Shown here in pieces: positions 1 to 64,000 of a stretch of 64,000 bases of DNA; the stretch's first letter is position 1, and every line of letters starts with the position of its first letter. The position numbers were made by a program, and so were the translations under genes. The DNA comes from Sinorhizobium fredii. GTDB lineage: Bacteria; Pseudomonadota; Alphaproteobacteria; Rhizobiales; Rhizobiaceae. The notes under the pieces were generated by a model, which was given only the letters and a program-made list of their open reading frames with translations, searched no databases and had not been told where the DNA came from. The stretch spans positions 1,880,501-1,944,500 of the forward strand of contig NZ_CP024307.1 in the NCBI RefSeq assembly GCF_002944405.1, read 5' to 3'.

Positions 1-428
1 GCTTGATCTATCCGCTTGTAGAGTGAGCCTTCAGTGTAACCATGATGTTTTAGCATGGCGTCTACTGCGCTGCCTGCCATGACGGCGGCAGCGTCCGGCG
101 CGTGCAGGGTTTCAAATGCTTGCTGCAGGAACGTGCGGGCCGGCTGGGGTACATCTTCATGCGCTGCCTTGGCGTCAGGCCAAATGCTAATCGCCTTTAG
201 CAGCCCGCCCTGTTCCCAAATGAACTCACCGCAAACGACAGCGTTACAGGAGTTGCACCTATAGGTAGCCCATCCCTGTGTGCCTATTGCCTTGAACGTA
301 TCGCTCCACAGTCTATTAAGGTTTGGGCTTGCGACAGAACAATGGGGGCACCGTCCCACCCCGAGGAGTTTGCCCGCGGCAGCATGGCCGCCTTGGCTGG
401 AAATGAGGCTTGTATAGATTTCGGCCAT
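1..428 (-). CDS. DUF4145-type protein with N-terminal zinc ribbon (partial)
   Basis: The gene starts at ATG 428 on the minus strand and runs off the left edge; about 142 residues are visible. The N-terminus reads MAEIYTSLISSQGG and then has two CxxC pairs (RCPHCS and YRCNSCNA), which look like a zinc ribbon. The later part (PDAAAVMAGSAVDAMLKHHG, then LYKRID) matches the helical DUF4145 pattern as I know it. DUF4145 proteins are frequent in phages, restriction loci and defence islands, but their biochemical role is not settled. It is divergent from the metallopeptidase gene at 488. A GGGGAAG sequence lies just upstream of the ATG. The C-terminus cannot be judged. Confidence 0.72.
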   Translation of the reverse strand, partial: MAEIYTSLISSQGGHAAAGKLLGVGRCPHCSVASPNLNRLWSDTFKAIGTQGWATYRCNSCNAVVCGEFIWEQGGLLKAISIWPDAKAAHEDVPQPARTFLQQAFETLHAPDAAAVMAGSAVDAMLKHHGYTEGSLYKRIDQ

Positions 429-487
429 TCGGCTTCCCCGGTTGAAACAAATCAAAAGAAATCAAAGTTGGCGCGAGGTGGCAAGAG

Positions 488-1144
488 GTGGACAGGAGCC
501 CACAAAAAGGAGCCGGATCGATCATACGCCCGCAACCGCCGATTTCGCTCCACAAGGACATCCACTCGCCGGCCTTCGACCCGGCCGAAGACTTGCCAGA
601 ATGGGTGCGGACGACATTCCTTGATCCGGCCTCACCGCTCCACAATGAGGAGCACGCCCATCTGGTGCACGCGAGCATTGGCTTCCTTTGGACGGTCGTA
701 GAGAACAGCCGCAAGGGACGCCGCATAATAGGCCAGTGCGAAGAGGGGAAGCCGCAGGGCGCTATGGGAAAATGGGCCAGAGCCCGTGCTGAGATGCAAA
801 TCAAGCAGTGGTTCGGCCACGTCCCGGATTTCATCATCACGTTGGACGCTGAATACTGCCGGGAGTGCGGCGACGCCGAGTTCATGGCGCTAGTCGAGCA
901 CGAGCTCTATCACGCCGCCCAGGACGTCGACGCATTCGGGGCGCCGAAGTTCAGCAAGAGCACAGGCAGGCCAGTGTTCGTCATTCGTGGACACGACGTT
1001 GAAGAGTTCGTCGGCGTCGTTCGTCGTTATGGGGCAGATGCTGCCGGCGTCCGCGCCATGGTCGATGCAGCCAACCGGCCACCCGAAATTTCTCGGGCGA
1101 GCATCGGCCATGCGTGCGGAACCTGCAAACTGCGAGTGGCTTAG
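488..1144 (+). CDS. Putative phage metallopeptidase
   Basis: 218 residues from a GTG start. The core contains HELYH inside ALVEHELYHAAQD, an HExxH zinc-protease motif, followed about 40 residues later by GHDVEEFVGVVRRYG, which may supply the third ligand. The order GRRIIGQ, MGKWARARAE, FGHVPDF and FGAPKF matches the 'putative metallopeptidase' family commonly found just upstream of terminase genes in alphaproteobacterial phages. The substrate is unknown; virion maturation or host-protein degradation are both possible. The start is uncertain because no ATG is well placed; GTG 488 gives the expected N-terminal length. Its stop overlaps the convergent gene at 1141 by 4 nt. Confidence 0.78.
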   Translation: MDRSPQKGAGSIIRPQPPISLHKDIHSPAFDPAEDLPEWVRTTFLDPASPLHNEEHAHLVHASIGFLWTVVENSRKGRRIIGQCEEGKPQGAMGKWARARAEMQIKQWFGHVPDFIITLDAEYCRECGDAEFMALVEHELYHAAQDVDAFGAPKFSKSTGRPVFVIRGHDVEEFVGVVRRYGADAAGVRAMVDAANRPPEISRASIGHACGTCKLRVA

Positions 1145-1386
1145 TTCACCTTAATATCGCCAGCGGCGACGAGATCGGTGACATCAAGGTTAACCCCGGT
1201 GCTAAGCACAGCATCACCTTCACGAACCGGCACCACGGCGTGGAGAAGGTAGGATGTCTTCACGCCACCTGGAGAATTCATGTCTGGGCGCGTTATCTGC
1301 TGCCCGGCGTAGTCGCCCAAATCAATGTCGTGTCCATCTTTCTGGAAATTCTTCATCACAGTGAACCTTACGGAGTTGATGGCCAA
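1141..1386 (-). CDS. Small hypothetical protein (moron)
   Basis: 81 residues on the strand opposite to the packaging genes. I choose the TTG at 1386 because GGAGG lies 6 nt upstream; an in-frame ATG at 1356 has a weaker site. The sequence (KDGHDIDLGDYAGQQITRPD and onward) looks like a small soluble beta-rich protein with no signal peptide or membrane segment. I do not recognise a family. It fills the space between the metallopeptidase and the terminase small subunit, as independently transcribed moron genes do. Confidence 0.55.
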   Translation of the reverse strand: MAINSVRFTVMKNFQKDGHDIDLGDYAGQQITRPDMNSPGGVKTSYLLHAVVPVREGDAVLSTGVNLDVTDLVAAGDIKVN

Positions 1387-1421
1387 GGTTATCCTCCATT
1401 TGACCGGGCTTTGACACCACG

Positions 1422-1886
1422 ATGGCGAAAGCGAAACTCTCAGATGAGGTGAAGACCTTCATCGTTCAAGCCCTGGCTTGCTTTGACAGCCCGTCGGTTG
1501 TGTCCGCGGCAGTCAAGAAGGATTTCGGTCTCGATGTGAGCCGGCAACTTGTCGAGAGCCACGACCCGAACAAGAAGGCGGCTTCAGGATTGGCGCCCAA
1601 ATGGCGCGTCCTGTTTGAGGAGACGCGAAAGACCTTTCTCGAGGATACAGCCTCCATCGCGATCAGCCATCGCGCCGTTCGCCTCCGCGCTCTCCAGCGC
1701 ATGGCCGACAAGGCAGAGACCCAGGGCAACATGGTGCTGGCATCGTCATTGCTGAAGCAGGCGGCGGAAGAAGTCGGCGGAGCTTACACGAACCGGCGCG
1801 AGATCACCGGCAAGGATGGCAAGGACCTGCCGACGCCGGTCTCCCCGGTGACGATCTTCCAGTTGCCCGACAATGGCAGAGGTTGA
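1422..1886 (+). CDS. Terminase small subunit-like protein (DUF2280)
   Basis: 154 residues starting MAKAKLSDEVKTFIVQALAC, the characteristic opening of the DUF2280 family, with an N-terminal helix-turn-helix-like segment (residues about 5-45) and a helical region (RALQRMADKAETQGN, then LLKQAAEEVGG). DUF2280 proteins lie directly before the large terminase in many proteobacterial phages and are inferred to be the DNA-recognition subunit of the packaging motor. The reading frame overlaps the next gene by 14 nt, which suggests translational coupling. The C-terminal tail (TPVSPVTIFQLPDN) could be the docking segment for the large subunit; this is inference. Confidence 0.8.
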   Translation: MAKAKLSDEVKTFIVQALACFDSPSVVSAAVKKDFGLDVSRQLVESHDPNKKAASGLAPKWRVLFEETRKTFLEDTASIAISHRAVRLRALQRMADKAETQGNMVLASSLLKQAAEEVGGAYTNRREITGKDGKDLPTPVSPVTIFQLPDNGRG

Positions 1887-3270
1887 GCAAGGGCAGGGCG
1901 CCCAGACAATCATCCGGCCGCAGGCTGGCCCGCAGACGACCTTTCTCGCTTCCCCGGCTGATATCGCGATCTATGGCGGCTCGGCTGGCGGCGGCAAGAC
2001 CTGGGCGCTGCTCATGGAGCCGCTGCGCCATGTCGCGAACCCGCAGTTCGGCGCCGTGTTCTTCCGGCGCACGCTGGTGCAAGTCCGAAACGAGGGCGGC
2101 TTGTGGGACGAGAGCGAGAAGCTCTACCCCAGCCTGATGGCGAAGCCGAGGGTGGCACCGGATCTGTCGTGGACGTTCCCGTCTGGGGCGTCCGTCAGCT
2201 TCGCGCACCTCGAGCACGACAAGACGGTGTCGAACTGGCAGGGCTCGCAGATACCGCTGATCTGCTTCGACGAGCTCACCCATTTCAGTGCGAAGCAGTT
2301 CTGGTACCTGCTGTCACGTAACCGATCGATGTGCGGCGTCCGGCCGTATGTCAGGGCGACCTGCAACCCTGATGCAGATAGCTGGGTTGCAGAGTTCATT
2401 TCGTGGTGGATCAACGAGGATACCGGTCTGCCAATACCTGAGCGGGCCGGCGTGCTTCGGTATTTCGTCCGCATCGGTGACGCGATCATCTGGGCTGATC
2501 ATCCGTCGGAGCTCGCCGATTACACGGCGCCAGACGAGAACGGCAACCCGAAGCCAATCGAGCCGAAGTCGGTGACATTCGTCCCGGCCAAGCTGACCGA
2601 CAACAAGGCGCTGATGGCGGCCGATCCCGGCTACCTCGCCAACCTAATGGCACTTCCGACGGTCGAGCGCGAGCGCCTGCTCGGCGGTAACTGGAAGATT
2701 CGGCCGGCGGCTGGCCTTCTGTTCCGCCGCGGCTGGTGCGAGGTCGTCGATGCGATCCCGGCCGGCGCGCGCTGGATGCGCGGCTGGGACTTGGGCGCGA
2801 CACCGAAGACGGAGAGCAACGATCCGGACTGGACGGCCGGTACCAAGATCGGAAAGCTGCCGGATGGCCGGTACATCGTCGCCCATCACTGCCGCGATCG
2901 GCTGTCGCCCTCCGGTGTCGAGCGGTTGATCAAGAACACAGCCGAGGGCGATGGCAAGGAAGTGCAGATATCCCTGCCGCAGGATCCGGGGCAGGCGGGT
3001 AAATCGCAGGTCACCAACCTGACGAAGCTGCTGGCAGGCTTCACCGTTCGGGCAACGCCCGAGTCCGGCGACAAGATCACGCGGTTCAGTCCGTTCTCGG
3101 CGCAGGCCGAAGCCGGCAACGTGTTGGTGCTTCGCGGTCCATGGAACGAGACTTGGTTTTCTTCGCTCGAGGGCTTTCCGGAAGCGGTGCACGATGACGA
3201 CGCCGACAGCACGAGCCGAGCCTTCAACGCGCTTCTCAGCGCAAGCACGTTCACGCTGGCGAACGTGTGA
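1873..3270 (+). CDS. Phage terminase large subunit
   Basis: 465 residues. The N-terminal ATPase has a Walker A motif GGSAGGGKT (residues about 35-43) and a Walker B/acidic pair in PLICFDELTHF. The C-terminal RNase H-like nuclease domain begins near residue 295 with RGWDLGAT, which supplies a catalytic aspartate, and continues through the HHCRDRLSPSG region. The enzyme translocates phage DNA into the prohead and cuts concatemers. Its length is normal for the family. It overlaps the DUF2280 gene upstream and is followed by a minus-strand moron and then the portal gene, the usual packaging order. Confidence 0.93.
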   Translation: MAEVEQGQGAQTIIRPQAGPQTTFLASPADIAIYGGSAGGGKTWALLMEPLRHVANPQFGAVFFRRTLVQVRNEGGLWDESEKLYPSLMAKPRVAPDLSWTFPSGASVSFAHLEHDKTVSNWQGSQIPLICFDELTHFSAKQFWYLLSRNRSMCGVRPYVRATCNPDADSWVAEFISWWINEDTGLPIPERAGVLRYFVRIGDAIIWADHPSELADYTAPDENGNPKPIEPKSVTFVPAKLTDNKALMAADPGYLANLMALPTVERERLLGGNWKIRPAAGLLFRRGWCEVVDAIPAGARWMRGWDLGATPKTESNDPDWTAGTKIGKLPDGRYIVAHHCRDRLSPSGVERLIKNTAEGDGKEVQISLPQDPGQAGKSQVTNLTKLLAGFTVRATPESGDKITRFSPFSAQAEAGNVLVLRGPWNETWFSSLEGFPEAVHDDDADSTSRAFNALLSASTFTLANV

Positions 3271-3280
3271 CCGTCATCGG

Positions 3281-3595
3281 CTATTGCATGAGGTCGCGCT
3301 CGCCTTGCCTTCGATAGAACGCGGGGATCAGTCGATACCATTGCGTATACCCCAGCACAGCAAAGATCGGCGTTATTACGAGCGTAGTCTCTGCAGGCGT
3401 CGAAAGACCCTTGTACAACAGAACAAAGCCGATCGCTGATGCAAAGATCCCGAGAGGAAATGTCAGTGCGGCGAGCGTCCAGTGACTTATCGCCATTAAA
3501 AGAAGCTCGTTTTGGGGGAAAACGAAATTCGCAATGATATTCCCGAGACCGACGACGAGAACTACCAGTATGTAGGCTGCTCTATAGCGCCGCAT
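3281..3595 (-). CDS. Small membrane protein (moron)
   Basis: 104 residues with at least three hydrophobic segments (YILVVLVVGLGNIIANFVF, MAISHWTLAALTFPLGIFA and IGFVLLYKG...TLVITPIFAVLG), so an inner-membrane protein. It lies between the large terminase and the portal gene on the opposite strand. A G-rich sequence (GGGGGTGG) precedes the ATG. No family recognised. Small membrane proteins in this setting often act in the lysogen, for example in superinfection exclusion, but nothing in the sequence proves that here. Confidence 0.6.
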   Translation of the reverse strand: MRRYRAAYILVVLVVGLGNIIANFVFPQNELLLMAISHWTLAALTFPLGIFASAIGFVLLYKGLSTPAETTLVITPIFAVLGYTQWYRLIPAFYRRQGERDLMQ

Positions 3596-3689
3596 TCACC
3601 ACCCCCTGTGCTCATTGCCGGCACGCATGCATACGTTAAGCCCTGCCCAGCTGCAAGCAGCGCGTGCAAGAACAATCTCAGGAGCGGAC

Positions 3690-5555
3690 ATGGCCAACAT
3701 CATCGCGTTCGTCCGCGACAGCCTGACAAACATGGTCGCCAATCTCGGGACAAGCCGGGACAAGGCGGCGGCTTCGTTCTACTCGATGCCGATCCTTGCT
3801 GATGAGGATCTGCTCAACGCCTACCGTGGCGCGTGGCTGCCGCGGAAGATTGTCGACATCCCGGCCTTTGACAGCATGCGCGCATGGCGAGACTGGCAGG
3901 CGAAGAAGCCGCAGATCGAGGCGATCGAGGCGGAAGAGAAGCGCCTGAACCTCAAGGGCAAGCTGCTCGAAACGCGCATCAAGGCGCGGCTCTGGGGCGG
4001 TGCTGCGATGGTGATCGGTACCGGCGACCAGGACCTGACGCAGCCGCTCGAGGTAGAGCGCATCGGCAAAGGCGGCCTGAAATACCTCACGGTCATGACG
4101 CGCCGCCAACTGACGGCCGGCGAGATCGATCGAGATCCGGCCTCGGAGTGGTTCGGAAAGCCGAAGCTCTACCAGATCCGATCAGCAGAAGGCATGCAGA
4201 TCGACATTCACCCCTCGCGCCTGGTCGTCTTCAACGGCAACCCGCCGCCGGATGATGAGATCGTCACGACGACCTATGCCGGCTGGGGCGACAGCGTGCT
4301 TCTGTCCGTCGTCGATGCGATCAAGCAGGCCGACGGCACGGCCGCCAACATCGCCAGCCTCGTGTTCGAGGCCAAGGTCAACGTCATCCGCATCCCGGAT
4401 TTCATGCAGAACCTCGGCGACGAGCGGTACCGGGCCAAGATCCTCGAGCGCTACACGCTCGCAGCCACGGCCAAGGGCATCAACGGCGACCTCCTCCTCG
4501 ACAAGGAGGAGGAATACGAGCAGAAGCAGGCGAGCTTCGCGACCCTGCCCGAAGTGCTGATGTCGTTCCTGCAGATCGTCTCGGGTGCGGCCGACATTCC
4601 GGCTACGCGGCTTCTCGGCCAGTCCCCGGCCGGCATGAACGCCACGGGCGAAAGCGACCTGCGTAACTATTATGACCGCCTGCAGGCCATGCAGGAAGTC
4701 GAGATGACGCCGGCCATGGCGCGGCTGGATGAGTGCATCATCCGCAGCGCCCTCGGCTCCCGTGACCCGGACATCTACTACGAGTGGGCGCCGCTCTGGG
4801 GCATGTCGGAAAAGGAAAAGGCAGACGTCTTCAAGACGAAGGCCGACGCCGCCCGCCAGCTGGTTGGTACTACGCCAGGGCAGGAGATCATCCCGCGTGA
4901 TGCGGTGTCCGATGCGCTGGTCAACACATTCATCGAAGACGGATCATTGCCCGGGCTCGATGCTGCGATCGAAGAATACGGCAAGCTCTCCGAACAAGAG
5001 CCATCTGAAGAGGAACTCGCCGCAGCAGCCGCGCAGGCAGCGAACGCAAAGCCGCCAGGCAATAAGCAGGCGGCAAACGACGCCGCACCACGCACGCTCT
5101 ACATCCGCAGGGATGTGCTCAATGCCGGCGAGATCAGGAAGTGGGCCAAGGCTCAGGGCTTCGATACCGTGCAAGAAGGCCTGCACGTCACCATCATCCA
5201 CACTCGCACGCCGATGGACTGGATCAAGGTGGGCGAGGATTATTGGGGAGATAGCGGCAAGATGACCGTCGCCGAAGGCGGTCCGCGTCTGATGGAGCGC
5301 TTCGGTGACGCAATCGTGCTGCAGTTCGCATCCTCGCGCCTGACGTGGCGACATGAGGACATCAAGCGGATGGGCGCGGAGACCGATTATCCGGAATACC
5401 AGCCGCACGTCACCATCTCGTGGCAACTGCCGAAGGGATTGGACCTATCGAAGGTCGAGCCATACCGCGGCAAAATCGAGCTCGGGCCGGAGGTCTTCGA
5501 GGAAGTCAACGAGGCGTGGAAGGCTGCCGTGAAGGAACAAACCTTCACGGCTTAG
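3690..5555 (+). CDS. Portal protein (DUF1073 type) fused to Acb1-like 2H phosphoesterase domain
   Basis: 621 residues from ATG 3690, chosen because AGGAG lies 7 nt upstream; the frame stays open to 3615. Residues about 1-440 are a DUF1073/phage_portal_3 type portal protein (YRGAWLPRKIVDIPAFDSMR, then TRLLGQSPAGMNATGESDLRNYYD). An Ala/Glu-rich linker (EEELAAAAAQAANAKPPGN) leads to a C-terminal domain (about 475-621) with two HxT motifs, H499-V-T501 and H573-V-T575. That arrangement is the active site of 2H phosphoesterases, including Acb1, the phage enzyme that degrades cyclic-nucleotide signals of CBASS immunity. So the protein combines the DNA-entry dodecamer with a probable anti-CBASS hydrolase. 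Activity of the fused domain is inferred. Confidence 0.87.
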   Translation: MANIIAFVRDSLTNMVANLGTSRDKAAASFYSMPILADEDLLNAYRGAWLPRKIVDIPAFDSMRAWRDWQAKKPQIEAIEAEEKRLNLKGKLLETRIKARLWGGAAMVIGTGDQDLTQPLEVERIGKGGLKYLTVMTRRQLTAGEIDRDPASEWFGKPKLYQIRSAEGMQIDIHPSRLVVFNGNPPPDDEIVTTTYAGWGDSVLLSVVDAIKQADGTAANIASLVFEAKVNVIRIPDFMQNLGDERYRAKILERYTLAATAKGINGDLLLDKEEEYEQKQASFATLPEVLMSFLQIVSGAADIPATRLLGQSPAGMNATGESDLRNYYDRLQAMQEVEMTPAMARLDECIIRSALGSRDPDIYYEWAPLWGMSEKEKADVFKTKADAARQLVGTTPGQEIIPRDAVSDALVNTFIEDGSLPGLDAAIEEYGKLSEQEPSEEELAAAAAQAANAKPPGNKQAANDAAPRTLYIRRDVLNAGEIRKWAKAQGFDTVQEGLHVTIIHTRTPMDWIKVGEDYWGDSGKMTVAEGGPRLMERFGDAIVLQFASSRLTWRHEDIKRMGAETDYPEYQPHVTISWQLPKGLDLSKVEPYRGKIELGPEVFEEVNEAWKAAVKEQTFTA

Positions 5556-5557
5556 CA

Positions 5558-5794
5558 TCAGCCCTGTTGAGCATACACCAGCAGCTGCCAACGGATCGCC
5601 CCTTGGCTTGTCGTGTGCTGCTTGTGGTTCTGAGAGGGCAGCTGGACGCCTTTGTTCGAGGCAATCTCATCACCGCAACCCTTGCATCTATAAATCCCCG
5701 CGTGATCTGGGGTCTGTCCCGGTTTCCATTCCTTTGTGAAAGCGTCGCTGGGCTTCGCCGTTTTCACATGAGTTCCGTCTACGTAAAGCGCCAT
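5558..5794 (-). CDS. Small zinc-ribbon 'protein L'-like moron
   Basis: 78 residues if read from ATG 5794, which has GGAG about 9 nt upstream; an in-frame ATG at 5881 would overlap the divergent scaffold gene. The sequence has a CKGCG pair, then LPSQNHKQHTT, so a Cys2-His2 metal site is plausible. The pattern GIYRCKGCGDEIASNKG...LP...H followed by IRWQLLVYA is one I associate with rhizobial proteins labelled 'protein L', of unknown function. It lies on the minus strand between the portal and protease/scaffold genes. Confidence 0.62.
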   Translation of the reverse strand: MALYVDGTHVKTAKPSDAFTKEWKPGQTPDHAGIYRCKGCGDEIASNKGVQLPSQNHKQHTTSQGAIRWQLLVYAQQG

Positions 5795-5870
5795 CTTCAA
5801 CTCCATTCCGATGCGGGTGCATTCAAGCCTCTGATCAATCAGGAGTCGAGTCCGGTCGAAGGGCAATCCC

Positions 5871-7016
5871 ATGAAATTCAAAGACCTTGCACCGATCGCG
5901 GGTACGCGGCGGACGGCCGACGGCTATCTTGTTGCGGACGTTCGTACGGCCCGCACTGGCATCCAGCTATACACCGGCCGCGAGGTGGGGAAGCCCGACA
6001 TTCAGGTCGTGAAGGTCTATCGCCCTGAGGAGCAGGTTTTCGACACCGCCAGCCTCGGCAGCTACGCGCACAAGCCGGTGACGAACGACCATCCTGCGGA
6101 GGCGGTCACCGCCGACAATTGGAAGGCGCTCGCCGTCGGCTCGATCGGAGATGAGGTTGCGCGCGACGGTGAATTCGTCCGTGTCCCCCTCATCGTCATG
6201 GATGCAACTGTCATCAGCGAGATCGAGGGCGGCAAGCGGGAGCTCTCTGCCGGCTACACCTGCGACCTCGCCTGGGAGCCTGGCACCACGCCCGAGGGCG
6301 AAAAGTACGACGCCATTCAGAAGGATATCCGGATCAACCACGTCGCCATCGTGCAGCGCGGCCGCGCCGGATCAGAAGCTCGCATCGGCGACGGTGTGAG
6401 GTCGTGGGGCGCTGCCCCATTCACCAGTGATCAGAAACCGAAAGAGGACAAGATCATGACCCTGAAGACGGTTACCGTCGATGGCATCCCGGTTGAAGTA
6501 ACCGATCAGGGTGCCACGGTGATCGGCACGCTCCAGCAGCGGCTCGCCGACGCCAATACCAAGATCGCGGATGCCGAGAAGGCACATCAAACGGCTCTGG
6601 CCGCCAAGGATGCCGAGCTCGCGAAGAAGGATGCCGAGATCGATGCGCTGAAAGGCAAGATCCTTTCGGACGCCGACCTCGACAAGCGCGTTCAGGCTCG
6701 CGCCGACCTCGTCGCCAAGGCGAGCGTTCTCGCCAAGGACGTCAAGACCGAAGGCCTTTCCGATGCGGCTATCCGCAAGGCTGTCGTCGTCGCCAAGCTC
6801 GGTGACGCGGCCGTAGCCGACAAGTCGGAAGCCTACATCGACGCCCGCTTCGACATGCTGGTCGAAGACGCCAGCAAGGGCGGTGGCTCCGATCCTTTCC
6901 GCGTCGCTGTGCAGCAGGGCCTCTCTCAGGTCTCTGACGCCAGCGCCTCCGCAACCGCTCACAAGGCCATGGTCACCGATCTCGAATCGGCCTGGCAGAC
7001 GAAGGGAGCTAAGTGA
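5871..7016 (+). CDS. DUF2213 capsid maturation protease / scaffold protein
   Basis: 381 residues. Residues 1-180 match DUF2213 (YTGREVGKPDIQVVKVYRPE, YAHKPVTNDHP, ELSAGYTCDLAWEPG, HVAIVQRGRAGSEARIGDG), a family between portal and capsid genes in phages of this type and thought to be the prohead protease or its relative. Residues about 205-260 form a strong heptad coiled coil (LQQRLADANTKIADAEKAHQ, then KDAELAKKDAEIDALKG), as expected for an internal scaffold. The last third is acidic/helical. Protease plus scaffold in one frame recalls lambda C/Nu3; see the separate internal start at 6456. The stop overlaps the next ATG by 1 nt. Confidence 0.8.
   Translation: MKFKDLAPIAGTRRTADGYLVADVRTARTGIQLYTGREVGKPDIQVVKVYRPEEQVFDTASLGSYAHKPVTNDHPAEAVTADNWKALAVGSIGDEVARDGEFVRVPLIVMDATVISEIEGGKRELSAGYTCDLAWEPGTTPEGEKYDAIQKDIRINHVAIVQRGRAGSEARIGDGVRSWGAAPFTSDQKPKEDKIMTLKTVTVDGIPVEVTDQGATVIGTLQQRLADANTKIADAEKAHQTALAAKDAELAKKDAEIDALKGKILSDADLDKRVQARADLVAKASVLAKDVKTEGLSDAAIRKAVVVAKLGDAAVADKSEAYIDARFDMLVEDASKGGGSDPFRVAVQQGLSQVSDASASATAHKAMVTDLESAWQTKGAK
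6456..7016 (+). CDS. Probable internally initiated scaffold protein
   Basis: In-frame ATG at 6456 (residue 196 of the DUF2213 protein) is preceded by AAAGAGGA with 7 nt spacing, a better ribosome site than most starts in this operon. It lies exactly at the boundary between the DUF2213 domain and the coiled coil. Translation here would give a 186-residue protein that is only the scaffold part. Nested scaffold genes of this kind are known for lambda Nu3 and relatives. The site is seen in the sequence; its use is inferred. Confidence 0.5.
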   Translation: MTLKTVTVDGIPVEVTDQGATVIGTLQQRLADANTKIADAEKAHQTALAAKDAELAKKDAEIDALKGKILSDADLDKRVQARADLVAKASVLAKDVKTEGLSDAAIRKAVVVAKLGDAAVADKSEAYIDARFDMLVEDASKGGGSDPFRVAVQQGLSQVSDASASATAHKAMVTDLESAWQTKGAK

Positions 7017-7453
7017 TGCCTGCAGTTCAGACCACTTACAGCGCCCAGCACGCTCGCTGGGTCGAGGGCATGAACCTCAACATGGAGCCGTCCGTCGTCG
7101 TCACGCGCCTCGCTGAGGACGTAGAAGGCATCGGCTTCGGCAAGGTGTGCGTTCAGGGCACCGCCGATAACCAAGTCGTAGACTCCGAAGCAACGGCGAA
7201 GTTCGTCGGCATCGCCGTGCTCGACACGACCCGGCCCACCGGCAAGTACGAGCAGTACGAGAACGTCGCCGTGATGAAGAAGGGCGTCATCGTCGTGCAG
7301 GCCTCCGAGGCCGTCGCCGTCGGCGACCCCGTCTATTACACCCCGGCGACTGGCGTTCTGTCGAAGACGGCGACGTCGAACACCCTCATCCCGAATGCGA
7401 CCTGGGATACCAGCACCTCTGGTGCCGGTCTCGCAGCCCTTCGCCTCGGCTAA
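7016..7453 (+). CDS. Capsid decoration/cement protein (DUF2190-like)
   Basis: 145 residues from ATG 7016, with GGGAG 8 nt upstream (a GTG in frame at 7013 is the only nearby alternative). The protein is beta-rich with Gly/Val repeats (GIAVLDTTRPTGKYEQYENV, VMKKGVIVVQASEAVAVGDPVYYTP), matching the pattern of DUF2190/Gp24-like cement proteins that stabilise the capsid shell. It sits directly between scaffold and major capsid genes, the usual place for a decoration protein. Confidence 0.75.
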   Translation: MPAVQTTYSAQHARWVEGMNLNMEPSVVVTRLAEDVEGIGFGKVCVQGTADNQVVDSEATAKFVGIAVLDTTRPTGKYEQYENVAVMKKGVIVVQASEAVAVGDPVYYTPATGVLSKTATSNTLIPNATWDTSTSGAGLAALRLG

Positions 7454-7468
7454 CCAGGAGCGATCTCG

Positions 7469-8422
7469 ATGAACGCAATTATCACCCAGGACGCTCAGCA
7501 GGTCGCGATGAGCTTCCTTATCCGTCAGGCCTCGCTGATCGAGCCGACGGTCTATGCGATCAAATACCAGGAGATCCAGTACGCCCAGCTGATCCCCGTC
7601 GACACCTCGGCGCCGGAATGGATTCAGTCGGTCACGTACTTCTCCATGGATTCGGTCGGACAGGCCCAGTGGTTCAGCGGCCTTGCGCACGATGTGCCGA
7701 AGGTCGAACTGACTCGCGAGAAGTTCGAGACGACGGTCAGCATGGCGGCGATCGGCTACGGGTACACGCTCGAGGAGCTCGGCACCGCCCAGCTGCTCGG
7801 CATGAACCTGAACCCGGACAAGGCCTCCGCTGCCCGCCGCGTCGCCGAAGAGAAGATCGACACGGTTGCCTTCGTCGGCGATACCGGCAAGGGCTACACC
7901 GGTCTGGTCAATGCTTCGACCCCGACCGCCACGACGGCGCCGGCCGACGGTACCGGCTCGGCGACGACCTTCGCCAGCAAGACGCCGGATCAGATACTCC
8001 GCGACATCAACGGCCAGCTGACCGGCATCTTCACCGGCACGCTTGGCGCCGAGATCGCGGACACGCTGCTCCTGCCGTATTCGGTGCTGCTCGATCTCTC
8101 GACGCGCCGGATCGATGCGGTCAACCAGACCACCATCCTGGAATGGATCGAGCGGAACAACATCTACACCCGGACCACCGGGCAGCCGCTCACCATCCGC
8201 GGTGTGTTCGGCTACCTCGACACGGCAGGCGCCGGCAGCACCAAGCGAATGGTTGCTTACCGCCGCTCGCCCGAGGTGCTGAAGATGCACATCCCGATGC
8301 CGTTCCGGTTCCTGCCGGCTTGGCAGACCGGCCCGATGAAGTTCGACGTCCCGGGCATCTTCCGCGTCGGTGGCGTCGACATCCGCCGGCCGAAGGCTGT
8401 CCGTTACCTCGACGGCATCTAA
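7469..8422 (+). CDS. Major capsid protein (DUF2184 family)
   Basis: 317 residues. The sequence carries DUF2184 landmarks: SLIEPTVYAIKYQEIQYAQ, SMDSVGQAQWFSG, YGYTLEELGTAQLLGMNL, AARRVAEEKIDTVAFVGD and GYTGLVNAS. DUF2184 proteins have the HK97-like fold and form the icosahedral shell. Position after scaffold and cement genes agrees. RBS CCAGGAG lies before the ATG. It is expected to be among the most abundant virion proteins; the codon use is strongly GC3-biased as in the neighbouring head genes. Confidence 0.87.
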   Translation: MNAIITQDAQQVAMSFLIRQASLIEPTVYAIKYQEIQYAQLIPVDTSAPEWIQSVTYFSMDSVGQAQWFSGLAHDVPKVELTREKFETTVSMAAIGYGYTLEELGTAQLLGMNLNPDKASAARRVAEEKIDTVAFVGDTGKGYTGLVNASTPTATTAPADGTGSATTFASKTPDQILRDINGQLTGIFTGTLGAEIADTLLLPYSVLLDLSTRRIDAVNQTTILEWIERNNIYTRTTGQPLTIRGVFGYLDTAGAGSTKRMVAYRRSPEVLKMHIPMPFRFLPAWQTGPMKFDVPGIFRVGGVDIRRPKAVRYLDGI

Positions 8423-8434
8423 GGGGAGGCGACG

Positions 8435-8890
8435 ATGAAGGTCACCAACAACCAGGCAGGCCCGCGCGGCATCAACACGGTCAACGGCCCGGTTCTCATT
8501 GAACCGGGCGAGACCATCGAAGTGGAAGTCTTCGCACGCGAGAAGGCGCACATCGAGGCTTCGAAGTGGTTCGATGTCGACGGCGACTACACCGATAACC
8601 CGAGCGTCACCGCGGCGCCGGTGCTCAAGGAAGCCGCTGAGAACGTCAATTCCGAGCTCGAAAGCCTCCGCGCCCAGCTTGCCGAGCGCGACGCCGAACT
8701 GGCGAAGCTCAAGGCGGACCAGCAGCAAGAGCCGCCCAAGACGGCCGCCGAGGTCCTCGACATGGCGAAGGACCCGAACGTGCAGTTCATGTCCTTCAAG
8801 GCGGCGGCTTCGAAGCTGCTCGGCGACAAGACGCCGGCCAAGAAGGACGAGATCATCGCCGCTCTCGAAGACTTGGCCACCAAGCCCTGA
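8435..8890 (+). CDS. Head-region protein with coiled coil (hypothetical)
   Basis: 151 residues, 12 nt after the capsid gene and so in the same transcript. The first 50 residues look like a small beta domain (GPVLIEPGETIEVEVFAREK), the middle is a coiled coil (SELESLRAQLAERDAELAKLKADQQQ), and the end is a small helical domain (KKDEIIAALEDLATKP) similar in feel to a SAP/HeH-type module. I do not recognise the full-length family. A strong hairpin follows the stop. A minor head or head-completion role is likely from position only. Confidence 0.72.
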   Translation: MKVTNNQAGPRGINTVNGPVLIEPGETIEVEVFAREKAHIEASKWFDVDGDYTDNPSVTAAPVLKEAAENVNSELESLRAQLAERDAELAKLKADQQQEPPKTAAEVLDMAKDPNVQFMSFKAAASKLLGDKTPAKKDEIIAALEDLATKP

Positions 8891-8897
8891 CAATCAG

Positions 8898-8918
8898 CCC
8901 GGCGGCTTTGCTGCCGGG
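8898..8918 (+). terminator. Intra-operon hairpin
   Basis: Arms CCCGGCGGC and GCTGCCGGG form a 9-bp stem (one G-T) with a 3-nt loop, followed by a weak T-containing tract. It separates the abundant head proteins from the connector genes and may attenuate transcription or protect the upstream mRNA. Confidence 0.5.
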
Positions 8919-8941
8919 TCATTCTTGCATCGGAGATCGAC

Positions 8942-9436
8942 ATGGCTGGATACGGCGACAATGCAGGCTTCACGGCTTACGCTGCGGCGGCCGGCTATGT
9001 CTTTCCCGATGGAACGAGCGATGGACAGAAAACCGCAGCACGTCAGCGCGGCTCTCTGGTGATCGATCGGTATGAGCCACGATTTAGCGGCCGTCGCACT
9101 GGCGGATACACCCAGGAGCGCGCATGGCCGCGCACTGGTGTCACGACCTATTACGGAGAGGCGCTTCCGTCGGACACGGTCCCGGTCGCGATCGTCAATG
9201 CCTCCTATGAGGCGGCCTACCTCGAGCTGACGAACCCCGGCAGCCTTTCACCTGTCGTCACCGGGACGTCAACGGTAAAACGCGAGAAGGTGGGACAGCT
9301 TGAAGTCGAATATTCAACTTCTACTTCAACCGATATCGATCAGATTGTCGCCCTTGCCACGCCAGTCGTGACGCTGATCGAAGGGCTGCTCTGGCCGTTC
9401 CTTGTGCCGATCCTGCCCGGGGCTCTGGTGGTCTGA
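8942..9436 (+). CDS. Head-tail connector (DnaT-like family)
   Basis: 164 residues starting MAGYGDNAGFTAYAAAAGY. The central region (ARQRGSLVIDRYEPRFSGRR, then ERAWPRTGVTTYYGEALPSD, VNASYEAAYLELTNPG) fits the small helical family that databases call DnaT-like ssDNA-binding protein but that in phages sits at the head-tail adaptor position. I therefore read it as the connector that docks under the portal. The stop overlaps the next start (ATG within TGATGG). Confidence 0.7.
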   Translation: MAGYGDNAGFTAYAAAAGYVFPDGTSDGQKTAARQRGSLVIDRYEPRFSGRRTGGYTQERAWPRTGVTTYYGEALPSDTVPVAIVNASYEAAYLELTNPGSLSPVVTGTSTVKREKVGQLEVEYSTSTSTDIDQIVALATPVVTLIEGLLWPFLVPILPGALVV

Positions 9437-9801
9437 TGGCAAACCCTCTCTTCGCGCGCCTGCAGGCTACGGCGCAGCGGCTCATCGCCAAATTCGGCCA
9501 AGCGAGCACCATTACGCGCATCACGCCTCCGGACCCTGTCTTGGGCGGCGATCCGGTCGAAACCGTCTACGCGGCCACGCTGGTGGCGATGGCCTACAGC
9601 GCCCGGGAGATCGACGGGACAGAGATCCAGTCCGGCGACATTCAGATTTACATTTCGTCCGTCGGTCTGGTGATCGGGCCGAAGCCGGGCGATCTGGTCG
9701 CGGCTAGCGGCAAGACATTCCGTGTCATCAAGGCGGACCCGAATAACTACGACGGCCTAACCAACGTCGTCTTCATCGTCCAAGGAAGGATTGCTGACTG
9801 A
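9436..9801 (+). CDS. Head-closure / stopper-like protein
   Basis: 121 residues, beta-rich (TITRITPPDPVLGGDPVE, EIQSGDIQIYISSVGLVIGPKPGD, FRVIKADPNNYDGLTNVVFIVQGR). The small beta-barrel character and the position directly after the adaptor gene suggest the head-completion (stopper) protein of a siphovirus neck. No family name can be given with certainty. It is translationally coupled to the gene before it. Confidence 0.68.
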   Translation: MANPLFARLQATAQRLIAKFGQASTITRITPPDPVLGGDPVETVYAATLVAMAYSAREIDGTEIQSGDIQIYISSVGLVIGPKPGDLVAASGKTFRVIKADPNNYDGLTNVVFIVQGRIAD

Positions 9802-10182
9802 TCAATCCGCCTGAACAAGAACTTGGCAGAGGATGTCCGACACGCCGTCGGACCCAGAGAATGCCATACCTTGTCCATCGGGTAATCTGATCATGATGCG
9901 TGTGGCCTTGAGGTTATCCAAGACAAGCAACCTGAGCCCGTCTTTTGTGACGATGTTGGCAGACCACGTCTTCACGCGTGCTGCGCGTCGAAAAGGCGCG
10001 TAGTTCGAGGAAACTGTCGTCACATCGGCGCCCCCAGAGCCATTAAGGGCGAAGTTGATCGTAGTCCCCGGGAGCGCACAATTTACGACGCCATGCTTTT
10101 GGTATGGCTCGGCCTTTGCCGCGGTCGTCAAGGACAATAGCGCGAGTAGGCCCGCAAGTTTTCGAGATATCGAGTAGTTCAT
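9802..10182 (-). CDS. Small exported protein (moron)
   Basis: 126 residues from ATG 10182, chosen because GGAGG lies 5 nt upstream. The N-terminus (MNYSISRKLAGLLALLSLTTAAKA) is a clear Sec signal peptide with cleavage after AKA. The mature part is a small beta domain with two cysteines (VVNCALPG and SDILCQVLVQAD) that could form a disulfide in the periplasm. It lies on the minus strand within the late operon. A periplasmic product made from a prophage suggests a role in the lysogen, such as blocking superinfecting DNA, but this is inference. Confidence 0.66.
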   Translation of the reverse strand: MNYSISRKLAGLLALLSLTTAAKAEPYQKHGVVNCALPGTTINFALNGSGGADVTTVSSNYAPFRRAARVKTWSANIVTKDGLRLLVLDNLKATRIMIRLPDGQGMAFSGSDGVSDILCQVLVQAD

Positions 10183-10283
10183 TCGCGCCTCCGTCACCAA
10201 TGAACTCATATCGCGAGTCTTGCGAAAGTCGAGCCGCATTTCTCGCAGAAGCCCGTTCACTCTCTCCGCGGAAGGACAAAAGC

Positions 10284-10448
10284 ATGAAGATACGTTTCAT
10301 CAAAGACTATACCCATTTCTCGGTCGGCGACGTCGCAGATGCGTCCGACCTCTCGGGCGGTCTCGCCCAAGGCCTGATCCATCTCGGCATCGCTGAGAGG
10401 ATGCCCGAGGAGAAGGTCGCCAAGAAGGGCGAGAAGACCGCCGAATAA
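10284..10448 (+). CDS. Small late-operon protein
   Basis: 54 residues from ATG 10284 with GGAAGGA upstream. MKIRFIKDYTHFSVGDVADASDL begins with a short beta stretch like the small domain at the start of the protein at 8435 (both have a motif around 'GD..' for loading). The lysine-rich tail ends at TAATG, so the stop overlaps the start of the next gene. Function unknown; the small size and the place between connector and head morphogenesis genes suggest a minor structural or assembly factor. Confidence 0.6.
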   Translation: MKIRFIKDYTHFSVGDVADASDLSGGLAQGLIHLGIAERMPEEKVAKKGEKTAE

Positions 10449-11500
10449 TGGCATCGCTCCGTCAGCAGCTCGATGCACTCATCGATGAGCTTTCCCCTGC
10501 TATGGAGAAGGCCTTCCGCGAGGCGATCGAGGACATCAAATCCGAGATCGTGCTTCGCGAAGTTGTCGAGCGGCTCGAGCGGCGGGACATCGAGGGCGCC
10601 ATTGCGGCGCTGCATATCGACCCGGCTGCCTTCCGGCCGCTCTCCGAAGCGATCCGGAATGCCTTCAATGCAGGCGGTCTCCTCGTCGCCAAGAACATGC
10701 CGCGCCTGGCCGACCCGATGGGAGGACGTGTCGTCTTCCGCTGGGACGTTCAAAACCAGCGCGCCGAGCAGATCATCCGTGAGACCTCGTCGACGATGAT
10801 CACGCATGTGACCGAAGACACCAAGCAGATGGCACGGGAGCGGATCGAAGCCGGTTATGCCAAAAGGCAGGGGCCGAACACGATCGCTCTGGACATCGCC
10901 GGACGGGTGAACAAGGTCACCGGACGCCGCGAGGGCGGCTTGCTCGGCATGACGTCGCAGTTGGCCCGAACGGTCGAGAAAGCGCGCACAGCGCTGCTCT
11001 CGGGCGATATCGAGGGCATGAAGCACTACCTGACGCTGACGCGCCGAGATAAGCGGTTTGATCGGCAGGTGGCCAAGGCCATCCGCGAAGGCAAGCCGCT
11101 CCCGGCCGACGCCGTGCAGAAGATCACCGGCAGGCTTGCGGACCGATATGTCCAGTTCCGGAGCCAGACGATTGCGCGGACGGAAACGCAGTCATCGGTC
11201 CATGCGGCCAAGCACGAGGCGTATCAGCAGGGGCTGGACCGCGCCGGGCGCGATGCCGCTCTGGTTACCCGGCGCTGGCGTTCCGTCGGCGACGGTCGTG
11301 TACGCCACACGCACCAAGCCCTAAATGGCGACGAGCTCGCGGGCATGGATCTGCCGTTTCAGTCGCCGTCTGGCGCCCTGCTGCGCTTCCCGGGCGATAC
11401 GAGCCTCGGCGCCGGCGCGGCCGAGATCATCGGCTGCCGCTGCCACGTGGAATACAACTTCGACTTCGCGGAAGAATACGCGCGCTCGCGGGGACACTGA
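10448..11500 (+). CDS. Minor head protein (Mu F / SPP1 gp7-like)
   Basis: 350 residues. The C-terminal third carries the phage head-morphogenesis signature: TIARTETQSSVHAAKHEAYQ, WRSVGDGRVRHTHQALNGD, then the Cys/His segment GCRCHVEY. This is the Mu gpF / SPP1 gp7 family, which is a minor capsid component bound near the portal and ejected or exposed during DNA delivery. The N-terminal 200 residues are helical. In many phages this gene is next to the portal; here it is displaced downstream among connector genes. Starts and stops are coupled on both sides. Confidence 0.87.
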   Translation: MASLRQQLDALIDELSPAMEKAFREAIEDIKSEIVLREVVERLERRDIEGAIAALHIDPAAFRPLSEAIRNAFNAGGLLVAKNMPRLADPMGGRVVFRWDVQNQRAEQIIRETSSTMITHVTEDTKQMARERIEAGYAKRQGPNTIALDIAGRVNKVTGRREGGLLGMTSQLARTVEKARTALLSGDIEGMKHYLTLTRRDKRFDRQVAKAIREGKPLPADAVQKITGRLADRYVQFRSQTIARTETQSSVHAAKHEAYQQGLDRAGRDAALVTRRWRSVGDGRVRHTHQALNGDELAGMDLPFQSPSGALLRFPGDTSLGAGAAEIIGCRCHVEYNFDFAEEYARSRGH

Positions 11501-11961
11501 TGGCTGAGAATAGCTTCGCCGCTCAGGTATCCGAGTGGGTAACGCAAGAGAAAGCGCGCCAAGAGGCTGTGTTGCGCGAGGCCGCTCAGATGGTCGCGAA
11601 CAATGTTCGGACGTCGGTGGCTGCCGGCGGCCGGATGCCTGTCGAGACGGGTAATCTGAAGAACTCGCTGATGGCGTCCACCTCGGCCATGCCGACGGTC
11701 GACCAGGGCGAGAAGGCCTATCCGGACAGCAGCGGCGAGATCGAGCTCATCATCTCGAACCTCGAAGTCGGCGGCACGCTCTATCTCGGGTTTCAGGCCG
11801 CCTATGGACGCCGCATGAATTACGGCTTCGTCGGCGAAGACAGTCTTGGGCGGCTCTATAACCAGGCGGGATATGGATTCGTCGATGCCGAGGCGCAGGA
11901 CTGGCCTCAGACGGTCAAGCGGGCGGAGGAGAAGGTTCGCGGTCGGTTCGAGAGAGGCTGA
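11500..11961 (+). CDS. Tail completion / HK97 gp10-like protein
   Basis: 153 residues with an N-terminal helix (WVTQEKARQEAVLREAAQMVANNVRTS) followed by RMPVETGNLKNSL, a pattern typical of HK97 gp10-type tail-completion proteins (helix, then P-V-D/E-T-G-x-L-x-x-S). The middle holds YLGFQAAYGRRMNYGFVG. It follows the minor head gene by ATGA-like overlap. The 3' end overlaps the antisense small gene at 11915 by 47 nt. Confidence 0.72.
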   Translation: MAENSFAAQVSEWVTQEKARQEAVLREAAQMVANNVRTSVAAGGRMPVETGNLKNSLMASTSAMPTVDQGEKAYPDSSGEIELIISNLEVGGTLYLGFQAAYGRRMNYGFVGEDSLGRLYNQAGYGFVDAEAQDWPQTVKRAEEKVRGRFERG

Positions 11962-12133
11962 CACCTTCGGAAATGCTCAGAAAAGCAGCCTGGATAATCG
12001 ACAGATCTCGGATCGCCATGGAGATCACGTCTTGAGCGTGCTTCGTGCGAACGGTGCGGTTGAGCAGCAACGCGAGAGCTTGATGGATGAGGTCGTAAAC
12101 CTCTTCGTCGCTGAGCGGGTGATTATCGGCCAT
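11915..12133 (-). CDS. Small helical protein (moron)
   Basis: 72 residues on the minus strand, filling the only gap between tail-completion and tail-terminator genes. MADNHPLSDEEVYDLIHQAL and VISMAIRDLSIIQAAFLSIS look like two or three amphipathic helices rather than a random frame. No good ribosome site is visible, and it overlaps the neighbouring gene, so the call is tentative. Confidence 0.42.
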   Translation of the reverse strand: MADNHPLSDEEVYDLIHQALALLLNRTVRTKHAQDVISMAIRDLSIIQAAFLSISEGVSLSRTDREPSPPPA

Positions 12134-12150
12134 GGGCCTAGAGGTAGCAG

Positions 12151-12582
12151 ATGGCTGACACCGTTGAAAAGAAAATCTATCAGGCGCTGCTCATCCAAAT
12201 GCAGGCCTTCGTTCCACCGGCAGGCGTAACCATCGTCATGCCAGGCCAGGCATTCACGCCGACGGCACAAAGCAAGTTCGTCTCGGTCGAGGTGCATTTC
12301 AACCGCTCGGTCGAAACCGACCTGTCGCTCGTCCTGGACCCGATCCGGCAAGGCTTCATGCGCACCAACGTCATGTGGCCGAAGGGTTCCGCCATCGTCG
12401 ACGGCTACGACGTGGCCGGCCAGCTGCGCCAGCACGTCCGCCGCGGCACCAAGCTCTTCCGGACCGACACACAGGTTCGCATCGACGAGGATCCGGAGAT
12501 CGGCGTCCTCGTCACCGGCGACACGCACCACAACATCCCCGTCACCACCAGGTGGCGCTGCTATCCGCAAGTTCCGGCCTGA
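12151..12582 (+). CDS. Tail terminator-like protein
   Basis: 143 residues. The order helix (VEKKIYQALLIQMQAFV), strand (VTIVMPGQAF), then PTAQSKFVSVEVHFNRS and later DVAGQLRQHVRRGTKLF with VRIDEDPEIG matches the phage tail-terminator (DUF4128/gpU-like) fold, which caps the growing tail tube and joins it to the head. Its position between gp10-like and tail tube genes is canonical. Start MADTVEKK has GAGG upstream. Confidence 0.75.
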   Translation: MADTVEKKIYQALLIQMQAFVPPAGVTIVMPGQAFTPTAQSKFVSVEVHFNRSVETDLSLVLDPIRQGFMRTNVMWPKGSAIVDGYDVAGQLRQHVRRGTKLFRTDTQVRIDEDPEIGVLVTGDTHHNIPVTTRWRCYPQVPA

Positions 12583-12638
12583 TTGGCCTGCCGTTCCGCG
12601 CCTTCGGCAAGCGCAATCAGACATGAGAGGAAAACTCA

Positions 12639-13370
12639 ATGCCCCAGCTTTATCCTGTGGCAGGCGCCAAGATTTATATCGGGCCGGCCGTCAACTCTGT
12701 TCCCGACGATGCGGACGTCATCGAATCCCTGTTCACTTCGGTGAGCTTCACCGAGGTCAAGGGCTGGCAGACCATGGGCGCGATCGGCGACGCTGCCACG
12801 CTGATTACAGAAGCCGTCATCTCTTCCGGCCGCGATCTCAAGGCCAAGGGCACGCGTAATGCCGGCTCGATGCAGAACAATTTCATCATTCTGCCGACCG
12901 ACGCCGGCCAGATCGCGCTGATTGCCGCCGAGAAGACCGACTACAACTATCCCTTCAAGCTGGCGTTCGACGACGCCCCGCCGGCGAAGACGTCGACCGT
13001 AACGATGACTATCGCATCCCCTGGCGTCATCTCGTGGACCGCTCATGGCCTTGCTGCCGGCACGCCGATCAAATTCAGCACGACCGGCGCTCTGCCGACC
13101 GGTCTCGTAGCCGGCACAACCTACTATGTGGTCAGCCCCACCACAGACGCCTTCAGCGTAGCGGCAACCCCGGGCGGCGCGGCGATCAACACCACCGGCA
13201 CGCAGTCGGGAACGCACACTGCCACGACTGTTCCGGTCGGGACGATCAAATACTTCTATGGGATCGTCATGACCGCCCAGGAGAACGGCGGCGGCGCCAA
13301 CACCGCCCGCCTGCTGCAGGGCAACGTCGAGATCAACTCGCCGATCCTGACGATCGCTCCGATCGGTTGA
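12639..13370 (+). CDS. Major tail tube protein with inserted surface domain
   Basis: 243 residues. The tube core is seen at both ends: GAKIYIGPAVNSVPDD, SFTEVKGWQTMGAIGD and KGTRNAGSMQNNF at the start, YFYGIVMTAQENGGGANTAR and LLQGNVEINSPIL at the end. Between about residues 125 and 200 is an inserted repeat-type module (VISWTAHGLAAGTPIKFS, GLVAGTTYYVVSP, FSVAATPGGAAINTTGTQSG) of the kind seen in tail fibres, probably an Ig-like or beta-sandwich decoration on the outside of the tube. A non-contractile tail is implied because no sheath gene is present. Confidence 0.83.
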   Translation: MPQLYPVAGAKIYIGPAVNSVPDDADVIESLFTSVSFTEVKGWQTMGAIGDAATLITEAVISSGRDLKAKGTRNAGSMQNNFIILPTDAGQIALIAAEKTDYNYPFKLAFDDAPPAKTSTVTMTIASPGVISWTAHGLAAGTPIKFSTTGALPTGLVAGTTYYVVSPTTDAFSVAATPGGAAINTTGTQSGTHTATTVPVGTIKYFYGIVMTAQENGGGANTARLLQGNVEINSPILTIAPIG

Positions 13371-13378
13371 GGTGATTG

Positions 13379-13792
13379 ATGTCTGAAGAGTTCGTTGACC
13401 TTTCCGGCCTCGAAGCCCTCGTCCAGTCTCAGGAAGAGGGCATCGAAATCACCATCGTAAATGAGCAGGGCAATCCGCTCGGTCTCAAGATTGGCGTCGT
13501 TGGCCCAGACAGCGACCGCATGCAGAAGGCGATGCGGGACGTCGCCGCGGAGTTTGCGAAGAAGGCGGCCGAGCGCGAGAGCCTCGGCGAGCAGCTGGCG
13601 GATGAAGCAGACGCCCGTCTGATCGCCATCCTGGCGAAGGCAACCACCCATTGGGCGCCAAACCCGAAGATCGCCGGCCAGGTCATTCCCTTCTCCGAAG
13701 AGAACGTCCGGAACCTCTACACCAAGTTCAAGATCATCCGTGATCAGGTGGAGGCGAAGGCCGCGCGCCGCGCATCTTTTACAAAGGGCTGA
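13379..13792 (+). CDS. Tail assembly chaperone (G-like)
   Basis: 137 residues from ATG 13379 (a TTG lies just before at 13376). It is acidic and helical (FVDLSGLEALVQSQEEGIEI, MRDVAAEFAKKAAERE) and ends ...RRASFTKG. Position between tail tube and tape measure, and the continuing reading frame in -1 phase beyond its stop, identify it as the lambda G-like chaperone that coats the tape measure during tail assembly. The stop at 13790-13792 immediately follows a T4/A3G slippery region; see the extension feature. Confidence 0.75.
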   Translation: MSEEFVDLSGLEALVQSQEEGIEITIVNEQGNPLGLKIGVVGPDSDRMQKAMRDVAAEFAKKAAERESLGEQLADEADARLIAILAKATTHWAPNPKIAGQVIPFSEENVRNLYTKFKIIRDQVEAKAARRASFTKG

Positions 13793-14139
13793 TCGACAGG
13801 CTCTGTCAGCTTATCGTCGATCAGCAGGAGGGGCGGAAGCTCATCGTCCCGGCCGCCGGCCAGCAAGTCTGGTTTTGGTTCCAGGAGCTCGATGCGCAGC
13901 GCACCGGCAACGGCTACGGGCCCAATGCCCTCGGCTTTGTCGCAATCGCGGAATGGGCGAGGCTTCGCGGCCTCGTCCTCAAGCAGTGGCAACTGGATGC
14001 CATCCTAGCAATGGATTTGAAGCGCCGGGAAGTCATCGCCTCGAAGAAAGAAGCGCAAGAACCAGAAAATGCGCCGGTTTCAGAGCGTCCTCTCACAGCG
14101 CGCCTGTTCGATGCGCTCTTCCCCGGAAAGAGAAAGTAG
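13786..14139 (+). CDS. Tail assembly chaperone -1 frameshift extension (GT-like)
   Basis: An open frame with convincing protein sequence (LIDRLCQLIVDQQEGRKLIV, WFWFQELDAQRTGNGYGPN, FVAIAEWARLRGLVL, LDAILAMDLKRREVIA) runs to TAG 14137-14139 but has no ATG, GTG or TTG at its beginning. It is in the -1 phase relative to the gene before. The overlap reads TCT TTT ACA AAG GGC TGA in the zero frame; Phe-TTT can slip back on TTTT and Lys-AAG can slip back on AAA. The fused product would be about 253 residues. This is the G/GT pattern of siphoviruses. The slip site is inferred from sequence. Confidence 0.72.
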   Translation, partial: GLIDRLCQLIVDQQEGRKLIVPAAGQQVWFWFQELDAQRTGNGYGPNALGFVAIAEWARLRGLVLKQWQLDAILAMDLKRREVIASKKEAQEPENAPVSERPLTARLFDALFPGKRK

Positions 14140-14142
14140 CCC

Positions 14143-16950
14143 GTGACCGAAGCGACACTTGGTTTCAAGATCGATAGCTCGCCGGCCGTTCGGGGTGCGG
14201 CTGACCTCGATCAGCTGACTGCATCCGCCGGCCGCACTCAGCAGGCCGTTGGCAAGCTCGAAAACGAGGTCGAGCAGCTGGGCGACGCGCTTGGGAAGGC
14301 AGGTCAGGGCGCTGGCAAGCTCAAGCCGCCGATCGACGATCTCGGCCGTTCCTTCGGTTCGCAGGACGAGCACGTCCGCGCCTTCCGGATGGAAGTTGAA
14401 AGGTTGACGCTCAAGTATCAGCCGTTGGCAAAGGCGACGCGCGACTATGAAGCGTCGGTTGGCGAGATCCAGCGCGCGCACAAGCTCGGCGCCATCACCG
14501 CCCAGGAGATGACCGCCGCACTCGATCGCGAGCGCCAGGCCTATGAGCGGCTGAAAACGTCAGCGACGGCCGCCGGCGCCGCTGTCAAGGCGGCCAACAG
14601 CAACAGAGGCGGTGCGCAGAGCTTCAACTCCGCCAACGCCGCGTTCCAGTTTCAGGACATCGCCGTCACCGCGGCCATGGGCATGAACCCGCTGATGATC
14701 GGTCTGCAGCAGGGCACTCAGCTTGCATCCGTCGTAGGGTCGATGGAGAGGCCTGTTGCTGGCCTCGCCGCAGCCTTTGCATCGCTCATCAACCCGGTGT
14801 CTCTGGTCACCATCGGCTTGACCGCCGGGACCGCTGCGCTGATCCAGTATTTCACGACGGCCGAAGATGGCACCGGCAAGACGAACGCGCTTTTTGAGGA
14901 GCAGAACGATCTGATCCGGCGCGCGGCCGCTCTCTGGGGCGATGCCGCGCCGCAGCTGAAGGCCTATGTCGACGAGCTCGACCGCGCCGACAAGATCACG
15001 CAGGGCCGAGAGGCTTCCGAGATCCTCGCCGGCCGCGAGCTTGAAGGCCTCGGCGAGCAACTGCAGGGCATCGGTCAACAGTTCTCCGAAGCCGTGCGCG
15101 GACTCCGCGGGATAGATGCGGATCCTGCATTCGTCCGGGACTTCTCGCAGGCCTTCGGCGATCTGCGCGAACGTCTCGACGATGGCACTGCATCGATCGC
15201 CGACATCAACAACGCTCAGCGCCTCCTGTCCGAGGCTGTCGACCGTTACGGCATCAAGTCCGTTCTCGGCTTCCGCGATGCCTTCGATCTCATCACCAAA
15301 TCGATCCGCGACAGCATCGAGGCTGCAAAGCAGGCGAGGGCGGAATGGATCGCGGCCATCGCCGGCGGCACCAACGTGCAGGACATCATCTCCGGATCGT
15401 TCTTCACCGACAACGGCCGGACGATGCGCACGGCGGATTTCGTGCCGCTCAATCCGGCCGTTCCGTCGCGGCGCCCGAACATTGAACTGAGCGGCGATCC
15501 GGATGCCACCACCATCCTCAACCCCGACGGCCGGCTGACGAACGTTCCGGTCCCGGGCCAGAAGCCGAACTTCTTCGAGCTCGAGGAGCAAAAGGAGAAG
15601 GTCGACGACGTCACGAAAGCGTACCGGCAGGCGGCCGAAGCGAAGGCGGATTTCTGGCTCGACGTCTCGTTTCAGGAGCGCCAGGCCGAGCGCAGCGCCA
15701 TCGATCGACAGGTCGCCAGCACGCTCAGCCGCTATGGCATGAACGAGGATCTGAACTCGCCCGAGGCCAACGCCATCCGGTCGCAGCTTCAGCGCGAGCA
15801 GAACCGGGAACTGGTAGGCAGCTTCCTGACCGACTTCCGGGACGGCCTGCTGGAAAACAGTGGCGATATCGGCAAGGCGATGGGCGACGCGATCAAGAAC
15901 GCTCTGCTCAATGCTCTGGCCAAGGCAGGCGACCAGGCGATCGAGCGGCTGACGAATTCACTTGTGAACATGTTCTTCGGCGGCGGCACCTCGTCGACGG
16001 CATCTGGCGGCGGCGCTGCAACCACGACGCTGAGCGCACTGCTCGGCTACGGTGGCAAGGCGGCAAACGACAATATCAGTCCAGCGTCGGGAATGTCGGC
16101 CTATGCAGCGGCTATCCGGTCGATCGAGAGCAGTGGCAACTACAGCGCCATCGGTCCGATCACTCGATCGGGAGACCGCGCCTATGGTGGCTATCAGGTC
16201 ATGGGAGCGAACATCGGCCCTTGGTCCGAGGCCGCGCTGGGTCGCCGCCTGTCGACATCGGAGTTTCTGAAGGACCCGGCTGCGCAGGACGCCATCTTCA
16301 ACCATCGCTTCGGCGGCTATGTGAACAAGTACGGCCCCGCGGGAGCCGCGCAGGCATGGTTCGGCGGACCGGGCTCTGTCGGCAAGGGCGGCATGGGTGC
16401 GGACATTCTTGGCACGACCGGCAACGCCTACGTCGCAAAGTTCAACAGCGCGCTGGAGAAGGCCAGCGGCAGCCTCGGTCAGTTCGGGGGCGGCCTTAGC
16501 CAGTTCGGCCAGGTCCTCGCCTCAAGCGCCGGCGGCGGAGGTACTGGCCTGCTGAGCAGTCTGTCGTCCTTCGGCATGAGCGTGTTCTCGCGCTCTGGCC
16601 AATTCGCCTCGGCGATGCTCAGCGGGGGCATCGGTCTATTCGCCAACGGCACGAACTATGCGCCGGGCGGTCTCTCGATCGTCGGAGAGCGCGGTCCGGA
16701 GCTCGTCAACCTTCCCCAGGGCGCGCAGGTCACCAGCAATCACAAGCTGAAGTCGATGGCCGCCAACAGCAATCGCGGTACAAACAGCGCGGGCACCATG
16801 AACGTCAACGTGATCGGCGCCAATGGCGATGAGCATGTCCGGATGCTCGTTCAGCAAGGCGTCGGCGAGGCTCTGCGCGAATACAACGAGCAGCAGCGCC
16901 GCGGCGGCTTCGGCCAGATCCAGACGCGCTATACTTCTCAGAAGGGCTGA
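14143..16950 (+). CDS. Tape measure protein with lytic transglycosylase domain
   Basis: 935 residues from GTG 14143. The N-terminal third is coiled coil (LDQLTASAGRTQQAVGKLEN) with a hydrophobic membrane-active segment near residues 180-240 (GMNPLMIGLQQGTQLASVVG, FASLINPVSLVTIGLTAGTAALI). Near residues 650-760 lies a lysozyme-like SLT domain with the catalytic-Glu pattern IRSIESSGNYSAIGP, then YGGYQVM and FNHRFGGYVNKYGP. The C-terminus (YAPGGLSIVGERGPELVNLPQGAQV) is the usual tape measure end. The protein sets tail length and is ejected to help DNA cross the envelope; the SLT domain would open peptidoglycan. Confidence 0.9.
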   Translation: MTEATLGFKIDSSPAVRGAADLDQLTASAGRTQQAVGKLENEVEQLGDALGKAGQGAGKLKPPIDDLGRSFGSQDEHVRAFRMEVERLTLKYQPLAKATRDYEASVGEIQRAHKLGAITAQEMTAALDRERQAYERLKTSATAAGAAVKAANSNRGGAQSFNSANAAFQFQDIAVTAAMGMNPLMIGLQQGTQLASVVGSMERPVAGLAAAFASLINPVSLVTIGLTAGTAALIQYFTTAEDGTGKTNALFEEQNDLIRRAAALWGDAAPQLKAYVDELDRADKITQGREASEILAGRELEGLGEQLQGIGQQFSEAVRGLRGIDADPAFVRDFSQAFGDLRERLDDGTASIADINNAQRLLSEAVDRYGIKSVLGFRDAFDLITKSIRDSIEAAKQARAEWIAAIAGGTNVQDIISGSFFTDNGRTMRTADFVPLNPAVPSRRPNIELSGDPDATTILNPDGRLTNVPVPGQKPNFFELEEQKEKVDDVTKAYRQAAEAKADFWLDVSFQERQAERSAIDRQVASTLSRYGMNEDLNSPEANAIRSQLQREQNRELVGSFLTDFRDGLLENSGDIGKAMGDAIKNALLNALAKAGDQAIERLTNSLVNMFFGGGTSSTASGGGAATTTLSALLGYGGKAANDNISPASGMSAYAAAIRSIESSGNYSAIGPITRSGDRAYGGYQVMGANIGPWSEAALGRRLSTSEFLKDPAAQDAIFNHRFGGYVNKYGPAGAAQAWFGGPGSVGKGGMGADILGTTGNAYVAKFNSALEKASGSLGQFGGGLSQFGQVLASSAGGGGTGLLSSLSSFGMSVFSRSGQFASAMLSGGIGLFANGTNYAPGGLSIVGERGPELVNLPQGAQVTSNHKLKSMAANSNRGTNSAGTMNVNVIGANGDEHVRMLVQQGVGEALREYNEQQRRGGFGQIQTRYTSQKG

Positions 16951-16952
16951 GG

Positions 16953-17717
16953 ATGGCCAGGTCATACATCAATCAGCCCACGGTTCCGATCCAGTATTTG
17001 CGGCCCACCCGGGCGAGTTTCGACAATGTCGGCTCTGGCATCGACGGCGGGGTCAACGGAAACGGCGAATCCATCTCGATCGAGATGAGTGGCGGCGGCC
17101 GGGTTACCGCGACATACGAGCGCTGCGTCTTGCAGGGCGACGACATGGAGCGCCACGAGGTCATCAACTGGATGGGCGCTCGAGGAAACGGAAGCTTCCG
17201 GTTCTTCAACGTACCGATCATCAATGATGGCATCGGGCCGTTCCCTGTCATCAACGGCAAGCGCCGGCCGATCATCAGCGGGATACCGCATTCGGACGGG
17301 GCGCTGTTCTCGGACTTGTCCGGATACTCGCAGGCGACCGTCTGGGCGAAATTGACCGCCGCGGCTGTCGTCGGGGCAGGGCAGATCTCCATCCGCGTGT
17401 ACGAGGCTGCAAGGCCGCTACGCTGGTCGGACTGGTTCTCCATCTACCACCCGACGAAAGGCTGGCGCGCCTATCGCTACTGGGAGAGCCAGAAGACGGC
17501 GGAAGGCGTGGAGACCGTCGGCGGTGTCGCTTTCGACTATGTCGACTATCAGCTCGGCATCAGTCCGGCGCTCCGCGAGGCGGCGGCGATCAACACGCGC
17601 GTCGAGTTGGCACGGCCGCTCTGCGTCATGAAGTTCCCGCAGGGTTACAGCCTGCCGTGGGACTATGAGGCCTGGTATCAGAGCCGGCCGACCCTGCAAT
17701 TTGTCGAGGCTTTCTGA
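16953..17717 (+). CDS. Distal tail protein
   Basis: 254 residues, directly after the tape measure (ATG 3 nt after the stop). Beta-rich with aromatic clusters: RHEVINWMGARGNGSFRFFN, GKRRPIISGIPHSD, HPTKGWRAYRYWE, MKFPQGYSLPWDYEAWYQ. The 'WMGARGNGSFRFF' region resembles rhizobial phage distal-tail/DUF2460-like proteins that form the tail-tip ring, though I cannot fix the family. It overlaps the next gene by one base (TGATGG). Confidence 0.68.
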   Translation: MARSYINQPTVPIQYLRPTRASFDNVGSGIDGGVNGNGESISIEMSGGGRVTATYERCVLQGDDMERHEVINWMGARGNGSFRFFNVPIINDGIGPFPVINGKRRPIISGIPHSDGALFSDLSGYSQATVWAKLTAAAVVGAGQISIRVYEAARPLRWSDWFSIYHPTKGWRAYRYWESQKTAEGVETVGGVAFDYVDYQLGISPALREAAAINTRVELARPLCVMKFPQGYSLPWDYEAWYQSRPTLQFVEAF

Positions 17718-18319
17718 TGGGCTGGATTCCTGACGATGTTATCGAGGAGATGCGCGGCAGCCATCAACTCGGCATCTTCCTTCGCGTGGACACCGACCCG
17801 GCGCTGCACATGTGGTTCGGCGTCCACGACATCCAAACTGGTTTCGACAGCATCGACCCGGATGGCACCGTCTATCTCGGCGGCGGGGTGCTTCAGGGTG
17901 TCCCGACGCTCGAGGTCCTGGTCAACGGCACGGCTGACAGTGTCGAGTTCACGGTCTCTGGTATCGATCCGGCCACCGGCGGCAAGATGCTCGACAGCCT
18001 GCCGCCACTGCGCGGCGCCGCGGTCCAGCTCGGCCTGACGACGCTCGATCAATACTACCAGCCGATGAGCAAGATCATTCCGATCTGGACCGGGACGGCA
18101 TCGCACGTCTCGGAGTCGAGCCCGATGGTCACGGCAAATGAAAGCCCGAGCCTGACGCTGGCTCTATCCGTCGTGTCGGGCGAGACGACCCGTTCGCGTG
18201 CTTCGCGATCGCTCTGGTCGGCGCCGCACCAGAAGGCGATTTCGCCGACGGACCTCTTCTGCGATGGCACGGCGCGCCTGTCGCGCGGCGTCCAGCCGGT
18301 CTGGCCGCACTACACCTGA
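17717..18319 (+). CDS. Tail tip protein
   Basis: 200 residues, beta-rich: GIFLRVDTDPALHMWFGVHD, GGVLQGVPTLEVLVNGTADS, TVSGIDPATGG, IIPIWTGTASHVSE. The order tape measure, distal tail, this protein, NlpC-like plug, large hub is the standard siphovirus tail tip series, so this is likely the DUF2163/gpL-like tip component. The C-terminal region (SRSLWSAPHQKAISPTDLFC) could hold a metal or disulfide site. Confidence 0.66.
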   Translation: MGWIPDDVIEEMRGSHQLGIFLRVDTDPALHMWFGVHDIQTGFDSIDPDGTVYLGGGVLQGVPTLEVLVNGTADSVEFTVSGIDPATGGKMLDSLPPLRGAAVQLGLTTLDQYYQPMSKIIPIWTGTASHVSESSPMVTANESPSLTLALSVVSGETTRSRASRSLWSAPHQKAISPTDLFCDGTARLSRGVQPVWPHYT

Positions 18320-18326
18320 GGCCACC

Positions 18327-18740
18327 ATGAACATTCATGACTTCTTGAAGCTGCCGCATCGGTTCCGATGGGGCGGCCTCGGCGGCGATGACTGCATCAT
18401 GTTTTGCGCCTCGTGGGTCGCTGATCAGACGGGCGTCGATCCGGCAGAAAAGGTGAGGGGGACCTATCGGGATGAAGAGGGAGCGCTTGCGTTCGTCGAG
18501 CGCTCCGGCGGGCTGATCCCGATGATCGATAACGGCGTGATGCCGCTCGGCTACGCGCGGACCGATAGCCCGGTCACGGGCGATATCGGCGTAGTGCTCG
18601 TACCGTCCGACACCGACGGCAACGTCAAGGAGATCGGGGCGATCCGCTTCGGGCCTCTCTGGGCGGTTCTGGCGCCTGGCGGCGTCAGGGCGAAACGATA
18701 CGACTTCGTGGCGGCTTGGAGCCGGGGAGATCAGGATTGA
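18327..18740 (+). CDS. NlpC/P60-like tail tip protein (DUF6950-like)
   Basis: 137 residues from ATG 18327. The N-terminus RFRWGGLGGDDCIMFCASWVAD has the Cys of an NlpC/P60-type papain-like fold (GGDDCIMFCA at the start of the catalytic helix), and GDIGVVLV matches the strand that follows. In siphovirus tails the homologue (lambda gpK) is the plug peptidase that opens the tube. I see no clear catalytic His in the usual motif, so it may be a DUF6950-type relative with altered activity. The stop overlaps the next gene's TTG. Confidence 0.7.
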   Translation: MNIHDFLKLPHRFRWGGLGGDDCIMFCASWVADQTGVDPAEKVRGTYRDEEGALAFVERSGGLIPMIDNGVMPLGYARTDSPVTGDIGVVLVPSDTDGNVKEIGAIRFGPLWAVLAPGGVRAKRYDFVAAWSRGDQD

Positions 18741-20923
18741 GCTTCCATCATCGCATGATGCTGCAGCGCTACGGGCTGGGCTGCACGACATCGCTCTACA
18801 GCACGGTTCTTTTCGATCCGATCTTCACGCCGATCTTCACGGCACTGTTCACGCCGATCTTCGGTGCCGGTACCGCGCTGACGACCTTTGCCGTCGGCGC
18901 TGCATCTGCCATTGCAACCACGGCTTTAACGGTCGGCTTGCAATTGCTCCTCGCTCCAAGCGTCAAGACGCCGAAGCCCGAGGACGGCAAGGTTCCGAAG
19001 ACGCAGTCCATCCCTTACCGCTGGTGGGGCGTCGGCCGTACCCGCGTTGCCGGCGCCTACATGCTTTGGGAGGCGAAGGGCAACAAGCTCTATGCGGTGC
19101 AGGCGCTGGTCGGGCATCGCATCAAGGCGATCAACCGCTATTATCTTCATGACGACGAAGTGACGATCGGCGCCGGGAACTACGTGAACGGATTGGCCGA
19201 TGGACGCTATGGTGGCAACAAAGTCCGCCTCTACAGTCGTTTGGGTGAAACCCCTGAGACACCGTATTCAACGATCGTCGCCGGCATTCCGGAATCGTGG
19301 ACCAACAACCATCGCGGCGACGGCCAAGCCTCGGTGGCCATGATTGCGGCAACACCCGGGCAGAAGGATTTCAGCCAGCGGTTCCCCTACAATGCGCCGT
19401 CCGTCTCGGTTGAAGCGGACCTCGCCTACTGCTGGGATTTCCGCGACGAGGATCAGGACCCGGAAGATCCGTCGACATGGACCTGGACGCAGAATTGCGC
19501 CGTCATCCTCGCCTGGCATCTCTGCTTTAACGAGTTCGGGGAAAGGCTGGATTACACCAAGGCTATCTTGCCGGTGCTCAATCTCTGGATCGAGGAAGCC
19601 GACATCTGCGATGAAGACGTCCCGCTGGCCGGCGGCGGCACGGAGAAGCGCTACCAGTGCAACGGTTATGACACGACGGAGAATGGGCCCAAGGCCGCGA
19701 CAAACGCTATCCTGGCCGCCTGTGACGGGCATTTAGTGGCCCGGGGCGACGGGGCGCGCATCCTTACTGTCGGCAAGTTCAGGGAGAGCCGCTGCGGCGT
19801 CCTGACCGATGCGGATATCGTCGGGCACAACATCCAATATGACGTGCTCTTCGAGGACGAGATCAACCGCCTCATCCCCAAGTTCACCTATCCGGCGATC
19901 GACTACGCGACGGCAGACACGGACTATTTCGAGGATACCGACGCTCAATTGTCGGCCGGCCGGGTGCTCGCCCAGGAGGCCGAATACACCTGGGTTCACC
20001 AGTGGCGGCAAGCCCGCCGGCTGGGGAAGCGCGAGTGGCTCCGCATCCAGCAGAAGACGCGCGGCTCCATCGATGTCCGGCTCTCTGGCATCAACTCGGT
20101 CTACAACCGCTGGAATTTGCTGGAAACGCCGAAGCGGCTGCCGCGGCTTGATGGCAAGATCATTGAGAACCGCCGCGCACTGCTTTCGGTCACTCGTGGC
20201 GGCTTTACGATGGATATCGTCGAGCATCCCGACAACATCGACGCGTGGACGCCGGCAACCGATGAAGGGCAGCAGCCGCCGGTTCCTCCGGCGCCGAACC
20301 CAGCGGGGCTGGTGACACCGGTCATAAATCTGGTTCAGGCGAAGGCCAATTCCGGAAGCGTGTATATCCGGGTGGTGATCGTCGATCCAGACGACGACAG
20401 TCTGACGCCAACCGTACGGTATCGCGTGGCCGATGCTGACGGCCTCGGAAATCCAGGCGCATGGGTGGAGCAGAAGAATGAAGATGCGGCGCCTGCCGGC
20501 GGGTATGTCGACCTCGCTACGGCGGTCGTGCCAGCCGACAAGCTGCTCGACGTGCAAGCCGCGTTTATCGCGTCGAACGGCCGCTATTCCGATTGGTCGG
20601 TCACGGCGAACATCACATCGACTGTTGATTCCGTCGCGCCGGGAACGCCGACGAACCTGACGGCGCCGAACTCAGTCACCACGGTGCCGGTCAGCGCGAA
20701 AGCGGCAAACGACAACACCAGGTTCCTCATCTTCAAGCGCGGCACGACAGCGCAGAGCTTCGCCGCTGCAACGACGATCGGAACCTATTCGGTCACCGCT
20801 AACCAGACGATCTCGTTCAACGATACCCCTGGGGCGGGAACCTACAAATACTGGTGCGGCGCCGAGAACATCTCCGGCGTGCCATCAGCTTCGCAGGCGT
20901 CGGTAACGACCGTCGTCACCTAA
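18737..20923 (+). CDS. Tail central hub / J-like host specificity protein
   Basis: 728 residues from TTG 18737, which overlaps the preceding stop and has GGGGAG upstream; ATG 18716 is in frame but lies inside the previous gene. A hydrophobic Gly/Ala segment at residues 30-75 (TALTTFAVGAASAIATTALT) is typical of J-like proteins. The middle (QSIPYRWWGVGRTRVAGAYMLWE, WTQNCAVILAWHLC) builds the hub, and the end has fibronectin-like repeats after PPVPPAPNPAG. It anchors the fibre encoded next and closes the tail tube. Confidence 0.82.
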   Translation: MSFHHRMMLQRYGLGCTTSLYSTVLFDPIFTPIFTALFTPIFGAGTALTTFAVGAASAIATTALTVGLQLLLAPSVKTPKPEDGKVPKTQSIPYRWWGVGRTRVAGAYMLWEAKGNKLYAVQALVGHRIKAINRYYLHDDEVTIGAGNYVNGLADGRYGGNKVRLYSRLGETPETPYSTIVAGIPESWTNNHRGDGQASVAMIAATPGQKDFSQRFPYNAPSVSVEADLAYCWDFRDEDQDPEDPSTWTWTQNCAVILAWHLCFNEFGERLDYTKAILPVLNLWIEEADICDEDVPLAGGGTEKRYQCNGYDTTENGPKAATNAILAACDGHLVARGDGARILTVGKFRESRCGVLTDADIVGHNIQYDVLFEDEINRLIPKFTYPAIDYATADTDYFEDTDAQLSAGRVLAQEAEYTWVHQWRQARRLGKREWLRIQQKTRGSIDVRLSGINSVYNRWNLLETPKRLPRLDGKIIENRRALLSVTRGGFTMDIVEHPDNIDAWTPATDEGQQPPVPPAPNPAGLVTPVINLVQAKANSGSVYIRVVIVDPDDDSLTPTVRYRVADADGLGNPGAWVEQKNEDAAPAGGYVDLATAVVPADKLLDVQAAFIASNGRYSDWSVTANITSTVDSVAPGTPTNLTAPNSVTTVPVSAKAANDNTRFLIFKRGTTAQSFAAATTIGTYSVTANQTISFNDTPGAGTYKYWCGAENISGVPSASQASVTTVVT

Positions 20924-20992
20924 CAACAAGACACCCGTCCTTCCTTTCTTTGCTCTGGCCGCGCGCCGGAGCGCTACGCGCATGAGGAAAAT

Positions 20993-23314
20993 ATGGCCAA
21001 GACCGCAAGTGAAATTTGGGCAGATGGTCCGTCCAGCGATCCGTATCAGCCGCCGAAGGACGAGATCCGTGAATGGGGAGGGAGGCTGGAAACCGGCGGC
21101 TGGTCATTCGGCACTAAAGCCCTTGCTCAGGCCGCATCCGTGCCAGCCGATATCCACGTCATTAATCTGCTTGGCGGCACGTCTGTCGGCGATGGCCAAG
21201 GCGGCCAGTACATCGACACGAACAACGGCAGTTCCGACACTTTCACAACTGTGGCACCCAGTGCTCGCACTTGGTATCGCGCCGAGGATGTAGGCGTCGA
21301 TCGCCTCAGCAACGAAGCCGCCATTCGTAACTGGCTCGATCCGCTCAAGAACTTCAATGCCAACGGCACGACCGACGACACGGCGAACTTTGCCGCGCTC
21401 GAGGCCGTCATGACCGGTCGCGAGATCGATTGTAAGGGACTGGTCTTCAAAGTCACGGCCATCCCGACCGGAAACAACTATCGGCATGGTTTTTTCGCTA
21501 AGTCCAACGGCGAGGCGACCAACCCGAAAGACGTTCTCTATCCGATGGAAGGAACGTTTGTCGCTGAGAGTTACAAGCTCACCAGCAGCCGCCGCCACGA
21601 CGGCTGGCCACAGGACAAGTGGCACGAATACGACGGTGTCATATTCGCTGTCTGGAACCAGGGCTCAACGCACTCTTCTGACGACCTGCATGTGTGCATG
21701 GCGCGCTCCTACGATGGCGGCCGCACGTTCATCGATTTTGAGCGCCTGTTCCAGAAGACGGGACTGACGGGCGGCGTCACCTCCTGGGCCGCTGGTATTG
21801 TCGACGGCCAGCAGGTCGTTATCGTTCGAGAGAGTGAGACAGCCACGGAGCACCGTCTTTACTGCCGTCGCGTGGGGCAAAAGAAGAAGATTACGGCGAC
21901 GCTGTCCTCGCCGGCCAGCGGCACGGCAGGATGGGAGCTGATCTTTTCCAGGCACGGCTGCCGGTCTGGCAATAAAATCAAGTTCAACGCTAACGTATCG
22001 ATTGGCGGCACCACGATCGTTGCTGGCACCGAGTACACCGTTAGTAGCGGCAGTGCGACGCGCATCGTCTTTACCGGGCCTTCGTCATCCTCCGCTCAGA
22101 CGATCGCAGGCGACTATGTCATTGAGTTCGTCGAGAGCGGCTGGACGGAAATCAACTGGACTGGTGTTGCGCTCGGCACGCATTTGGTGAACACAAGTGC
22201 GGATCAAACCGGCCAGCCGACGATGTTTCACTCCTTCGCGGGGGTTCCGGCGAGCGGCGGCGATTTCTACACCTGCGTTCATGGCGGAGCGGCAACGGCG
22301 GGCCCGACTTTGATCATGATTACAGACCTGCTCAGCAACTCCCCGACGCTTGCAAAATATAACAAGATCACTACGGCTAATAGAGTCGAAGCAACTCTCG
22401 ACTACGATGAGGCGGACGGCTACCTGTATGGTTTCGGGCGGACACAATTTACTGACCAGTCGCCGCTTGCCTGGTGGTCGAGCGATGGCGGCGACACCTT
22501 CAACACCAACATCGGCGGTCCCGTCGGCGCGCTGCAGTATTCCCCGTTCCCTTGCAAGATCGTCGGCGACACGATCTACGCCTACGGCTCGGCGAACAGG
22601 GCAGGCACGGACGACGTCAGCGGCAACTACGTGAAGACGGAGGTTCCTCTCTATCTCTTCCGCGGGTCAAAGTCGGCGTTTCGGACCAACTACTGGGCGG
22701 CGCTGCAGATGATCGAAATCGGGACAGCCTACAAATACTCGGACTATGCTGGCCTGAATGTGGTCGGCGTTGGATCGATGGTTGTCTTTAATGGCAACCT
22801 GATCCTGGCGCACTCGACGGACAACGAAGACCCTGGCCTTGGAACTGGTATCCCAGACATTGAGATGGTCAGAATTCGCCTTGAGGACGAGGTGATCGAG
22901 GATCATGGGTATCAGAAGCTTGTCGGACGCTCGATTTCCGGAGGCGTGCCTGCCCTGGCGACGTACGATAAGCTTTATGCGGAGCGGGTGGTCGGGTCGT
23001 CGACCTTCCAGGCTGTGGCGCTGATCAACTCCGATGGCACGATTACATCCAACAGGGGAGGATTCGGGGTCACTTGCACGAAAGTTGGAACGGGTGACTA
23101 CACCGTCACGATAACGAACCCAAAAGCGACGACGCTCTATTTCCCGTTCGTTCAGCCGGTTGGCTCTGGCGCCCGTCGGCATGAGGTTTTGTCGCTTGCT
23201 GCGGGCAGCTTTAACGTGAAAACCTTCGGCTACAATAACGCCACGCCAACGGACAGCGCATTCGTGGTCGGGGTAATCATGCTTGAGGACTGGACGAGGA
23301 CGAGCTGGACGTGA
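20993..23314 (+). CDS. Tail fibre/spike with sialidase-like beta-propeller
   Basis: 773 residues. The N-terminus (ASEIWADGPSSDPYQPPKDE) is a phage tail-attachment segment also used by rhizobial tail fibres. The body contains two clear Asp-box motifs, SYDGGRTF near residue 239 and SSDGGDTF near residue 496, plus repeated beta-blade sequences, as in sialidase/endosialidase-type propellers of tail spikes. RLYCRRVGQKKK and VIVRESETATEHRL may lie near an active face. It is the receptor-binding protein and may cleave a capsular or K-antigen polysaccharide. Substrate is not determined. It lies next to a glycosyltransferase operon on the other strand. Confidence 0.78.
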   Translation: MAKTASEIWADGPSSDPYQPPKDEIREWGGRLETGGWSFGTKALAQAASVPADIHVINLLGGTSVGDGQGGQYIDTNNGSSDTFTTVAPSARTWYRAEDVGVDRLSNEAAIRNWLDPLKNFNANGTTDDTANFAALEAVMTGREIDCKGLVFKVTAIPTGNNYRHGFFAKSNGEATNPKDVLYPMEGTFVAESYKLTSSRRHDGWPQDKWHEYDGVIFAVWNQGSTHSSDDLHVCMARSYDGGRTFIDFERLFQKTGLTGGVTSWAAGIVDGQQVVIVRESETATEHRLYCRRVGQKKKITATLSSPASGTAGWELIFSRHGCRSGNKIKFNANVSIGGTTIVAGTEYTVSSGSATRIVFTGPSSSSAQTIAGDYVIEFVESGWTEINWTGVALGTHLVNTSADQTGQPTMFHSFAGVPASGGDFYTCVHGGAATAGPTLIMITDLLSNSPTLAKYNKITTANRVEATLDYDEADGYLYGFGRTQFTDQSPLAWWSSDGGDTFNTNIGGPVGALQYSPFPCKIVGDTIYAYGSANRAGTDDVSGNYVKTEVPLYLFRGSKSAFRTNYWAALQMIEIGTAYKYSDYAGLNVVGVGSMVVFNGNLILAHSTDNEDPGLGTGIPDIEMVRIRLEDEVIEDHGYQKLVGRSISGGVPALATYDKLYAERVVGSSTFQAVALINSDGTITSNRGGFGVTCTKVGTGDYTVTITNPKATTLYFPFVQPVGSGARRHEVLSLAAGSFNVKTFGYNNATPTDSAFVVGVIMLEDWTRTSWT

Positions 23315-23605
23315 TCAGTCCGGCTGGTAGCCCCACCTCTTATCGTCCTCTTCCTTCAGACGCCTCGCGAATTCCTCGGATTCTTCGGCCATTTTGTTGA
23401 AGTCCGGTTCATCATCTTCGGCCGGGGCCTGTTCAACGATTGCCAGCTGATCGTCGGACGAAAGCCAGTGGAGGAAGGCGAATGTAAGGGTCGATCCGGC
23501 GAGGCATATAGCCCCGCCGATCTCGCGGCCGGTAAGAACCATCGCCACCCCACACAGGCCCGTGAATATCGATGCATCGAGTGGCGTGATGAAGCGGGAA
23601 ATCAA
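23315..23605 (-). CDS. Small membrane protein of the glycosyltransferase operon
   Basis: 96 residues. Two hydrophobic stretches (SIFTGLCGVAMVLTGREIGG and AICLAGSTLTFAFLHWLSS) are followed by an acidic, charged tail (EDDEPDFNKMAEESEEFARRLKEEDDKR). Its start overlaps the stop of the glycosyltransferase gene (ATG at 23605, stop at 23602), so the two are translated together. Membrane partners are usual in phage serotype-conversion cassettes (GtrA-like), but there is no sequence evidence that this one is a flippase. It is convergent with the tail fibre gene, with adjacent stops. Confidence 0.68.
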   Translation of the reverse strand: MISRFITPLDASIFTGLCGVAMVLTGREIGGAICLAGSTLTFAFLHWLSSDDQLAIVEQAPAEDDEPDFNKMAEESEEFARRLKEEDDKRWGYQPD

Positions 23606-25275
23606 AGAATACCGATCCTCTTTAGCGTTCGATCCAGCGGCTTCGAAACCGCATCGGGCAACAGAATGTCACCCCATCTGACCACGGTTCTGCGGATGGG
23701 GCCATAGCCATTGAGACGCTTTTCGAAACTGATCTTCTTCTCTTCGGCTGTTTTGGCTGGCTTGCCGTTCTTGCCCCATCGTTTCGAGATGAAAGACTTG
23801 TTCATCCAGAAGGCATGCCGCCAGTCCTCTTTCTCCATGAAAGACGACCAGATAGCTTCGAGATGCGTAAACTCAGGCTTGCTCTGGAAGGTGTCCCACG
23901 GGTTTTCGCCTACGAAGTGGAGCACCTTCACATCGCTGATGTTGACGAGATTTGGGTGATGTACGGGCAGCCGCTTGAGCGTATTGTATTCGACAGGGAG
24001 CCACTTGACGTCCGCGGCGAACACCACGTTCAGAAAGCCTTGGTCACCGCCGTCTGAGCTATGGCTGTGGGGAATTGCCGAGAAGACGCGGTTCCGGAGG
24101 CTTTCCGAGGGGGTGAAGCTGAAAACGCCGCTGTTGAAAGCGATGTGCAGTTCCGATCCCCAGTCAGGTGCGGCAAGGAAGCCATCGAGACCGAACAAGT
24201 CGTCGATGTTCTTAAGCATGACGCAATCGGCATCGACGAAGGTAATGCGGTCGTAGTCGAGCAATTCGAAGACGCGGAGCTTTGTAAACGTGCCAGCGAA
24301 TCTCGATTGACCGTGATTATGCGGGTTGTCGATCGGGTCGACCTTCAAAGTCGACACATTGGGCAGGTGCCTCAAAAGCCGCGGGGTATAAGGGTCCGTA
24401 TGCATAACCAGCAATGGCACGTCGGACACGGTCGCCAGCGATCTGGCTAACGCCATAGCCCCTATCGCATAGCGGCCGTCTGCCATGGTGACATAGACGT
24501 TGCCCTTGTTGCCCGCTTGGATAGTTTTCGCTTCGGCACTGCGGACTTCCGTGCGGTTGAGGAACGGCGCCATGATCTCCATGCGGGATAGGCCGACCAA
24601 CTCGAACTCGTATTGATCCCGAATTGCGCGCAGGAAATGAAGGTCGAGGTCCAGGCTGTGCTTCTTTTCGTAGCCGGCGGCGACATCCTTCTCCTGCAGA
24701 TGCTGCCGGACAGTGTCCGGAACATCCCACGCGTATCGCTGCGACATGTCCGCATAGAGGTCGATACCCGAGATGTGGATCCTCTTGAACCCGAGGATCG
24801 CGGCCACGGCGATCATCTGCATTCCCTGGGTGGGCAGCGGCCTACCCATCATGAAGCGAGCTAGCGTCGGATTGGACGCGATCACCGCCCAGTGGTCAAA
24901 GTTCGGCATCAAGTGGGCGGCCGAGGCCGTCACGACCTTCTCGCGCAGGTCTGACGCTTGGAACGGCTGGAAAAACGCGTCGATCTTGTACTGGTCGAGC
25001 TTCTGGACTTCCTTCAGATTGTCGCGCAGTCCAGCGTTGTCCACGGACCAGAAGAAGCCGTCTACCCGATCGCCGTAGAATTTTTCCTGTTCGAGGAAGA
25101 ACCAATTGGCGCGGAAGATGACAGAATTCTCGGCCTGCTCGTCACTGAGGCGAACCTCGGCGGATGAGGGTCCGTTGCCGACGATGTAGCAATCCTGATG
25201 CAGGCGCCCCTCGAAATGGCGCTGGATACGGTCAATTTCGTGCGGAACTGAGAGGCTGTTCTTGGGGAAGGACAC
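23602..25275 (-). CDS. Two-domain glycosyltransferase: GT42 sialyltransferase-like + GT8
   Basis: 557 residues from GTG 25275 (AAGGAG 10 nt upstream); ATG 25311 is in frame but overlaps the previous gene by 80 nt. Residues about 27-260 resemble Campylobacter CST-type GT42 sialyltransferases: CYIVGNGPS (nucleotide site), [24 protein letters not shown] and the KHSLDLDL segment, which holds a His at the place of the GT42 catalytic base. Residues about 275-500 are GT8: [29 protein letters not shown] (DxD metal site, near 348), DQGFLNVVF and LHFVGENPW. It probably adds two sugars, one possibly a nonulosonic acid, to a surface glycan. Donor sugars are unknown. Confidence 0.85.
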
Positions 25276-25972
25276 CTGGAGTGATCTCCTTGGAGAGCGA
25301 GAGAGAGCCATTCTCGCTGGTTAGTTTCCATACGTCGGGCTTGAAGGGAGGAATCTCGCCCGACTCAATTCGGTCTAAAATTGAATGAACTTTGCGATAG
25401 TCGGGCCTGGAACTCCAGATTTTGAACTCCCACCACCGGGCGGCTTGTAGCCGTGCAATGGTAGTTTCGTCAAATCTGAATCTAATCACCTTGGCAGGTA
25501 CACCACCGACGACGGCATAGGGCGGGACATCCCTCGTCACTACCGCGTTAGCTGCGACGACCGCTCCATTGCCAATTCGAACGCCGCGCGTGATCACGGC
25601 GCCATCGCCAATCCAGACGTCATGGCCGATGACCGGTCGTGGTTTGGTTTCGAGTTTCTGGAAACGAAATTCCGAAGCCTCGGGCCAGAAGTTAAATTTT
25701 CGGGATCGGCCAAACTGGAACGGGTGATTGCTTATCCAGTCTGTCGGGTGATCGAACGGACCTATGATGACGCGTGGCGCGATCGAACAGAAGCGTCCGA
25801 TCTCAGCGCCGCAGATCTCGCCTGAAGGTCCGATGTAGGAATAGGCCCCGATCGTCGTCGGCTCGGATACTGGCGACATGAGGTTGACGGGGCTTTCGAA
25901 TGTGAGGGGAGCGCCAATGCCCTTGGCGCTCGCAACTGCCGCCCCGCAGGCTAGAAGATCGTCTCGGTTCAA
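25232..25972 (-). CDS. CatB-type hexapeptide O-acetyltransferase
   Basis: 246 residues from TTG 25972, chosen because GGAGGAG lies about 5 nt upstream; ATG 26050 is in frame but overlaps the divergent gene. The left-handed beta-helix hexapeptide repeats are plain ([62 protein letters not shown]), with the catalytic His in [11 protein letters not shown] and the family end [10 protein letters not shown]. These enzymes transfer acetyl from acetyl-CoA to sugars or small molecules. As first gene of an operon with a GT42-GT8 protein, it probably acetylates a surface polysaccharide. Confidence 0.83.
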
Positions 25973-26043
25973 AATTCTCCTCCCTCGCTTTGCACGGGGT
26001 GCCTCATAGCATATGACTCCCTTCGCGAAAGGGGAGAAATGGC

Positions 26044-26430
26044 ATGACACTTTCGGAATTGATCAAGCGGCTCGAGCGCGCGGAGAAGGTCGAGCGGATC
26101 TTTGACGGCGAGATTGGGGCGCTGCTTGGCTGGCGCCGCCAGGTCGATTACATCAAGAACGATGCGAACGGAGAACCGACCAAGCGGGTATTTTGGATTG
26201 TGCCTTCGAGCGACGATCCTGGCACAGTTCCGTTTTTTACGTCGTCGCTTGATGCCGCGGTCGACCTTATGAAGGCAATTGCCCCCGCTGATGTGTGGGG
26301 TGTTAGCATGGCAGACGGAACCGGAACCGCCATCATCGGGTCGGGCCCCTATTGTCACGCTCCGACGCCAGCCATGGCGCTGTGCATAGCGGCTCTCAAG
26401 GCGAAGTTGATGAGAGAAGGCGACAAGTGA
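26044..26430 (+). CDS. Phage hypothetical protein (ABA-sandwich-like)
   Basis: 128 residues. N-terminal helix [20 protein letters not shown] with [11 protein letters not shown], then [22 protein letters not shown] and a C-terminal [22 protein letters not shown]. This order (short helix, beta strands, PyC.A.TPA.AL..A.L) is the 'phage ABA sandwich' pattern seen next to lysis or lysogeny genes in rhizobial prophages. Function unknown. Divergent from the acetyltransferase operon and probably the first gene of the rightward lysis region. Confidence 0.68.
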
Positions 26431-26440
26431 CGCTGATCGG

Positions 26441-26469
26441 TTGAGTCAACACTGAGAATGGCCTATGGA
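26441..26469 (+). promoter_or_regulatory. Possible sigma70-type promoter before H-NS-like gene
   Basis: TTGAGT, 17 nt, TATGGA lies 31 nt upstream of the H-NS-like start. The spacing is ideal and the hexamers fair. Because phage promoters in rhizobia vary, this is only a candidate. Confidence 0.35.
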
Positions 26470-26499
26470 CTCCGGCGGTTTTAAAGTTCGAGGCCGCGA

Positions 26500-26787
26500 A
26501 TGAGCAACATAGACTTCTCTTCCCTCACCATCGAAGAAATCGATGCCGCTCTAGAAGAGCTGCCGAAGCTCAGAAAGATCAAGGTTGAAGCGCGTCGCGC
26601 CGAACTCTTGGAAGAACTACAGAGGCTCGGTGGCCTTCCAAAGCGGATGCCGGTTCGCATGCCCCCAAAATTTCGGGATGACAAAGGCAACACGTGGACA
26701 GGTCAGGGGACAACTCCGATCTGGATCAGGGAACTGGAAGAGGCCGGTGGCAGTCGAGAGCAATACCGGATTAAGAAAAAGGACTGA
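26500..26787 (+). CDS. Compact H-NS-like nucleoid protein
   Basis: 95 residues. Residues 1-45 form a helical/coiled oligomerisation segment (TIEEIDAALEELPKLRKIKV, then EARRAELLEELQRL). Residues about 58-90 carry the H-NS DNA-binding pattern: KFRDDKGNTWTGQGTTPIWI, with the W-T/S-G-x-G-x-x-P-x-W loop that contacts the AT-rich minor groove. At 95 residues it is shorter than typical H-NS. A prophage-borne copy could silence the AT-richer accessory genes or interfere with host silencers. A good intrinsic terminator follows. Confidence 0.77.
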   Translation: MSNIDFSSLTIEEIDAALEELPKLRKIKVEARRAELLEELQRLGGLPKRMPVRMPPKFRDDKGNTWTGQGTTPIWIRELEEAGGSREQYRIKKKD

Positions 26788-26803
26788 AAGCCCCTCGTCC
26801 TTG

Positions 26804-26829
26804 AAGCCCCGCTTAGGCGGGGTTTTTTA
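26804..26829 (+). terminator. Rho-independent terminator
   Basis: CCCCGC-TTAG-GCGGGG stem-loop followed by TTTTTT, 17 nt after the H-NS-like gene. One of the strongest intrinsic terminators in the window; it isolates this gene from the lysis genes. Confidence 0.88.
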
Positions 26830-26874
26830 TTGCCAATAGGGCAGACACATCATCCTCCAACGATCAGGTGAACA

Positions 26875-27609
26875 ATGGCAAATCGCAAGCGCACGACGCT
26901 TGGGGTCGTGCACGTTACTGCCACGCCGCCAGGCTGGGACAAGGGCGTCGCCGGCATCCGAGCAATTCATAAGGCTCAGGGCTGGTCCGACATCGGCTAT
27001 AACGAGATCATCAATGCGGACGGTCGTGCCGAGATCGGCCGCGGCAAGATGGCGATCGGCGCCCATGTCGCCGGCTTCAACTCGATCTCCTACGGCTTGG
27101 CGATGGTCGGCGGGGTAGACGCCTCCGGCCGGCCGGACGTGAACACGCTCAAGAATGCGCAGTTCGCCACGCTGGAAAGGCGGATGCGCGAGCTGTTGGA
27201 GGAATTTCCCGACATCAAGTGGTGCGGCCACCGGGATCTGTCACCGGACAAGAACGGCAATGGCGTGATCGAGCCGTTCGAGCACATCAAGGCATGCCCG
27301 TGCTTTGACGTCATCCCCTGGGCCGCGGCGAAGGGTCTCCCGGTCGCCGATATCCGGGGCAACTGGAAGCCGATCGTCATCGAAAACAAACCGGTGATCG
27401 AGGGGCCAGACACTCGCACTGCTTACCTGCAGCGGCTGCTCGTCCGGGACGGCTATGCCCTCGGCCCGATCGACGGCATCGTCGGCAGGAAAACCCGTGC
27501 CGCCATCCGCGCCTTCCAACTCGCCTCAAACCTGCCCGAAAGCGGCGACTTCGACGCCCCGACGGTCAGCAAACTCCGCCTCCTCTTCGAAGCCAAGGCT
27601 ACGGCCTAA
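26875..27609 (+). CDS. Endolysin: N-acetylmuramoyl-L-alanine amidase with PG-binding domain
   Basis: 244 residues. Residues 1-150 are a T7-lysozyme-like amidase_2 domain: zinc ligands H13 (VVHVTATP), the His in WCGHRDLSPD and the Cys of IKACPCFDV, with the conserved Tyr in IGYNEII and Lys in IKAC. Residues about 180-240 (AYLQRLLVRDGYALGPIDGI, then KTRAAIRAFQLASNLP) are a PG_binding_1 repeat. It cleaves the amide bond between muramic acid and the stem peptide at lysis. No signal peptide, so a holin or other export route is needed; a candidate lies two genes downstream. Confidence 0.9.
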   Translation: MANRKRTTLGVVHVTATPPGWDKGVAGIRAIHKAQGWSDIGYNEIINADGRAEIGRGKMAIGAHVAGFNSISYGLAMVGGVDASGRPDVNTLKNAQFATLERRMRELLEEFPDIKWCGHRDLSPDKNGNGVIEPFEHIKACPCFDVIPWAAAKGLPVADIRGNWKPIVIENKPVIEGPDTRTAYLQRLLVRDGYALGPIDGIVGRKTRAAIRAFQLASNLPESGDFDAPTVSKLRLLFEAKATA

Positions 27610-27630
27610 CCCTCAAAAGGAAAATCTGAA

Positions 27631-27954
27631 ATGATCAAGTCTCTGCTCTTCGTGGCAGCGGCGGCCTTTACGCTGTCCGCTTGCCAAACCACGTCCTCGA
27701 TCGACAGCGCCATCCAGAAGAACCTTCCCCAGGTTTGCTCGGCGGCAGCTACGGCTCACTCCGCCTTCGTCATCGTCGCCAGCACCGGCGACATCAAACA
27801 GCGCACCGTTGCGCGCGAGGCGGCTGCCTGGGCTGCGCTGGACGTCATCTGCAAAGACCCGAGCTCGGTTACGGCGGCAACCGCGCTGGTCAAAGCGGCC
27901 GAAAGCTATGCCGTGATGGTGGCCGCGCTCCGCGAAGCCAAGGCAGCGGAGTGA
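27631..27954 (+). CDS. Small lipoprotein of the lysis cassette
   Basis: 107 residues with a short hydrophobic signal ending in a lipobox (TLSAC, Cys18), so it should be lipid-anchored in the envelope. Two more cysteines (QVCSAAATA and VICKDPSS) could pair. The position between endolysin and holin-like gene is where o-spanins sit, but the mature part is Ala-rich and helical rather than the Pro-rich form usual for o-spanins. So a spanin role is possible but not shown. The stop overlaps the following start region. Confidence 0.72.
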   Translation: MIKSLLFVAAAAFTLSACQTTSSIDSAIQKNLPQVCSAAATAHSAFVIVASTGDIKQRTVAREAAAWAALDVICKDPSSVTAATALVKAAESYAVMVAALREAKAAE

Positions 27955-27956
27955 CG

Positions 27957-28334
27957 ATGATGGATGCGAGACAGAAACTAGAGAACAAGATCATCGGTGC
28001 GGTCGTAAGCGCAGTTGGCAATCCTGCCGTTCCGGCCCAGCCAGGAGCTGTGTCTCCCATCGCCGAGGCGGTTACAAAGAAGATCGCGCCGGAGATCATC
28101 GCGGCGACGAATAATGAGCCGTGGTGGCAGTCCCGCGTCATGTGGGGGTCGATCGTTGCGATTGCCGCCCCCATCGCCGCTCCGCTGCTGTCGTGGGTGA
28201 TCGGTGAGACCGTCACCATCAGCGCTGATGAGCAGGCGAACATCGCTGCCGCACTCGCCGCCGCTGGTTCTGCCGTAGGCGGGTTGCTGGCAATTTACGG
28301 GCGGTTCCGCGCTCGCAAGCCGATCGGCGAATGA
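27957..28334 (+). CDS. Holin-like membrane protein
   Basis: 125 residues from ATG 27957 (GGAG 5 nt upstream). Two hydrophobic segments, MWGSIVAIAAPIAAPLLSWVI and NIAAALAAAGSAVGGLLAIYG, are joined by a short loop and followed by a basic tail (RFRARKPIGE). The N-terminal 60 residues are amphipathic (LENKIIGAVVSAVGNPAVPA). Two membrane spans, small size, basic C-terminus and the place right after endolysin and lipoprotein genes make it the best holin candidate here. A strong terminator hairpin follows. Confidence 0.68.
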   Translation: MMDARQKLENKIIGAVVSAVGNPAVPAQPGAVSPIAEAVTKKIAPEIIAATNNEPWWQSRVMWGSIVAIAAPIAAPLLSWVIGETVTISADEQANIAAALAAAGSAVGGLLAIYGRFRARKPIGE

Positions 28335-28341
28335 CATCATA

Positions 28342-28375
28342 CGGCCGCCGCATCCCCGCGGCGGCCGATTTCTTT
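28342..28375 (+). terminator. Rho-independent terminator
   Basis: Perfect 10-bp stem CGGCCGCCGC / GCGGCGGCCG with a 6-nt loop, followed by ATTTCTTT. It lies 8 nt past the holin-like gene and likely ends the lysis transcript. Confidence 0.7.
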
Positions 28376-28407
28376 GGATCGCATAAGCATGGGGCATCGG
28401 GGACATA

Positions 28408-29058
28408 ATGGCGGATGATGATATGAACGGGAATGATCCACACCGCACCTATACAGATGCAGTGACGGCACAGCTCGGGGAACGGGTGACGAACCTCGGA
28501 CGGCGGCAGACAGACCTTGAGGCGGAGATGAGAACCGGCTTCAAGCAAATGGAATCTGCGGTCGGCGCGCTTGCGGCCGAGATGCGCAATTCCGTGGCCG
28601 CTCTGTCGTCGACACTCGCGGAGCGAAACCGTCCACAGTGGCAGGCCCTCGGCGTTGCATTGAGCTTCTGCACGATTCTCGGCGCTCTCGCCTATTGGCC
28701 AATCAACGCCGCGACGAGCGACCTGAAGGCCTCGGTTTCCATCCTGAACGAAAAGATGGTGACGCAGAAGGAAATGGAGTGGCGGTCGGCGCGCGGCGCC
28801 GAAGACAGGTTGCAGCAGCAGTCCATGCTGAAAGACCTGCGCGATGCCCAGGTGCCACGTCAGGAGCTCGATCGCGTCTGGACGAGCTACGATCAGCGCT
28901 TTGCTGACCATCAACGGCAGATAGACGAGGTGAAACAGGCGCAGGGGAGCGTCTACAGTCAGCGCGACATCATCCTCGATCTCAAGGAAAACCAGCAGCG
29001 GCTGGAGCGGGAGATCGCCAGGCTACTCGCTTCCTCGGGCAACTCGCTGGACCGATAG
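28408..29058 (+). CDS. Coiled-coil single-span membrane protein
   Basis: 216 residues. Coiled coil at residues about 25-70 (LGRRQTDLEAEMRTGFKQME), one membrane segment near 80-97 (ALGVALSFCTILGALAYW), then a long second coiled coil (QQQSMLKDLRDAQ, DHQRQIDEVKQAQ, ENQQRLEREIARLL). Located after the holin-like gene. Such proteins occur next to lysis genes and might be i-spanin-like, but the N-terminal cytoplasmic coil is unusual for spanins. Function unknown. Confidence 0.66.
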   Translation: MADDDMNGNDPHRTYTDAVTAQLGERVTNLGRRQTDLEAEMRTGFKQMESAVGALAAEMRNSVAALSSTLAERNRPQWQALGVALSFCTILGALAYWPINAATSDLKASVSILNEKMVTQKEMEWRSARGAEDRLQQQSMLKDLRDAQVPRQELDRVWTSYDQRFADHQRQIDEVKQAQGSVYSQRDIILDLKENQQRLEREIARLLASSGNSLDR

Positions 29059-29063
29059 CGGCT

Positions 29064-29205
29064 GTATCTGCTCGGCATAACCGTCGGCGGCCGGCTTCGG
29101 CATAACATGTAAATCAGGTCGTCGCAGCCGAGGCCGCACCACCGATGTTTGTCCGGCCGCACCCATATCAGGCACGTCTGGCCGATCAGTCGCGTATCGG
29201 CATCT
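29064..29205 (-). pseudogene. Decayed second copy of the zinc-ribbon gene at 30758
   Basis: On the minus strand the segment encodes MPIRD, then LIGQTC and RWCGLGCDDLIYM, then MPKPAADGYAEQ, but in three different frames. The intact gene at 30758-31057 has these blocks in one frame (MPIRDFINLIGQSC, RCGLGCDDLIYM, RPAAEGYADQ). Compared with it, this copy lacks about 10 nt (gtttataaag on the plus strand) after the first block and has another shift later. The N-terminal CxxC half is missing. Confidence 0.72.
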
Positions 29206-29232
29206 CGGCGGCGGTGAAAGCCTGCTCAATCC

Positions 29233-29676
29233 TTAATCAAAATCGACCGAGTCAGGAAAAGCCGATTCATCGTTCACCAACTCATCATCTTCCGGCTCCG
29301 GAATTATGACTGGAATTTTTCCTGCGTCGAGATCGGCGGAGCCGTCAAAAGACAAGCGCACGGCAAGCGTCCCGGGTCCGTCCGGAACAAAATGAAGATC
29401 GGTAGGCGTGAAAATAGCAGGAAATCTCTCGTCGGCCACGGTAAAGTCCACAGCGACGTCAGCGACAGAGATCTCCTCGTGGCCATTGTCAAAGAATGCA
29501 GAAATTGTGGCAGTATGCTTTCCGCGCTCCAGTCCGCGCGCCTCGATCCAGTTGGAAAGTTTCACGACATCTCCGGCTGAAGCGAACAGCACACCTGGGT
29601 ATACTCCAATCAAAATGGACTTGCCGTTGACCTCTATCCGAACATCATCACAGAAGATTGAACGGACCTCGATCAT
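29233..29676 (-). CDS. Hypothetical protein of the prophage regulator operon
   Basis: 147 residues from ATG 29676, which overlaps the stop of the HTH gene (TGATG-type coupling); a GTG at 29685 is also in frame. The sequence is beta-rich (RSIFCDDVRIEVNGKSILIG, HTATISAFFDNGHEEISVAD, LHFVPDGPGTLAVRLSFDG), ending in a very acidic tail (EPEDDELVNDESAFPDSVDFD). It resembles DUF6941-type proteins in its opening. The acidic tail could mimic DNA or bind a basic partner, but that is a guess. Confidence 0.65.
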   Translation of the reverse strand: MIEVRSIFCDDVRIEVNGKSILIGVYPGVLFASAGDVVKLSNWIEARGLERGKHTATISAFFDNGHEEISVADVAVDFTVADERFPAIFTPTDLHFVPDGPGTLAVRLSFDGSADLDAGKIPVIIPEPEDDELVNDESAFPDSVDFD

Positions 29677-30107
29677 CGAGACCACCTAATCGCATGGCTT
29701 ATCCTGGCCGCGCGCGGCATTTTCTGGTGCGCTGATGTGGAAAGCACCACTAGGTTGTTTACTTGCTCCGGGTGATGAAAGCACGTGGCATGGCGCATGT
29801 TTGCGACTGGTTCTTTCAGGGGCCAGCACGAGTCCACCTTCATAACGCGACCGTCGATCGCGAATAAGATTCGAGCAGCAGTATCGATCGTCCAGTTGCC
29901 GGGCGCGCCTAAGAGCCTTGAGACCTGGGCCGGATCCTTCCCAAGCCGCCTTGCCAAAGTAGCGTTAGAGATACCTGACTCCACGCAGTTACGCACGACG
30001 AGGTCATACATGTCCTCGCGAGCGTTCTCTGCCACATAGCCAAGCGTTCTCTCCGATATGCGCTGGTCGCCTTGCGGTTCAGCCAATATTGAAGTGCTTG
30101 GAGACAT
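29673..30107 (-). CDS. XRE-like helix-turn-helix protein
   Basis: 144 residues from ATG 30107. Residues about 38-80 form an HTH of the XRE/Cro type: VESGISNATLARRLGKDPAQ, then VSRLLGAPGNWTIDTAARIL. The last 45 residues are poorly structured. It overlaps the gene upstream by 29 nt and the gene downstream by 4 nt, so the three form one minus-strand operon. Role: either a prophage regulator or the antitoxin of a two-gene module with the upstream gene. A perfect 16-bp palindrome at the start of the operon is a candidate operator. Confidence 0.76.
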   Translation of the reverse strand: MSPSTSILAEPQGDQRISERTLGYVAENAREDMYDLVVRNCVESGISNATLARRLGKDPAQVSRLLGAPGNWTIDTAARILFAIDGRVMKVDSCWPLKEPVANMRHATCFHHPEQVNNLVVLSTSAHQKMPRAARISHAIRWSR

Positions 30108-30597
30108 AATCTTCCACCTTTTCACCATAAATAGGGGGATGCCCCGGAAATAGGGAATCCCATTCTTGCCTGCATAGTTGTGCTGCCGCTCGAAAGTCCA
30201 AGCCTGCTCGCGGCATCCATTTGAGCAACACCAAGATGTCTGGCTCGGCAAATCCGCCAAAAACTCGGATGGCGGGCTGCGGGTCTCGGATCCGAACGTC
30301 GACGATCCCCAGAAGTACGGGGTCCACCCTTGCTATTGTGCAACTGGCGTCTTTGTCGTGCGGGTCCATGCCAAACGTCACATAGGACCCGTTTGAGATG
30401 CGCTCCAAGACAGATAATGTCCTACCGGAAAGCCTGGCGAACCGGCCGTCGACACCATCTCCGTCCACGAATTGCTGCACTTCTTTTCCAAGAAAAATGT
30501 GCCTCTGGACCAAATAGGACGGACGGGCGGGAACAAGTAAGCGCAGCGTCTCATCGGGGTTCTCGCAGTGTGTTTTTATTACCTCGCTTATTGACAT
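30079..30597 (-). CDS. Hypothetical protein, first gene of XRE operon (possible toxin)
   Basis: 172 residues from ATG 30597 (GTG 30609 in frame would overlap the palindrome fully). The sequence (PARPSYLVQRHIFLGKEVQQ, FVDGDGVDGRFARLSGRTLS, FGMDPHDKDASCTIARVDPV, GFAEPDILVLLKWMP) looks like a folded alpha/beta protein. I recognise no family. Gene order (unknown protein, then XRE HTH with overlap) is like HigBA-type modules, but the protein is longer than RelE/HigB toxins and lacks their motifs. Function open. Confidence 0.66.
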   Translation of the reverse strand: MSISEVIKTHCENPDETLRLLVPARPSYLVQRHIFLGKEVQQFVDGDGVDGRFARLSGRTLSVLERISNGSYVTFGMDPHDKDASCTIARVDPVLLGIVDVRIRDPQPAIRVFGGFAEPDILVLLKWMPRAGLDFRAAAQLCRQEWDSLFPGHPPIYGEKVEDYVSKHFNIG

Positions 30598-30606
30598 ATA
30601 TGTCAA
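30591..30606. promoter_or_regulatory. 16-bp palindrome, probable operator
   Basis: TTGACATA/TATGTCAA is a perfect inverted repeat covering the start codon of the first gene of the XRE operon and containing a TTGACA hexamer on each strand. A dimeric HTH regulator bound here would block transcription or translation start. The XRE protein of the same operon is the obvious candidate. Confidence 0.55.
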
Positions 30607-30757
30607 CACATCCCCGTCAACAAATTATTAATTTTTGAAATCATCAACCCTTCGTGATGTTCACGAGCGTTGCAATATGCGCACAACCATTCGTTAGACG
30701 GCTGATTGAAGCGATCTTTGTCTCAGAGTCAACAGCCGCTGGCTCCGCCGGAGGCGC

Positions 30758-31057
30758 TCAGGGACGCTCGCTGTGTTGCTGCTCCACTTGATCGGCATAT
30801 CCTTCAGCGGCCGGCCTTGGCGTGAACATGTAGATCAGGTCGTCGCATCCGAGCCCGCATCTCTGGTGCTCTCTCAGCTGCGTCCTGCGCTCACAGCTCT
30901 GGCCGATCAGGTTTATAAAGTCGCGGATAGGCATGTCGGCGCCGTGCTTTTCGATCAGCCGAGCGACGTTGTAGCGGCCCTTTCGCCCGCACTGCGAACA
31001 GGTCAGAACCATCTGGGGGAGGGTGAATTCGGCGAGTGTTCGTAGACGTTCAGGCAT
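30758..31057 (-). CDS. Zinc-ribbon protein
   Basis: 99 residues from ATG 31057, which has GAGGAG 8 nt upstream. MVLTCSQCGRKGRYNVARLI has a CxxC zinc knuckle, followed by HGADMPIRDFINLIGQSCER and RCGLGCDDLIYM, which provides further Cys ligands (C...C, GLGCDD). It looks like a small four-Cys protein frequent near att sites and cargo regions of rhizobial prophages. Function unknown; a decayed copy lies at 29064. It is the last complete gene before the prophage end. Confidence 0.72.
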   Translation of the reverse strand: MPERLRTLAEFTLPQMVLTCSQCGRKGRYNVARLIEKHGADMPIRDFINLIGQSCERRTQLREHQRCGLGCDDLIYMFTPRPAAEGYADQVEQQHSERP

Positions 31058-31144
31058 GCGCGATGCTCCTCGTTTGAGGTTGTCGAATCCCGCATGTCGT
31101 GAAGGGCGCCCGCACGCGCCGATGAGCAATTATCCTCGGTTTTC

Positions 31145-31233
31145 CGTTTCTGAAAAGTCGAGATTCCTCTGAAAAATCAATGGTGCAAAAACGGCAAAAA
31201 ACGAGGCGCTTTTGGACCTGTTTTTCAGAAACG
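31145..31233. repeat. Candidate integrase arm-type sites
   Basis: CGTTTCTGAAAA (31145-31156) and its exact inverse TTTTCAGAAACG (31222-31233) flank a third, shorter direct copy TCTGAAAA (31168-31175). ATCAATG/CATTGAT also recurs inverted next to the second and third copies. Clustered within 110 nt of the att core, these fit the arm-binding sites of a tyrosine recombinase. Confidence 0.55.
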
Positions 31234-31256
31234 ACATTGATTTTATTGGAAGTGGA

Positions 31257-31298
31257 GGGGATTTGCAGTCCTCTGCGTCACCACTCCGCCACGAGGCC
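31257..31298 (-). tRNA. tRNA-Cys(GCA) 5' half: prophage attachment site remnant
   Basis: Read on the minus strand, the sequence from 31298 has an acceptor strand GGCCTCG, a D-arm with GCG...CGC around GAGTGGTGA, the anticodon stem GAGGA and the loop CTGCAAA with anticodon GCA. After the anticodon loop the 3' stem is imperfect and there is no T-arm or acceptor 3' strand. So only the 5' half of a tRNA-Cys gene remains, as expected at the att site of a phage that inserts in the anticodon arm. The full tRNA should lie at the other prophage end, outside the window. Confidence 0.72.
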
Positions 31299-31563
31299 TC
31301 TCGTGCTCGTAAAATCGAGCGATGGCGGGCGTTTAAAACGAATCCATGTGGAGCGCAAGAGGGAGACGTTCAAAAAAGACGCCCACAAACAGCTTTGAAC
31401 AGGCCGGAATACGAGAGCGCTTCTTGCCGGTGGCATGGCGGACGCCGAGACCAATAAACGCCGGCCGCAGTAAGCGAGATCACGGAAGGCAAAGAGAACA
31501 GTTCTGTCGTCGCGACCGCGCGAAACGACCGCACACAGGATCGGCACAGGAACCCAAATCGGC

Positions 31564-32274
31564 CTAGTGATAGCGCCGGATCAGACCGACGAGTTTGCCC
31601 TGAATTTTCACGCGGTCGGGTCCGAAGATGCGCGTTTCGTAAGCCGGATTCGCCGCTTCCAGTGCGATCGATGCGCCCTTGCGGCGGAATCGCTTCAAGG
31701 TTGCCTCCTCGTCGTCGATCAGGGCGACGACGATGTCGCCCGGGCTGGCGGTGCTGGCGTTGCGGATGATCACCGTGTCGCCATCGAGAATGCCCGCCTC
31801 GATCATCGAATCGCCCTTGATTTCGAGGGCGTAGTGCTCGCCGCTGCCGATCATCTCGACCGGCACGGAAATCTCGTGCGTATTGTTCTGAATGGCCGAA
31901 ATCGGCACGCCGGCGGCGATCCGGCCCATGACCGGCACTGTTATAGACGCGCTCTCGACCGGCGGCGTTGGCGCCGGCTTCGGTGCCGGGGGCTTGCCGA
32001 GGCTGCCCTCGATGACGCTCGGCGAGAAGCCGCGCCGCGGCTGGGCTGGGCTCGAATAGGCTTCCGGCAGCTTGATGACCTCGAGCGCTCGGGCCCGATT
32101 GGGTAGCCGGCGAATGAAACCGCGTTCTTCCAGCGCAGTGATCAGCCGGTGGATGCCCGATTTCGACGCAAGATCGAGCGCATCTTTCATCTCGTCGAAG
32201 GAGGGCGGGACCCCGGATTCCTTCATCCGTTCATGAATGAACAGAAGCAATTCCTGTTGCTTGCGGGTCAGCAT
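31564..32274 (-). CDS. lexA: LexA repressor
   Basis: 236 residues from [20 protein letters not shown]; a longer frame to 32328 would run through the operator. Winged HTH at residues 1-65 ([34 protein letters not shown]). Self-cleavage site in GRIAAGVPI, catalytic Ser in GDSMIEAGI and catalytic Lys in [10 protein letters not shown] Pro/Ala-rich linker ([13 protein letters not shown]) joins the domains, as in other rhizobial LexA. It represses the SOS regulon and its own gene through the box at 32322. Confidence 0.96.
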
Positions 32275-32321
32275 GCGCGTCACTCCAGATTCGCGAAACA
32301 AATCAAGAACAGAAACTATCC

Positions 32322-32336
32322 GTTCCATATGTGTTC
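32322..32336. promoter_or_regulatory. LexA (SOS) box
   Basis: GTTC-CATATGT-GTTC, an exact match to the alphaproteobacterial operator GTTC-N7-GTTC, 48 nt upstream of the lexA start. It shows autoregulation of lexA. Confidence 0.9.
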
Positions 32337-32508
32337 CGCAAGCACTTAATATTCCGTGAACTCATGCGTCGAGGCGCGTCCGCTATCAGGGCGGCACGGA
32401 CGGTTTGCGGGTTTCGATGGTGGTGAAGACTTGCGTGCGGCAAGCGTCACACATAGGCGAGCGTTTGCTCACCTTTGACGACGCTGTGCATCGTCTTGAC
32501 AAGCCGTC

Positions 32509-32676
32509 CTAGTAGGCGAGGCGCAGCCCGCCGGGGCTAAGAACGTCGAAGTCGGGTTCAGGGTAGGGGCCGTACCACTGGGTGTAGGTCGTGTTGCCCG
32601 TAGCGCCTGTCGTGGCGCATCCTGAAAGTGTGAGAAGAGCGATTAAGGCGGCGGCGATCAGAGATTTGAGAGGCAT
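32509..32676 (-). CDS. Very small lipoprotein
   Basis: 55 residues: a signal peptide (MPLKSLIAAALIALLTLSGC) with lipobox LSGC at Cys20, followed by a short tail with TYTQWYGPYPEPDFDVL and ending GLRLAY. The lipobox, intact frame and codon bias make it a real gene despite its size. No family recognised; entericidin-like size but without its motifs. It is on the same strand as lexA, 170 nt upstream, with no sign of cotranscription. Confidence 0.68.
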   Translation of the reverse strand: MPLKSLIAAALIALLTLSGCATTGATGNTTYTQWYGPYPEPDFDVLSPGGLRLAY

Positions 32677-32988
32677 GGTAGTCCCCACTTGCGGGAGTTG
32701 CCGATATGCAATGATGCCAGGTGCTAAGTCTCTCTCAAATCAGGCTCTTTGGCAAGCGAGGGGCAAGGCGGGAAGACGGCACATCGGGTGGAAAACACCG
32801 CTCCCTCTGACTTCGGGTCGCTCGCTTCTTAACGGAATTCGCGTTCGCAATGGGTCTGCTGCGAACACAGTCTGAAGTGGTGGTCGTCCGAGGGTGACGA
32901 GCCACGTCGGATCGGCCCGCTACAGAGATGTCGCTGATGTCTTAGCGATGTTCTGTTACCTATGTCTCCGGGTCGGACAAAGGTCGTT
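32677..32988. other. Intergenic region without gene
   Basis: About 310 nt between the small lipoprotein and tRNA-Ala. I see no coding frame with a ribosome site and no clear repeat; the promoter of the minus-strand lipoprotein must lie at its left end. Confidence 0.6.
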
Positions 32989-33064
32989 TGGTGGAGTCGA
33001 AGGGAGTCGAACCCTCGACCTCCGCAGTGCGATTGCGGCGCTCTCCCAACTGAGCTACGACCCC
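32989..33064 (-). tRNA. tRNA-Ala(CGC)
   Basis: Complete 76-nt cloverleaf on the minus strand: acceptor GGGGTCG pairs with CGACTCC (one G-T), D-arm GCTC/GAGC, anticodon stem CCGCA/TGCGG with loop ATCGCAC (anticodon CGC, reads GCG), T-arm GAGGG-TTCGACT-CCCTT and encoded CCA. Confidence 0.92.
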
Positions 33065-33151
33065 AGCCGTTCACCTATATAGGCGGATTTGAGCGCCCGC
33101 GCCAGTCCCTCCCGGCGTCTCGCGTGGGGAGGATCGGGGCCGTCGTGGATG

Positions 33152-33922
33152 TCACTCGAGGAGAATTTGCTTGAGCGTCGCGGCGTCCTCGATGAAGGCG
33201 GCGGGATCGTCATTGGCGACGAATTCCAGCATTGCAAAGCGTCGCCCGGTCCAGCGCGATGCGGGGAGGGCCGTGAGGACGCTTCGCCAATAGTCGGATG
33301 CCGATGCCAGGGGAAAACGGTTGCGATTTCGATCCCAGGCGAAGACGTGGACATGAGATACATGCTGACCGATGCGGGCGACCTCTGCGAGCGCCTCGCC
33401 GAGCTCCAGCCCGGGCCGCGGCTGCCAATAGAGATAAACATTGTCGTGGGCGATCGCGTCGATCAGGCGGCTTGCCGAGTCGGTCGTGTCCGTCAGCGAT
33501 CGCGGGTGATATTCCAGCGAGACGGTCACGCGGTGGCGCGCGGCTTCGGCGCCCATGTCGCGGATCGCCTTTGCGGCATCACGTCTTTCGCCTGCGCTGT
33601 AGTCCTTTGAATCGCGCCGGCGGGTGCCTGGCCAGATGCGGATATTCGAGGCACCGAGTGCAATCGCGCTCTCGAGCGCACGCCTGAATTCGATGAGGTC
33701 GTCAGTCGGTGGCGCGACATAGGATCCGTAGGATGTCGTCAGTTCGGCCCTTGCGCTGAGGAGCCCGACGATCCGGGCGTTGGACGTGTCGCCTGGAGCA
33801 ATATGAGCGTCGCCTGCCCATTCGATCGCCGCAAGACCGGCGCTCCGGGCTAAGCCGACGATTTTTTCCGGAGGCAAGCTCCTGAAGGTGACGGTGCAGA
33901 GCCCCGGTTCGAAATCGCTCAT
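33152..33922 (-). CDS. Sugar phosphate isomerase/epimerase-like TIM-barrel protein
   Basis: 256 residues, xylose-isomerase-like AP-endonuclease-2 superfamily. Metal ligands are suggested by SLEYHPRSLTDT (Glu and His) and the final MLEFVANDD (Glu), with HVHVFAWDRN supplying His between them. LARSAGLAAIEWAGDAHIAPGD is the usual first strand/loop. Such enzymes isomerise or epimerise sugars, keto-sugars or inositols. It ends a minus-strand operon with a dehydrogenase, DUF2264 and LacI gene and overlaps the upstream gene by 4 nt, so a sugar-acid or oligosaccharide pathway is likely. Substrate unknown. Confidence 0.82.
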   Translation of the reverse strand: MSDFEPGLCTVTFRSLPPEKIVGLARSAGLAAIEWAGDAHIAPGDTSNARIVGLLSARAELTTSYGSYVAPPTDDLIEFRRALESAIALGASNIRIWPGTRRRDSKDYSAGERRDAAKAIRDMGAEAARHRVTVSLEYHPRSLTDTTDSASRLIDAIAHDNVYLYWQPRPGLELGEALAEVARIGQHVSHVHVFAWDRNRNRFPLASASDYWRSVLTALPASRWTGRRFAMLEFVANDDPAAFIEDAATLKQILLE

Positions 33923-34929
33923 GCAATGCGCTCCAGGTCGTGCTTGCGGACTTCGAACAGCAGCTGCCGGCCTTCCAGAAAGCGCTCGATTTCGTCGACG
34001 GCCATTTCGCCGAGCCGCGTCCTCTCAAGTCCGATGGCGCCGGCAATGTGCGGCGTTAGGAAGACGTTCGGCAAATCATAGAAAGGCGACGTTCCTTCCG
34101 GCACCTCGGGATCCGTCACGTCGATGACGGCATTGATTGCGCCCGTCTTCAGCCGGTCTATCAGTGCGGCCTCGTCCACGAGCGCACCCCGCGCCGTATT
34201 GATCAGTGTCGCACCGTTCTTCATCAGGGACAGCCGCCGCCCGTCGATCATGTGCTGGGTCTCGGGCAGAGAAGGCGCATGCAGCGAGACTATATCCGAA
34301 TGCGCCATCAGCGTCTCGAGATCGGCTTTTTCGACACCGATAGCCGAAGCGCTTTCTTCCCCGACCAAGGGATCGTAGAGCAGCACCCGATAATCGAAGG
34401 GGCGAAGCAGGTCGATCACCCGCCTTCCGATCCGCGAGGCGCCAACGATGCCGATGGTGCGGCGGTAGTTTCCAATAGCCTGCCCCTGCAGCAGCTGGAT
34501 GCGCTGACGCCCTCTGTCGGCGGCATAAAGGTCGCGGAAGCGAAAAACGTGCTTGCCCGAAAAAATGATTGCCGCCAGCGTGAACTCCGCGACCGGCACG
34601 GCGTTGGCTTCGGCCGCATGGCTGACGGTGATTCCTGCATCGAACACGGACAAATCGATCAGGTCCTTGACCGTTCCTGCCGCATGGACGATGAGCCGAA
34701 GGCGAGGGGCCGATCGAAGGGCGTTCGCATCGAAGCTCGGGGCGCCCCAGCCGGTCACCAGGATCTCCGCTTCGGCGAGCAAGCGGCTTCCCCGGCCGTC
34801 GCCGAAAACGGTCATGGGTTGCCGATCGAGTATGCGAGCGAGACGGTCTATGCGTGCGAAAAGTTCCGGTGTGAGTACGTGTTCCGTCCTTTCGGGCTGC
34901 ATCGCGAAGGCAATCGCCGGGGGGGTCAT
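33919..34929 (-). CDS. D-2-hydroxyacid dehydrogenase
   Basis: 336 residues from ATG 34929 (the frame upstream is inside the neighbouring gene). Rossmann NAD-binding segment IGIVGASRIGRRVIDLLRPF near residue 160, catalytic Arg in NTARGALVDEAAL, Glu in the DPEVPEGTSP segment, and catalytic His in FLTPHIAGAIG. It reduces 2-keto acids or oxidises D-2-hydroxyacids. Stop and start overlaps with both neighbours show a single transcript. Its partner genes suggest a role in breakdown of a sugar acid. Confidence 0.88.
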   Translation of the reverse strand: MTPPAIAFAMQPERTEHVLTPELFARIDRLARILDRQPMTVFGDGRGSRLLAEAEILVTGWGAPSFDANALRSAPRLRLIVHAAGTVKDLIDLSVFDAGITVSHAAEANAVPVAEFTLAAIIFSGKHVFRFRDLYAADRGRQRIQLLQGQAIGNYRRTIGIVGASRIGRRVIDLLRPFDYRVLLYDPLVGEESASAIGVEKADLETLMAHSDIVSLHAPSLPETQHMIDGRRLSLMKNGATLINTARGALVDEAALIDRLKTGAINAVIDVTDPEVPEGTSPFYDLPNVFLTPHIAGAIGLERTRLGEMAVDEIERFLEGRQLLFEVRKHDLERIA

Positions 34930-36779
34930 GACATGCGTCCCGGCGCTTGCATGGCGCTGACCCTTACGCCCTCTTCGGCGACGGTGCGCAGTTCGGCGAT
35001 CTTGGGGACAGCGGGCGGACCTTCCCAATCGCCCGACACGGCCGAGATGTCGCGAACGGCCAGCACGGCGCAGCGGAGAATAGTCTCACCGGCGGGGATC
35101 GTGCCGCGCAATTGCGGCACCAGGGTCTTTGCGGCGATGAGATTGGTATTGGGCGCCGCCTTCTGTGCCAGACCTTGGCGCGTGACTGTCGAGCCGAGGT
35201 CGTGGATTCCGCTGAAGTCCTCTTTGCCGATGGCATAGGCCCAACCCGCCTGTGCGGAAAGTGTATCGGCTTCGAAGTCCCGTCTGGCAATGGCAAAGCC
35301 GCCCTCGGCAGTTTCAAGCGGCCGCGGCGTCGTGATCCTGTGCACCCGGACATGCCAGGGCGTGGCCGGCAGCAGCCAGGTCTCGACGGAGACGTCCGGC
35401 CAGGGCGACCACCTCGCAAAGAGCACGTTACCGGCAAGCCGTGCTTCCTCGTTCGCCTCGCGCACACGGTAGTGAATGCCGTCGTCGCTGAAGGCCAGCA
35501 TCGAATCGAAGGAGCCTCCGCTGAAGGCCCGCTCGTCGCTCTCGACGCTGAAGCCGTAACGCGTCGAGTAGGCGAATTTCGCGTATTTTTCCGAGCCGAA
35601 CCGCATTTGCCGGTTCTCCTGCCCGGAGGAAAGCGCCACGACGTCGCCCTTGGCGGGCATCATCACCATGCCAGGATGGGGGAGCGCCACCGGGTTGGGC
35701 GACGGGCTCGGGGCCGTTTCCTGGGAAGTCCAGAACGGATGGTTCTTGGAAACAGCGAGCGGCAGGAAGGCCTTGAACGCCCAGTAGGGAGAGCCCGCTG
35801 AATTGTAGTTTTCCGACATCAACAGGTTCGGATAGCCGTAACCGACCGACAGCACGCCGTCCCGATGGGTGATCGGTTTGTCCGCCCACCATCTGAGGTG
35901 GCGAAGGCAAAGGCCCTTGATCTCGCCCCAGGGCAGCGCCTCGAGATCGGCAAAGGCGAGCGCCGACCAGAAGCTGGCGCAGGCGAAGCGATAGGTGAGG
36001 CTGCGGCCGAAGGGGACGGTCGCTCCGTCCTCGGCGAACCAGTGGCGAAAATCCTGGGCAAAGGCCAGCGCACGCTCGCGATAGCGCCTGGCATAGTCAT
36101 CCTCGACGAGGCGCGAATAGATGAGGCCGTAGAAGTGCATCGCAAACGGGATGTAATGGTCGACACGCCGCACATTGCCGTCCCGATACCATCCGTCCGC
36201 TATGTAAAATCCGTCGAGTTCCGAGAGATAGGCATCGGTCAGGCTGCGGTCGTAGTCGATACCGAGCCGATCGAGTGCGATGTCGACGAGGATACGGAAG
36301 AACTTCCAATTGTTTTCGGCATAATCGAACTCTCGCGCCCGGAGCAGATAGGTGACGAGGTTGTCTCTTGCCCGGCCGCTTAGCGGGTCCCACAGTTTCT
36401 CCGGGATCAGGGCAAGGGTGAAGCCGAGGGCGGCGAGTTCGACCATGCGCTGGTCGCGGTTGCCGACATTGCCCCAGAACTCCGGATGGTTCGGGTCGGT
36501 GCCGTTTGCGATGCCCTCGACATAGCGGCGCCAATGGGGGAAATCGCCGCCGGCGGCGGCAAACGGTGCAAGCCCCCAAAGCGGCCGCGCGAAGCCCTCG
36601 AGATCGGCTGCGGCCCGGTCGAAGTGGGCGGCGGCGGCATCGAGGCGGACGCGCGCGTTCCCTTTTGAAAAATACGGCAACAGCGGATCGAAGAGGCCCA
36701 GCAGGGCGTGCTGCATGTCGCTGCGTGTTTCCAGCGGATTGCCGACGAGCGGGTTGGAACTGGCGGGATCATAGGTCAT
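34926..36779 (-). CDS. DUF2264 protein (probable glycan-active enzyme)
   Basis: 617 residues. The first two thirds (FDPLLPYFSKGNARVRLDAA, GGDFPHWRRYVEGIANGTDP, NNWKFFRILVDIALDRLGI, DGWYRDGNVRRVDHYIPFAM) match DUF2264, an (alpha/alpha)6-barrel family; the C-terminal third is a beta sandwich. From memory, some members have been linked to unsaturated or simple glucuronide hydrolysis (GH154-like), so a uronic-acid releasing hydrolase is plausible. No signal peptide, so substrate would be imported first. Coupled to the LacI gene before and the dehydrogenase after. Confidence 0.83.
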   Translation of the reverse strand: MTYDPASSNPLVGNPLETRSDMQHALLGLFDPLLPYFSKGNARVRLDAAAAHFDRAAADLEGFARPLWGLAPFAAAGGDFPHWRRYVEGIANGTDPNHPEFWGNVGNRDQRMVELAALGFTLALIPEKLWDPLSGRARDNLVTYLLRAREFDYAENNWKFFRILVDIALDRLGIDYDRSLTDAYLSELDGFYIADGWYRDGNVRRVDHYIPFAMHFYGLIYSRLVEDDYARRYRERALAFAQDFRHWFAEDGATVPFGRSLTYRFACASFWSALAFADLEALPWGEIKGLCLRHLRWWADKPITHRDGVLSVGYGYPNLLMSENYNSAGSPYWAFKAFLPLAVSKNHPFWTSQETAPSPSPNPVALPHPGMVMMPAKGDVVALSSGQENRQMRFGSEKYAKFAYSTRYGFSVESDERAFSGGSFDSMLAFSDDGIHYRVREANEEARLAGNVLFARWSPWPDVSVETWLLPATPWHVRVHRITTPRPLETAEGGFAIARRDFEADTLSAQAGWAYAIGKEDFSGIHDLGSTVTRQGLAQKAAPNTNLIAAKTLVPQLRGTIPAGETILRCAVLAVRDISAVSGDWEGPPAVPKIAELRTVAEEGVRVSAMQAPGRMS

Positions 36780-37804
36780 GGGTGCCGTCTCGCCTCCAAG
36801 CTTCCGCCGGCGACGGGGAACACCGCGTGCGACACGTGCCGGGCGGGCCTATCGCGATGATGGAGACGGAAGTGCATCATACCGATCGCGTCGCGGCCGA
36901 GGGCCACGCGGTTGACACGCATCGTCGCGAGCCGTGGATTTGCCATTTCGGCGCAGGGCAGATCGTCGAAGCCGACGATGGCGAAATCCTCGGGAACGCG
37001 CCGGCCGAGCTCGGTGACCGCTTCGAGCACGCCGACGGCGAGAAAGTCGTTCATGCAGAACGCAGCCGTGAAGCCGCCGTCCTCGGCAAGGGCGGCGAGC
37101 GTCGCCGCATGCGCCTCGACGCTGGAATTGCCCTCGAAGGGCAGGCGGATGACGCGCCCTTCGCCGCCGTCCGCCGAAGCGATTGCCGCCTCGAAGCCGC
37201 GAACACGTTCACGGATCGTATGCCGATGCGATCCGGTCAGGTGAAGGATGCGGCGATGGCCTGCCTCAAGCAATCGCCGGGTCGCCGCATAGGCGCCGTG
37301 GAAGTTTGCGGGCGAGATGCCGTCGAAACGCATTTGCGGGTCGGTGCCATTGACCAGGATGACCGGCGTGCGACTTTCCTCGAGCCATTTGCAAAGTGCG
37401 TCAGCGGGGTCGATCCCGACCAGGAAGAGCCCTTCCGCTTCGACGGATCCCAGGTGTTCCCGGACCGCTTCAGGTGTCGCCTTCGCCTCTCTGGCAAGGC
37501 GGATATCGAAAGGCATGCCCAACTTGGCTGCCTCGGACCGCAGACCCTCGACAATCCCCTCGTAAAAGACACTGAGGCCGCCCGTCACGCCATGGCTTGC
37601 GATCAGGGCCAAGGCGCCGGGGCTTGTCGCTGGCGGGGCTTTGATCGGATAGCCGATCTCGGAGGCGACCTGGAGGATCTGCCGGCGGACGTCGTCGCTG
37701 ATGCCCGGCTCGTTCGCAAGGACACGCGAGACGGTGGAAACGGAGACGCCGGCCCGAGTAGCGATGTCGGCCTGCCGCAGTCGTTTGGAAGAAATGTCTG
37801 TCAT
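36776..37804 (-). CDS. LacI-family transcriptional regulator
   Basis: 342 residues from MTDISSKRLRQADIATRAGV. HTH of LacI type at residues 8-35 (RQADIATRAGVSVSTVSRVL), hinge helix ANEPGISDDVRRQILQVASE, then a periplasmic-binding-protein-like sensor domain (LALIASHGVTGGLSVFYEGI, TPVILVNGTDPQMRFDGI, FAIVGFDDLP). It probably controls the operon it leads and the divergent solute-binding protein gene. The intergenic region holds TGCAAATTTGCA as a candidate operator. Confidence 0.9.
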   Translation of the reverse strand: MTDISSKRLRQADIATRAGVSVSTVSRVLANEPGISDDVRRQILQVASEIGYPIKAPPATSPGALALIASHGVTGGLSVFYEGIVEGLRSEAAKLGMPFDIRLAREAKATPEAVREHLGSVEAEGLFLVGIDPADALCKWLEESRTPVILVNGTDPQMRFDGISPANFHGAYAATRRLLEAGHRRILHLTGSHRHTIRERVRGFEAAIASADGGEGRVIRLPFEGNSSVEAHAATLAALAEDGGFTAAFCMNDFLAVGVLEAVTELGRRVPEDFAIVGFDDLPCAEMANPRLATMRVNRVALGRDAIGMMHFRLHHRDRPARHVSHAVFPVAGGSLEARRHP

Positions 37805-37826
37805 GGCGCAAAGATCGCGCAATTTG

Positions 37827-37838
37827 TGCAAATTTGCA
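37827..37838. promoter_or_regulatory. 12-bp palindrome, candidate LacI-family operator
   Basis: TGCAAATTTGCA is a perfect palindrome between the divergent LacI regulator and solute-binding protein genes. A second TGCAA/TTGCA set lies 20-45 nt further (CTTGCAAAAT...TTTCTTGCAT). Central position suggests control of both directions. Confidence 0.5.
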
Positions 37839-37947
37839 AGTCGCGAACAAAATCTTGCAAAATCAATTTTCTTGCATAAGCTTTCGCAGAATGGCTTCGC
37901 CTGGCGCTGGAGGAGAGCGCGAGGCAGACAACGACAGGAGGAACGGC

Positions 37948-39234
37948 ATGCTACTCAATCGACGTACATTCCTGCTCGGCTCGGCCGGCACGGCCGCTGG
38001 TCTTGCACTCGGCGCGACCTCGGCTTTCGCTGCCGAAAACGTGCAGCTCCGCGCCATGTGGTGGGGATCCAACGATCGCTCGAAGCGGACCTTGAGCGTC
38101 GCCAAGCTCTTCCAGGAGAAAAATCCGGACATTGCGATCGTTGGCGAGAGCCTGAGCGGCGACGGATACTGGACGAAGCTTGCGACCCAGATGGCCGGCC
38201 GTGCTATCGCGGACGTCTTCCAGCTCGAGCCGAGCACGATTTCCGATTACTCCAAGCGCGGCGCCTGCCTTGCTCTTGATCCGTTCATTCCATCGACGTT
38301 GGACGTGGATTCGTTCGGCAAGGATGTGCTGAAGCTGACGACTGTGGATGGGAAACTCTGGGGCGTCGGGCTCGGCCTGAATTCCTTCGCACTGTTCTAT
38401 GACGCCGACGCCTTTGCGAAAGCAGGCATTACACCTCCGGGAGTCGACACCACCTGGAAGGAATATGCCGACATCGCGACCGAGATGACCAAGGCCGCCG
38501 GCAAGAAGAACGTCTGGGGCGGGCCATACGGGGCCCGCTACGCATATGTCTTCGATGCGTGGCTGAGGCAGCGCGGCAGCAGCCTCTATACCGAGAGCGG
38601 CCTCGGTTTCGGCGTCGAGGAAGCGAAGGAGTGGTATGCCTATTGGGAGGAACTGCGCAAGCGTGGCGGCACCGTCGGCGCCGATATCCAGACGCTCGAT
38701 CAGAACACGATCGATACGAACTGCCTTTCGCTCGGCTATTCGGCCATGGGCATGGCCTATTCGAACCAGATGGTCGGCTATCAGCTGATCATGAAGAGCA
38801 AGCTCGGCATCGGCATGCTGCCGCGCGCGGAGAAGGGCGGCCCCTCCGGGCACTATTACCGGCCGGCATTGATCTGGAGCATCGGCGCGACCACCAAGCA
38901 TGGCGAACAGGCCGCGAAGTTCATCAATTTCTTCGTCAACGACGCGGAAGCCGGCAAGATCCTCGGTGTCGAGCGAGGCGTGCCGATGTCGCCCAAAGTG
39001 CGCGAGGCGATCCTGCCGTCGCTCAATCCGACTGAGGCGGAAACGGTGAAATACATCAATGCGCTCAAGGACCAGGTGGGCAGCTACCCGGCTCCCGCGC
39101 CGCTCGGATCGACGGAGTTCGATCAGCGGGTGCTGCGCCCGATCGCCGACGAACTGGCCTTCGAACGCATTTCGGTCGCCGATGCGGCGACGCGTCTGGT
39201 CGAGGAGGGCAATGCGACGGTTCGCGCCGGCTGA
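37948..39234 (+). CDS. Tat-exported sugar ABC transporter substrate-binding protein
   Basis: 428 residues from ATG 37948 with AGGAGG upstream. Signal peptide MLLNRRTFLLGSAGTAAG has the twin-arginine motif RRTFLLG. The mature part is a type-1 carbohydrate SBP (LRAMWWGSNDRSKRTLSVAK, LFQEKNPDIAIVGES, ADVFQLEPSTISDYSKRGAC, WGVGLGLNSFALFYDADAFA). No permease or ATPase gene follows: the next gene is a LysR regulator on the other strand. It probably delivers the substrate for the enzymes encoded divergently, using permeases from another locus. Confidence 0.9.
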   Translation: MLLNRRTFLLGSAGTAAGLALGATSAFAAENVQLRAMWWGSNDRSKRTLSVAKLFQEKNPDIAIVGESLSGDGYWTKLATQMAGRAIADVFQLEPSTISDYSKRGACLALDPFIPSTLDVDSFGKDVLKLTTVDGKLWGVGLGLNSFALFYDADAFAKAGITPPGVDTTWKEYADIATEMTKAAGKKNVWGGPYGARYAYVFDAWLRQRGSSLYTESGLGFGVEEAKEWYAYWEELRKRGGTVGADIQTLDQNTIDTNCLSLGYSAMGMAYSNQMVGYQLIMKSKLGIGMLPRAEKGGPSGHYYRPALIWSIGATTKHGEQAAKFINFFVNDAEAGKILGVERGVPMSPKVREAILPSLNPTEAETVKYINALKDQVGSYPAPAPLGSTEFDQRVLRPIADELAFERISVADAATRLVEEGNATVRAG

Positions 39235-39265
39235 CGCCTGCCAGCACATCGTCTCATCGAGATTT

Positions 39266-39299
39266 GACGGCGGACGGGCAGGTCGCTCCGGCCGCCGTC
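39266..39299. terminator. Possible shared hairpin between convergent genes
   Basis: GACGGCGG...CCGCCGTC, an 8-bp inverted repeat with an 18-nt loop, located between the convergent SBP and LysR genes. No T-run, so a bidirectional terminator is only possible. Confidence 0.35.
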
Positions 39300-39302
39300 C
39301 GT

Positions 39303-40196
39303 TCACTGTTCGCCGCCGGTCTCCCTCCAGGCGGACAGCCAGTCGTTGAAGGCAAGTGCAGACGGCGTTCCCGTCGAAATGGAAATTTCATAGGCCCCGA
39401 CGATAGGATTGATCGCCGGGCACAAGGCGATCAACTGACCTTCCCGCAATTCCCGCTCGATCAGCGAGGGACTCGCCTGGCCGATGCCGAGCCCCGAGAT
39501 GCAGGCGTCGATCGACGCCTCGTCGGTGTCGAAGGCGATGCTGCCGCCGCGCGGTTTGAATGCCATCTGCGCCGCGCCGCACCAGCGCTGCCACGACCAG
39601 GCATCCGCTGTGTCGAGCAGGAGCGGCAGATCGAGGAGATCCTGCGGCTGGACATGCGGCCCCGAGCCACCGGAGAGCAAGGGAGAGCAGACGGCGATCG
39701 ACCTGTCGAGCAGGAAGGCGACCGGGAAGTCGGCTTCCGTCGTGCCGCGCCTATAAGTGATGACGACATCGGGCACGCCGGTCGCCCCGAGCGCCAGCGA
39801 CTGGATGCTGAGATCGACATTCGGGTTGTCTTGACGGTACGAACCGAGACGCGGAATGAGCCAGCGCCGCGCCAACGTTATCGGCGCCTGTATGACCAGG
39901 GTTGCCCGGTCAGGCTGCAGCGCACGTGTACCGTTTTCGATCGTCGCGAGAGCGGCGCTGACATGCGCCAGATATTGCCGCCCCGCGTCCGTCAGCGAGA
40001 TCGCATTGTGGCTTCGATGAAAGAGCGAGACGCCAAGTGCATCCTCCAGCGACTTGATCTGTCTGCTGATTGCGCCGGGCGTGAGGTTCATCTCGCGGGC
40101 TGTGAGCGTCAGGCTGCCGGTGCGCGCGGCGCTCGCGAAAGCCGGCAGGGTCGAAAGCGGAGGCAATTTGAAACGCTGCGTTTGAGTAATTCTCAT
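39303..40196 (-). CDS. LysR-family transcriptional regulator
   Basis: 297 residues from ATG 40196; an in-frame ATG at 40223 would add 9 residues. N-terminal winged HTH GSLTLTAREMNLTPGAISRQ, then IKSLEDALGVSLFHRSHNA, typical of the GcvA/AmpR-like subgroup, and a substrate-binding domain (ATLVIQAPITLARRWLIPRL, PDVVITYRRGT, LLLDTADAWSWQRWCG). It is divergent from the siderophore-type ABC operon and may regulate it, though most iron systems of rhizobia use RirA or Fur/Irr. Convergent with the sugar SBP gene. Confidence 0.87.
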   Translation of the reverse strand: MRITQTQRFKLPPLSTLPAFASAARTGSLTLTAREMNLTPGAISRQIKSLEDALGVSLFHRSHNAISLTDAGRQYLAHVSAALATIENGTRALQPDRATLVIQAPITLARRWLIPRLGSYRQDNPNVDLSIQSLALGATGVPDVVITYRRGTTEADFPVAFLLDRSIAVCSPLLSGGSGPHVQPQDLLDLPLLLDTADAWSWQRWCGAAQMAFKPRGGSIAFDTDEASIDACISGLGIGQASPSLIERELREGQLIALCPAINPIVGAYEISISTGTPSALAFNDWLSAWRETGGEQ

Positions 40197-40425
40197 GCCG
40201 GCCTGAAAATCTTTCGCTTGCAAATAAGTTGACCATGACTATCCAGATTCCAGCCAGACAGCAACTGATAACTGGAACTCGCCTGCTTTGAAGCCCGTAC
40301 AGGACATCGCCTGTTCCCGCGACCGCCGCGTGCGAGCCGCGGGGGCGATTGCACGTCACGCAAGCGCGGCCCGTCAGACCGAGCAATCTACTGATTTCAA
40401 GAATTCCCATCCGGAGTGACCGTTC

Positions 40426-41424
40426 ATGTTCCCGAGCCCCGCCAAAATCGAGAATCGCGCCGTTCTCGGTCGGTTTCTTGCCGCAAGCCTTGCGCTGTCG
40501 GCATGTATCGCAAGTCAATCGCGTGCCGAAGATGCGACCTTCAACGTCATTGACGACCGCGGCGTTGCCGTCTCGGTTCCGGCGAAGCCGAAGCGGATCG
40601 CGTCCGTCTCTTATTTTGCCGCGGACGTGGCGCTTGCACTGGGCCTCAAGCCGGTCGCCGCCACCTACATGGTCGAAGGCCGAAGCCCCGATTTCCTCGG
40701 CGGCCTTCTCGATGGGGTGAAACAGATCGGTCAACGCGCGACGCCCAATCTCGAACTGCTTGCCGAGGCAAAGCCGGACGTAACCGTCGCGATCCGGCGC
40801 TATACGGAAGGCAATGCCGACCAGTATCAGAAGATCGCCCCCTACCTTGCCTACAGCCTCGAGCTTTTTGCCGATAGCGACCGGACCATCGGCCAGCTCG
40901 CGACCGTTCTTGGCGAAACCAAGCGCGGGCAGGAATTGAACGCTCAATTCAAGGCAGATCTGGCGGCCTTCGCTGAAAAGGCGCCGAAGGACAAGCACCC
41001 GCGCTTCGTCGTGATGTGGGGCGGCGACACGCCATGGGTCTTCCGTTCAGAAAACATGACGGCCGCGATACTCGTCGCCCTCGGCGCAGAGAACATTGCC
41101 GGGCAGAACCCGACCCCGTCGGTCCCGGACAATTGGGGCATGGAGATGAGCCTCGAAACCATGCTGGAAAAGGATCCGGAAGTCATTTTCGTCTATGACT
41201 ACGGTCCGGATCGTCCGCATGAAAACAATCCGATCTGGCAGCAGCTCTCGGCCGTCAAGAACGGGCGGGTCCACTATGTCGGCGATCACTGGGTCGAGGC
41301 GCATGGGCCGATTGCCCGCGAGATGGTCCTGCGCGAGGCAGCGAATCTTCTTTACCCGGATGTCTTCCCGGCCATCGACGTCAAGGCCGAGGCTCGCAAG
41401 ATGATCCCGGCGACCGTCAACTGA
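40426..41424 (+). CDS. Iron-siderophore ABC transporter substrate-binding protein
   Basis: 332 residues. The signal peptide has a possible lipobox (LALSAC, Cys27) or a signal peptidase I site at SRA-ED. The mature protein is a class III SBP of the FhuD/FecB/BtuF type: VIDDRGVAVSVPAKPKRIAS, QIGQRATPNLELLAEAKPDV, MSLETMLEKDPEVIFVYDYG, VHYVGDHWVEAHGPI. It binds ferric-siderophore (or a related chelate) in the periplasm and passes it to the FecCD-type permeases encoded downstream. GGAG lies 8 nt before the ATG. A strong hairpin follows. Confidence 0.87.
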   Translation: MFPSPAKIENRAVLGRFLAASLALSACIASQSRAEDATFNVIDDRGVAVSVPAKPKRIASVSYFAADVALALGLKPVAATYMVEGRSPDFLGGLLDGVKQIGQRATPNLELLAEAKPDVTVAIRRYTEGNADQYQKIAPYLAYSLELFADSDRTIGQLATVLGETKRGQELNAQFKADLAAFAEKAPKDKHPRFVVMWGGDTPWVFRSENMTAAILVALGAENIAGQNPTPSVPDNWGMEMSLETMLEKDPEVIFVYDYGPDRPHENNPIWQQLSAVKNGRVHYVGDHWVEAHGPIAREMVLREAANLLYPDVFPAIDVKAEARKMIPATVN

Positions 41425-41430
41425 TCAGTC

Positions 41431-41453
41431 GGCGGCCGCGAAAAGCGGCCGCC
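41431..41453 (+). other. Strong intercistronic hairpin
   Basis: GGCGGCCGC-GAAAA-GCGGCCGCC, a perfect 9-bp stem with a GAAAA loop and no T-run, between SBP and MATE genes. Such hairpins often block 3' exonuclease decay and let the binding protein be made in excess of the membrane parts. Confidence 0.6.
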
Positions 41454-41462
41454 AAACCGGAT

Positions 41463-42824
41463 ATGCCTGCCGTGTCGCTTTCTTATCCCACATTCGCCCA
41501 GGCGCGCCGCATCGGCGCGCTCGCCATGCCATTGTCCGCCGTGCAGCTGGCGCAGGTCGCCATTTCCACCACGGACATGATCATGCTGGGCTGGGTGGGC
41601 GGCACGGCGCTGGCGGCCGGCGCGCTCGGCTTCACTCTGTTCAATTTGCTGCGAACGATGGGCTTCGGCCTCGTCGTCGGCACGTCCAACCTTGTCGCGG
41701 AGAACAGCCGCGCTGGTATCTTCCGAGCACATCTTCTCGCGGGGCTTGCCATCGCGACGGGTGCCGCCGCCATAGGTGCGTTGGTTCTGGCTTTCGGCGG
41801 CTTTCTTCTTCTTCCCTGGTTCGGGCAGGACGAGGACGTTTCGGAATTTGCGGCGCGCTATCTTCTCTTCGCTGCGCCGGGGCTGTTCCCCTTGTTCTGG
41901 TTCTACGCTTACCGTGGCGTCGTCGTCGGCGGACGGCGCGCCAATCTGCTGCTTCTGATCACCCTCGGCACGGTTGTAGTGAACGCCGTGTTTGACTACG
42001 GCTTCCTGTTCGGAGCATTCGGCTTGCCCGCGCTCGGTGTTGCTGGTGTCGCCGCGTCGAGCTCGATTTCCTATCTGTTGCAGTTCGTCGCGATCGCGTC
42101 GGTCACCCACGGTACGACGCGTTTCATCCGGGAAAAATCCGCAGTGGAGATCGGATCGGCCTTGAGGCGCACTTTGAAGATCGGCGTGCCAACCGCGGGC
42201 TCCTATGCCTTCGAGGCGGGATTCACCACGCTGATCGCCCTCATGGCAGGAACCTACGGGGCGGCCGCGCTCGCGGCGCATGCGGCCGTCAACCAGATCA
42301 TCTATGTCGTATTCATGCTGTCGATCGGCCTTTCGCACGCCACATCCGTCGGCGTCAGTGAGGCGATCGGTGCGCGCGACGGCGCGGGCGCGCTCGGAGC
42401 TGGCCGCAGCGGCCTCTGTCTTGGACTTGCGGTAGTTTCGGCCTTTTCGGCCCTGTTGATGCTTTTCCCATCCGAGGTATTGGCTCTTTTTTCCATAAAG
42501 CCGGACGGGGACGCTGGTCTGCATGAAATCGCAACCGGGCTTCTTTTCGCAGCGGCGCTTTTTCAGATCTTCGATTTCCTGCAGAACATCGGCATCGGCG
42601 CGGTGCGGGGCATCGGCCGCGCCGGGCAGGGGTTCTGGATCACGATCGGTAGCTACTGGATCGTTGGAGCCCCGACTGCATGGCTGGTGGGCTTCCACCT
42701 CTACCCGGGCGTGCTCGGCGTCTGGATCGGCATGGGTGCGGGACTGGCCGCGGCAGCCACGGGCATGGTGCTGCTGTTCGAACGGGGCGCCGCTCCTGCT
42801 GCTGTTGCGGAGCCGGCGCGATGA
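41463..42824 (+). CDS. MATE-family efflux transporter
   Basis: 453 residues, 12 predicted membrane spans in two repeats. Family landmarks: AMPLSAVQLAQVAISTTDMI, MLGWVGGTALAAGALG, LFNLLRTMGFGLVVGTSNL, GVPTAGSYAFEAGFTTLIAL and SIGLSHATSVGVSEAIGA. MATE proteins export organic cations or small compounds with Na+/H+. Here the gene is inside an iron-uptake ABC operon (stop overlaps the permease ATG by 4 nt), so it may export the siderophore or release the chelator after iron removal. This link is inference from context. Confidence 0.88.
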   Translation: MPAVSLSYPTFAQARRIGALAMPLSAVQLAQVAISTTDMIMLGWVGGTALAAGALGFTLFNLLRTMGFGLVVGTSNLVAENSRAGIFRAHLLAGLAIATGAAAIGALVLAFGGFLLLPWFGQDEDVSEFAARYLLFAAPGLFPLFWFYAYRGVVVGGRRANLLLLITLGTVVVNAVFDYGFLFGAFGLPALGVAGVAASSSISYLLQFVAIASVTHGTTRFIREKSAVEIGSALRRTLKIGVPTAGSYAFEAGFTTLIALMAGTYGAAALAAHAAVNQIIYVVFMLSIGLSHATSVGVSEAIGARDGAGALGAGRSGLCLGLAVVSAFSALLMLFPSEVLALFSIKPDGDAGLHEIATGLLFAAALFQIFDFLQNIGIGAVRGIGRAGQGFWITIGSYWIVGAPTAWLVGFHLYPGVLGVWIGMGAGLAAAATGMVLLFERGAAPAAVAEPAR

Positions 42825-43831
42825 GCCTCTCTTCCCGCTCAGCCTTCTTGACTATGATCATCTCGGCAACTGCCTTTGCTGTCGCGGTGGCTGGCCTGGT
42901 GATCGGCGCAAAGCCGATGACGCTGGCAGAGGCTTTGACGGCACTCGCCTCTCCCAACCAGGGAACTGATGGCATCATCGTCTGGACCCTCCGCATGCCG
43001 CGCAGCATTGCCGCCTTTCTCGCCGGCGGCGCGCTGGCGGTTTCCGGGTTTCTTCTGCAGTCGCTCACCAGGAACCCGTTGGCTGCACCCGACCTGACCG
43101 GTGTTTCGTCCGGCGCCGTAGCGGCGATCGTCAGCACCTTCGTCTTCTTCCCGGCCATATCGTCGTTCTATTACCCCGGGATCGGCATGGCCGGCGGGCT
43201 AGCGGCAGCCTCCATGACGATCTGGGTTGCGCGCGGCGGTCGGGCCTCGGCCCTCCACACCGCGCTCGGCGGCATTACGGTCGCCTTGTTCCTCAACGCG
43301 ATCACGACCTACGTGCTCCTCAGGGGCGGTCCGCAATCGCCCTCCGTGCTGTTCTGGTTGTCGGGAGGTTTCCAGGGCAGGTCCTGGCCGCAGATCATGT
43401 ACATGCTGCCCTGGATAGTTTCCGGCCTGGCGGTGGTGGTCGCCAGTCACCGGGTGATTGGCGTGTTGGCGCTCGGAGACGAGGTCGCCGCAGGCATGGG
43501 CGTCAATCTCTCCGTCTGGAAGCCACTCCTGTTGCTCGCAGCGATCGGCCTTGTGGCCGGGGTCACCCCGGTTGCGGGACCTGTCGCCTTTGTCGGGCTG
43601 GCGGCGCCGCACCTCGTGAGGCTCCTGCGTCCAAGGGATAGCTTCTGGTCGCTCATGCTCAACCTTGCGATTGGCGGCGGCTTGCTCCTGACGGCCGATG
43701 TGCTGGCACGCTCGGTCGCGGCCCCGCGTGAGATCCCGGTCAGCATATTCACTGCGATGATCGGCGGTCCGATTTTCATCTATTTGGCGCAGCGCCGTGA
43801 GATCTTCATGGGCAGGGGAGCGCTCGCATGA
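42821..43831 (+). CDS. FecCD-family iron-siderophore ABC permease 1
   Basis: 336 residues from ATG 42821 (ATGA overlap). FecCD/BtuC-type permease with about 9-10 spans: IIVWTLRMPRSIAAFLAGGA, LAVSGFLLQSLTRNPLAAPD, LTGVSSGAVAAIVSTF, the ATPase-contact region GVTPVAGPVAFVGLAAPHLV and the end FIYLAQRREIFMGRG. With the next gene it probably forms a heterodimeric channel. The order SBP, MATE, two permeases, ATPase is complete for uptake. Confidence 0.92.
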   Translation: MSLSSRSAFLTMIISATAFAVAVAGLVIGAKPMTLAEALTALASPNQGTDGIIVWTLRMPRSIAAFLAGGALAVSGFLLQSLTRNPLAAPDLTGVSSGAVAAIVSTFVFFPAISSFYYPGIGMAGGLAAASMTIWVARGGRASALHTALGGITVALFLNAITTYVLLRGGPQSPSVLFWLSGGFQGRSWPQIMYMLPWIVSGLAVVVASHRVIGVLALGDEVAAGMGVNLSVWKPLLLLAAIGLVAGVTPVAGPVAFVGLAAPHLVRLLRPRDSFWSLMLNLAIGGGLLLTADVLARSVAAPREIPVSIFTAMIGGPIFIYLAQRREIFMGRGALA

Positions 43832-44865
43832 CCCTTGCTACCGCCTCCGCTGCAAGGCCTTTCACCCGCCAGCAGGTCGCCGGCCTGACCCTCGGAGCAA
43901 TCGGCCTCATCCTTCTTTCGGTCTTCTTTGGTGTCGTGGACCTGCCCGCGGCGGAGATCATGGCGGTACTGACCGGCCATGGATCTGACCAGGGCAACCT
44001 CATCATCGCAACGATCCGCATACCGAGGATCGCAACCGGGATACTCGCGGGCATGCATTTCGCCGTTGCCGGCGTGTTGCTGCAATCGATCACCCGCAAC
44101 CCGCTTGCAGACCCGACGATCATGGGAATCTCACAGGGTGCGACCCTCGCCGTGACGGTCTTCCTGTTCTTCGCCGTTTACCGTCTGAACTCGGATTCCA
44201 ACACGCTTTATGCTTTGCCTGTCGGCTGGCTGCCACTTGTGGGATGCGGAGGCGGGCTCTTCGGCGGCGCGCTGATCTATGTCCTGGCGCTCGGCAAGGG
44301 CTTGAGCGCTTTGCGGCTGACGCTATGCGGCATTGCGATCGGAGCCTTCCTGCATGCGATCGCCATGGGGATCGTCGTTGGATGGGGCAGCGCCCGGATC
44401 GAGATCGTCATGCAATGGCTTGCGGGCAGTCTCTATGCCCGGGGCTGGGAGCATGTATTGTTTCTCCTGCCATTCACGATCGCCGGATTCCTGGCGCTCC
44501 CATTCGTAGTCCGACCCCTGGCAATGTTACGGTTCGAGGAGGATGCCGCCCGCTCCTTCGGCCTCTCTTACCGCCTGTGGTTCAGCCTCGTATTGGCGAT
44601 CTCCAGCATGCTGGCGGCAAGTGCCGTCGGCGCGGTCGGCCCGCTGATCTTCGTCGGGCTCGTGGTGCCGCACCTGGCGCGCTTCGTTGCGGGCCGGCAT
44701 TTCCATCTCGTCCTGCCGCTCGCCGCCCTTATCGGTGCGGCGTTGGTAACGGCCGCCGACCTTGCCGGGCGCCTGATCGGTGGCCCGGAGGAAATTCCGA
44801 TCGGCGTCGTCACCGCCTTCGCCGGTGCCCCCATTCTCCTTATCCTGTTGCGACGCCACCAGTGA
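43828..44865 (+). CDS. FecCD-family iron-siderophore ABC permease 2
   Basis: 345 residues. Same family as the gene before: IIATIRIPRIATGILAGMHF, AVAGVLLQSITRNPLADPTI, MGISQGATLAVTVFLFF, SAVGAVGPLIFVGLVVPHLA and the end GAPILLILLRRHQ. The conserved R-x-P-R and TRNPLA segments are the ones shared by permeases for hydroxamates and related siderophores. Start overlaps the previous stop by 4 nt; the ATPase gene follows after 8 nt with GAGG in between. Confidence 0.92.
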   Translation: MTLATASAARPFTRQQVAGLTLGAIGLILLSVFFGVVDLPAAEIMAVLTGHGSDQGNLIIATIRIPRIATGILAGMHFAVAGVLLQSITRNPLADPTIMGISQGATLAVTVFLFFAVYRLNSDSNTLYALPVGWLPLVGCGGGLFGGALIYVLALGKGLSALRLTLCGIAIGAFLHAIAMGIVVGWGSARIEIVMQWLAGSLYARGWEHVLFLLPFTIAGFLALPFVVRPLAMLRFEEDAARSFGLSYRLWFSLVLAISSMLAASAVGAVGPLIFVGLVVPHLARFVAGRHFHLVLPLAALIGAALVTAADLAGRLIGGPEEIPIGVVTAFAGAPILLILLRRHQ

Positions 44866-44873
44866 GGACTCCG

Positions 44874-45680
44874 ATGCTCCTGTCCGCAAGAAAGATCTCG
44901 GTTCGATATGGCGAACTGACCGTGCTCAGCGACTTTTCCATCGATGTCGCTCCCGGCGAGATCATCGCGCTCATCGGCCCGAACGGTTCCGGCAAGAGCA
45001 CGGCGCTCCATGCCCTTGCCGGCCTAAACCGGCCCTCATCGGGAAGCACGATGATCGAGGGGCGTACCGTAGACCGGTGGACGAGACGGGAACTGGCGAA
45101 AAGATTGTCCTTCCTGCCGCAGGCGCCGCTGGCACCCGAGAACATGACCGTGGAACAACTCGCGCGCCAGGGACGCTTTGCCCATCTCGGCCTCTTCGCC
45201 GGCTTCTCCTCGCGAGATCAGCAGGCGGTTTCGTGGGCACTGAAGCAGACGGGGTTGGGCGAGCTTGCCGAACGGCGCCTTGACGCGCTATCCGGCGGCG
45301 AACGGCAGCGTGCCTGGATCGCGGCGGCGCTGGCCCAGGAAGCGCGGATACTCCTTCTCGATGAGCCGACTTCCTTCCTCGACATCGGTCACCAGGTCGA
45401 GATTCTCGAACTGCTTTGCCGGCTCGCGCGGGAACGCAAGGTGGCGGTCGTCCTCTCCATTCACGATCTCAACCACGCGATGGCGATCGCCGACCGGATC
45501 GTGCTCATGACCGGCGGCGAAATTCGCTACAGCGGCGATGCCGTCGCACTTGCGCGAAGCGGTTTGGTCGAAAAGGCCTTTGAGGTCGAAGGTGAATTCC
45601 TGCTTGCGCCCGCTGACGGCAGTCCGCCTCATTTCCAGGTGCGGATCGCGGTCAGGAATGCGTCAGCCGCGGCTGCATGA
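44874..45680 (+). CDS. Iron-siderophore ABC transporter ATP-binding protein
   Basis: 268 residues from ATG 44874. Walker A GPNGSGKST (about residues 36-44), Q-loop LPQAPLAPENMTVEQLARQG, signature LSGGERQRAW, Walker B ILLLDEPTSFLD and switch His in LSIHDLNHAM. FepC/FhuC type. The last 40 residues (VEGEFLLAPADGSPPHFQVR) are a small extension usual in this subgroup. It closes the operon; a minus-strand hydrolase follows convergently. Confidence 0.94.
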   Translation: MLLSARKISVRYGELTVLSDFSIDVAPGEIIALIGPNGSGKSTALHALAGLNRPSSGSTMIEGRTVDRWTRRELAKRLSFLPQAPLAPENMTVEQLARQGRFAHLGLFAGFSSRDQQAVSWALKQTGLGELAERRLDALSGGERQRAWIAAALAQEARILLLDEPTSFLDIGHQVEILELLCRLARERKVAVVLSIHDLNHAMAIADRIVLMTGGEIRYSGDAVALARSGLVEKAFEVEGEFLLAPADGSPPHFQVRIAVRNASAAAA

Positions 45681-45702
45681 AAGGTTCGGTCGTCCGGCTT
45701 GG

Positions 45703-46257
45703 TCAAGCCTGAAGGCGCGTCAAAAATTGGGCGAAGACCATCGTACCTTCCGGCCAGGGCCCGTGGCCGGACTCGGCGTTGATGTGGCCGGCCTCGCCGG
45801 CATCGATGAGCAGCGATCCCCAGGCATTGGCAATGTCGCCCGCCTGCTCGTAGGAGCCGAACGGATCGTTGCGGCTGGCGATCACCAGCGATGGAAACGG
45901 CAGCGGGTCGCGCGGATAGGGCCCGAAGGTCATCAGATGCTTCGGACGGACATTCGGGTTTGCGACGTCGGGCGGGGCGACTAGAAAGCCGCCCGCGATC
46001 TTCTTCTTGCAATGCGGAATTGCATGAACGGCGGTGGCGATGCCGAGCGAATGGGCGACAATCACCACCGGCTTGGTCGCGGCATTGACCTCTTCGATCA
46101 TCCGCGCCACCCAATCCTCGCGCACAGGTTTCGACCACTCCGCCTGCACGACGCGGCGCGCCGTTGACAGCTTGCGCTCCCAGCGGCTTTGCCAATGGTC
46201 CGGACCGGAGTTGGTATAGCCCGGAACGATCAGGATATGTGCTTCTGAAACCTTCAT
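45703..46257 (-). CDS. RBBP9/YdeN-like alpha/beta hydrolase
   Basis: 184 residues from ATG 46257. Family pattern: ILIVPGYTNSGPDHWQSRWE, VVIVAHSLGIATAVHAI with nucleophile Ser in the G/A-H-S-L-G elbow, PFPSLVIASRNDPFGSYEQA for the acid and GEAGHINAESGHGPWPEG with catalytic His. These small serine hydrolases have weak esterase activity; the physiological substrate is generally unknown. It is divergent from the DUF2189 gene. Confidence 0.88.
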   Translation of the reverse strand: MKVSEAHILIVPGYTNSGPDHWQSRWERKLSTARRVVQAEWSKPVREDWVARMIEEVNAATKPVVIVAHSLGIATAVHAIPHCKKKIAGGFLVAPPDVANPNVRPKHLMTFGPYPRDPLPFPSLVIASRNDPFGSYEQAGDIANAWGSLLIDAGEAGHINAESGHGPWPEGTMVFAQFLTRLQA

Positions 46258-46417
46258 GATCGCCGCGATTTGGCGACGAAAAGAGCCGAAGTCAAGGCGG
46301 AGGCGACAAGGGTTGCATTTTCTGTATAATCCGAGATGGCGGTCGCGGTTCGCAACGGCCATTTTTCGCCGCCGCTGCGAATCCATGGCTGCTCTGGTTC
46401 GTTGAGGAGTGTGAGCC

Positions 46418-47227
46418 ATGACAACCTTCCATGTCCTCTCGGGGGCGAACGAAAGCGCCGTTCATCCCGAGATACGAAAGATTGGCATTGCAGATGTGTT
46501 CGATGCGCTGCGTCGCGGATTTGACGATTTCCGCGAAAAGCCGTCGCATTATGTTTTTCTGTGTCTCATTTATCCTGTTGCCGGCGTCGTGCTGATGACC
46601 TGGAGCGCGGGGGCGAACATGCTGCCGTTGCTCTATCCGCTCGCATCCGGCTTTGCCCTCATCGGGCCTGTCGCGGCCATCGGTCTCTACGAGATCAGCC
46701 GGCGCCGCGAACTCGGCATGGACGCGTCATGGCCGCATGCGCTGCGGCTGCACCGCAATCCGGCAATTCCGTCGATCCTGGCGGTGGCGGCCCTGCTGTT
46801 CGTCATTTTCGTCGTCTGGCTCCTGGTCGCCCAGGGGCTCTACGTAACGATGTTCGGCGCAGCCCCGCCGAACTCCATCGCCGAATTCTGGAACGGCGTT
46901 ATCGGTACGGAGCAGGGCTGGAACCTGATCCTCGTCGGCAACGCGGTCGGCTTCGTCTTCGCGGTGATTGTGCTGTCGATCAGCGTCATCACCTTCCCGC
47001 TGCTGCTCGACAGGGATGTCGGCGCCTTTACGGCAATCGAGACCTCAGTCCGAGCTACACTCGCCAATCCGGTGCCGGTCGCCCTGTGGGGGTTGATCAT
47101 TGCCACGGGCCTGGTGATCGGGTCGATCCCGGTTTTCGTCGGCCTGGCGGTGATCATGCCGATCTTTGGGCACGCCACTTGGCATCTCTATCGAAAAATG
47201 GTGGAGCCGGCCCAGCCGATCCGTTAG
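46418..47227 (+). CDS. DUF2189 membrane protein
   Basis: 269 residues, six membrane spans. The opening VHPEIRKIGIADVFDALRRG, then FDDFREKPSHYVFLCLIYPV is the DUF2189 pattern, continued by PLASGFALIGPVAAIGLYEI and SRRRELGMDASWPHAL. An inner-membrane protein of unknown role, found in many Rhizobiales and sometimes next to cytochrome genes. Stands alone on this strand; a GC-rich inverted repeat follows the stop. Confidence 0.85.
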   Translation: MTTFHVLSGANESAVHPEIRKIGIADVFDALRRGFDDFREKPSHYVFLCLIYPVAGVVLMTWSAGANMLPLLYPLASGFALIGPVAAIGLYEISRRRELGMDASWPHALRLHRNPAIPSILAVAALLFVIFVVWLLVAQGLYVTMFGAAPPNSIAEFWNGVIGTEQGWNLILVGNAVGFVFAVIVLSISVITFPLLLDRDVGAFTAIETSVRATLANPVPVALWGLIIATGLVIGSIPVFVGLAVIMPIFGHATWHLYRKMVEPAQPIR

Positions 47228-47266
47228 ACCGCAAAGCGGGCGGTCGGCCGTTTGGCCGGCCGTCTG

Positions 47267-47590
47267 CTACCGGAAAAATTTGTAATAAGACGAAATCTGC
47301 GCAGCCGTATTCGATGACAGTTTGAGCTTGATGCCGATCCTGTCGCCGCGCGACCAGCGCACGATCCCGGTGAGGAAGCCGAGCTCCTCGCTGCGGATTG
47401 TTACTTCCTGGCCCATTCGGGCTCCGATATCGAACAGCAGCTGAAAACAGATACCTTCGTCGGAAAGATCCTTCACGACACCGTTGCTCGAGCCGGTCTT
47501 GCAGGTGACCGTGCCGGTAATCTTCGTCTCGTTGCGCGTGGATGCGCGCTGAACGCTCTCCCTAAACGCCATGGCTTCCTCGAACCTCAT
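47267..47590 (-). CDS. PilZ-domain protein
   Basis: 107 residues from ATG 47590; an in-frame upstream ATG at 47611 adds 7. Both c-di-GMP motifs are present: RASTR (RxxxR) near residue 16 and DLSDEGI (D/NxSxxG) near residue 40, followed by the beta-barrel (EVTIRSEELGFLTGIVRWSR, RIGIKLKLS). A single-domain PilZ that would bind c-di-GMP and act on a partner protein. It lies downstream of purB behind a terminator, so it has its own promoter. Confidence 0.8.
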   Translation of the reverse strand: MRFEEAMAFRESVQRASTRNETKITGTVTCKTGSSNGVVKDLSDEGICFQLLFDIGARMGQEVTIRSEELGFLTGIVRWSRGDRIGIKLKLSSNTAAQISSYYKFFR

Positions 47591-47632
47591 TGTTTGAGGT
47601 TCAGATTCCACGAGAGCGCTAAAGGACGGGCT

Positions 47633-47677
47633 AATAAAATCGGCCGCATTTGAAGCAAGCGCTCAAATGCGGGCCGA
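47633..47677 (-). terminator. purB terminator
   Basis: On the minus strand CGGCCCGCATTTGA...TCAAATGCGGCCG (12-bp stem with one bulge) is followed by ATTTTATT. It lies 29 nt past the purB stop. Confidence 0.72.
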
Positions 47678-47705
47678 TCCGAGGCATTCTTGAGTGGGAC
47701 GCGGT

Positions 47706-49013
47706 TCAGACCGTCCCGAAAACCCGGCGGAAAATCGTGTCGACATGCTTGGTGTGATAGCCGAGATCGAACTTCTCGCGAATGTCCTCTTCTGAGAGCG
47801 CCGCACGGACTTCCTGGTCCGCCAAGAGTTCCTCCAGGAAGTCTTTGCCTTCCTCCCAGACCTTCATGGCGTTCCGCTGGACGAGCCGATAGGCGTCCTC
47901 GCGAGAGACGCCGGCCTGGGTAAGGGCGAGAAGTACCCGCTGCGAATGAACAAGTCCGCGGAACTTGTTCATGTTCTTCAACATGTTGTCCGGGTAGACG
48001 AGCAGCTTGTCGATAACCCCGGTCAACCGCGCCAGCGCGAAATCGAGCGTCACCGTCGCGTCCGGCCCGATCATCCGTTCGACCGAGGAATGCGAGATAT
48101 CGCGCTCATGCCAGAGCGCCACGTTTTCCATGGCCGGAACGACAAAGGCGCGGACCATGCGGGCAAGGCCGGTCAGATTCTCCGTCAGCACCGGATTGCG
48201 CTTGTGCGGCATAGCCGAGGAGCCCTTCTGGCCGGGCGAGAAATATTCCTCCGCCTCCAGCACCTCGGTGCGCTGCAAGTGGCGGATTTCCGTTGCAAGC
48301 CGCTCGATCGACGAGGCGATGACGCCAAGCGTAGCGAAGTACATGGCGTGGCGGTCGCGCGGGATCACCTGGGTGGAGACCGGCTCGGGCCTCAGGCCGA
48401 GCGCCTCTGCGACATGTTCCTCGACGCGCGGATCAATATTCGCGAAGGTGCCGACGGCACCGGAGATGGCGCAGGTGGCAATCTCTTCACGGGCGGCGAG
48501 CAGGCGCTCCTTGCAGCGGTCGAATTCCGCATAGGCAAGCGCCAGCTTGACGCCGAAGGTCGTCGGCTCCGCATGAATGCCATGCGAGCGGCCGATCGTC
48601 ACCGTATCCTTGTGTTCGAAGGCGCGGCGCTTCAGCGCCTCGAGCAGCCTGTCGAGGTCGGCGAGCAGGAGGTCCGTGGCACGGACGAGCTGCACGTTGA
48701 AGCAGGTGTCGAGCACGTCCGACGAAGTCATTCCCTGGTGGACGAAGCGGCTGTCCGGACCGACGAATTCGGCAAGATGCGTAAGGAAGGCGATTACGTC
48801 GTGCTTGGTGACGGCTTCAATTTCATCGATGCGCGCCACATCGAACTCGGCCGCGCCGCCCTTTTCCCAGATGGTCTTGGCCGCTTCCTTCGGGATCACG
48901 CCGATTTCGGCGAGAGCGTCGCAGGCATGCGCCTCGATCTCGAACCAGATGCGGAACTTCGTTTCCGGCGACCAGATGGCCACCATTTCCGGCCGGGAGT
49001 AACGGGGGATCAT
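47706..49013 (-). CDS. purB: Adenylosuccinate lyase
   Basis: 435 residues from MIPRYSRPEMVAIWSPETKF. Fumarase/aspartase superfamily: HDVIAFLTHLAEFVGPDSRF, VHQGMTSSDVLDTC, TIGRSHGIHAEPTTFG and the signature GSSAMPHKRNP with catalytic Ser. It carries out two steps in purine synthesis, releasing fumarate from SAICAR and from adenylosuccinate. Length and N-terminus are typical of alphaproteobacterial PurB; start at 49013 is favoured because the upstream frame is not conserved in type. Confidence 0.96.
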   Translation of the reverse strand: MIPRYSRPEMVAIWSPETKFRIWFEIEAHACDALAEIGVIPKEAAKTIWEKGGAAEFDVARIDEIEAVTKHDVIAFLTHLAEFVGPDSRFVHQGMTSSDVLDTCFNVQLVRATDLLLADLDRLLEALKRRAFEHKDTVTIGRSHGIHAEPTTFGVKLALAYAEFDRCKERLLAAREEIATCAISGAVGTFANIDPRVEEHVAEALGLRPEPVSTQVIPRDRHAMYFATLGVIASSIERLATEIRHLQRTEVLEAEEYFSPGQKGSSAMPHKRNPVLTENLTGLARMVRAFVVPAMENVALWHERDISHSSVERMIGPDATVTLDFALARLTGVIDKLLVYPDNMLKNMNKFRGLVHSQRVLLALTQAGVSREDAYRLVQRNAMKVWEEGKDFLEELLADQEVRAALSEEDIREKFDLGYHTKHVDTIFRRVFGTV

Positions 49014-49082
49014 GGGCTCTATGCTTTCAACGTCAGTGGAGGATGGCTGTGCCTCTATCAAAGATGGGACAGAAGCTCAACG

Positions 49083-49622
49083 CTATTGCCGCCGAGCAAG
49101 TCCGAGGCTCGCCAGCAGGAGGGCGAGCGCCCCGAAGGGCAGGTATAGCCTGATCCCCAGCACCAGAAATTGGTAGAACGCTGAGGCCGACGTGAACAGC
49201 GCCTGATAGAACCAGATGCGGGATCCAGTCGTCGCATGCCACTGCGCATAGAAGAGCCGGTAATCCAGGGCGAAGAGCAGCCCCGTCAGTCCGACGGTTC
49301 CGGCGATCAGGCTCAGGAGATAGGCAGCAAAGCGCGTTTCGATGCCGCGGCCCTCTGCCATGCAGCGGCCACCGAAAAGCGAAAGCGGCCAGGCGATGAG
49401 GCCGCCGAAAGCGTAGAGCAGCAGAATGCTTTCGAGGTGGAACGTCGCGTCATGCTCGCGCAGCCAAAGCGCGTACCAGGCGGAAAATGCCATCGCCAGA
49501 GCCCAGGCGGGAGCACCGAGGAAGGTTTCTCGCCAGGGCGGGATGGCACGACGGATGCGCCCACGTTTCGAGCGGCTGCCAGGACCGGCGACATTCCCCC
49601 CGGCGGCCGGCTGCTCGTTCAT
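49083..49622 (-). CDS. Hypothetical four-span membrane protein
   Basis: 179 residues. A basic N-terminal tail (GSRSKRGRIRRAIPPWRETF) and four hydrophobic segments (PAWALAMAFSAWYALWL, HLESILLLYAFGGLIAWPLS, AAYLLSLIAGTVGLTGLLF, FYQFLVLGIRLYLPFGALAL). No known motif. The start overlaps the stop of the DUF2259 gene (49619), so the two are cotranscribed with rpe upstream. Confidence 0.75.
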   Translation of the reverse strand: MNEQPAAGGNVAGPGSRSKRGRIRRAIPPWRETFLGAPAWALAMAFSAWYALWLREHDATFHLESILLLYAFGGLIAWPLSLFGGRCMAEGRGIETRFAAYLLSLIAGTVGLTGLLFALDYRLFYAQWHATTGSRIWFYQALFTSASAFYQFLVLGIRLYLPFGALALLLASLGLARRQ

Positions 49623-50338
49623 CGCCCGGGCCAGAACGGCACCGCGATCCAGCGCCCATCGGTCGTGCCTTCGAAGCCAAGGGATTTGACGAGGACCATG
49701 ACGACATGCGCCTGCACGCCGTCGTCATCGACGTGAGTCACCACCCCGCCGATCCGGTAGCCGGTCGGGCAGCGGCGGCTTTCCGGAATGCGGCTATCAT
49801 CCTGCAGCACCTCGGATACGGGCTTTCCGGCTTTCTCCGTCATGACGAGGCGGAAGCCTTTGACGTCTTTCAGGAGGTCCTTGCAGATGCCCTCGGCTGC
49901 CAAGCTCTTTTCTTCAAGCTGCAACTCGTAGGTCTTGCGGAACGGCGGATCGGCTGGGAATGCATCGTAGCGTAGCCTGTGGTCCGCCGTGTCCGGCTCC
50001 GTCACTGGATTGTAGGCGGCGAGTAGTCCGGGCGTGTCGAGAAGGCGGTAGGCGTCGATCAGCGGCGCCGCGCGCCGGTGCGCGTCTCGGCGAGCGCGGG
50101 GAAGGGCTCCGTTATCCTCCTCCACACGGGCGCGTACGGGCGCGCCGGGCAGGAACGAGATAGACGAATAGGGAAAGCCGGAGCCGTCCTGTATGCCATA
50201 TTCCTCGAAGCCGAAGACCTTGCCGTCCGAAGAGAAGCCGATTGGCTGAAGGCTGGCATAGTCGCCGGCGATCGCGGGCGGAGCGGCAATCACCTCAGCA
50301 ATCAGAACTGCAGCCGCGATCGCTGCCCGCAAGCTCAT
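49619..50338 (-). CDS. DUF2259 exported protein
   Basis: 239 residues from ATG 50338, overlapping the rpe stop by 4 nt. A signal peptide ([25 protein letters not shown]) is followed by [36 protein letters not shown], and a later conserved segment [17 protein letters not shown]2259 proteins are predicted periplasmic and of unknown function; cotranscription with rpe is common in Rhizobiales. Confidence 0.85.
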
Positions 50339-51012
50339 CGCCGACCCTTCTCGGCCGGCGTGCGGATCGCCTCGATGGCGGCGCGGTAGGCGTCGACGGA
50401 GTCGCCCTTGAAGATCGCCGAGCCGGCGACCAGCACGTTGGCGCCGGCCCCTGTGACGATGCCGGCGGTCTCGGGCGTGATGCCGCCATCCACCTCGATT
50501 TCGATCGGCCGATTGCCGACCATTTTCTTGATGCGGCGGATCTTCTCTTCCATCGCGGCGATGAACTTCTGACCGCCGAAGCCCGGATTGACCGTCATCA
50601 CCAGGATGAGATCGACAGTATCGAGGACGTATTCGAGGGCGCTTTCGGGAGTCGCGGGGTTGAGCGAGACCCCGGCCTTCTTGCCGAGTGCCTTCACCAT
50701 CTGCAGGGAACGATGCAGATGCGGGCCTGCCTCGGCATGGACAGTCAGGATATCGCATCCGGCCTTGGCAAACGCTTCGAGAAATGGATCGGCCGGCGCG
50801 ATCATCAGATGGCAATCGAAGGTCGCGTCCGTGTAGGGGCGCAGCGACTTGATGACGTCGGGTCCGAAGGTGATGTTCGGCACGAAATGCCCGTCCATGA
50901 CGTCGAGGTGGATCCAATCGGCGCCGGCATCGACGACGTCGCGGACCTCCTGGCCCAGTTTGGAGAAGTTGGCCGCCAGGATCGATGGGGCAATGCGAAT
51001 GGGGTGGGTCAT
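50335..51012 (-). CDS. rpe: Ribulose-phosphate 3-epimerase
   Basis: 225 residues from [23 protein letters not shown] barrel with signatures [44 protein letters not shown] and [11 protein letters not shown], containing the metal-binding His and Asp residues. It interconverts ribulose-5-P and xylulose-5-P in the pentose phosphate pathway and the Calvin cycle. First gene of an operon with DUF2259 and the four-span membrane protein. Confidence 0.96.
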
Positions 51013-51085
51013 GAACAGCCTCCGGTCTTTCCCGCGCCCATAGCATTCCGCGACCGGCCGAACAACATGCGAAGGCAGGCCTTCG

Positions 51086-52093
51086 TCATAGGGCCAATGC
51101 CGACCAGGCCGGTTTGATATCGCTCGCGGCCGGTATGGCATCGTGGACGCCCCGCGCGATCGCCCGGGCCATTGTCGCCGCCGCGGCGGCGCCGAGGTCG
51201 ATGAAATCCTCCAGAAGCAGCGTCTTGCCGGTGGCGCCCGTCGAGAGCGCGAAAACGAGGTCGCCGTCAAGCGGTGTATGGGACGGCCACAGCGCTCGGG
51301 AGAAGCCGTCATGGGCGGCAATCGCCAGGCGTTTCGCCTCGGCCTTCGAGAGGACCGCATCCGTGGCGATGACGGCAATCGTTGTGTTGGCGGCTACTGC
51401 CTCTCGCTCCCGGAACTTGAGCCGCGGCTGCGCCGCATCCTGCGGCCAGGGAGACGGCATACCGAGCCCACCGAATTCGCCATCCAGTTCAAATGGGGCA
51501 GCCCAGAAATGGCGGGTGTCGCCGATGGTTGCCGAGCCGAGCGCGTTGACGGCGACAAGGGCACCGACGGTGATGCCATTTGCGAGGACGGTCGAGGCGG
51601 AGCCGAGGCCGCCCTTGAAAGTGGCCGTGAGTGCTCCCGTTCCGGCGCCGGCACTGCCGGTCGCGAAGGTCTCGGCCGCGGCGCGTGCCGCGTCATAGCC
51701 GAGGTCGCGATAGGGTGAGAATTGCCCCCAATCCTTATCTCCGCCATTCATCAGGTCGAAGAGGATTGCCGCCGGAACGATCGGGATCCGGTGCGGGCCG
51801 ACGGGAAAGCCGCGTCCCATTTGCCGCAATGCAGCCTGAGCGCCCGAGGCCGCGTCCAGCCCGAAGGCTGAGCCGCCGGAAAGTACGATTGCGTCGACCG
51901 CCTGGACCGTATTGTGCGGGGCGAGGAGATCGGTCTCACGCGTTCCCGGTGCGCCGCCCAGGACCTGAACCGCGGCGGTGGCCGGCGGGTCGCAAAGTAC
52001 GGCCGTGACGCCGGATTTCAGCCGGTGATCCTCGGCGTTGCCGACCAGGATCCCCGCGACGTCGGTGATCAGATTGGTCGGTCCCTTCCGCAT
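51086..52093 (-). CDS. P1-family (DmpA-like) peptidase
   Basis: 335 residues from ATG 52093. Family pattern: [64 protein letters not shown], and [16 protein letters not shown] near the self-processing nucleophile. DmpA/P1 proteins (N-terminal nucleophile fold) cleave N-terminal D- or beta-amino acids from peptides; many members have no assigned substrate. Start overlaps the stop of the SBP gene upstream, so the two are coupled. Confidence 0.87.
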
Positions 52094-53181
52094 CACTCGG
52101 CCTTGCCTGCATCGGGCGCGTCCACGAAGCGGCCGTCCCGCCATTGCATCAGCCGGTAGGGGCTTTCGGCCCGTTCATGGCTGCCGTTGAAGCCGATCGG
52201 CCCGAGGACGGTCGCGTAGGGGCCCTTCGAAAGAGCGTCCAGAACAGCCTTGTCATCCTTCTCCGCTTGATCCTTCGCCTGCTCGAGAAGCGACACGGCT
52301 GCAAAGGCGGGGAGAACGTAACCATCTGGTTCAATCCTGGCGGCGCGCATTGCCGTGACGACCGGTGCTGCTTCGCTCGACCGGGCGGGATCCGGAATGG
52401 TAACGGCCAGCACGCCATTTTCCAGCGGCACGTCCAGATCCGCGGCGTTCAGCGTATCGCCGCCAAGCAAGGTTATCGAAACATACTCCGCCTTCGCGTC
52501 GCGGGCGATGACGGCCGTGTCGTTGCGGTCGCCGCCGGTGAACACATGCGTCGCGCCGCTTTTCGCCAGGCGCCGAACGAGACTCACCTGCTGTTCCTGC
52601 GCCGGCCGGTAGGTGTCGGTGAAGACAGGGGTGATACCGATCTCCGCAAGGGCGTTACGGACGCTTTCGACAAGTTCGCGGCTGTGAATCGTTCCGTCGT
52701 CGATGAGGGCCAGCGGCTTGTCCCTCCAGTTCGTCACGATCGCATCGGTGATCGCCGCGGCCTCGGCCTTGCCGCTCGGTGCCAGGCGGAAGAGCGGCCA
52801 TTTCTTCTTGAGGGCGTCCTCGATGAGAATGTCCGAGCGCACGCTAAGCGTGATGGCGGGTATCCCGGCCACGGCCAGCGCCGGCAGAGCTGCTTCCAGG
52901 CTCTCGGTGCAGAGAAAGCCGATCGCCGCCTCGGCACCGCTGGCCAGCAGCGCCTTCGTCAACGCCTCGCCGCCTGCCGGATCGCAGCTTTCTGCGATGG
53001 GAACGATCTCGCTTCCCCGGTCGCCTGCCTGGAAGGCGGCGCCATCGGTTATCTGCTTGCCGAGCGCCGCAAACGGTCCGTCGGCGGGAGCGACGACGGC
53101 AATCTTCAGGCCGGCGGCAAGCGCGGGAGAAGTCAGCGTCAGCGCGGCGACGAAAAGGGTCGTACCAATTGATTTCAGCAT
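52093..53181 (-). CDS. ABC transporter substrate-binding protein (Leu/Ile/Val type)
   Basis: 362 residues from ATG 53181. Sec signal MLKSIGTTLFVAALTLTSPA with cleavage after ALA. The mature part is a type I periplasmic binding fold: GLKIAVVAPADGPFAALGKQ, ITDGAAFQAGD, AAIGFLCTESLEAALPALAV, AGIPAITLSVRSD, HVFTGGDRNDTAVIARDAKA. No permease or ATPase lies nearby. Coupling to a P1 peptidase suggests uptake of amino acid amides or peptides, but this is speculative. Confidence 0.82.
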   Translation of the reverse strand: MLKSIGTTLFVAALTLTSPALAAGLKIAVVAPADGPFAALGKQITDGAAFQAGDRGSEIVPIAESCDPAGGEALTKALLASGAEAAIGFLCTESLEAALPALAVAGIPAITLSVRSDILIEDALKKKWPLFRLAPSGKAEAAAITDAIVTNWRDKPLALIDDGTIHSRELVESVRNALAEIGITPVFTDTYRPAQEQQVSLVRRLAKSGATHVFTGGDRNDTAVIARDAKAEYVSITLLGGDTLNAADLDVPLENGVLAVTIPDPARSSEAAPVVTAMRAARIEPDGYVLPAFAAVSLLEQAKDQAEKDDKAVLDALSKGPYATVLGPIGFNGSHERAESPYRLMQWRDGRFVDAPDAGKAE

Positions 53182-53341
53182 GTTTTTTCCCGCTATCGCA
53201 CGTCCTGTTTTAAGGAAGTGGCTCAACTCGTCAAAGGAAAAGATGCTGGTAGGAACGGGGGATCGCCCGATCTGCGTCATGCGTATGCGCTGATCGGCAA
53301 GATTCTCGGTCGGCCTAGTTTCATATTCCTTGCGACAGTCT

Positions 53342-53869
53342 ATGTATGTGCGAGATACCGATCCGGAGCGTGATGTGTTGGAGAAGACCCGGCTGGACCC
53401 GATAAGCTACCGCGATACGATGAGCCGCCTGTCTCATCACGTGCAGTTGATCACCGCAGCGGATAGTGACGAGCGGCGCGGCGTTACCATCACTGCCTCC
53501 TGTTCGGTATCGGACGAACCTCCGACGATCCTTGCCTGCCTCAATGCGGCAAATCCCCGCAACGATATCTTTTTCCGCAACGACAGTTTTGCACTGAACG
53601 TCCTGGGCAGGCAGCATCTCGCCTTGGCCCATGCTTTTTCCGGACGCGATCAACTCGAGATGGAGCGCCGATTTGCCCTCGGCCGCTGGACGCAGCTTGC
53701 GACCGGGGCGCCAATTCTCGCCGACGCCATCGCCGCCTTCGATTGCCGTCTGATCGAAGTGAAAATCATGGCTACCCACGCGATACTCTTCGGCGAGGTG
53801 GTCGACGTACGGATCGGCGAAAAGACACCACCGCTCATTTATGTGGACCGGGGATACCGCACGCTATAA
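53342..53869 (+). CDS. Flavin reductase family protein
   Basis: 175 residues from ATG 53342 (TTG 53330 also in frame). RutF/NADH:FMN oxidoreductase pattern: YRDTMSRLSHHVQLITAADS, RRGVTITASCSVSDEPPTIL, ACLNAANPRNDIFFRNDSFA, LNVLGRQHLALAHAFSG and LIYVDRGYRTL. It reduces free flavin with NAD(P)H for a partner monooxygenase or stands alone. It is followed after 23 nt by the Cox-like maturation genes and may start their transcript. It is divergent from the SBP gene. Confidence 0.87.
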   Translation: MYVRDTDPERDVLEKTRLDPISYRDTMSRLSHHVQLITAADSDERRGVTITASCSVSDEPPTILACLNAANPRNDIFFRNDSFALNVLGRQHLALAHAFSGRDQLEMERRFALGRWTQLATGAPILADAIAAFDCRLIEVKIMATHAILFGEVVDVRIGEKTPPLIYVDRGYRTL

Positions 53870-53892
53870 TTTTCCTCGGCAGAGGAGCGAAC

Positions 53893-54822
53893 ATGGCGAG
53901 ACACGAGACAGGCAGAACGCCCCAGTCCATCGACGAGACGATGGCGCTGCTGGAATCGGAGAACTATCTCGCCGGAACCGCTCTCGCCACCGTTCTTTTC
54001 CTGGCACTCAGAATGAAGCGCCCGCTCTTTCTCGAAGGAGAAGCCGGGGTCGGCAAGACCGAAATCGCCAAGGTGCTCTCCCGCTCGCTCGATCGACCGC
54101 TGATCCGGCTGCAATGCTATGAAGGACTCGACGTCGCCTCCGCCGTCTATGAATGGAACTACCCGGCGCAAATGCTGGAAATCCGCCTTTCGGAGGCCGC
54201 AGGCATGGTCGACCGGCAAAGGGTGGAAAGCGACATTTTCTCGGAACGCTTCCTCATCCGGCGTCCGGTGCTTCAGGCGATCTCGGCGAATGCCGGCCGC
54301 GCGCCGGTGTTTCTGATCGACGAGCTCGACCGCACCGACGAGGCCTTCGAGGCTTTCCTCCTCGAGGTTCTTTCGGACTTCCAGGTGACCATTCCCGAGC
54401 TTGGAACGATCCGCGCCGAGGAGCCGCCGATCGTCATCATCACCACCAACCGGACGCGCGAAATCCACGACGCCTTGAAGCGCCGCTGCCTCTATCATTG
54501 GGTCGACTATCCCCGCGCGTCACAGGAGCTGGAGATCATCCGGCGCAAGGTGCCGGGCTGCAATGCGACGCTCTCCCGGGAGATCGTCGCTTATGTCCAG
54601 AAGCTCCGGACGGTCGATCTCTTCAAGAATCCCGGCGTCGCGGAGACGATCGACTGGGCGACGGCGCTGACCGAGCTCGATGCGCTGGCGCTCGATCCGG
54701 AGACCCTCGCCGATACGCTTGGAACGCTGCTCAAGTATCAGGATGACATCTCCCGGATAGAGGGCGCTGAAGGGCGCAGGTTGCTCGAAGAGGTCAAGCG
54801 CGAACTTTCGGCTGAGGGCTGA
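53893..54822 (+). CDS. MoxR-type AAA ATPase (CoxD-like)
   Basis: 309 residues from ATG 53893. AAA core: Walker A LEGEAGVGKTEIA, Walker B VFLIDELDRTDEAFEAF, sensor 1 VIITTNRTREIHDALKRRCL. Followed by a VWA protein gene as in all MoxR/VWA chaperone pairs. In the cox cluster of aerobic carboxydotrophs CoxD and CoxE of this type help build the Mo/Cu active site of CO dehydrogenase-family enzymes. Together with the XdhC and MocA-like genes here, a role in maturing a molybdo-hydroxylase is likely. Confidence 0.9.
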   Translation: MARHETGRTPQSIDETMALLESENYLAGTALATVLFLALRMKRPLFLEGEAGVGKTEIAKVLSRSLDRPLIRLQCYEGLDVASAVYEWNYPAQMLEIRLSEAAGMVDRQRVESDIFSERFLIRRPVLQAISANAGRAPVFLIDELDRTDEAFEAFLLEVLSDFQVTIPELGTIRAEEPPIVIITTNRTREIHDALKRRCLYHWVDYPRASQELEIIRRKVPGCNATLSREIVAYVQKLRTVDLFKNPGVAETIDWATALTELDALALDPETLADTLGTLLKYQDDISRIEGAEGRRLLEEVKRELSAEG

Positions 54823-54826
54823 CACC

Positions 54827-56095
54827 ATGACGGGCGCGCCGGATGCCGCGGGAGTAAGCCATCGCCCGGACCGCGGGCAGTTTGCCGACAACATTGTCTT
54901 CTTCGCCCGGGCGCTGCGACGGGCAGGCATGCGGATCGGTCCGGGCGCGATTGCGGACGCCATCGAAGCGGTCGGCGCAATCGGCATCGGATCGCGCCCG
55001 GAGTTCTACGCCGCGCTGCAATGCACGCTGGTGAAGAGGCACGAGGACCAGCCGCTCTTTGATGAAGCGTTCCGCCTGTTCTGGCGCAAGCGCGATCTCG
55101 TCCGCAAGATGATCGCGCTATTGTCGCCCGTCGCCCCTGCACGCGTAAGAGATGATCGGCGGCGGCGAGCCGGCGAGGCACGCCTTAGCGAAGCGCTCCT
55201 GAGCGGCCGGGACGACACTCGACAGGCTCAGGAGGAGGAGCAGATCGAGATCGACGCGCGCTTCACCGCCTCAGGCCGGGAGCTCTTTCGCAAGGCGGAT
55301 TTTGCGCAGATGACGGCCGCAGAAATCGCCGAGGCGCGTAGGGCGATGTCGTCGCTGCTCCTGCCCTTCGATCGGGTCAAGACACGGCGCTTCCGCCCGT
55401 CCCATCGGCCGGCCCGGATCGATCCGCGCGCGACCATGCGCGATGCCATGCGGCTCGGCGGCGAGTTCATCCAGCCTCGCTTCCGGGAGCCGCGTCTCAG
55501 GCATCCGCCGCTCGTCGTGCTTGCGGATATTTCGGGCTCGATGACGCAGTATACGCGGGTGTTCCTGCATTTCCTGCATGCACTGACAGAAGAGCGCCAC
55601 CGCGTTGAGACTTTTCTCTTCGGCACGCGGCTGACGAACGTCACCCGCCAAATGCGCAATCGTGATCCCGACGAGGCGCTCGACGAATGCGTCGCTGCGG
55701 TCAAGGACTGGTCGGGCGGTACCCGCATCGGCGAAACGCTGCAGGAGTTCAACCGTCGTTGGTCTCGGCGTGTCCTGGGACAGGGCGCTATCGTCCTCTT
55801 GATGACCGACGGCCTCGAGCGTGACGACACGGTGCAACTTGAGATCGAGATGGATCGCCTGCATCGCTCCTGCCGCCGACTGATCTGGCTCAATCCGCTG
55901 CTCCGCTTCGAGGGCTTCGAGGCGCGGGCCCGCGGTGTCAGGGCAATGCTGCCGCATGTCGATGAATTTCGGACCGTGCACAATCTGGAATCCGTCGAAG
56001 AACTGGTAAAGTCCCTGTCCGGCGAGCGGAGGCGCGACGCCGACCCACGGCGCTTCCTTGATCCATGGCGAGCCGCGCTCCGGCCTGCGACTTGA
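54827..56095 (+). CDS. VWA-domain protein (CoxE-like)
   Basis: 422 residues. N-terminal CoxE-like region (ADNIVFFARALRRAGMRIGP, LVKRHEDQPLFDEAFRLFWR), then a VWA domain with MIDAS motif ADISGSMTQYTRVFLHFLHA, the conserved T (SGGTRIGETLQEFN) and MTDGLERDD. The Arg-rich linker between them (FRPSHRPARIDPRATMRDAM) is usual. It works with the MoxR ATPase 4 nt upstream as a metal-insertion or remodelling chaperone. Confidence 0.9.
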   Translation: MTGAPDAAGVSHRPDRGQFADNIVFFARALRRAGMRIGPGAIADAIEAVGAIGIGSRPEFYAALQCTLVKRHEDQPLFDEAFRLFWRKRDLVRKMIALLSPVAPARVRDDRRRRAGEARLSEALLSGRDDTRQAQEEEQIEIDARFTASGRELFRKADFAQMTAAEIAEARRAMSSLLLPFDRVKTRRFRPSHRPARIDPRATMRDAMRLGGEFIQPRFREPRLRHPPLVVLADISGSMTQYTRVFLHFLHALTEERHRVETFLFGTRLTNVTRQMRNRDPDEALDECVAAVKDWSGGTRIGETLQEFNRRWSRRVLGQGAIVLLMTDGLERDDTVQLEIEMDRLHRSCRRLIWLNPLLRFEGFEARARGVRAMLPHVDEFRTVHNLESVEELVKSLSGERRRDADPRRFLDPWRAALRPAT

Positions 56096-56119
56096 AGCGA
56101 TGAGATGGGTTGAACTGCG

Positions 56120-56140
56120 CTTAGATCATCATGATCTAAG
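56120..56140. repeat. 21-bp near-perfect palindrome
   Basis: CTTAGATCAT-C-ATGATCTAAG, 10-bp arms around one base, 27 nt upstream of the XdhC-N gene. It could be a regulator operator or an mRNA hairpin. There is no T-run for termination. Confidence 0.6.
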
Positions 56141-56166
56141 AGGGGACCAGCGGGAGTACCAACAAT

Positions 56167-56499
56167 ATGACGAACGAAGCGAAGATGCTCGACCCGTTGG
56201 AGATTGCCGAGGCATGGCACAGGAAAGGCCGGGCCGTGGCATTGGCGACGGTCATCGAGACCTGGGGCTCCGCGCCCCGCGCAGTCGGCAGCCATCTGGT
56301 CATTGACGGCGGGGGCAATTTCGAAGGCTCTGTGTCCGGCGGTTGCGTCGAAGGCGCCGTCGTCAGCGAAGCGGCCGACGTGATCGCGTCAGGCGTCTCG
56401 AAGGTTCTCGAATTCGGCGTCGCCGACGAAACGGCATGGCGGGTCGGCCTATCCTGCGGCGGCCGGATCCGGGTCTATGTTGAGCGAATAGACGGCTGA
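56167..56499 (+). CDS. XdhC N-terminal domain protein (CoxI-like)
   Basis: 110 residues: LEIAEAWHRKGRAVALATVI, ETWGSAPRAVGSHLVIDGGG, NFEGSVSGGCVEGAVVSEA, and WRVGLSCGGRIRVYVERID. This is the XdhC_CoxI domain, including the conserved SGGCVE and SCGG cysteines. XdhC proteins bind the molybdenum cofactor, guide its sulfuration and insert it into xanthine dehydrogenase-family enzymes. Here the usual two domains are split into two genes; the Rossmann part is next, 4 nt downstream. Confidence 0.9.
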   Translation: MTNEAKMLDPLEIAEAWHRKGRAVALATVIETWGSAPRAVGSHLVIDGGGNFEGSVSGGCVEGAVVSEAADVIASGVSKVLEFGVADETAWRVGLSCGGRIRVYVERIDG

Positions 56500-56503
56500 G
56501 ACC

Positions 56504-57208
56504 ATGCAACTGTCCACTCTTGAGAAGCTGAACGAGGCGCGGTCGGCACGGCGGCCCGCCGTGGTCGTCAATGATATTTCGAGCGGCCGCGCGCAGGCCT
56601 TCATCGAGGGCGAAGCATTCCCGGCCGAATGGGAGGCCGCCATCTCTGAAACGCTTCGGTCGGGTCGTCCCAAACTTGCGACGCTCGACGACCAACCCGC
56701 CTTCATCAACGTCTACCTGCCGCCGCCGCGCTTGGTTGTCATCGGCGCCGTCCATATCTCCCAGGCGCTTGCGCGGCTGGCGCCGGTCGCCGGCTTCGAC
56801 ATGACCATCATAGACCCGCGCACCGCCTTCGCGACGGCGGAGCGCTTCCAGGACATCGAGCTTCTGGCGGATTGGCCGGAAGATGTTCTGCCGACGCGAC
56901 CGCTCGACCGCTATACGGCCCTGGCCGCCGTCACCCACGACCCGAAGATCGACGACTATCCGATCCGGGCCGCCCTCGAGGCGGGCTGCTTCTATGTCGG
57001 CGCGCTCGGCAGCCGCAAGACCCATGCGGCGCGCGTCGAGAGATTGCGGTCGGCGGGCGTCTCGCAAGAGGAAATCGGCCGCATCAGGGCGCCGATCGGC
57101 CTTGATATCGGCGCGGCGAGCCCCGCCGAAATCGCCGTCGCCGTCCTTGCGCAAATCATCGGCGCCCTCCGCCATCGCGATCCCGAAGAACAGGGGCACG
57201 CAACATGA
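56504..57208 (+). CDS. XdhC C-terminal Rossmann-domain protein
   Basis: 234 residues. A short N-terminal region is followed by the XdhC Rossmann domain: RLVVIGAVHISQALARLAPV, FDMTIIDPRTAFATAERF, ALAAVTHDPKIDDYPIRAAL, FYVGALGSRKTHAARVERL and PIGLDIGAASPAEIAVAVLA. It completes the split XdhC protein encoded just before. Its stop overlaps the start of the next gene by 4 nt. Confidence 0.9.
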   Translation: MQLSTLEKLNEARSARRPAVVVNDISSGRAQAFIEGEAFPAEWEAAISETLRSGRPKLATLDDQPAFINVYLPPPRLVVIGAVHISQALARLAPVAGFDMTIIDPRTAFATAERFQDIELLADWPEDVLPTRPLDRYTALAAVTHDPKIDDYPIRAALEAGCFYVGALGSRKTHAARVERLRSAGVSQEEIGRIRAPIGLDIGAASPAEIAVAVLAQIIGALRHRDPEEQGHAT

Positions 57209-58821
57209 GGTTTGGTCCTGTGCCGCTTGCGCAAGCGGAAGGCGCAATTCTGGCGCACTCCGTCAAAACAGAGGCAGGCAAGCTGGCGAAAGGCCATCGC
57301 CTGAGCCCGGATGATCTCGCCATGCTTGACGACGCCAATATCCGGGAAGTCATCGTTGCCCGACTGGATTTCGACGATCTCACGGAAGATGAGGCCGCGA
57401 CTCGGATCGCCGCCGCCATCGCCCCGGACCATCTGCGTTTCTCGCCAGCCGCGACCGGCCGCGTCAATGTGTATGCGACAGCGCCGGGCCTTTTCGTCGC
57501 AAATGATACCATTGTCGATCAAGTGAACCGCATTGATCCGGCGATCACGCTTGCCTGTCTTGCCGACCATGTCCCCGTCAGTGCGGGTGACATGGTGGCG
57601 ACGATCAAGATCATTCCACTGGCGGTGGCGGGACATTTCGTCGAGCAAGCAGTTGCCGTGCTTCGCGCCGGCCCCGCCTTTGAAGTAAAACCCTTTGTGC
57701 CGCGACGCGCCGCCTTGATCGCAACCGAATTGCCGTCGCTGAAGCGCCAGGTAATGGACAAGACGCGTGCTGTGCTGGCGGCGCGGCTCGCTCAATCCGG
57801 CAGCAGCTTGGACACGGAGCGTCGTCTCCCTCACACCGAGACGGCCGTCGCCGGGGCGATTGCCGAACTTAAGGCTTCACACGACCTGCTGATCGTCTTC
57901 GGCGCTTCGGCCGTCGCCGACCCTGAAGATGTGGTGCCGGCCGCGATCCGGCGCGCCGGCGGGACCGTCGAGCACGTCGGCATGCCCGTCGACCCGGGCA
58001 ATCTGCTCGTTCTTGGCCGCCTGGGCGAAATCCCCGTCATCGGTGCACCCGGCTGCGCCCGCAGCCCGAAGGAAAATGGCTTCGACTGGATCCTCGACCG
58101 GCTGCTCGCCGGCGAGTGGCCGAGCCCGGCCGACATTACCGGACTCGGCGTCGGTGGTTTGCTGAAGGAGATCCCGGCGCGGCCGCAGCCGCGGGAAGCA
58201 GCAGTCAGGCCGCAGCCCGGTCCGGTCGCGATCGTCGTGCTGGCTGCCGGCCGGGCAAGCCGGATGGGACCCGCAGGGCGGCACAAACTTCTTGCCGAAT
58301 TCGATGGCGTGCCGCTCGTTCGCCGCTCAGTCGAGATGGCACTGGCCGGCGGCAAAGGCAAGGTCGTGGTGGTCACCGGCTACCGCGAGGGCGAGATCCG
58401 GGCTGCACTATCCGGCCTGCCGGTGACGTTTGCCTCGAACCCCGACTACGAGAGCGGCATGGCGTCGTCGCTCATTGCAGGTCTGTCGGCCGCGGGAGCG
58501 GAAGCGGGCGGCATGCTGGTGATGCTGGCAGACATGCCGGGTGTCACGTCGGAGCATCTCGCAACGATGATTGCGGCTTTCGACGGTGAATCGGGCAGTG
58601 CCGTCGTGCGAGCGGTTTCCGAGGGACAGCGCGGAAATCCGGTCATCCTGCCGCGATCCACCTTCGCGGCGGTACGGCACCTCGTAGGCGATGTGGGGGC
58701 GAGGGATATAATCGAAAGCTGTGGTCTTCCGGTGATCGATGTTGAACTGGGCGCCGCCGCGCGCCTCGATGTCGATACGCCCGAAGCAGTCCTGGCCGCC
58801 GGCGGCACATTGAAGGAGTGA
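57205..58821 (+). CDS. Molybdopterin-binding / MocA-like cytidylyltransferase fusion
   Basis: 538 residues. Residues 1-330 are a MoaB/MoeA-like molybdopterin-binding domain (VPLAQAEGAILAHSVKTEAG, LLIVFGASAVADPEDVVPAA, GMPVDPGNLLVLGRLGEIPV, IGAPGCARSPKENGFDW). Residues about 345-538 are an NTP transferase: VLAAGRASRMGPAGRHKLLA, VVTGYREGEIRAAL, MLVMLADMPGVTSEHLATM. MocA makes the molybdopterin-cytosine dinucleotide needed by CO dehydrogenase/aldehyde oxidase-type enzymes, so this gene tells what cofactor the target enzyme uses. Confidence 0.88.
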   Translation: MRFGPVPLAQAEGAILAHSVKTEAGKLAKGHRLSPDDLAMLDDANIREVIVARLDFDDLTEDEAATRIAAAIAPDHLRFSPAATGRVNVYATAPGLFVANDTIVDQVNRIDPAITLACLADHVPVSAGDMVATIKIIPLAVAGHFVEQAVAVLRAGPAFEVKPFVPRRAALIATELPSLKRQVMDKTRAVLAARLAQSGSSLDTERRLPHTETAVAGAIAELKASHDLLIVFGASAVADPEDVVPAAIRRAGGTVEHVGMPVDPGNLLVLGRLGEIPVIGAPGCARSPKENGFDWILDRLLAGEWPSPADITGLGVGGLLKEIPARPQPREAAVRPQPGPVAIVVLAAGRASRMGPAGRHKLLAEFDGVPLVRRSVEMALAGGKGKVVVVTGYREGEIRAALSGLPVTFASNPDYESGMASSLIAGLSAAGAEAGGMLVMLADMPGVTSEHLATMIAAFDGESGSAVVRAVSEGQRGNPVILPRSTFAAVRHLVGDVGARDIIESCGLPVIDVELGAAARLDVDTPEAVLAAGGTLKE

Positions 58822-58824
58822 GCG

Positions 58825-59142
58825 ATGGACAATCCCGCGATCGAGGAGATGTTTCAGACATTGGGTCCGATCAGCATTCGCCGCATGTTCGGCGGCAAGG
58901 GCATCTATTGCGATGGCGTCATTCTCGCCGTCGAGGTCGACGGGGAGATCCTTCTGAAGGGTGACGCCGAAACGGCTCTGCAGCTGGAGGAGGCCGGCGC
59001 CCGGCAATGGGCCTATGACGGCAAGGGCAAGCCGGTGAAAATGCCCTATTGGAGCATTCCTGATTCGGCCTATGACGATCCGGACGAGATGGCCCGCTGG
59101 GTGAAGCTGGCCTATTCAGCCGCGCTCAGGGCGAAGAAGTGA
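58825..59142 (+). CDS. TfoX N-terminal domain protein
   Basis: 105 residues: IEEMFQTLGPISIRRMFGGK, GIYCDGVILAVEVDGEILLK, MPYWSIPDSAYDDPDEMARW. This is the TfoX/Sxy N-terminal domain as a stand-alone protein. The full-length TfoX is a competence regulator in gammaproteobacteria; in rhizobia the short form has no known role. It lies 3 nt after the MocA-like gene, so in the same transcript. Confidence 0.88.
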   Translation: MDNPAIEEMFQTLGPISIRRMFGGKGIYCDGVILAVEVDGEILLKGDAETALQLEEAGARQWAYDGKGKPVKMPYWSIPDSAYDDPDEMARWVKLAYSAALRAKK

Positions 59143-59158
59143 GTGCGCGGAACAAGCC

Positions 59159-59566
59159 TTACCCAAGCGCGCGCACGGCATCCGCCGCGAAGCGGGATAG
59201 TGGCTGGGGCAGGGCGGTAAGATCGAACCAGCCTATGTGGGAAAGCTTGTCCGGTTCGGTGAGGCGCGGCTCGCCGGAAAAATCATCCGTCGCATAGATC
59301 AGCGAGATCCAGTGCTGCCGGTCGGCCTCGATCATCTGCTCGCTGATGCAGAGAAACCGCGTCGAACGGATCGAGAGGCCGCTTTCCTCTTCCGCTTCCC
59401 GGCGTGCGGCATCCTCCGCGCGCTCCATGTGGTCGACCTTGCCGCCGACGATGCTCCAGTGGCCGGCCTCCGGTGCCTTCAGGCGCCGGCAGAGAAGGAT
59501 CTTGCCGTCCCGCAAAATCGCGAGCCCGCAGCCGAGGCCCGGAAAATCGATGCCGGGGAATGCCAT
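59159..59566 (-). CDS. NUDIX hydrolase
   Basis: 135 residues. Complete Nudix box GGKVDHMERAEDAARREAEE followed by ESGL (GX5EX7REUXEEXGU). The start PGLGCGLAILRDGKILLCRR is the first strand. It hydrolyses nucleoside diphosphates linked to another group; substrate not predictable. Convergent with TfoX-N and upstream neighbour of rhlE stop. Confidence 0.9.
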   Translation of the reverse strand: MAFPGIDFPGLGCGLAILRDGKILLCRRLKAPEAGHWSIVGGKVDHMERAEDAARREAEEESGLSIRSTRFLCISEQMIEADRQHWISLIYATDDFSGEPRLTEPDKLSHIGWFDLTALPQPLSRFAADAVRALG

Positions 59567-59576
59567 GGAGCGACTG

Positions 59577-61082
59577 TCACGCCTTGCCGGCGATCAGCAT
59601 GAAGGCTGGAATCTCGTCGCCGAAGCCGACAGGCGTCGGGCCATCGTCATGATCGCGGCGGTTGCGGTTACGACGATCGCGATTGTCGTCATTGGCGGCG
59701 TTCTGCGCTCGGCCCGGACGATCGTTGCGGCTCGCATGGCTCTGCCTGTTGTCGGCACTACGTTCCGGTTTCACCGCTTCCGCCCTTTCCGCGACTGGTT
59801 CGAATTCGGTCACATTATCGACACGGGCCGTATCGGATTTATGATCGCCGCGCGCCCGGCCAGCGCGTTCCACATCTTTTTTGCGATCCCTGCGGCCGTC
59901 GCGGCCGCGCTCGCGCCGGCTGTCATGGCTTTCCATCGGCTCGGGCAGTTCGGAAAGGTCTCCGTTCATCCACTCGACCTTCTGGCCGATCAGTTTCTCG
60001 ATGGCGTCGGAGAACTTCGTGTCGCGTTTCGTCACGATCGTGAAGGAGGCGCCGGAGCGTCCCGCCCGGCCGGTACGGCCGATGCGGTGCACATAGTCTT
60101 CCGCGTGGATCGGCACATCGAAATTGAACACGTGGCTGACGTCCGGAATGTCGAGCCCGCGCGCCGCGACGTCCGAAGCAACGAGCAACTGGATATTGCC
60201 GTCCTTGAAGCTGGCCAGCATCGCCATGCGAGAGCGCTGGTCCATGTCGCCGTGCAGTGCACCAACCGAGAAGCCATGGCGGTCGAGCGAGCGGAAGAGC
60301 TCGGCGACGTCCTTCTTGCGGTTGCAGAAGATGATCGCGTTCTTGAGTTCGCCCTGAGCGCGTATGAGATCCCGCAGCACGGCGCGCTTTTCGTAATCCT
60401 TTCCGTGCGCGGCGACGAAGCGCTGCGTCACGGTGATTGCCGCCGAGGCAGGGCGGGCGACTTCCACCCGCTCAGGGTTCTGCAGGAACCGGTCGGCAAG
60501 CTTCTGGATTTCCGGCGGCATGGTTGCTGAGAAGAACAGCGTCTGCCGGGTGAAGGGAATAAGCTTCGCGATCCGCTCGATATCCGGGATGAATCCCATG
60601 TCGAGCATGCGATCGGCCTCGTCGATAACGAGGATTTCCACGCCGGTCATCAGCAGCTTGCCGCGCTCGACATGATCGAGCAGGCGGCCGGGCGTGCAGA
60701 TCAGAACGTCGGCGCCGCGCTCGAGCTTGCGGTCCTGCTCGTCGAAGGAGACGCCGCCGATCAAGAGCGCAATATTGAGCTTGTGATTCTTGCCGTACTT
60801 GTCGAAGTTCTCTGCAACCTGCGCCGCAAGCTCACGGGTAGGCTCCAGGATCAAGGTGCGCGGCATGCGTGCACGCGCGCGGCCCTTTTCCAGGAGCGTC
60901 AACATCGGCAGCACGAAGGACGCCGTCTTGCCCGTGCCGGTCTGCGCGATGCCGAGGATGTCGCGACGCTGAAGGGCCGGCGGAATGGCGCCTACTTGGA
61001 TCGGTGTCGGCGTTGTGTAGCCCGCGTCAGTAACAGCGGAGAGAACTTTTTGGCTCAGGCCAAGGTCAGCAAAATTGGTCAA
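59577..61082 (-). CDS. rhlE: DEAD-box RNA helicase, RhlE type
   Basis: 501 residues from TTG 61082; no ATG or GTG and no clear ribosome site are nearby, so the start is unusual. Motifs in order: Q motif TTPTPIQ, I AQTGTGKT, Ia EPTRELA, Ib TPGRLLD, II DEAD, III SAT, V DVAARGLDIP, VI HRIGRTGRAGR. The last 100 residues are charged and Arg/Asp/Asn-rich, typical of RhlE proteins and used to bind RNA. Likely acts in ribosome assembly and RNA turnover, often in the cold. Confidence 0.92.
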   Translation of the reverse strand: MTNFADLGLSQKVLSAVTDAGYTTPTPIQVGAIPPALQRRDILGIAQTGTGKTASFVLPMLTLLEKGRARARMPRTLILEPTRELAAQVAENFDKYGKNHKLNIALLIGGVSFDEQDRKLERGADVLICTPGRLLDHVERGKLLMTGVEILVIDEADRMLDMGFIPDIERIAKLIPFTRQTLFFSATMPPEIQKLADRFLQNPERVEVARPASAAITVTQRFVAAHGKDYEKRAVLRDLIRAQGELKNAIIFCNRKKDVAELFRSLDRHGFSVGALHGDMDQRSRMAMLASFKDGNIQLLVASDVAARGLDIPDVSHVFNFDVPIHAEDYVHRIGRTGRAGRSGASFTIVTKRDTKFSDAIEKLIGQKVEWMNGDLSELPEPMESHDSRRERGRDGRRDRKKDVERAGRARGDHKSDTARVDNVTEFEPVAERAEAVKPERSADNRQSHASRNDRPGRAQNAANDDNRDRRNRNRRDHDDGPTPVGFGDEIPAFMLIAGKA

Positions 61083-61277
61083 AGGGGAATCTGTTTCCGT
61101 TCCGGTTCAATAGAACACTGATCGATCGATGGAAAATCACCATCCTGTGGCGGCGCTCTTAAGACGAAAGGCGCCGAAAGTCAAGAAATCCAGCACGTTG
61201 ACCCTTCGCACCGTAAATGGATGCGAATCTTTTGCTTTTCTTGTCAACGGCCGACCGCGTCGACGGCGATTTATGCG

Positions 61278-62612
61278 TTAGTTCAGATAGCCGGCGAGCC
61301 TTGTACCGGCGCGTAGGAAGCGCATCGGATCGACGGCCAGGCCGTTCAGCCGGACCTCGTAGTGCAGGTGCGGACCCGTCGACCGTCCCGTGCTGCCTGA
61401 TTGGGCGATAACCTGATCGGTTTCGACCCGATCTCCGACATGCACGAGGATACTGGCGAGGTGCGCATAACGCGTCGAGACGCCGTTTCCATGGTCGATC
61501 TCGATCATGTTGCCGTAGCCGCCCGCGTGCCCGGCGGTCGTCACGGTTCCCGCTGCGGTCGAGCGAATGCGTGTGCCGGTCGCGGCGCGGAAGTCGATTC
61601 CGGCGTGGAGCGCCAATCGTCCGAGAAACGGATCCAGACGATTTCCGAAACTGCTGGTGACGTCGCTGGCCGGCGCGGGGCTTTCGAGAGGGAGCTTTCG
61701 CGCAGCGTTGCGGGTCTCCTCCAGACCGACAAGGGCGCTGTCGAGCGTGGCGAGCGACCGCTCGAAGTCGTCGTGGCTCTGCGGCTCGATATAGGGGCCG
61801 CCGACCGCCGTTCCATCGGGCGAAGCCGCAGCGGTGGAACTGGCGACGGCCTTCGGAGCCGGAAGAACGACGCCTGTACGCTCGACGATCGTCCGGATCG
61901 CTTCGGAGGTTGTCTGTGCCTTGCTCGTCAATTGCAGCACATGGGCCATCTGGTCGCGTTCGACGTCTTTCAGCGAGAGGGTCACCTTTGAAAAGATGCG
62001 ATCCGTTCGATCCGAGATCGTTCCCCCTTGGCCGTTCGACTGCGCTTGCGGCGCATAGCCCAGTGCCAAGGCCCGTGCCGGTACCACGGCCTTCTTTGCC
62101 GCGATGCCCATGATCTCTTCGATCGCCTTGATCCCGCCTGGCGCCTCGGCGCGATCCCCGTAGGCGAGGGGCTCGGCCTCCGGCAGTGCTGCCGCGTCTC
62201 CGCCCGTCGGCGGTTCGGCGTTCTCTGCCAATGTGCCGAGCCTGCCGCTGCGAGAGGCAAGCTCCAATTGCTGCTGCAGGAGCTTGTCGACCTTTTCTTC
62301 GACGATCTGCTGGTCCAGCAACTGCCGGCTCGTCACACGATCGACCTGCGCGCGAAGCGCCGTGATTCGGTCCTCGTATTCATGCTGCATGCGCGCCTGG
62401 CGCGCGATCGTGCCGCCGATCAGATCGTCGCGCAGCACGAGATAGGTGGTCGCGGCGAGATAGCCGATGCCGAAGATGCCGATGAGCGACGTGACGCCGG
62501 CGGCCATCCAGGGCCGGATCGTCATGTGACGAACCCTGTCTCCGCTCGCGAGAATCAGAACGTGACTTTCCCTGCGTTTGCCGAACCCCCGGTTTTCCGG
62601 ACGAATAGACAC
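61278..62612 (-). CDS. M23-family metallopeptidase with transmembrane anchor
   Basis: 444 residues from GTG 62612 (the N-terminal segment RRESHVLILASGDRVRHMTI is typical of this rhizobial family; ATG 62525 is the alternative). One membrane segment (TSLIGIFGIGYLAATTYLVL), a periplasmic coiled coil (EYEDRITALRAQVDRVTSRQ, VDKLLQQQLELA) and a C-terminal LytM domain: HAGIDFRAATGTRIRSTAAG, GYGNMIEIDHGNG, GSTGRSTGPHLHYEV, with the HxH zinc motif present. It cleaves peptidoglycan crosslinks or acts as a cell-division amidase activator. Confidence 0.88.
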   Translation of the reverse strand: MSIRPENRGFGKRRESHVLILASGDRVRHMTIRPWMAAGVTSLIGIFGIGYLAATTYLVLRDDLIGGTIARQARMQHEYEDRITALRAQVDRVTSRQLLDQQIVEEKVDKLLQQQLELASRSGRLGTLAENAEPPTGGDAAALPEAEPLAYGDRAEAPGGIKAIEEIMGIAAKKAVVPARALALGYAPQAQSNGQGGTISDRTDRIFSKVTLSLKDVERDQMAHVLQLTSKAQTTSEAIRTIVERTGVVLPAPKAVASSTAAASPDGTAVGGPYIEPQSHDDFERSLATLDSALVGLEETRNAARKLPLESPAPASDVTSSFGNRLDPFLGRLALHAGIDFRAATGTRIRSTAAGTVTTAGHAGGYGNMIEIDHGNGVSTRYAHLASILVHVGDRVETDQVIAQSGSTGRSTGPHLHYEVRLNGLAVDPMRFLRAGTRLAGYLN

Positions 62613-62666
62613 CCCGTCACCCCCGCCAGATGCGACCCAAACTCGCGTTTTGCCCCAAGGGTGATT

Positions 62667-62692
62667 ACACTTTATTAGGGTTAATAAAGTGT
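62667..62692. repeat. Perfect 11-bp inverted repeat
   Basis: ACACTTTATTA-GGGT-TAATAAAGTGT lies between the DUF455 stop and the M23 start. It is AT-rich in a GC-rich region and lacks a T-run, so it may be an operator for the M23 gene rather than a terminator. Confidence 0.6.
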
Positions 62693-62704
62693 TGGTGTTT
62701 TTCG

Positions 62705-63532
62705 TCAGATGTTGGTGGAGGCCGTCATCGATCGGTAGAACGACGGCGTCAGGCCGGCCTCGGCGCGCGCCACGTCGTTGAAGGGCGCCTTCAGCGGCCC
62801 GCGGAAATTCGCACGCACCAGTGCCTGGAACGTGGCGGCCGGGTCCTTCTTCTGCCTCGCGCAGAGGAAGCGGAACCATTTCGCGCCGACCGCGACGTGG
62901 CCCTTCTCGTCCTCATAGATGACGTCGAGAACGGCAGCGCTTTGATGATCGCCGGTCTCGCGCATCTTCGCCTGCAGCGCCGGAGTGACGTCCAAGCCGC
63001 GCGCCTCGAGGATGAGCGGCACGACGGCCAGCCGGGCGGTCAGATCGTTGCGCGTGTCGTGGGCCGCCTGCCACAGTCCGTCGTGGGCGGGCAGGTCGCC
63101 ATAGTCCGCGTCCAGATCGTTGAGCCTCTGCCGCACCAGGCGAAAATGCTTGGCCTCCTCGAACGCGACCTGCATCCATCCATCGAAAAAGGATTGCGGC
63201 ACGGGCTCAGTGGCGAAGCGCGCGACGATATCGAGCGCGAGATCGACGGCATTCAGTTCGATATGGGCAATGGCGTGAAGGAGGGCGATTCGGCCCTTCA
63301 ATGAGCCGAGGGAACGCCGCTTGACCTGCGTCGGCGGCGTGAGGATGGGCCTTTCCGGCCGCCCAGGCCTTGCGGGCACCGGCCGATCGAGCGGCGAGCG
63401 CAGGGAGAGCGTTCGCGCCTGCCAGCGGCGTGCGGCCTCCTGCGCGAGTTCCGTTTTGACGGTCAGGTCGCTTGCACGGATCGCTTCCACAGCGGCACCG
63501 CGCAGGCTGGTAAATTGCGGCAGCACAGCCAT
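62705..63532 (-). CDS. DUF455 ferritin-like protein
   Basis: 275 residues from MAVLPQFTSLRGAAVEAIRA. DUF455 pattern: LLHAIAHIELNAVDLALDIV, WMQVAFEEAKHFRLVRQRLN, VVPLILEARGLDVTPALQAK and VLDVIYEDEKGHVAVGAKWF. The E-x-x-H pairs (HIELNA, EEAKH, YEDEKGHV) form a diiron ferritin-like centre. From memory, related proteins include MiaE-like hydroxylases; the role in rhizobia is not known. The peroxiredoxin gene lies 4 nt upstream. Confidence 0.87.
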   Translation of the reverse strand: MAVLPQFTSLRGAAVEAIRASDLTVKTELAQEAARRWQARTLSLRSPLDRPVPARPGRPERPILTPPTQVKRRSLGSLKGRIALLHAIAHIELNAVDLALDIVARFATEPVPQSFFDGWMQVAFEEAKHFRLVRQRLNDLDADYGDLPAHDGLWQAAHDTRNDLTARLAVVPLILEARGLDVTPALQAKMRETGDHQSAAVLDVIYEDEKGHVAVGAKWFRFLCARQKKDPAATFQALVRANFRGPLKAPFNDVARAEAGLTPSFYRSMTASTNI

Positions 63533-63536
63533 CAGT

Positions 63537-64000
63537 TCAGGCAGTGCGGAGAGTTTTCGCCGCGGCGAGAACTTCCTCGGCGTGTCCCGCAACTTTAACC
63601 TTTTCCCAGACGCGGCTGATGATGCCGGCTGCATCGATCAGATAGGTTGTCCGTTCGACACCCATATACTTCCGGCCATACATGCTTTTTTCCGCCCACA
63701 CACCGTAGGCGTTGACGACGGCCTTGTCTTCGTCCGCCGCGAGCGCGACAGCGAGGTCGTGCTTCTTGGCAAAGCGGTCATGGCTCTTGACCGAGTCGGG
63801 CGAGATGCCGATCAGCGCGACACGGGCCGCGGTGAATTCCTTAGAGAGACCGGAAAACGATATCGCTTCGACGGTGCAGGTCTTGGTGTCGTCCTTGGGA
63901 TAGAAGAACAACACCACCGGCTTGCCGCGAAGCGCGGACAATGAAATCGAGCCGCCGCCGTCGCGGGCGAGCTCGAAATCCGGAGCAGGATCGCCGGGCC
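63537..64000 (-). CDS. bcp: Bcp-type peroxiredoxin (partial)
   Basis: At least 153 residues; the N-terminus is cut by the right edge. GDPAPDFELARDGGGSISLS, LRGKPVVLFFYPKDDTKTCT and VEAISFSGLSKEFTAARVAL match BCP/PrxQ peroxiredoxins, with the peroxidatic Cys in the TCT motif. The usual second Cys of PrxQ, five residues later, is replaced (EAI instead of EAC), so it is a 1-Cys enzyme or uses an external thiol. It reduces peroxides with thioredoxin. It precedes DUF455 in one transcript. Confidence 0.9.
   Translation of the reverse strand, partial: PGDPAPDFELARDGGGSISLSALRGKPVVLFFYPKDDTKTCTVEAISFSGLSKEFTAARVALIGISPDSVKSHDRFAKKHDLAVALAADEDKAVVNAYGVWAEKSMYGRKYMGVERTTYLIDAAGIISRVWEKVKVAGHAEEVLAAAKTLRTA

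Follow-up and report, generated by a model that had tools for sequence, protein, structure and literature searches.

A candidate K-antigen conversion cassette beside an endosialidase-fold tailspike in a Sinorhizobium fredii prophage

A prophage of Sinorhizobium fredii contains a three-gene operon with which the temperate phage probably converts the K-antigen (capsule) of its host. The operon codes for an acetyltransferase, a glycosyltransferase with fused GT42 and GT8 domains and a small protein, TM96, and it lies beside a tailspike gene. The original prediction had proposed a surface conversion system, an idea which location and gene content support; the surface change, the substrates, the polymer and the exclusion of other phages are what we infer.

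The prophage and its three-gene operon

Positions are those of the window, the whole stretch of 64,000 nucleotides that was analysed:

18716..20923, plus strand: central tail protein (J-like); phrog_5616, E 2.5e-196; 84% to phiLM21
20993..23314, plus strand: tailspike with an endosialidase-fold beta-propeller (residues about 160-638); profile, single-sequence search and predicted structure
23315..23605, minus strand: TM96, 96 aa, operon gene 3; ORF and hydropathy
23602..25311, minus strand: GT42-GT8 fusion glycosyltransferase, 569-aa ORF
23794..24510, minus strand: GT8 domain, residues 268-506, DAD at 360-362
24526..25200, minus strand: GT42 (CST-like) domain, residues 38-262 of the 569-aa ORF
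25232..25972, minus strand: CatB/Vat-like hexapeptide acetyltransferase, left-handed beta-helix, operon gene 1; PF00132
26044..26430, plus strand: X128, small protein accompanying the cassette; homologues near GT42-GT8
26500..26787, plus strand: H-NS C-terminal domain protein of the prophage; PF00816, E 1e-11
26875..27609, plus strand: amidase endolysin, the lysis marker closing the slot; phrog_822, E 7e-43
31259..31335, no strand: right attachment-site-like repeat; partner at C1:1861835-1861911, overlapping tRNA-Cys

The location in a prophage is borne out by a full late-gene module, by attachment-site-like repeats and by a CI-like repressor gene, found upstream of the window together with a RecT-like gene. 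The repeats (window 31259..31335 and L002:835-911) are 77 bp long and 98.7% identical; they suggest prophage limits about 50.0 kb apart. A tRNA-Ala gene (32989-33064) was considered as attachment site and rejected: The 77-bp repeat at tRNA-Cys is a better fit. No integrase was identified in the prophage, and the ORF called beside the left repeat, which may be in the wrong frame, has no Pfam or PHROG match. A gene for a C-5 cytosine DNA methylase (PF00145) is found at L002:11048-13147, within the prophage and upstream of the window.

The three overlapping minus-strand genes first described are real, all three frames being open in our ORF calls, and their organisation as an operon stands. They are oriented opposite to the surrounding late genes, between the tailspike gene and the lysis region. 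The acetyltransferase has a TTG start preceded by GGAGGAG. The likelier start of the fusion is the GTG at 25275, preceded by AAGGAG, which yields 557 aa as in close relatives, and the TM96 gene overlaps the stop of the fusion gene by 4 nt. No sigma-70-like promoter was found in positions 22900-26300, where 1.3 are expected, which counts against the conversion reading as far as expression in the lysogen goes. The H-NS C-terminal domain protein coded beside the cassette is a candidate silencer of the operon. NeuO-type phase variation of the cassette was considered and rejected, with 0 tandem repeats in 20900-27000.

Both domains of the fusion are backed by profile, sequence and structure. The N-terminal domain is GT42, as predicted: It scores 48 bits against PF06002 (cut-off 25), with the CST fold and the conserved active-site residues. 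The GT8 identity of the other domain is likewise confirmed by profile, DxD motif and GT8 fold. The fusion had looked new in a soil rhizobium. A search for the fusion gives 173 database matches, and we have rejected novelty: Both Pfam domains are present in 114 of the 120 matches listed. The fusion was not found in 50,697 phage records. The database entry P0008 is the window's own fusion as a 443-aa N-truncated form, which lacks much of GT42 and is probably an annotation error in the start codon. Other phage copies keep the motif residues, their GT domains being 67-92% identical to those of the window. The phage copies are divided between two separate clades, both starred, although branching close to the window copy has no star; phages and bacteria may accordingly have exchanged the gene more than once.

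The acetyltransferase is CatB/Vat-like by PDB sequence matches. A drug-resistance reading of this likeness was rejected because the 25 NCBIfam matches listed, of 42, are all below cut-off. In L009, the closest phage relative, the acetyltransferase match (L009:4881-5128) is limited to the C-terminal 69 residues although GT42-GT8 and TM96 are both present, and this phage may therefore do without acetylation.

TM96 has two hydrophobic N-terminal stretches followed by an acidic tail, judging by hydropathy, and its Pfam and NCBIfam matches are weak, under cut-off. There is one copy in its own genome. In a tblastn search of 205 sequences (3.3 Mb), the only matches besides window copies are in two phage contigs, L009 (61%; L145 is the same contig) and L184 (42%), each time adjoining GT42-GT8.

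The small protein X128 matches no Pfam or PHROG family at 0.1. Homologues are found near GT42-GT8 in L009, L012, L076 and S. meliloti ml28. Copies at L075:1357-1712, L077:13423-14187 and L012:1296-1670 are beside cassettes in phages and K-antigen loci, and the copy in the host K-antigen locus looks frameshifted. X128 may be a marker of past exchange between phages and capsule loci.

The tailspike and the variable slot

Neither the adjacent tailspike nor the variable slot described below was part of the original prediction. The predicted structure of the tailspike has the endosialidase beta-propeller fold. This assignment rests on a single-sequence search and on a structure predicted from an alignment without K1F or CUS-3; a profile search whose alignment held both was set aside as circular. 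The candidate catalytic residues are E466, R483 and R536. E466 and R483 are invariant in 12 alignment rows and align with K1F E581 and R596, which we take to be catalytic. R536 is invariant in 9 rows, yet the MAFFT alignment places it one column off K1F R647. The N-terminal extension domain (PF12218) scores 19.3 bits, the cut-off being 26.3. The tailspike ends where the C-terminal extension of K1F and CUS-3 starts and has no Pfam domain of that kind: Because this chaperone region is missing, we speak of an endosialidase fold rather than of an endosialidase. The tailspike was not found in plasmid records. Its annotated matches are from Escherichia phages, by name, in 103 of the 120 records listed.

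Related phages were surveyed with the J-like tail protein as anchor, which is present in 12 of 394 Rhizobiaceae genomes, this one included, and in phiLM21 among named phages. The DNA after J was oriented and its ORFs, from a simple ORF caller, were clustered. The best 80 of 91 IMG/VR loci, the window and 12 genome stretches make 93 oriented loci; 7 have no usable tailspike ORF, which leaves 86, 75 of them non-redundant. L101 is outside these counts. A lysis marker is present in 61 of the 86 loci. Five clusters were used as such: 154 (the window's amidase), 17 (endolysin match), 9 (phage-lysozyme match), 0 (based on the phiLM21 'chitinase-like' gene and a weak peptidoglycan-binding match) and 21 (assigned by position).

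The stretch from the tailspike to the lysis genes, the slot, is highly variable among these relatives. A gene of the GT42-GT8, polysialyltransferase (PF07388), KpsM-like or KpsC/S-like type is found in 11 of the 75 non-redundant slot loci, or in 9 of 73 without the window and L099, both of which were reached via query proteins. The L151 slot combines an endosialidase-type tailspike with polysialyltransferase and KpsM, that of L099 the same type of tailspike with polysialyltransferase, and that of L184 has GT42-GT8, TM96, GT4 and KpsM. Matches to the tblastn seeds are found after J in 13 of 80 loci (three with the acetyltransferase alone) and within up to 10 kb before J in none of 80, a difference which is partly by construction, some seeds coming from the slots of the window, L099, L100 and L101. 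Seeds from the host K-antigen locus alone match 8 of the 80 IMG/VR loci after J and none of the 80 before J; L126 and L189 are near copies.

Among 76 unrelated cluster representatives, counted per family and not per locus, the 25 Pfam families listed, of 61, include FkbM methyltransferase (7), GT2 (5), Capsule_synth (3), GT8 (3), polysialyltransferase (2) and GSCFA (2), and sulfotransferase and CDP-glycerol transferase with one member each. Non-glycan families, such as AAA ATPases, are also found. KpsC/S-like genes are present in the slots of L126, L132, L138, L143 and L189. A 742-aa GT8-Capsule_synth fusion is coded at L101:2590-4818.

Tailspikes and transferases tend to go together. Six loci have endosialidase-type tailspikes, and 4 of them contain a GT42 or polysialyltransferase gene, against 2 of the 69 others (p 1.8e-4). 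Without the window and L099 the numbers are small, 2 of 4 against 2 of 69 (p 0.013). L142 and L169 have such a tailspike and no recognised sialyl-type glycosyltransferase, L142 having 2.6 kb of DNA past the tailspike. The reverse is found in L184 and L100.

Capsule loci and nonulosonate genes

According to PMC8227245, the repeat unit of Sinorhizobium K-antigens is typically a disaccharide in which one residue is Kdo or Kdo-like. In S. meliloti ml28, pSymB carries homologues of X128 (63%), the acetyltransferase (71%) and GT42-GT8 (78%), in the same order as in the prophage. These genes directly adjoin those for a DUF6716 glycosyltransferase, a CMP-nonulosonate synthetase (acylneuraminate cytidylyltransferase), NeuB, a KpsS-like capsule protein and an ABC permease. 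By annotation, the right flank (permease, hydroxymethyltransferase, oxidoreductase, ferredoxin, desaturase) is like that of the K-antigen locus in strain RCAM1115, where RkpR is found on the opposite side. Neither the tailspike nor TM96 was found in the ml28 locus by tblastn.

The host has a comparable locus on its 1.7-Mb contig C4, with NeuB, a cytidylyltransferase-phosphatase fusion, DUF6716, KpsC/S-like proteins and a permease; 14 of the 15 best plasmid matches listed for it are from Sinorhizobium. Identity with ml28 is 95% for NeuB, 85% for the synthetase, 76% for DUF6716, 73% for the KpsS-like protein and 80% for the permease. A methyltransferase, a GT4 and a Capsule_synth gene are found in place of the acetyltransferase and fusion of ml28. 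The only PF06002 match in the host genome is the prophage fusion: The donor genes are therefore in the host and the transferase in the phage. The host synthetase and NeuB score below the cut-offs of specific NCBIfam models. The phosphatase part of the synthetase resembles KDN-9-phosphatase, under the cut-off of that model, and our guess from this domain is that the host sugar may be Kdn; Neu5Ac or another nonulosonate would also be possible.

A wider genome collection gives 58 loci, divided by the range of the query matched by tblastn: 23 match over both domains and 35 over GT8 only. A gene for NeuB or CMP-nonulosonate synthetase is found in the flanks of 15 of the 23 fusion loci and of 1 of the 35 GT8-only loci (p 2e-7, a value which ignores relatedness, many fusion loci being from Promicromonospora and its kin, and differences in flank length). 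In the other 8 fusion loci, the retrieved flanks contain no nonulosonate gene. These neighbours are supportive of the transfer of a nonulosonate from a CMP donor by the GT42 domain. Actinobacterial GT42-GT8 genes near NeuB and/or CMP-nonulosonate synthetase genes are found in L014, L016-L022, L028-L030 and L033; this actinobacterial family may build Kdn-type cell-wall polymers.

Conversion, alternatives and known systems

The original prediction left the target as K-antigen or LPS. The K-antigen, that is, the rkp-3 capsule, is the likelier of the two and LPS the less likely, because the gene pair is found inside the ml28 K-antigen locus and nonulosonate genes are found near fusions. The infecting phage would use, and probably cleave, a nonulosonate-containing K-antigen with its tailspike, to judge by the predicted endosialidase fold and the candidate catalytic residues. 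In the lysogen, the GT42 domain would take a CMP-nonulosonate supplied by the host NeuB and CMP-nonulosonate synthetase, the GT8 domain would take a UDP-hexose, and between them the two domains would assemble or modify a K-antigen of hexose and nonulosonate. O-acetylation by the acetyltransferase would follow. TM96 may assist or block the resident machinery. The capsule of the lysogen would no longer fit the tailspike and related phages would adsorb poorly.

Processive repeat synthesis, as by an ABC-dependent (group 2) capsule polymerase, would fit both the domain logic and the locus context. It is possible, if doubtful, that GT42-GT8 is a self-contained K-antigen polymerase, making a repeat of nonulosonate and hexose; it would then be the type of enzyme still wanting for the disaccharide K-antigens that Sinorhizobium makes. 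Rhizobial temperate phages would shuttle such enzymes, as well as KpsM exporters and KpsC/S lipid-anchor enzymes, in a slot whose contents are exchanged and which is coupled to the tailspike, and TM96 would shut down the resident polymerase. If so, strain-specific K-antigen types would be partly phage-written. The inhibitory role of TM96, like that of Iap in phage D3, is speculation by analogy.

The fusion might instead decorate the LPS core or O-antigen with a terminal nonulosonate and a hexose, acetylated, which would still be surface conversion. We give this a low probability. Campylobacter Cst enzymes act on lipooligosaccharide, and one PDB match of the GT42 domain is named lipooligosaccharide sialyltransferase; against this, the gene pair is part of the ml28 K-antigen locus and phage slots contain KpsM- and KpsC/S-like genes, whose roles are in the export and anchoring of capsules. 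A gene of the phi3LM21 prophage is also described as an LPS glycosyltransferase (PMC5537653). It is unlikely that the cassette makes or keeps the receptor, lysogens showing the polymer recognised by the tailspike and thus favouring capsule-bearing hosts or virion release. The association between sialyl-type transferases and endosialidase-type tailspikes fits the same polymer and an altered one equally well, but the characterised precedents, NeuO of CUS-3 and phage D3, alter the receptor and lower phage attack.

Cargo for the plant interface or for general fitness, where a K-antigen change would serve nodulation or dealings with protists and not phage exclusion, seems improbable: K-antigens do matter in symbiosis, according to PMC8227245, but the position at the tailspike and the co-variation with it suggest phage-centred selection. 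Most improbable is that the cassette is a mere passenger, made up of capsule genes which are silent or in decay and were picked up through recombination at a hot spot. The lack of a promoter match in the operon region and the short acetyltransferase match in L009 agree with decay; the three open frames, and the preservation of the fusion's motif residues and of TM96 in other phage copies, do not.

K-antigen conversion, the reading we prefer, would provide a testable case in which one phage combines a tailspike that is a candidate for capsule recognition with enzymes able, in principle, to rewrite the capsule, in a plant symbiont whose K-antigen type affects symbiosis and phage sensitivity. The fusion is a candidate polymerase for nonulosonate-containing K-antigens, and endosialidase-fold tailspikes are extended beyond the Escherichia phages that dominate annotated matches. 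According to PMC5429615, natural isolates of S. meliloti in which the rkp-3 region had been replaced had an altered K-antigen and were phage resistant. Our results suggest that exchange with prophages is one of the forces behind rkp-3 differences between strains.

Prophage surface conversion, the combination of tailspike and acetyltransferase (CUS-3) and prophage capsule polymerases (PMC13228068) are already known. NeuO has a left-handed beta-helix fold (PMC3046976), and its acetylation is described as protecting E. coli K1 from K1 phage (PMC13001214, PMC9659370). The temperate E. coli phage CUS-3 has a similar cassette, with the endosialidase tailspike gene siaK1 beside the acetyltransferase gene neuO. 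The Sinorhizobium cassette differs in adding GT42-GT8 and TM96, in lacking a tandem repeat and in its soil-rhizobium host. The window tailspike is 25.7% identical to that of CUS-3 over 55% of its length. The acetyltransferase of the window has the hexapeptide profile, but it is CatB/Vat-like and has no phase-variable repeat; no chain named NeuO is found among its PDB matches at E 1e-10.

The seroconversion unit of Pseudomonas phage D3 also has three genes, but it uses Wzy for O-antigen. Its third gene codes for an acetylase. According to PMC4815439, the unit supplies Wzy-beta as new polymerase together with Iap, which inhibits the previous polymerase, and conversion is accompanied by resistance to other phages. 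In our cassette, the polymerising candidate is instead the two-domain GT42-GT8, for a probably ABC-exported K-antigen, and there is no Wzy-type integral-membrane polymerase. The capsule polymerase of Neisseria meningitidis serogroup W belongs to other GT families and is chromosomal. Acinetobacter prophages with wzy1Ph or wzy2Ph alter the capsule by a replacement capsule-building enzyme; this is a Wzy linkage swap, and the abstract of PMC13228068 mentions neither a sialyl-type glycosyltransferase nor a link to a tailspike.

In the open-access literature searched, we have found no capsule-polymerase cassettes beside tailspikes in rhizobial phages. The main text of a 2025 survey of phiLM21-like prophages (PMC12429752) contains none of the terms glycosyltransferase, capsule, K-antigen, superinfection, polysaccharide or receptor. 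For such prophages, a 2017 paper on LM21 (PMC5537653) does describe FkbM methyltransferases, as well as a glycosyltransferase of LPS type. The phiLM21-like phages share the tail module, J being 84% identical, but phiLM21 itself has an FkbM methyltransferase in the slot after the second tail fibre, and its annotation shows no GT42 there. A further parallel is the rkp-3 variant of ml28: It has the same pair of acetyltransferase and GT42-GT8 in the same order, but on pSymB, in a capsule locus.
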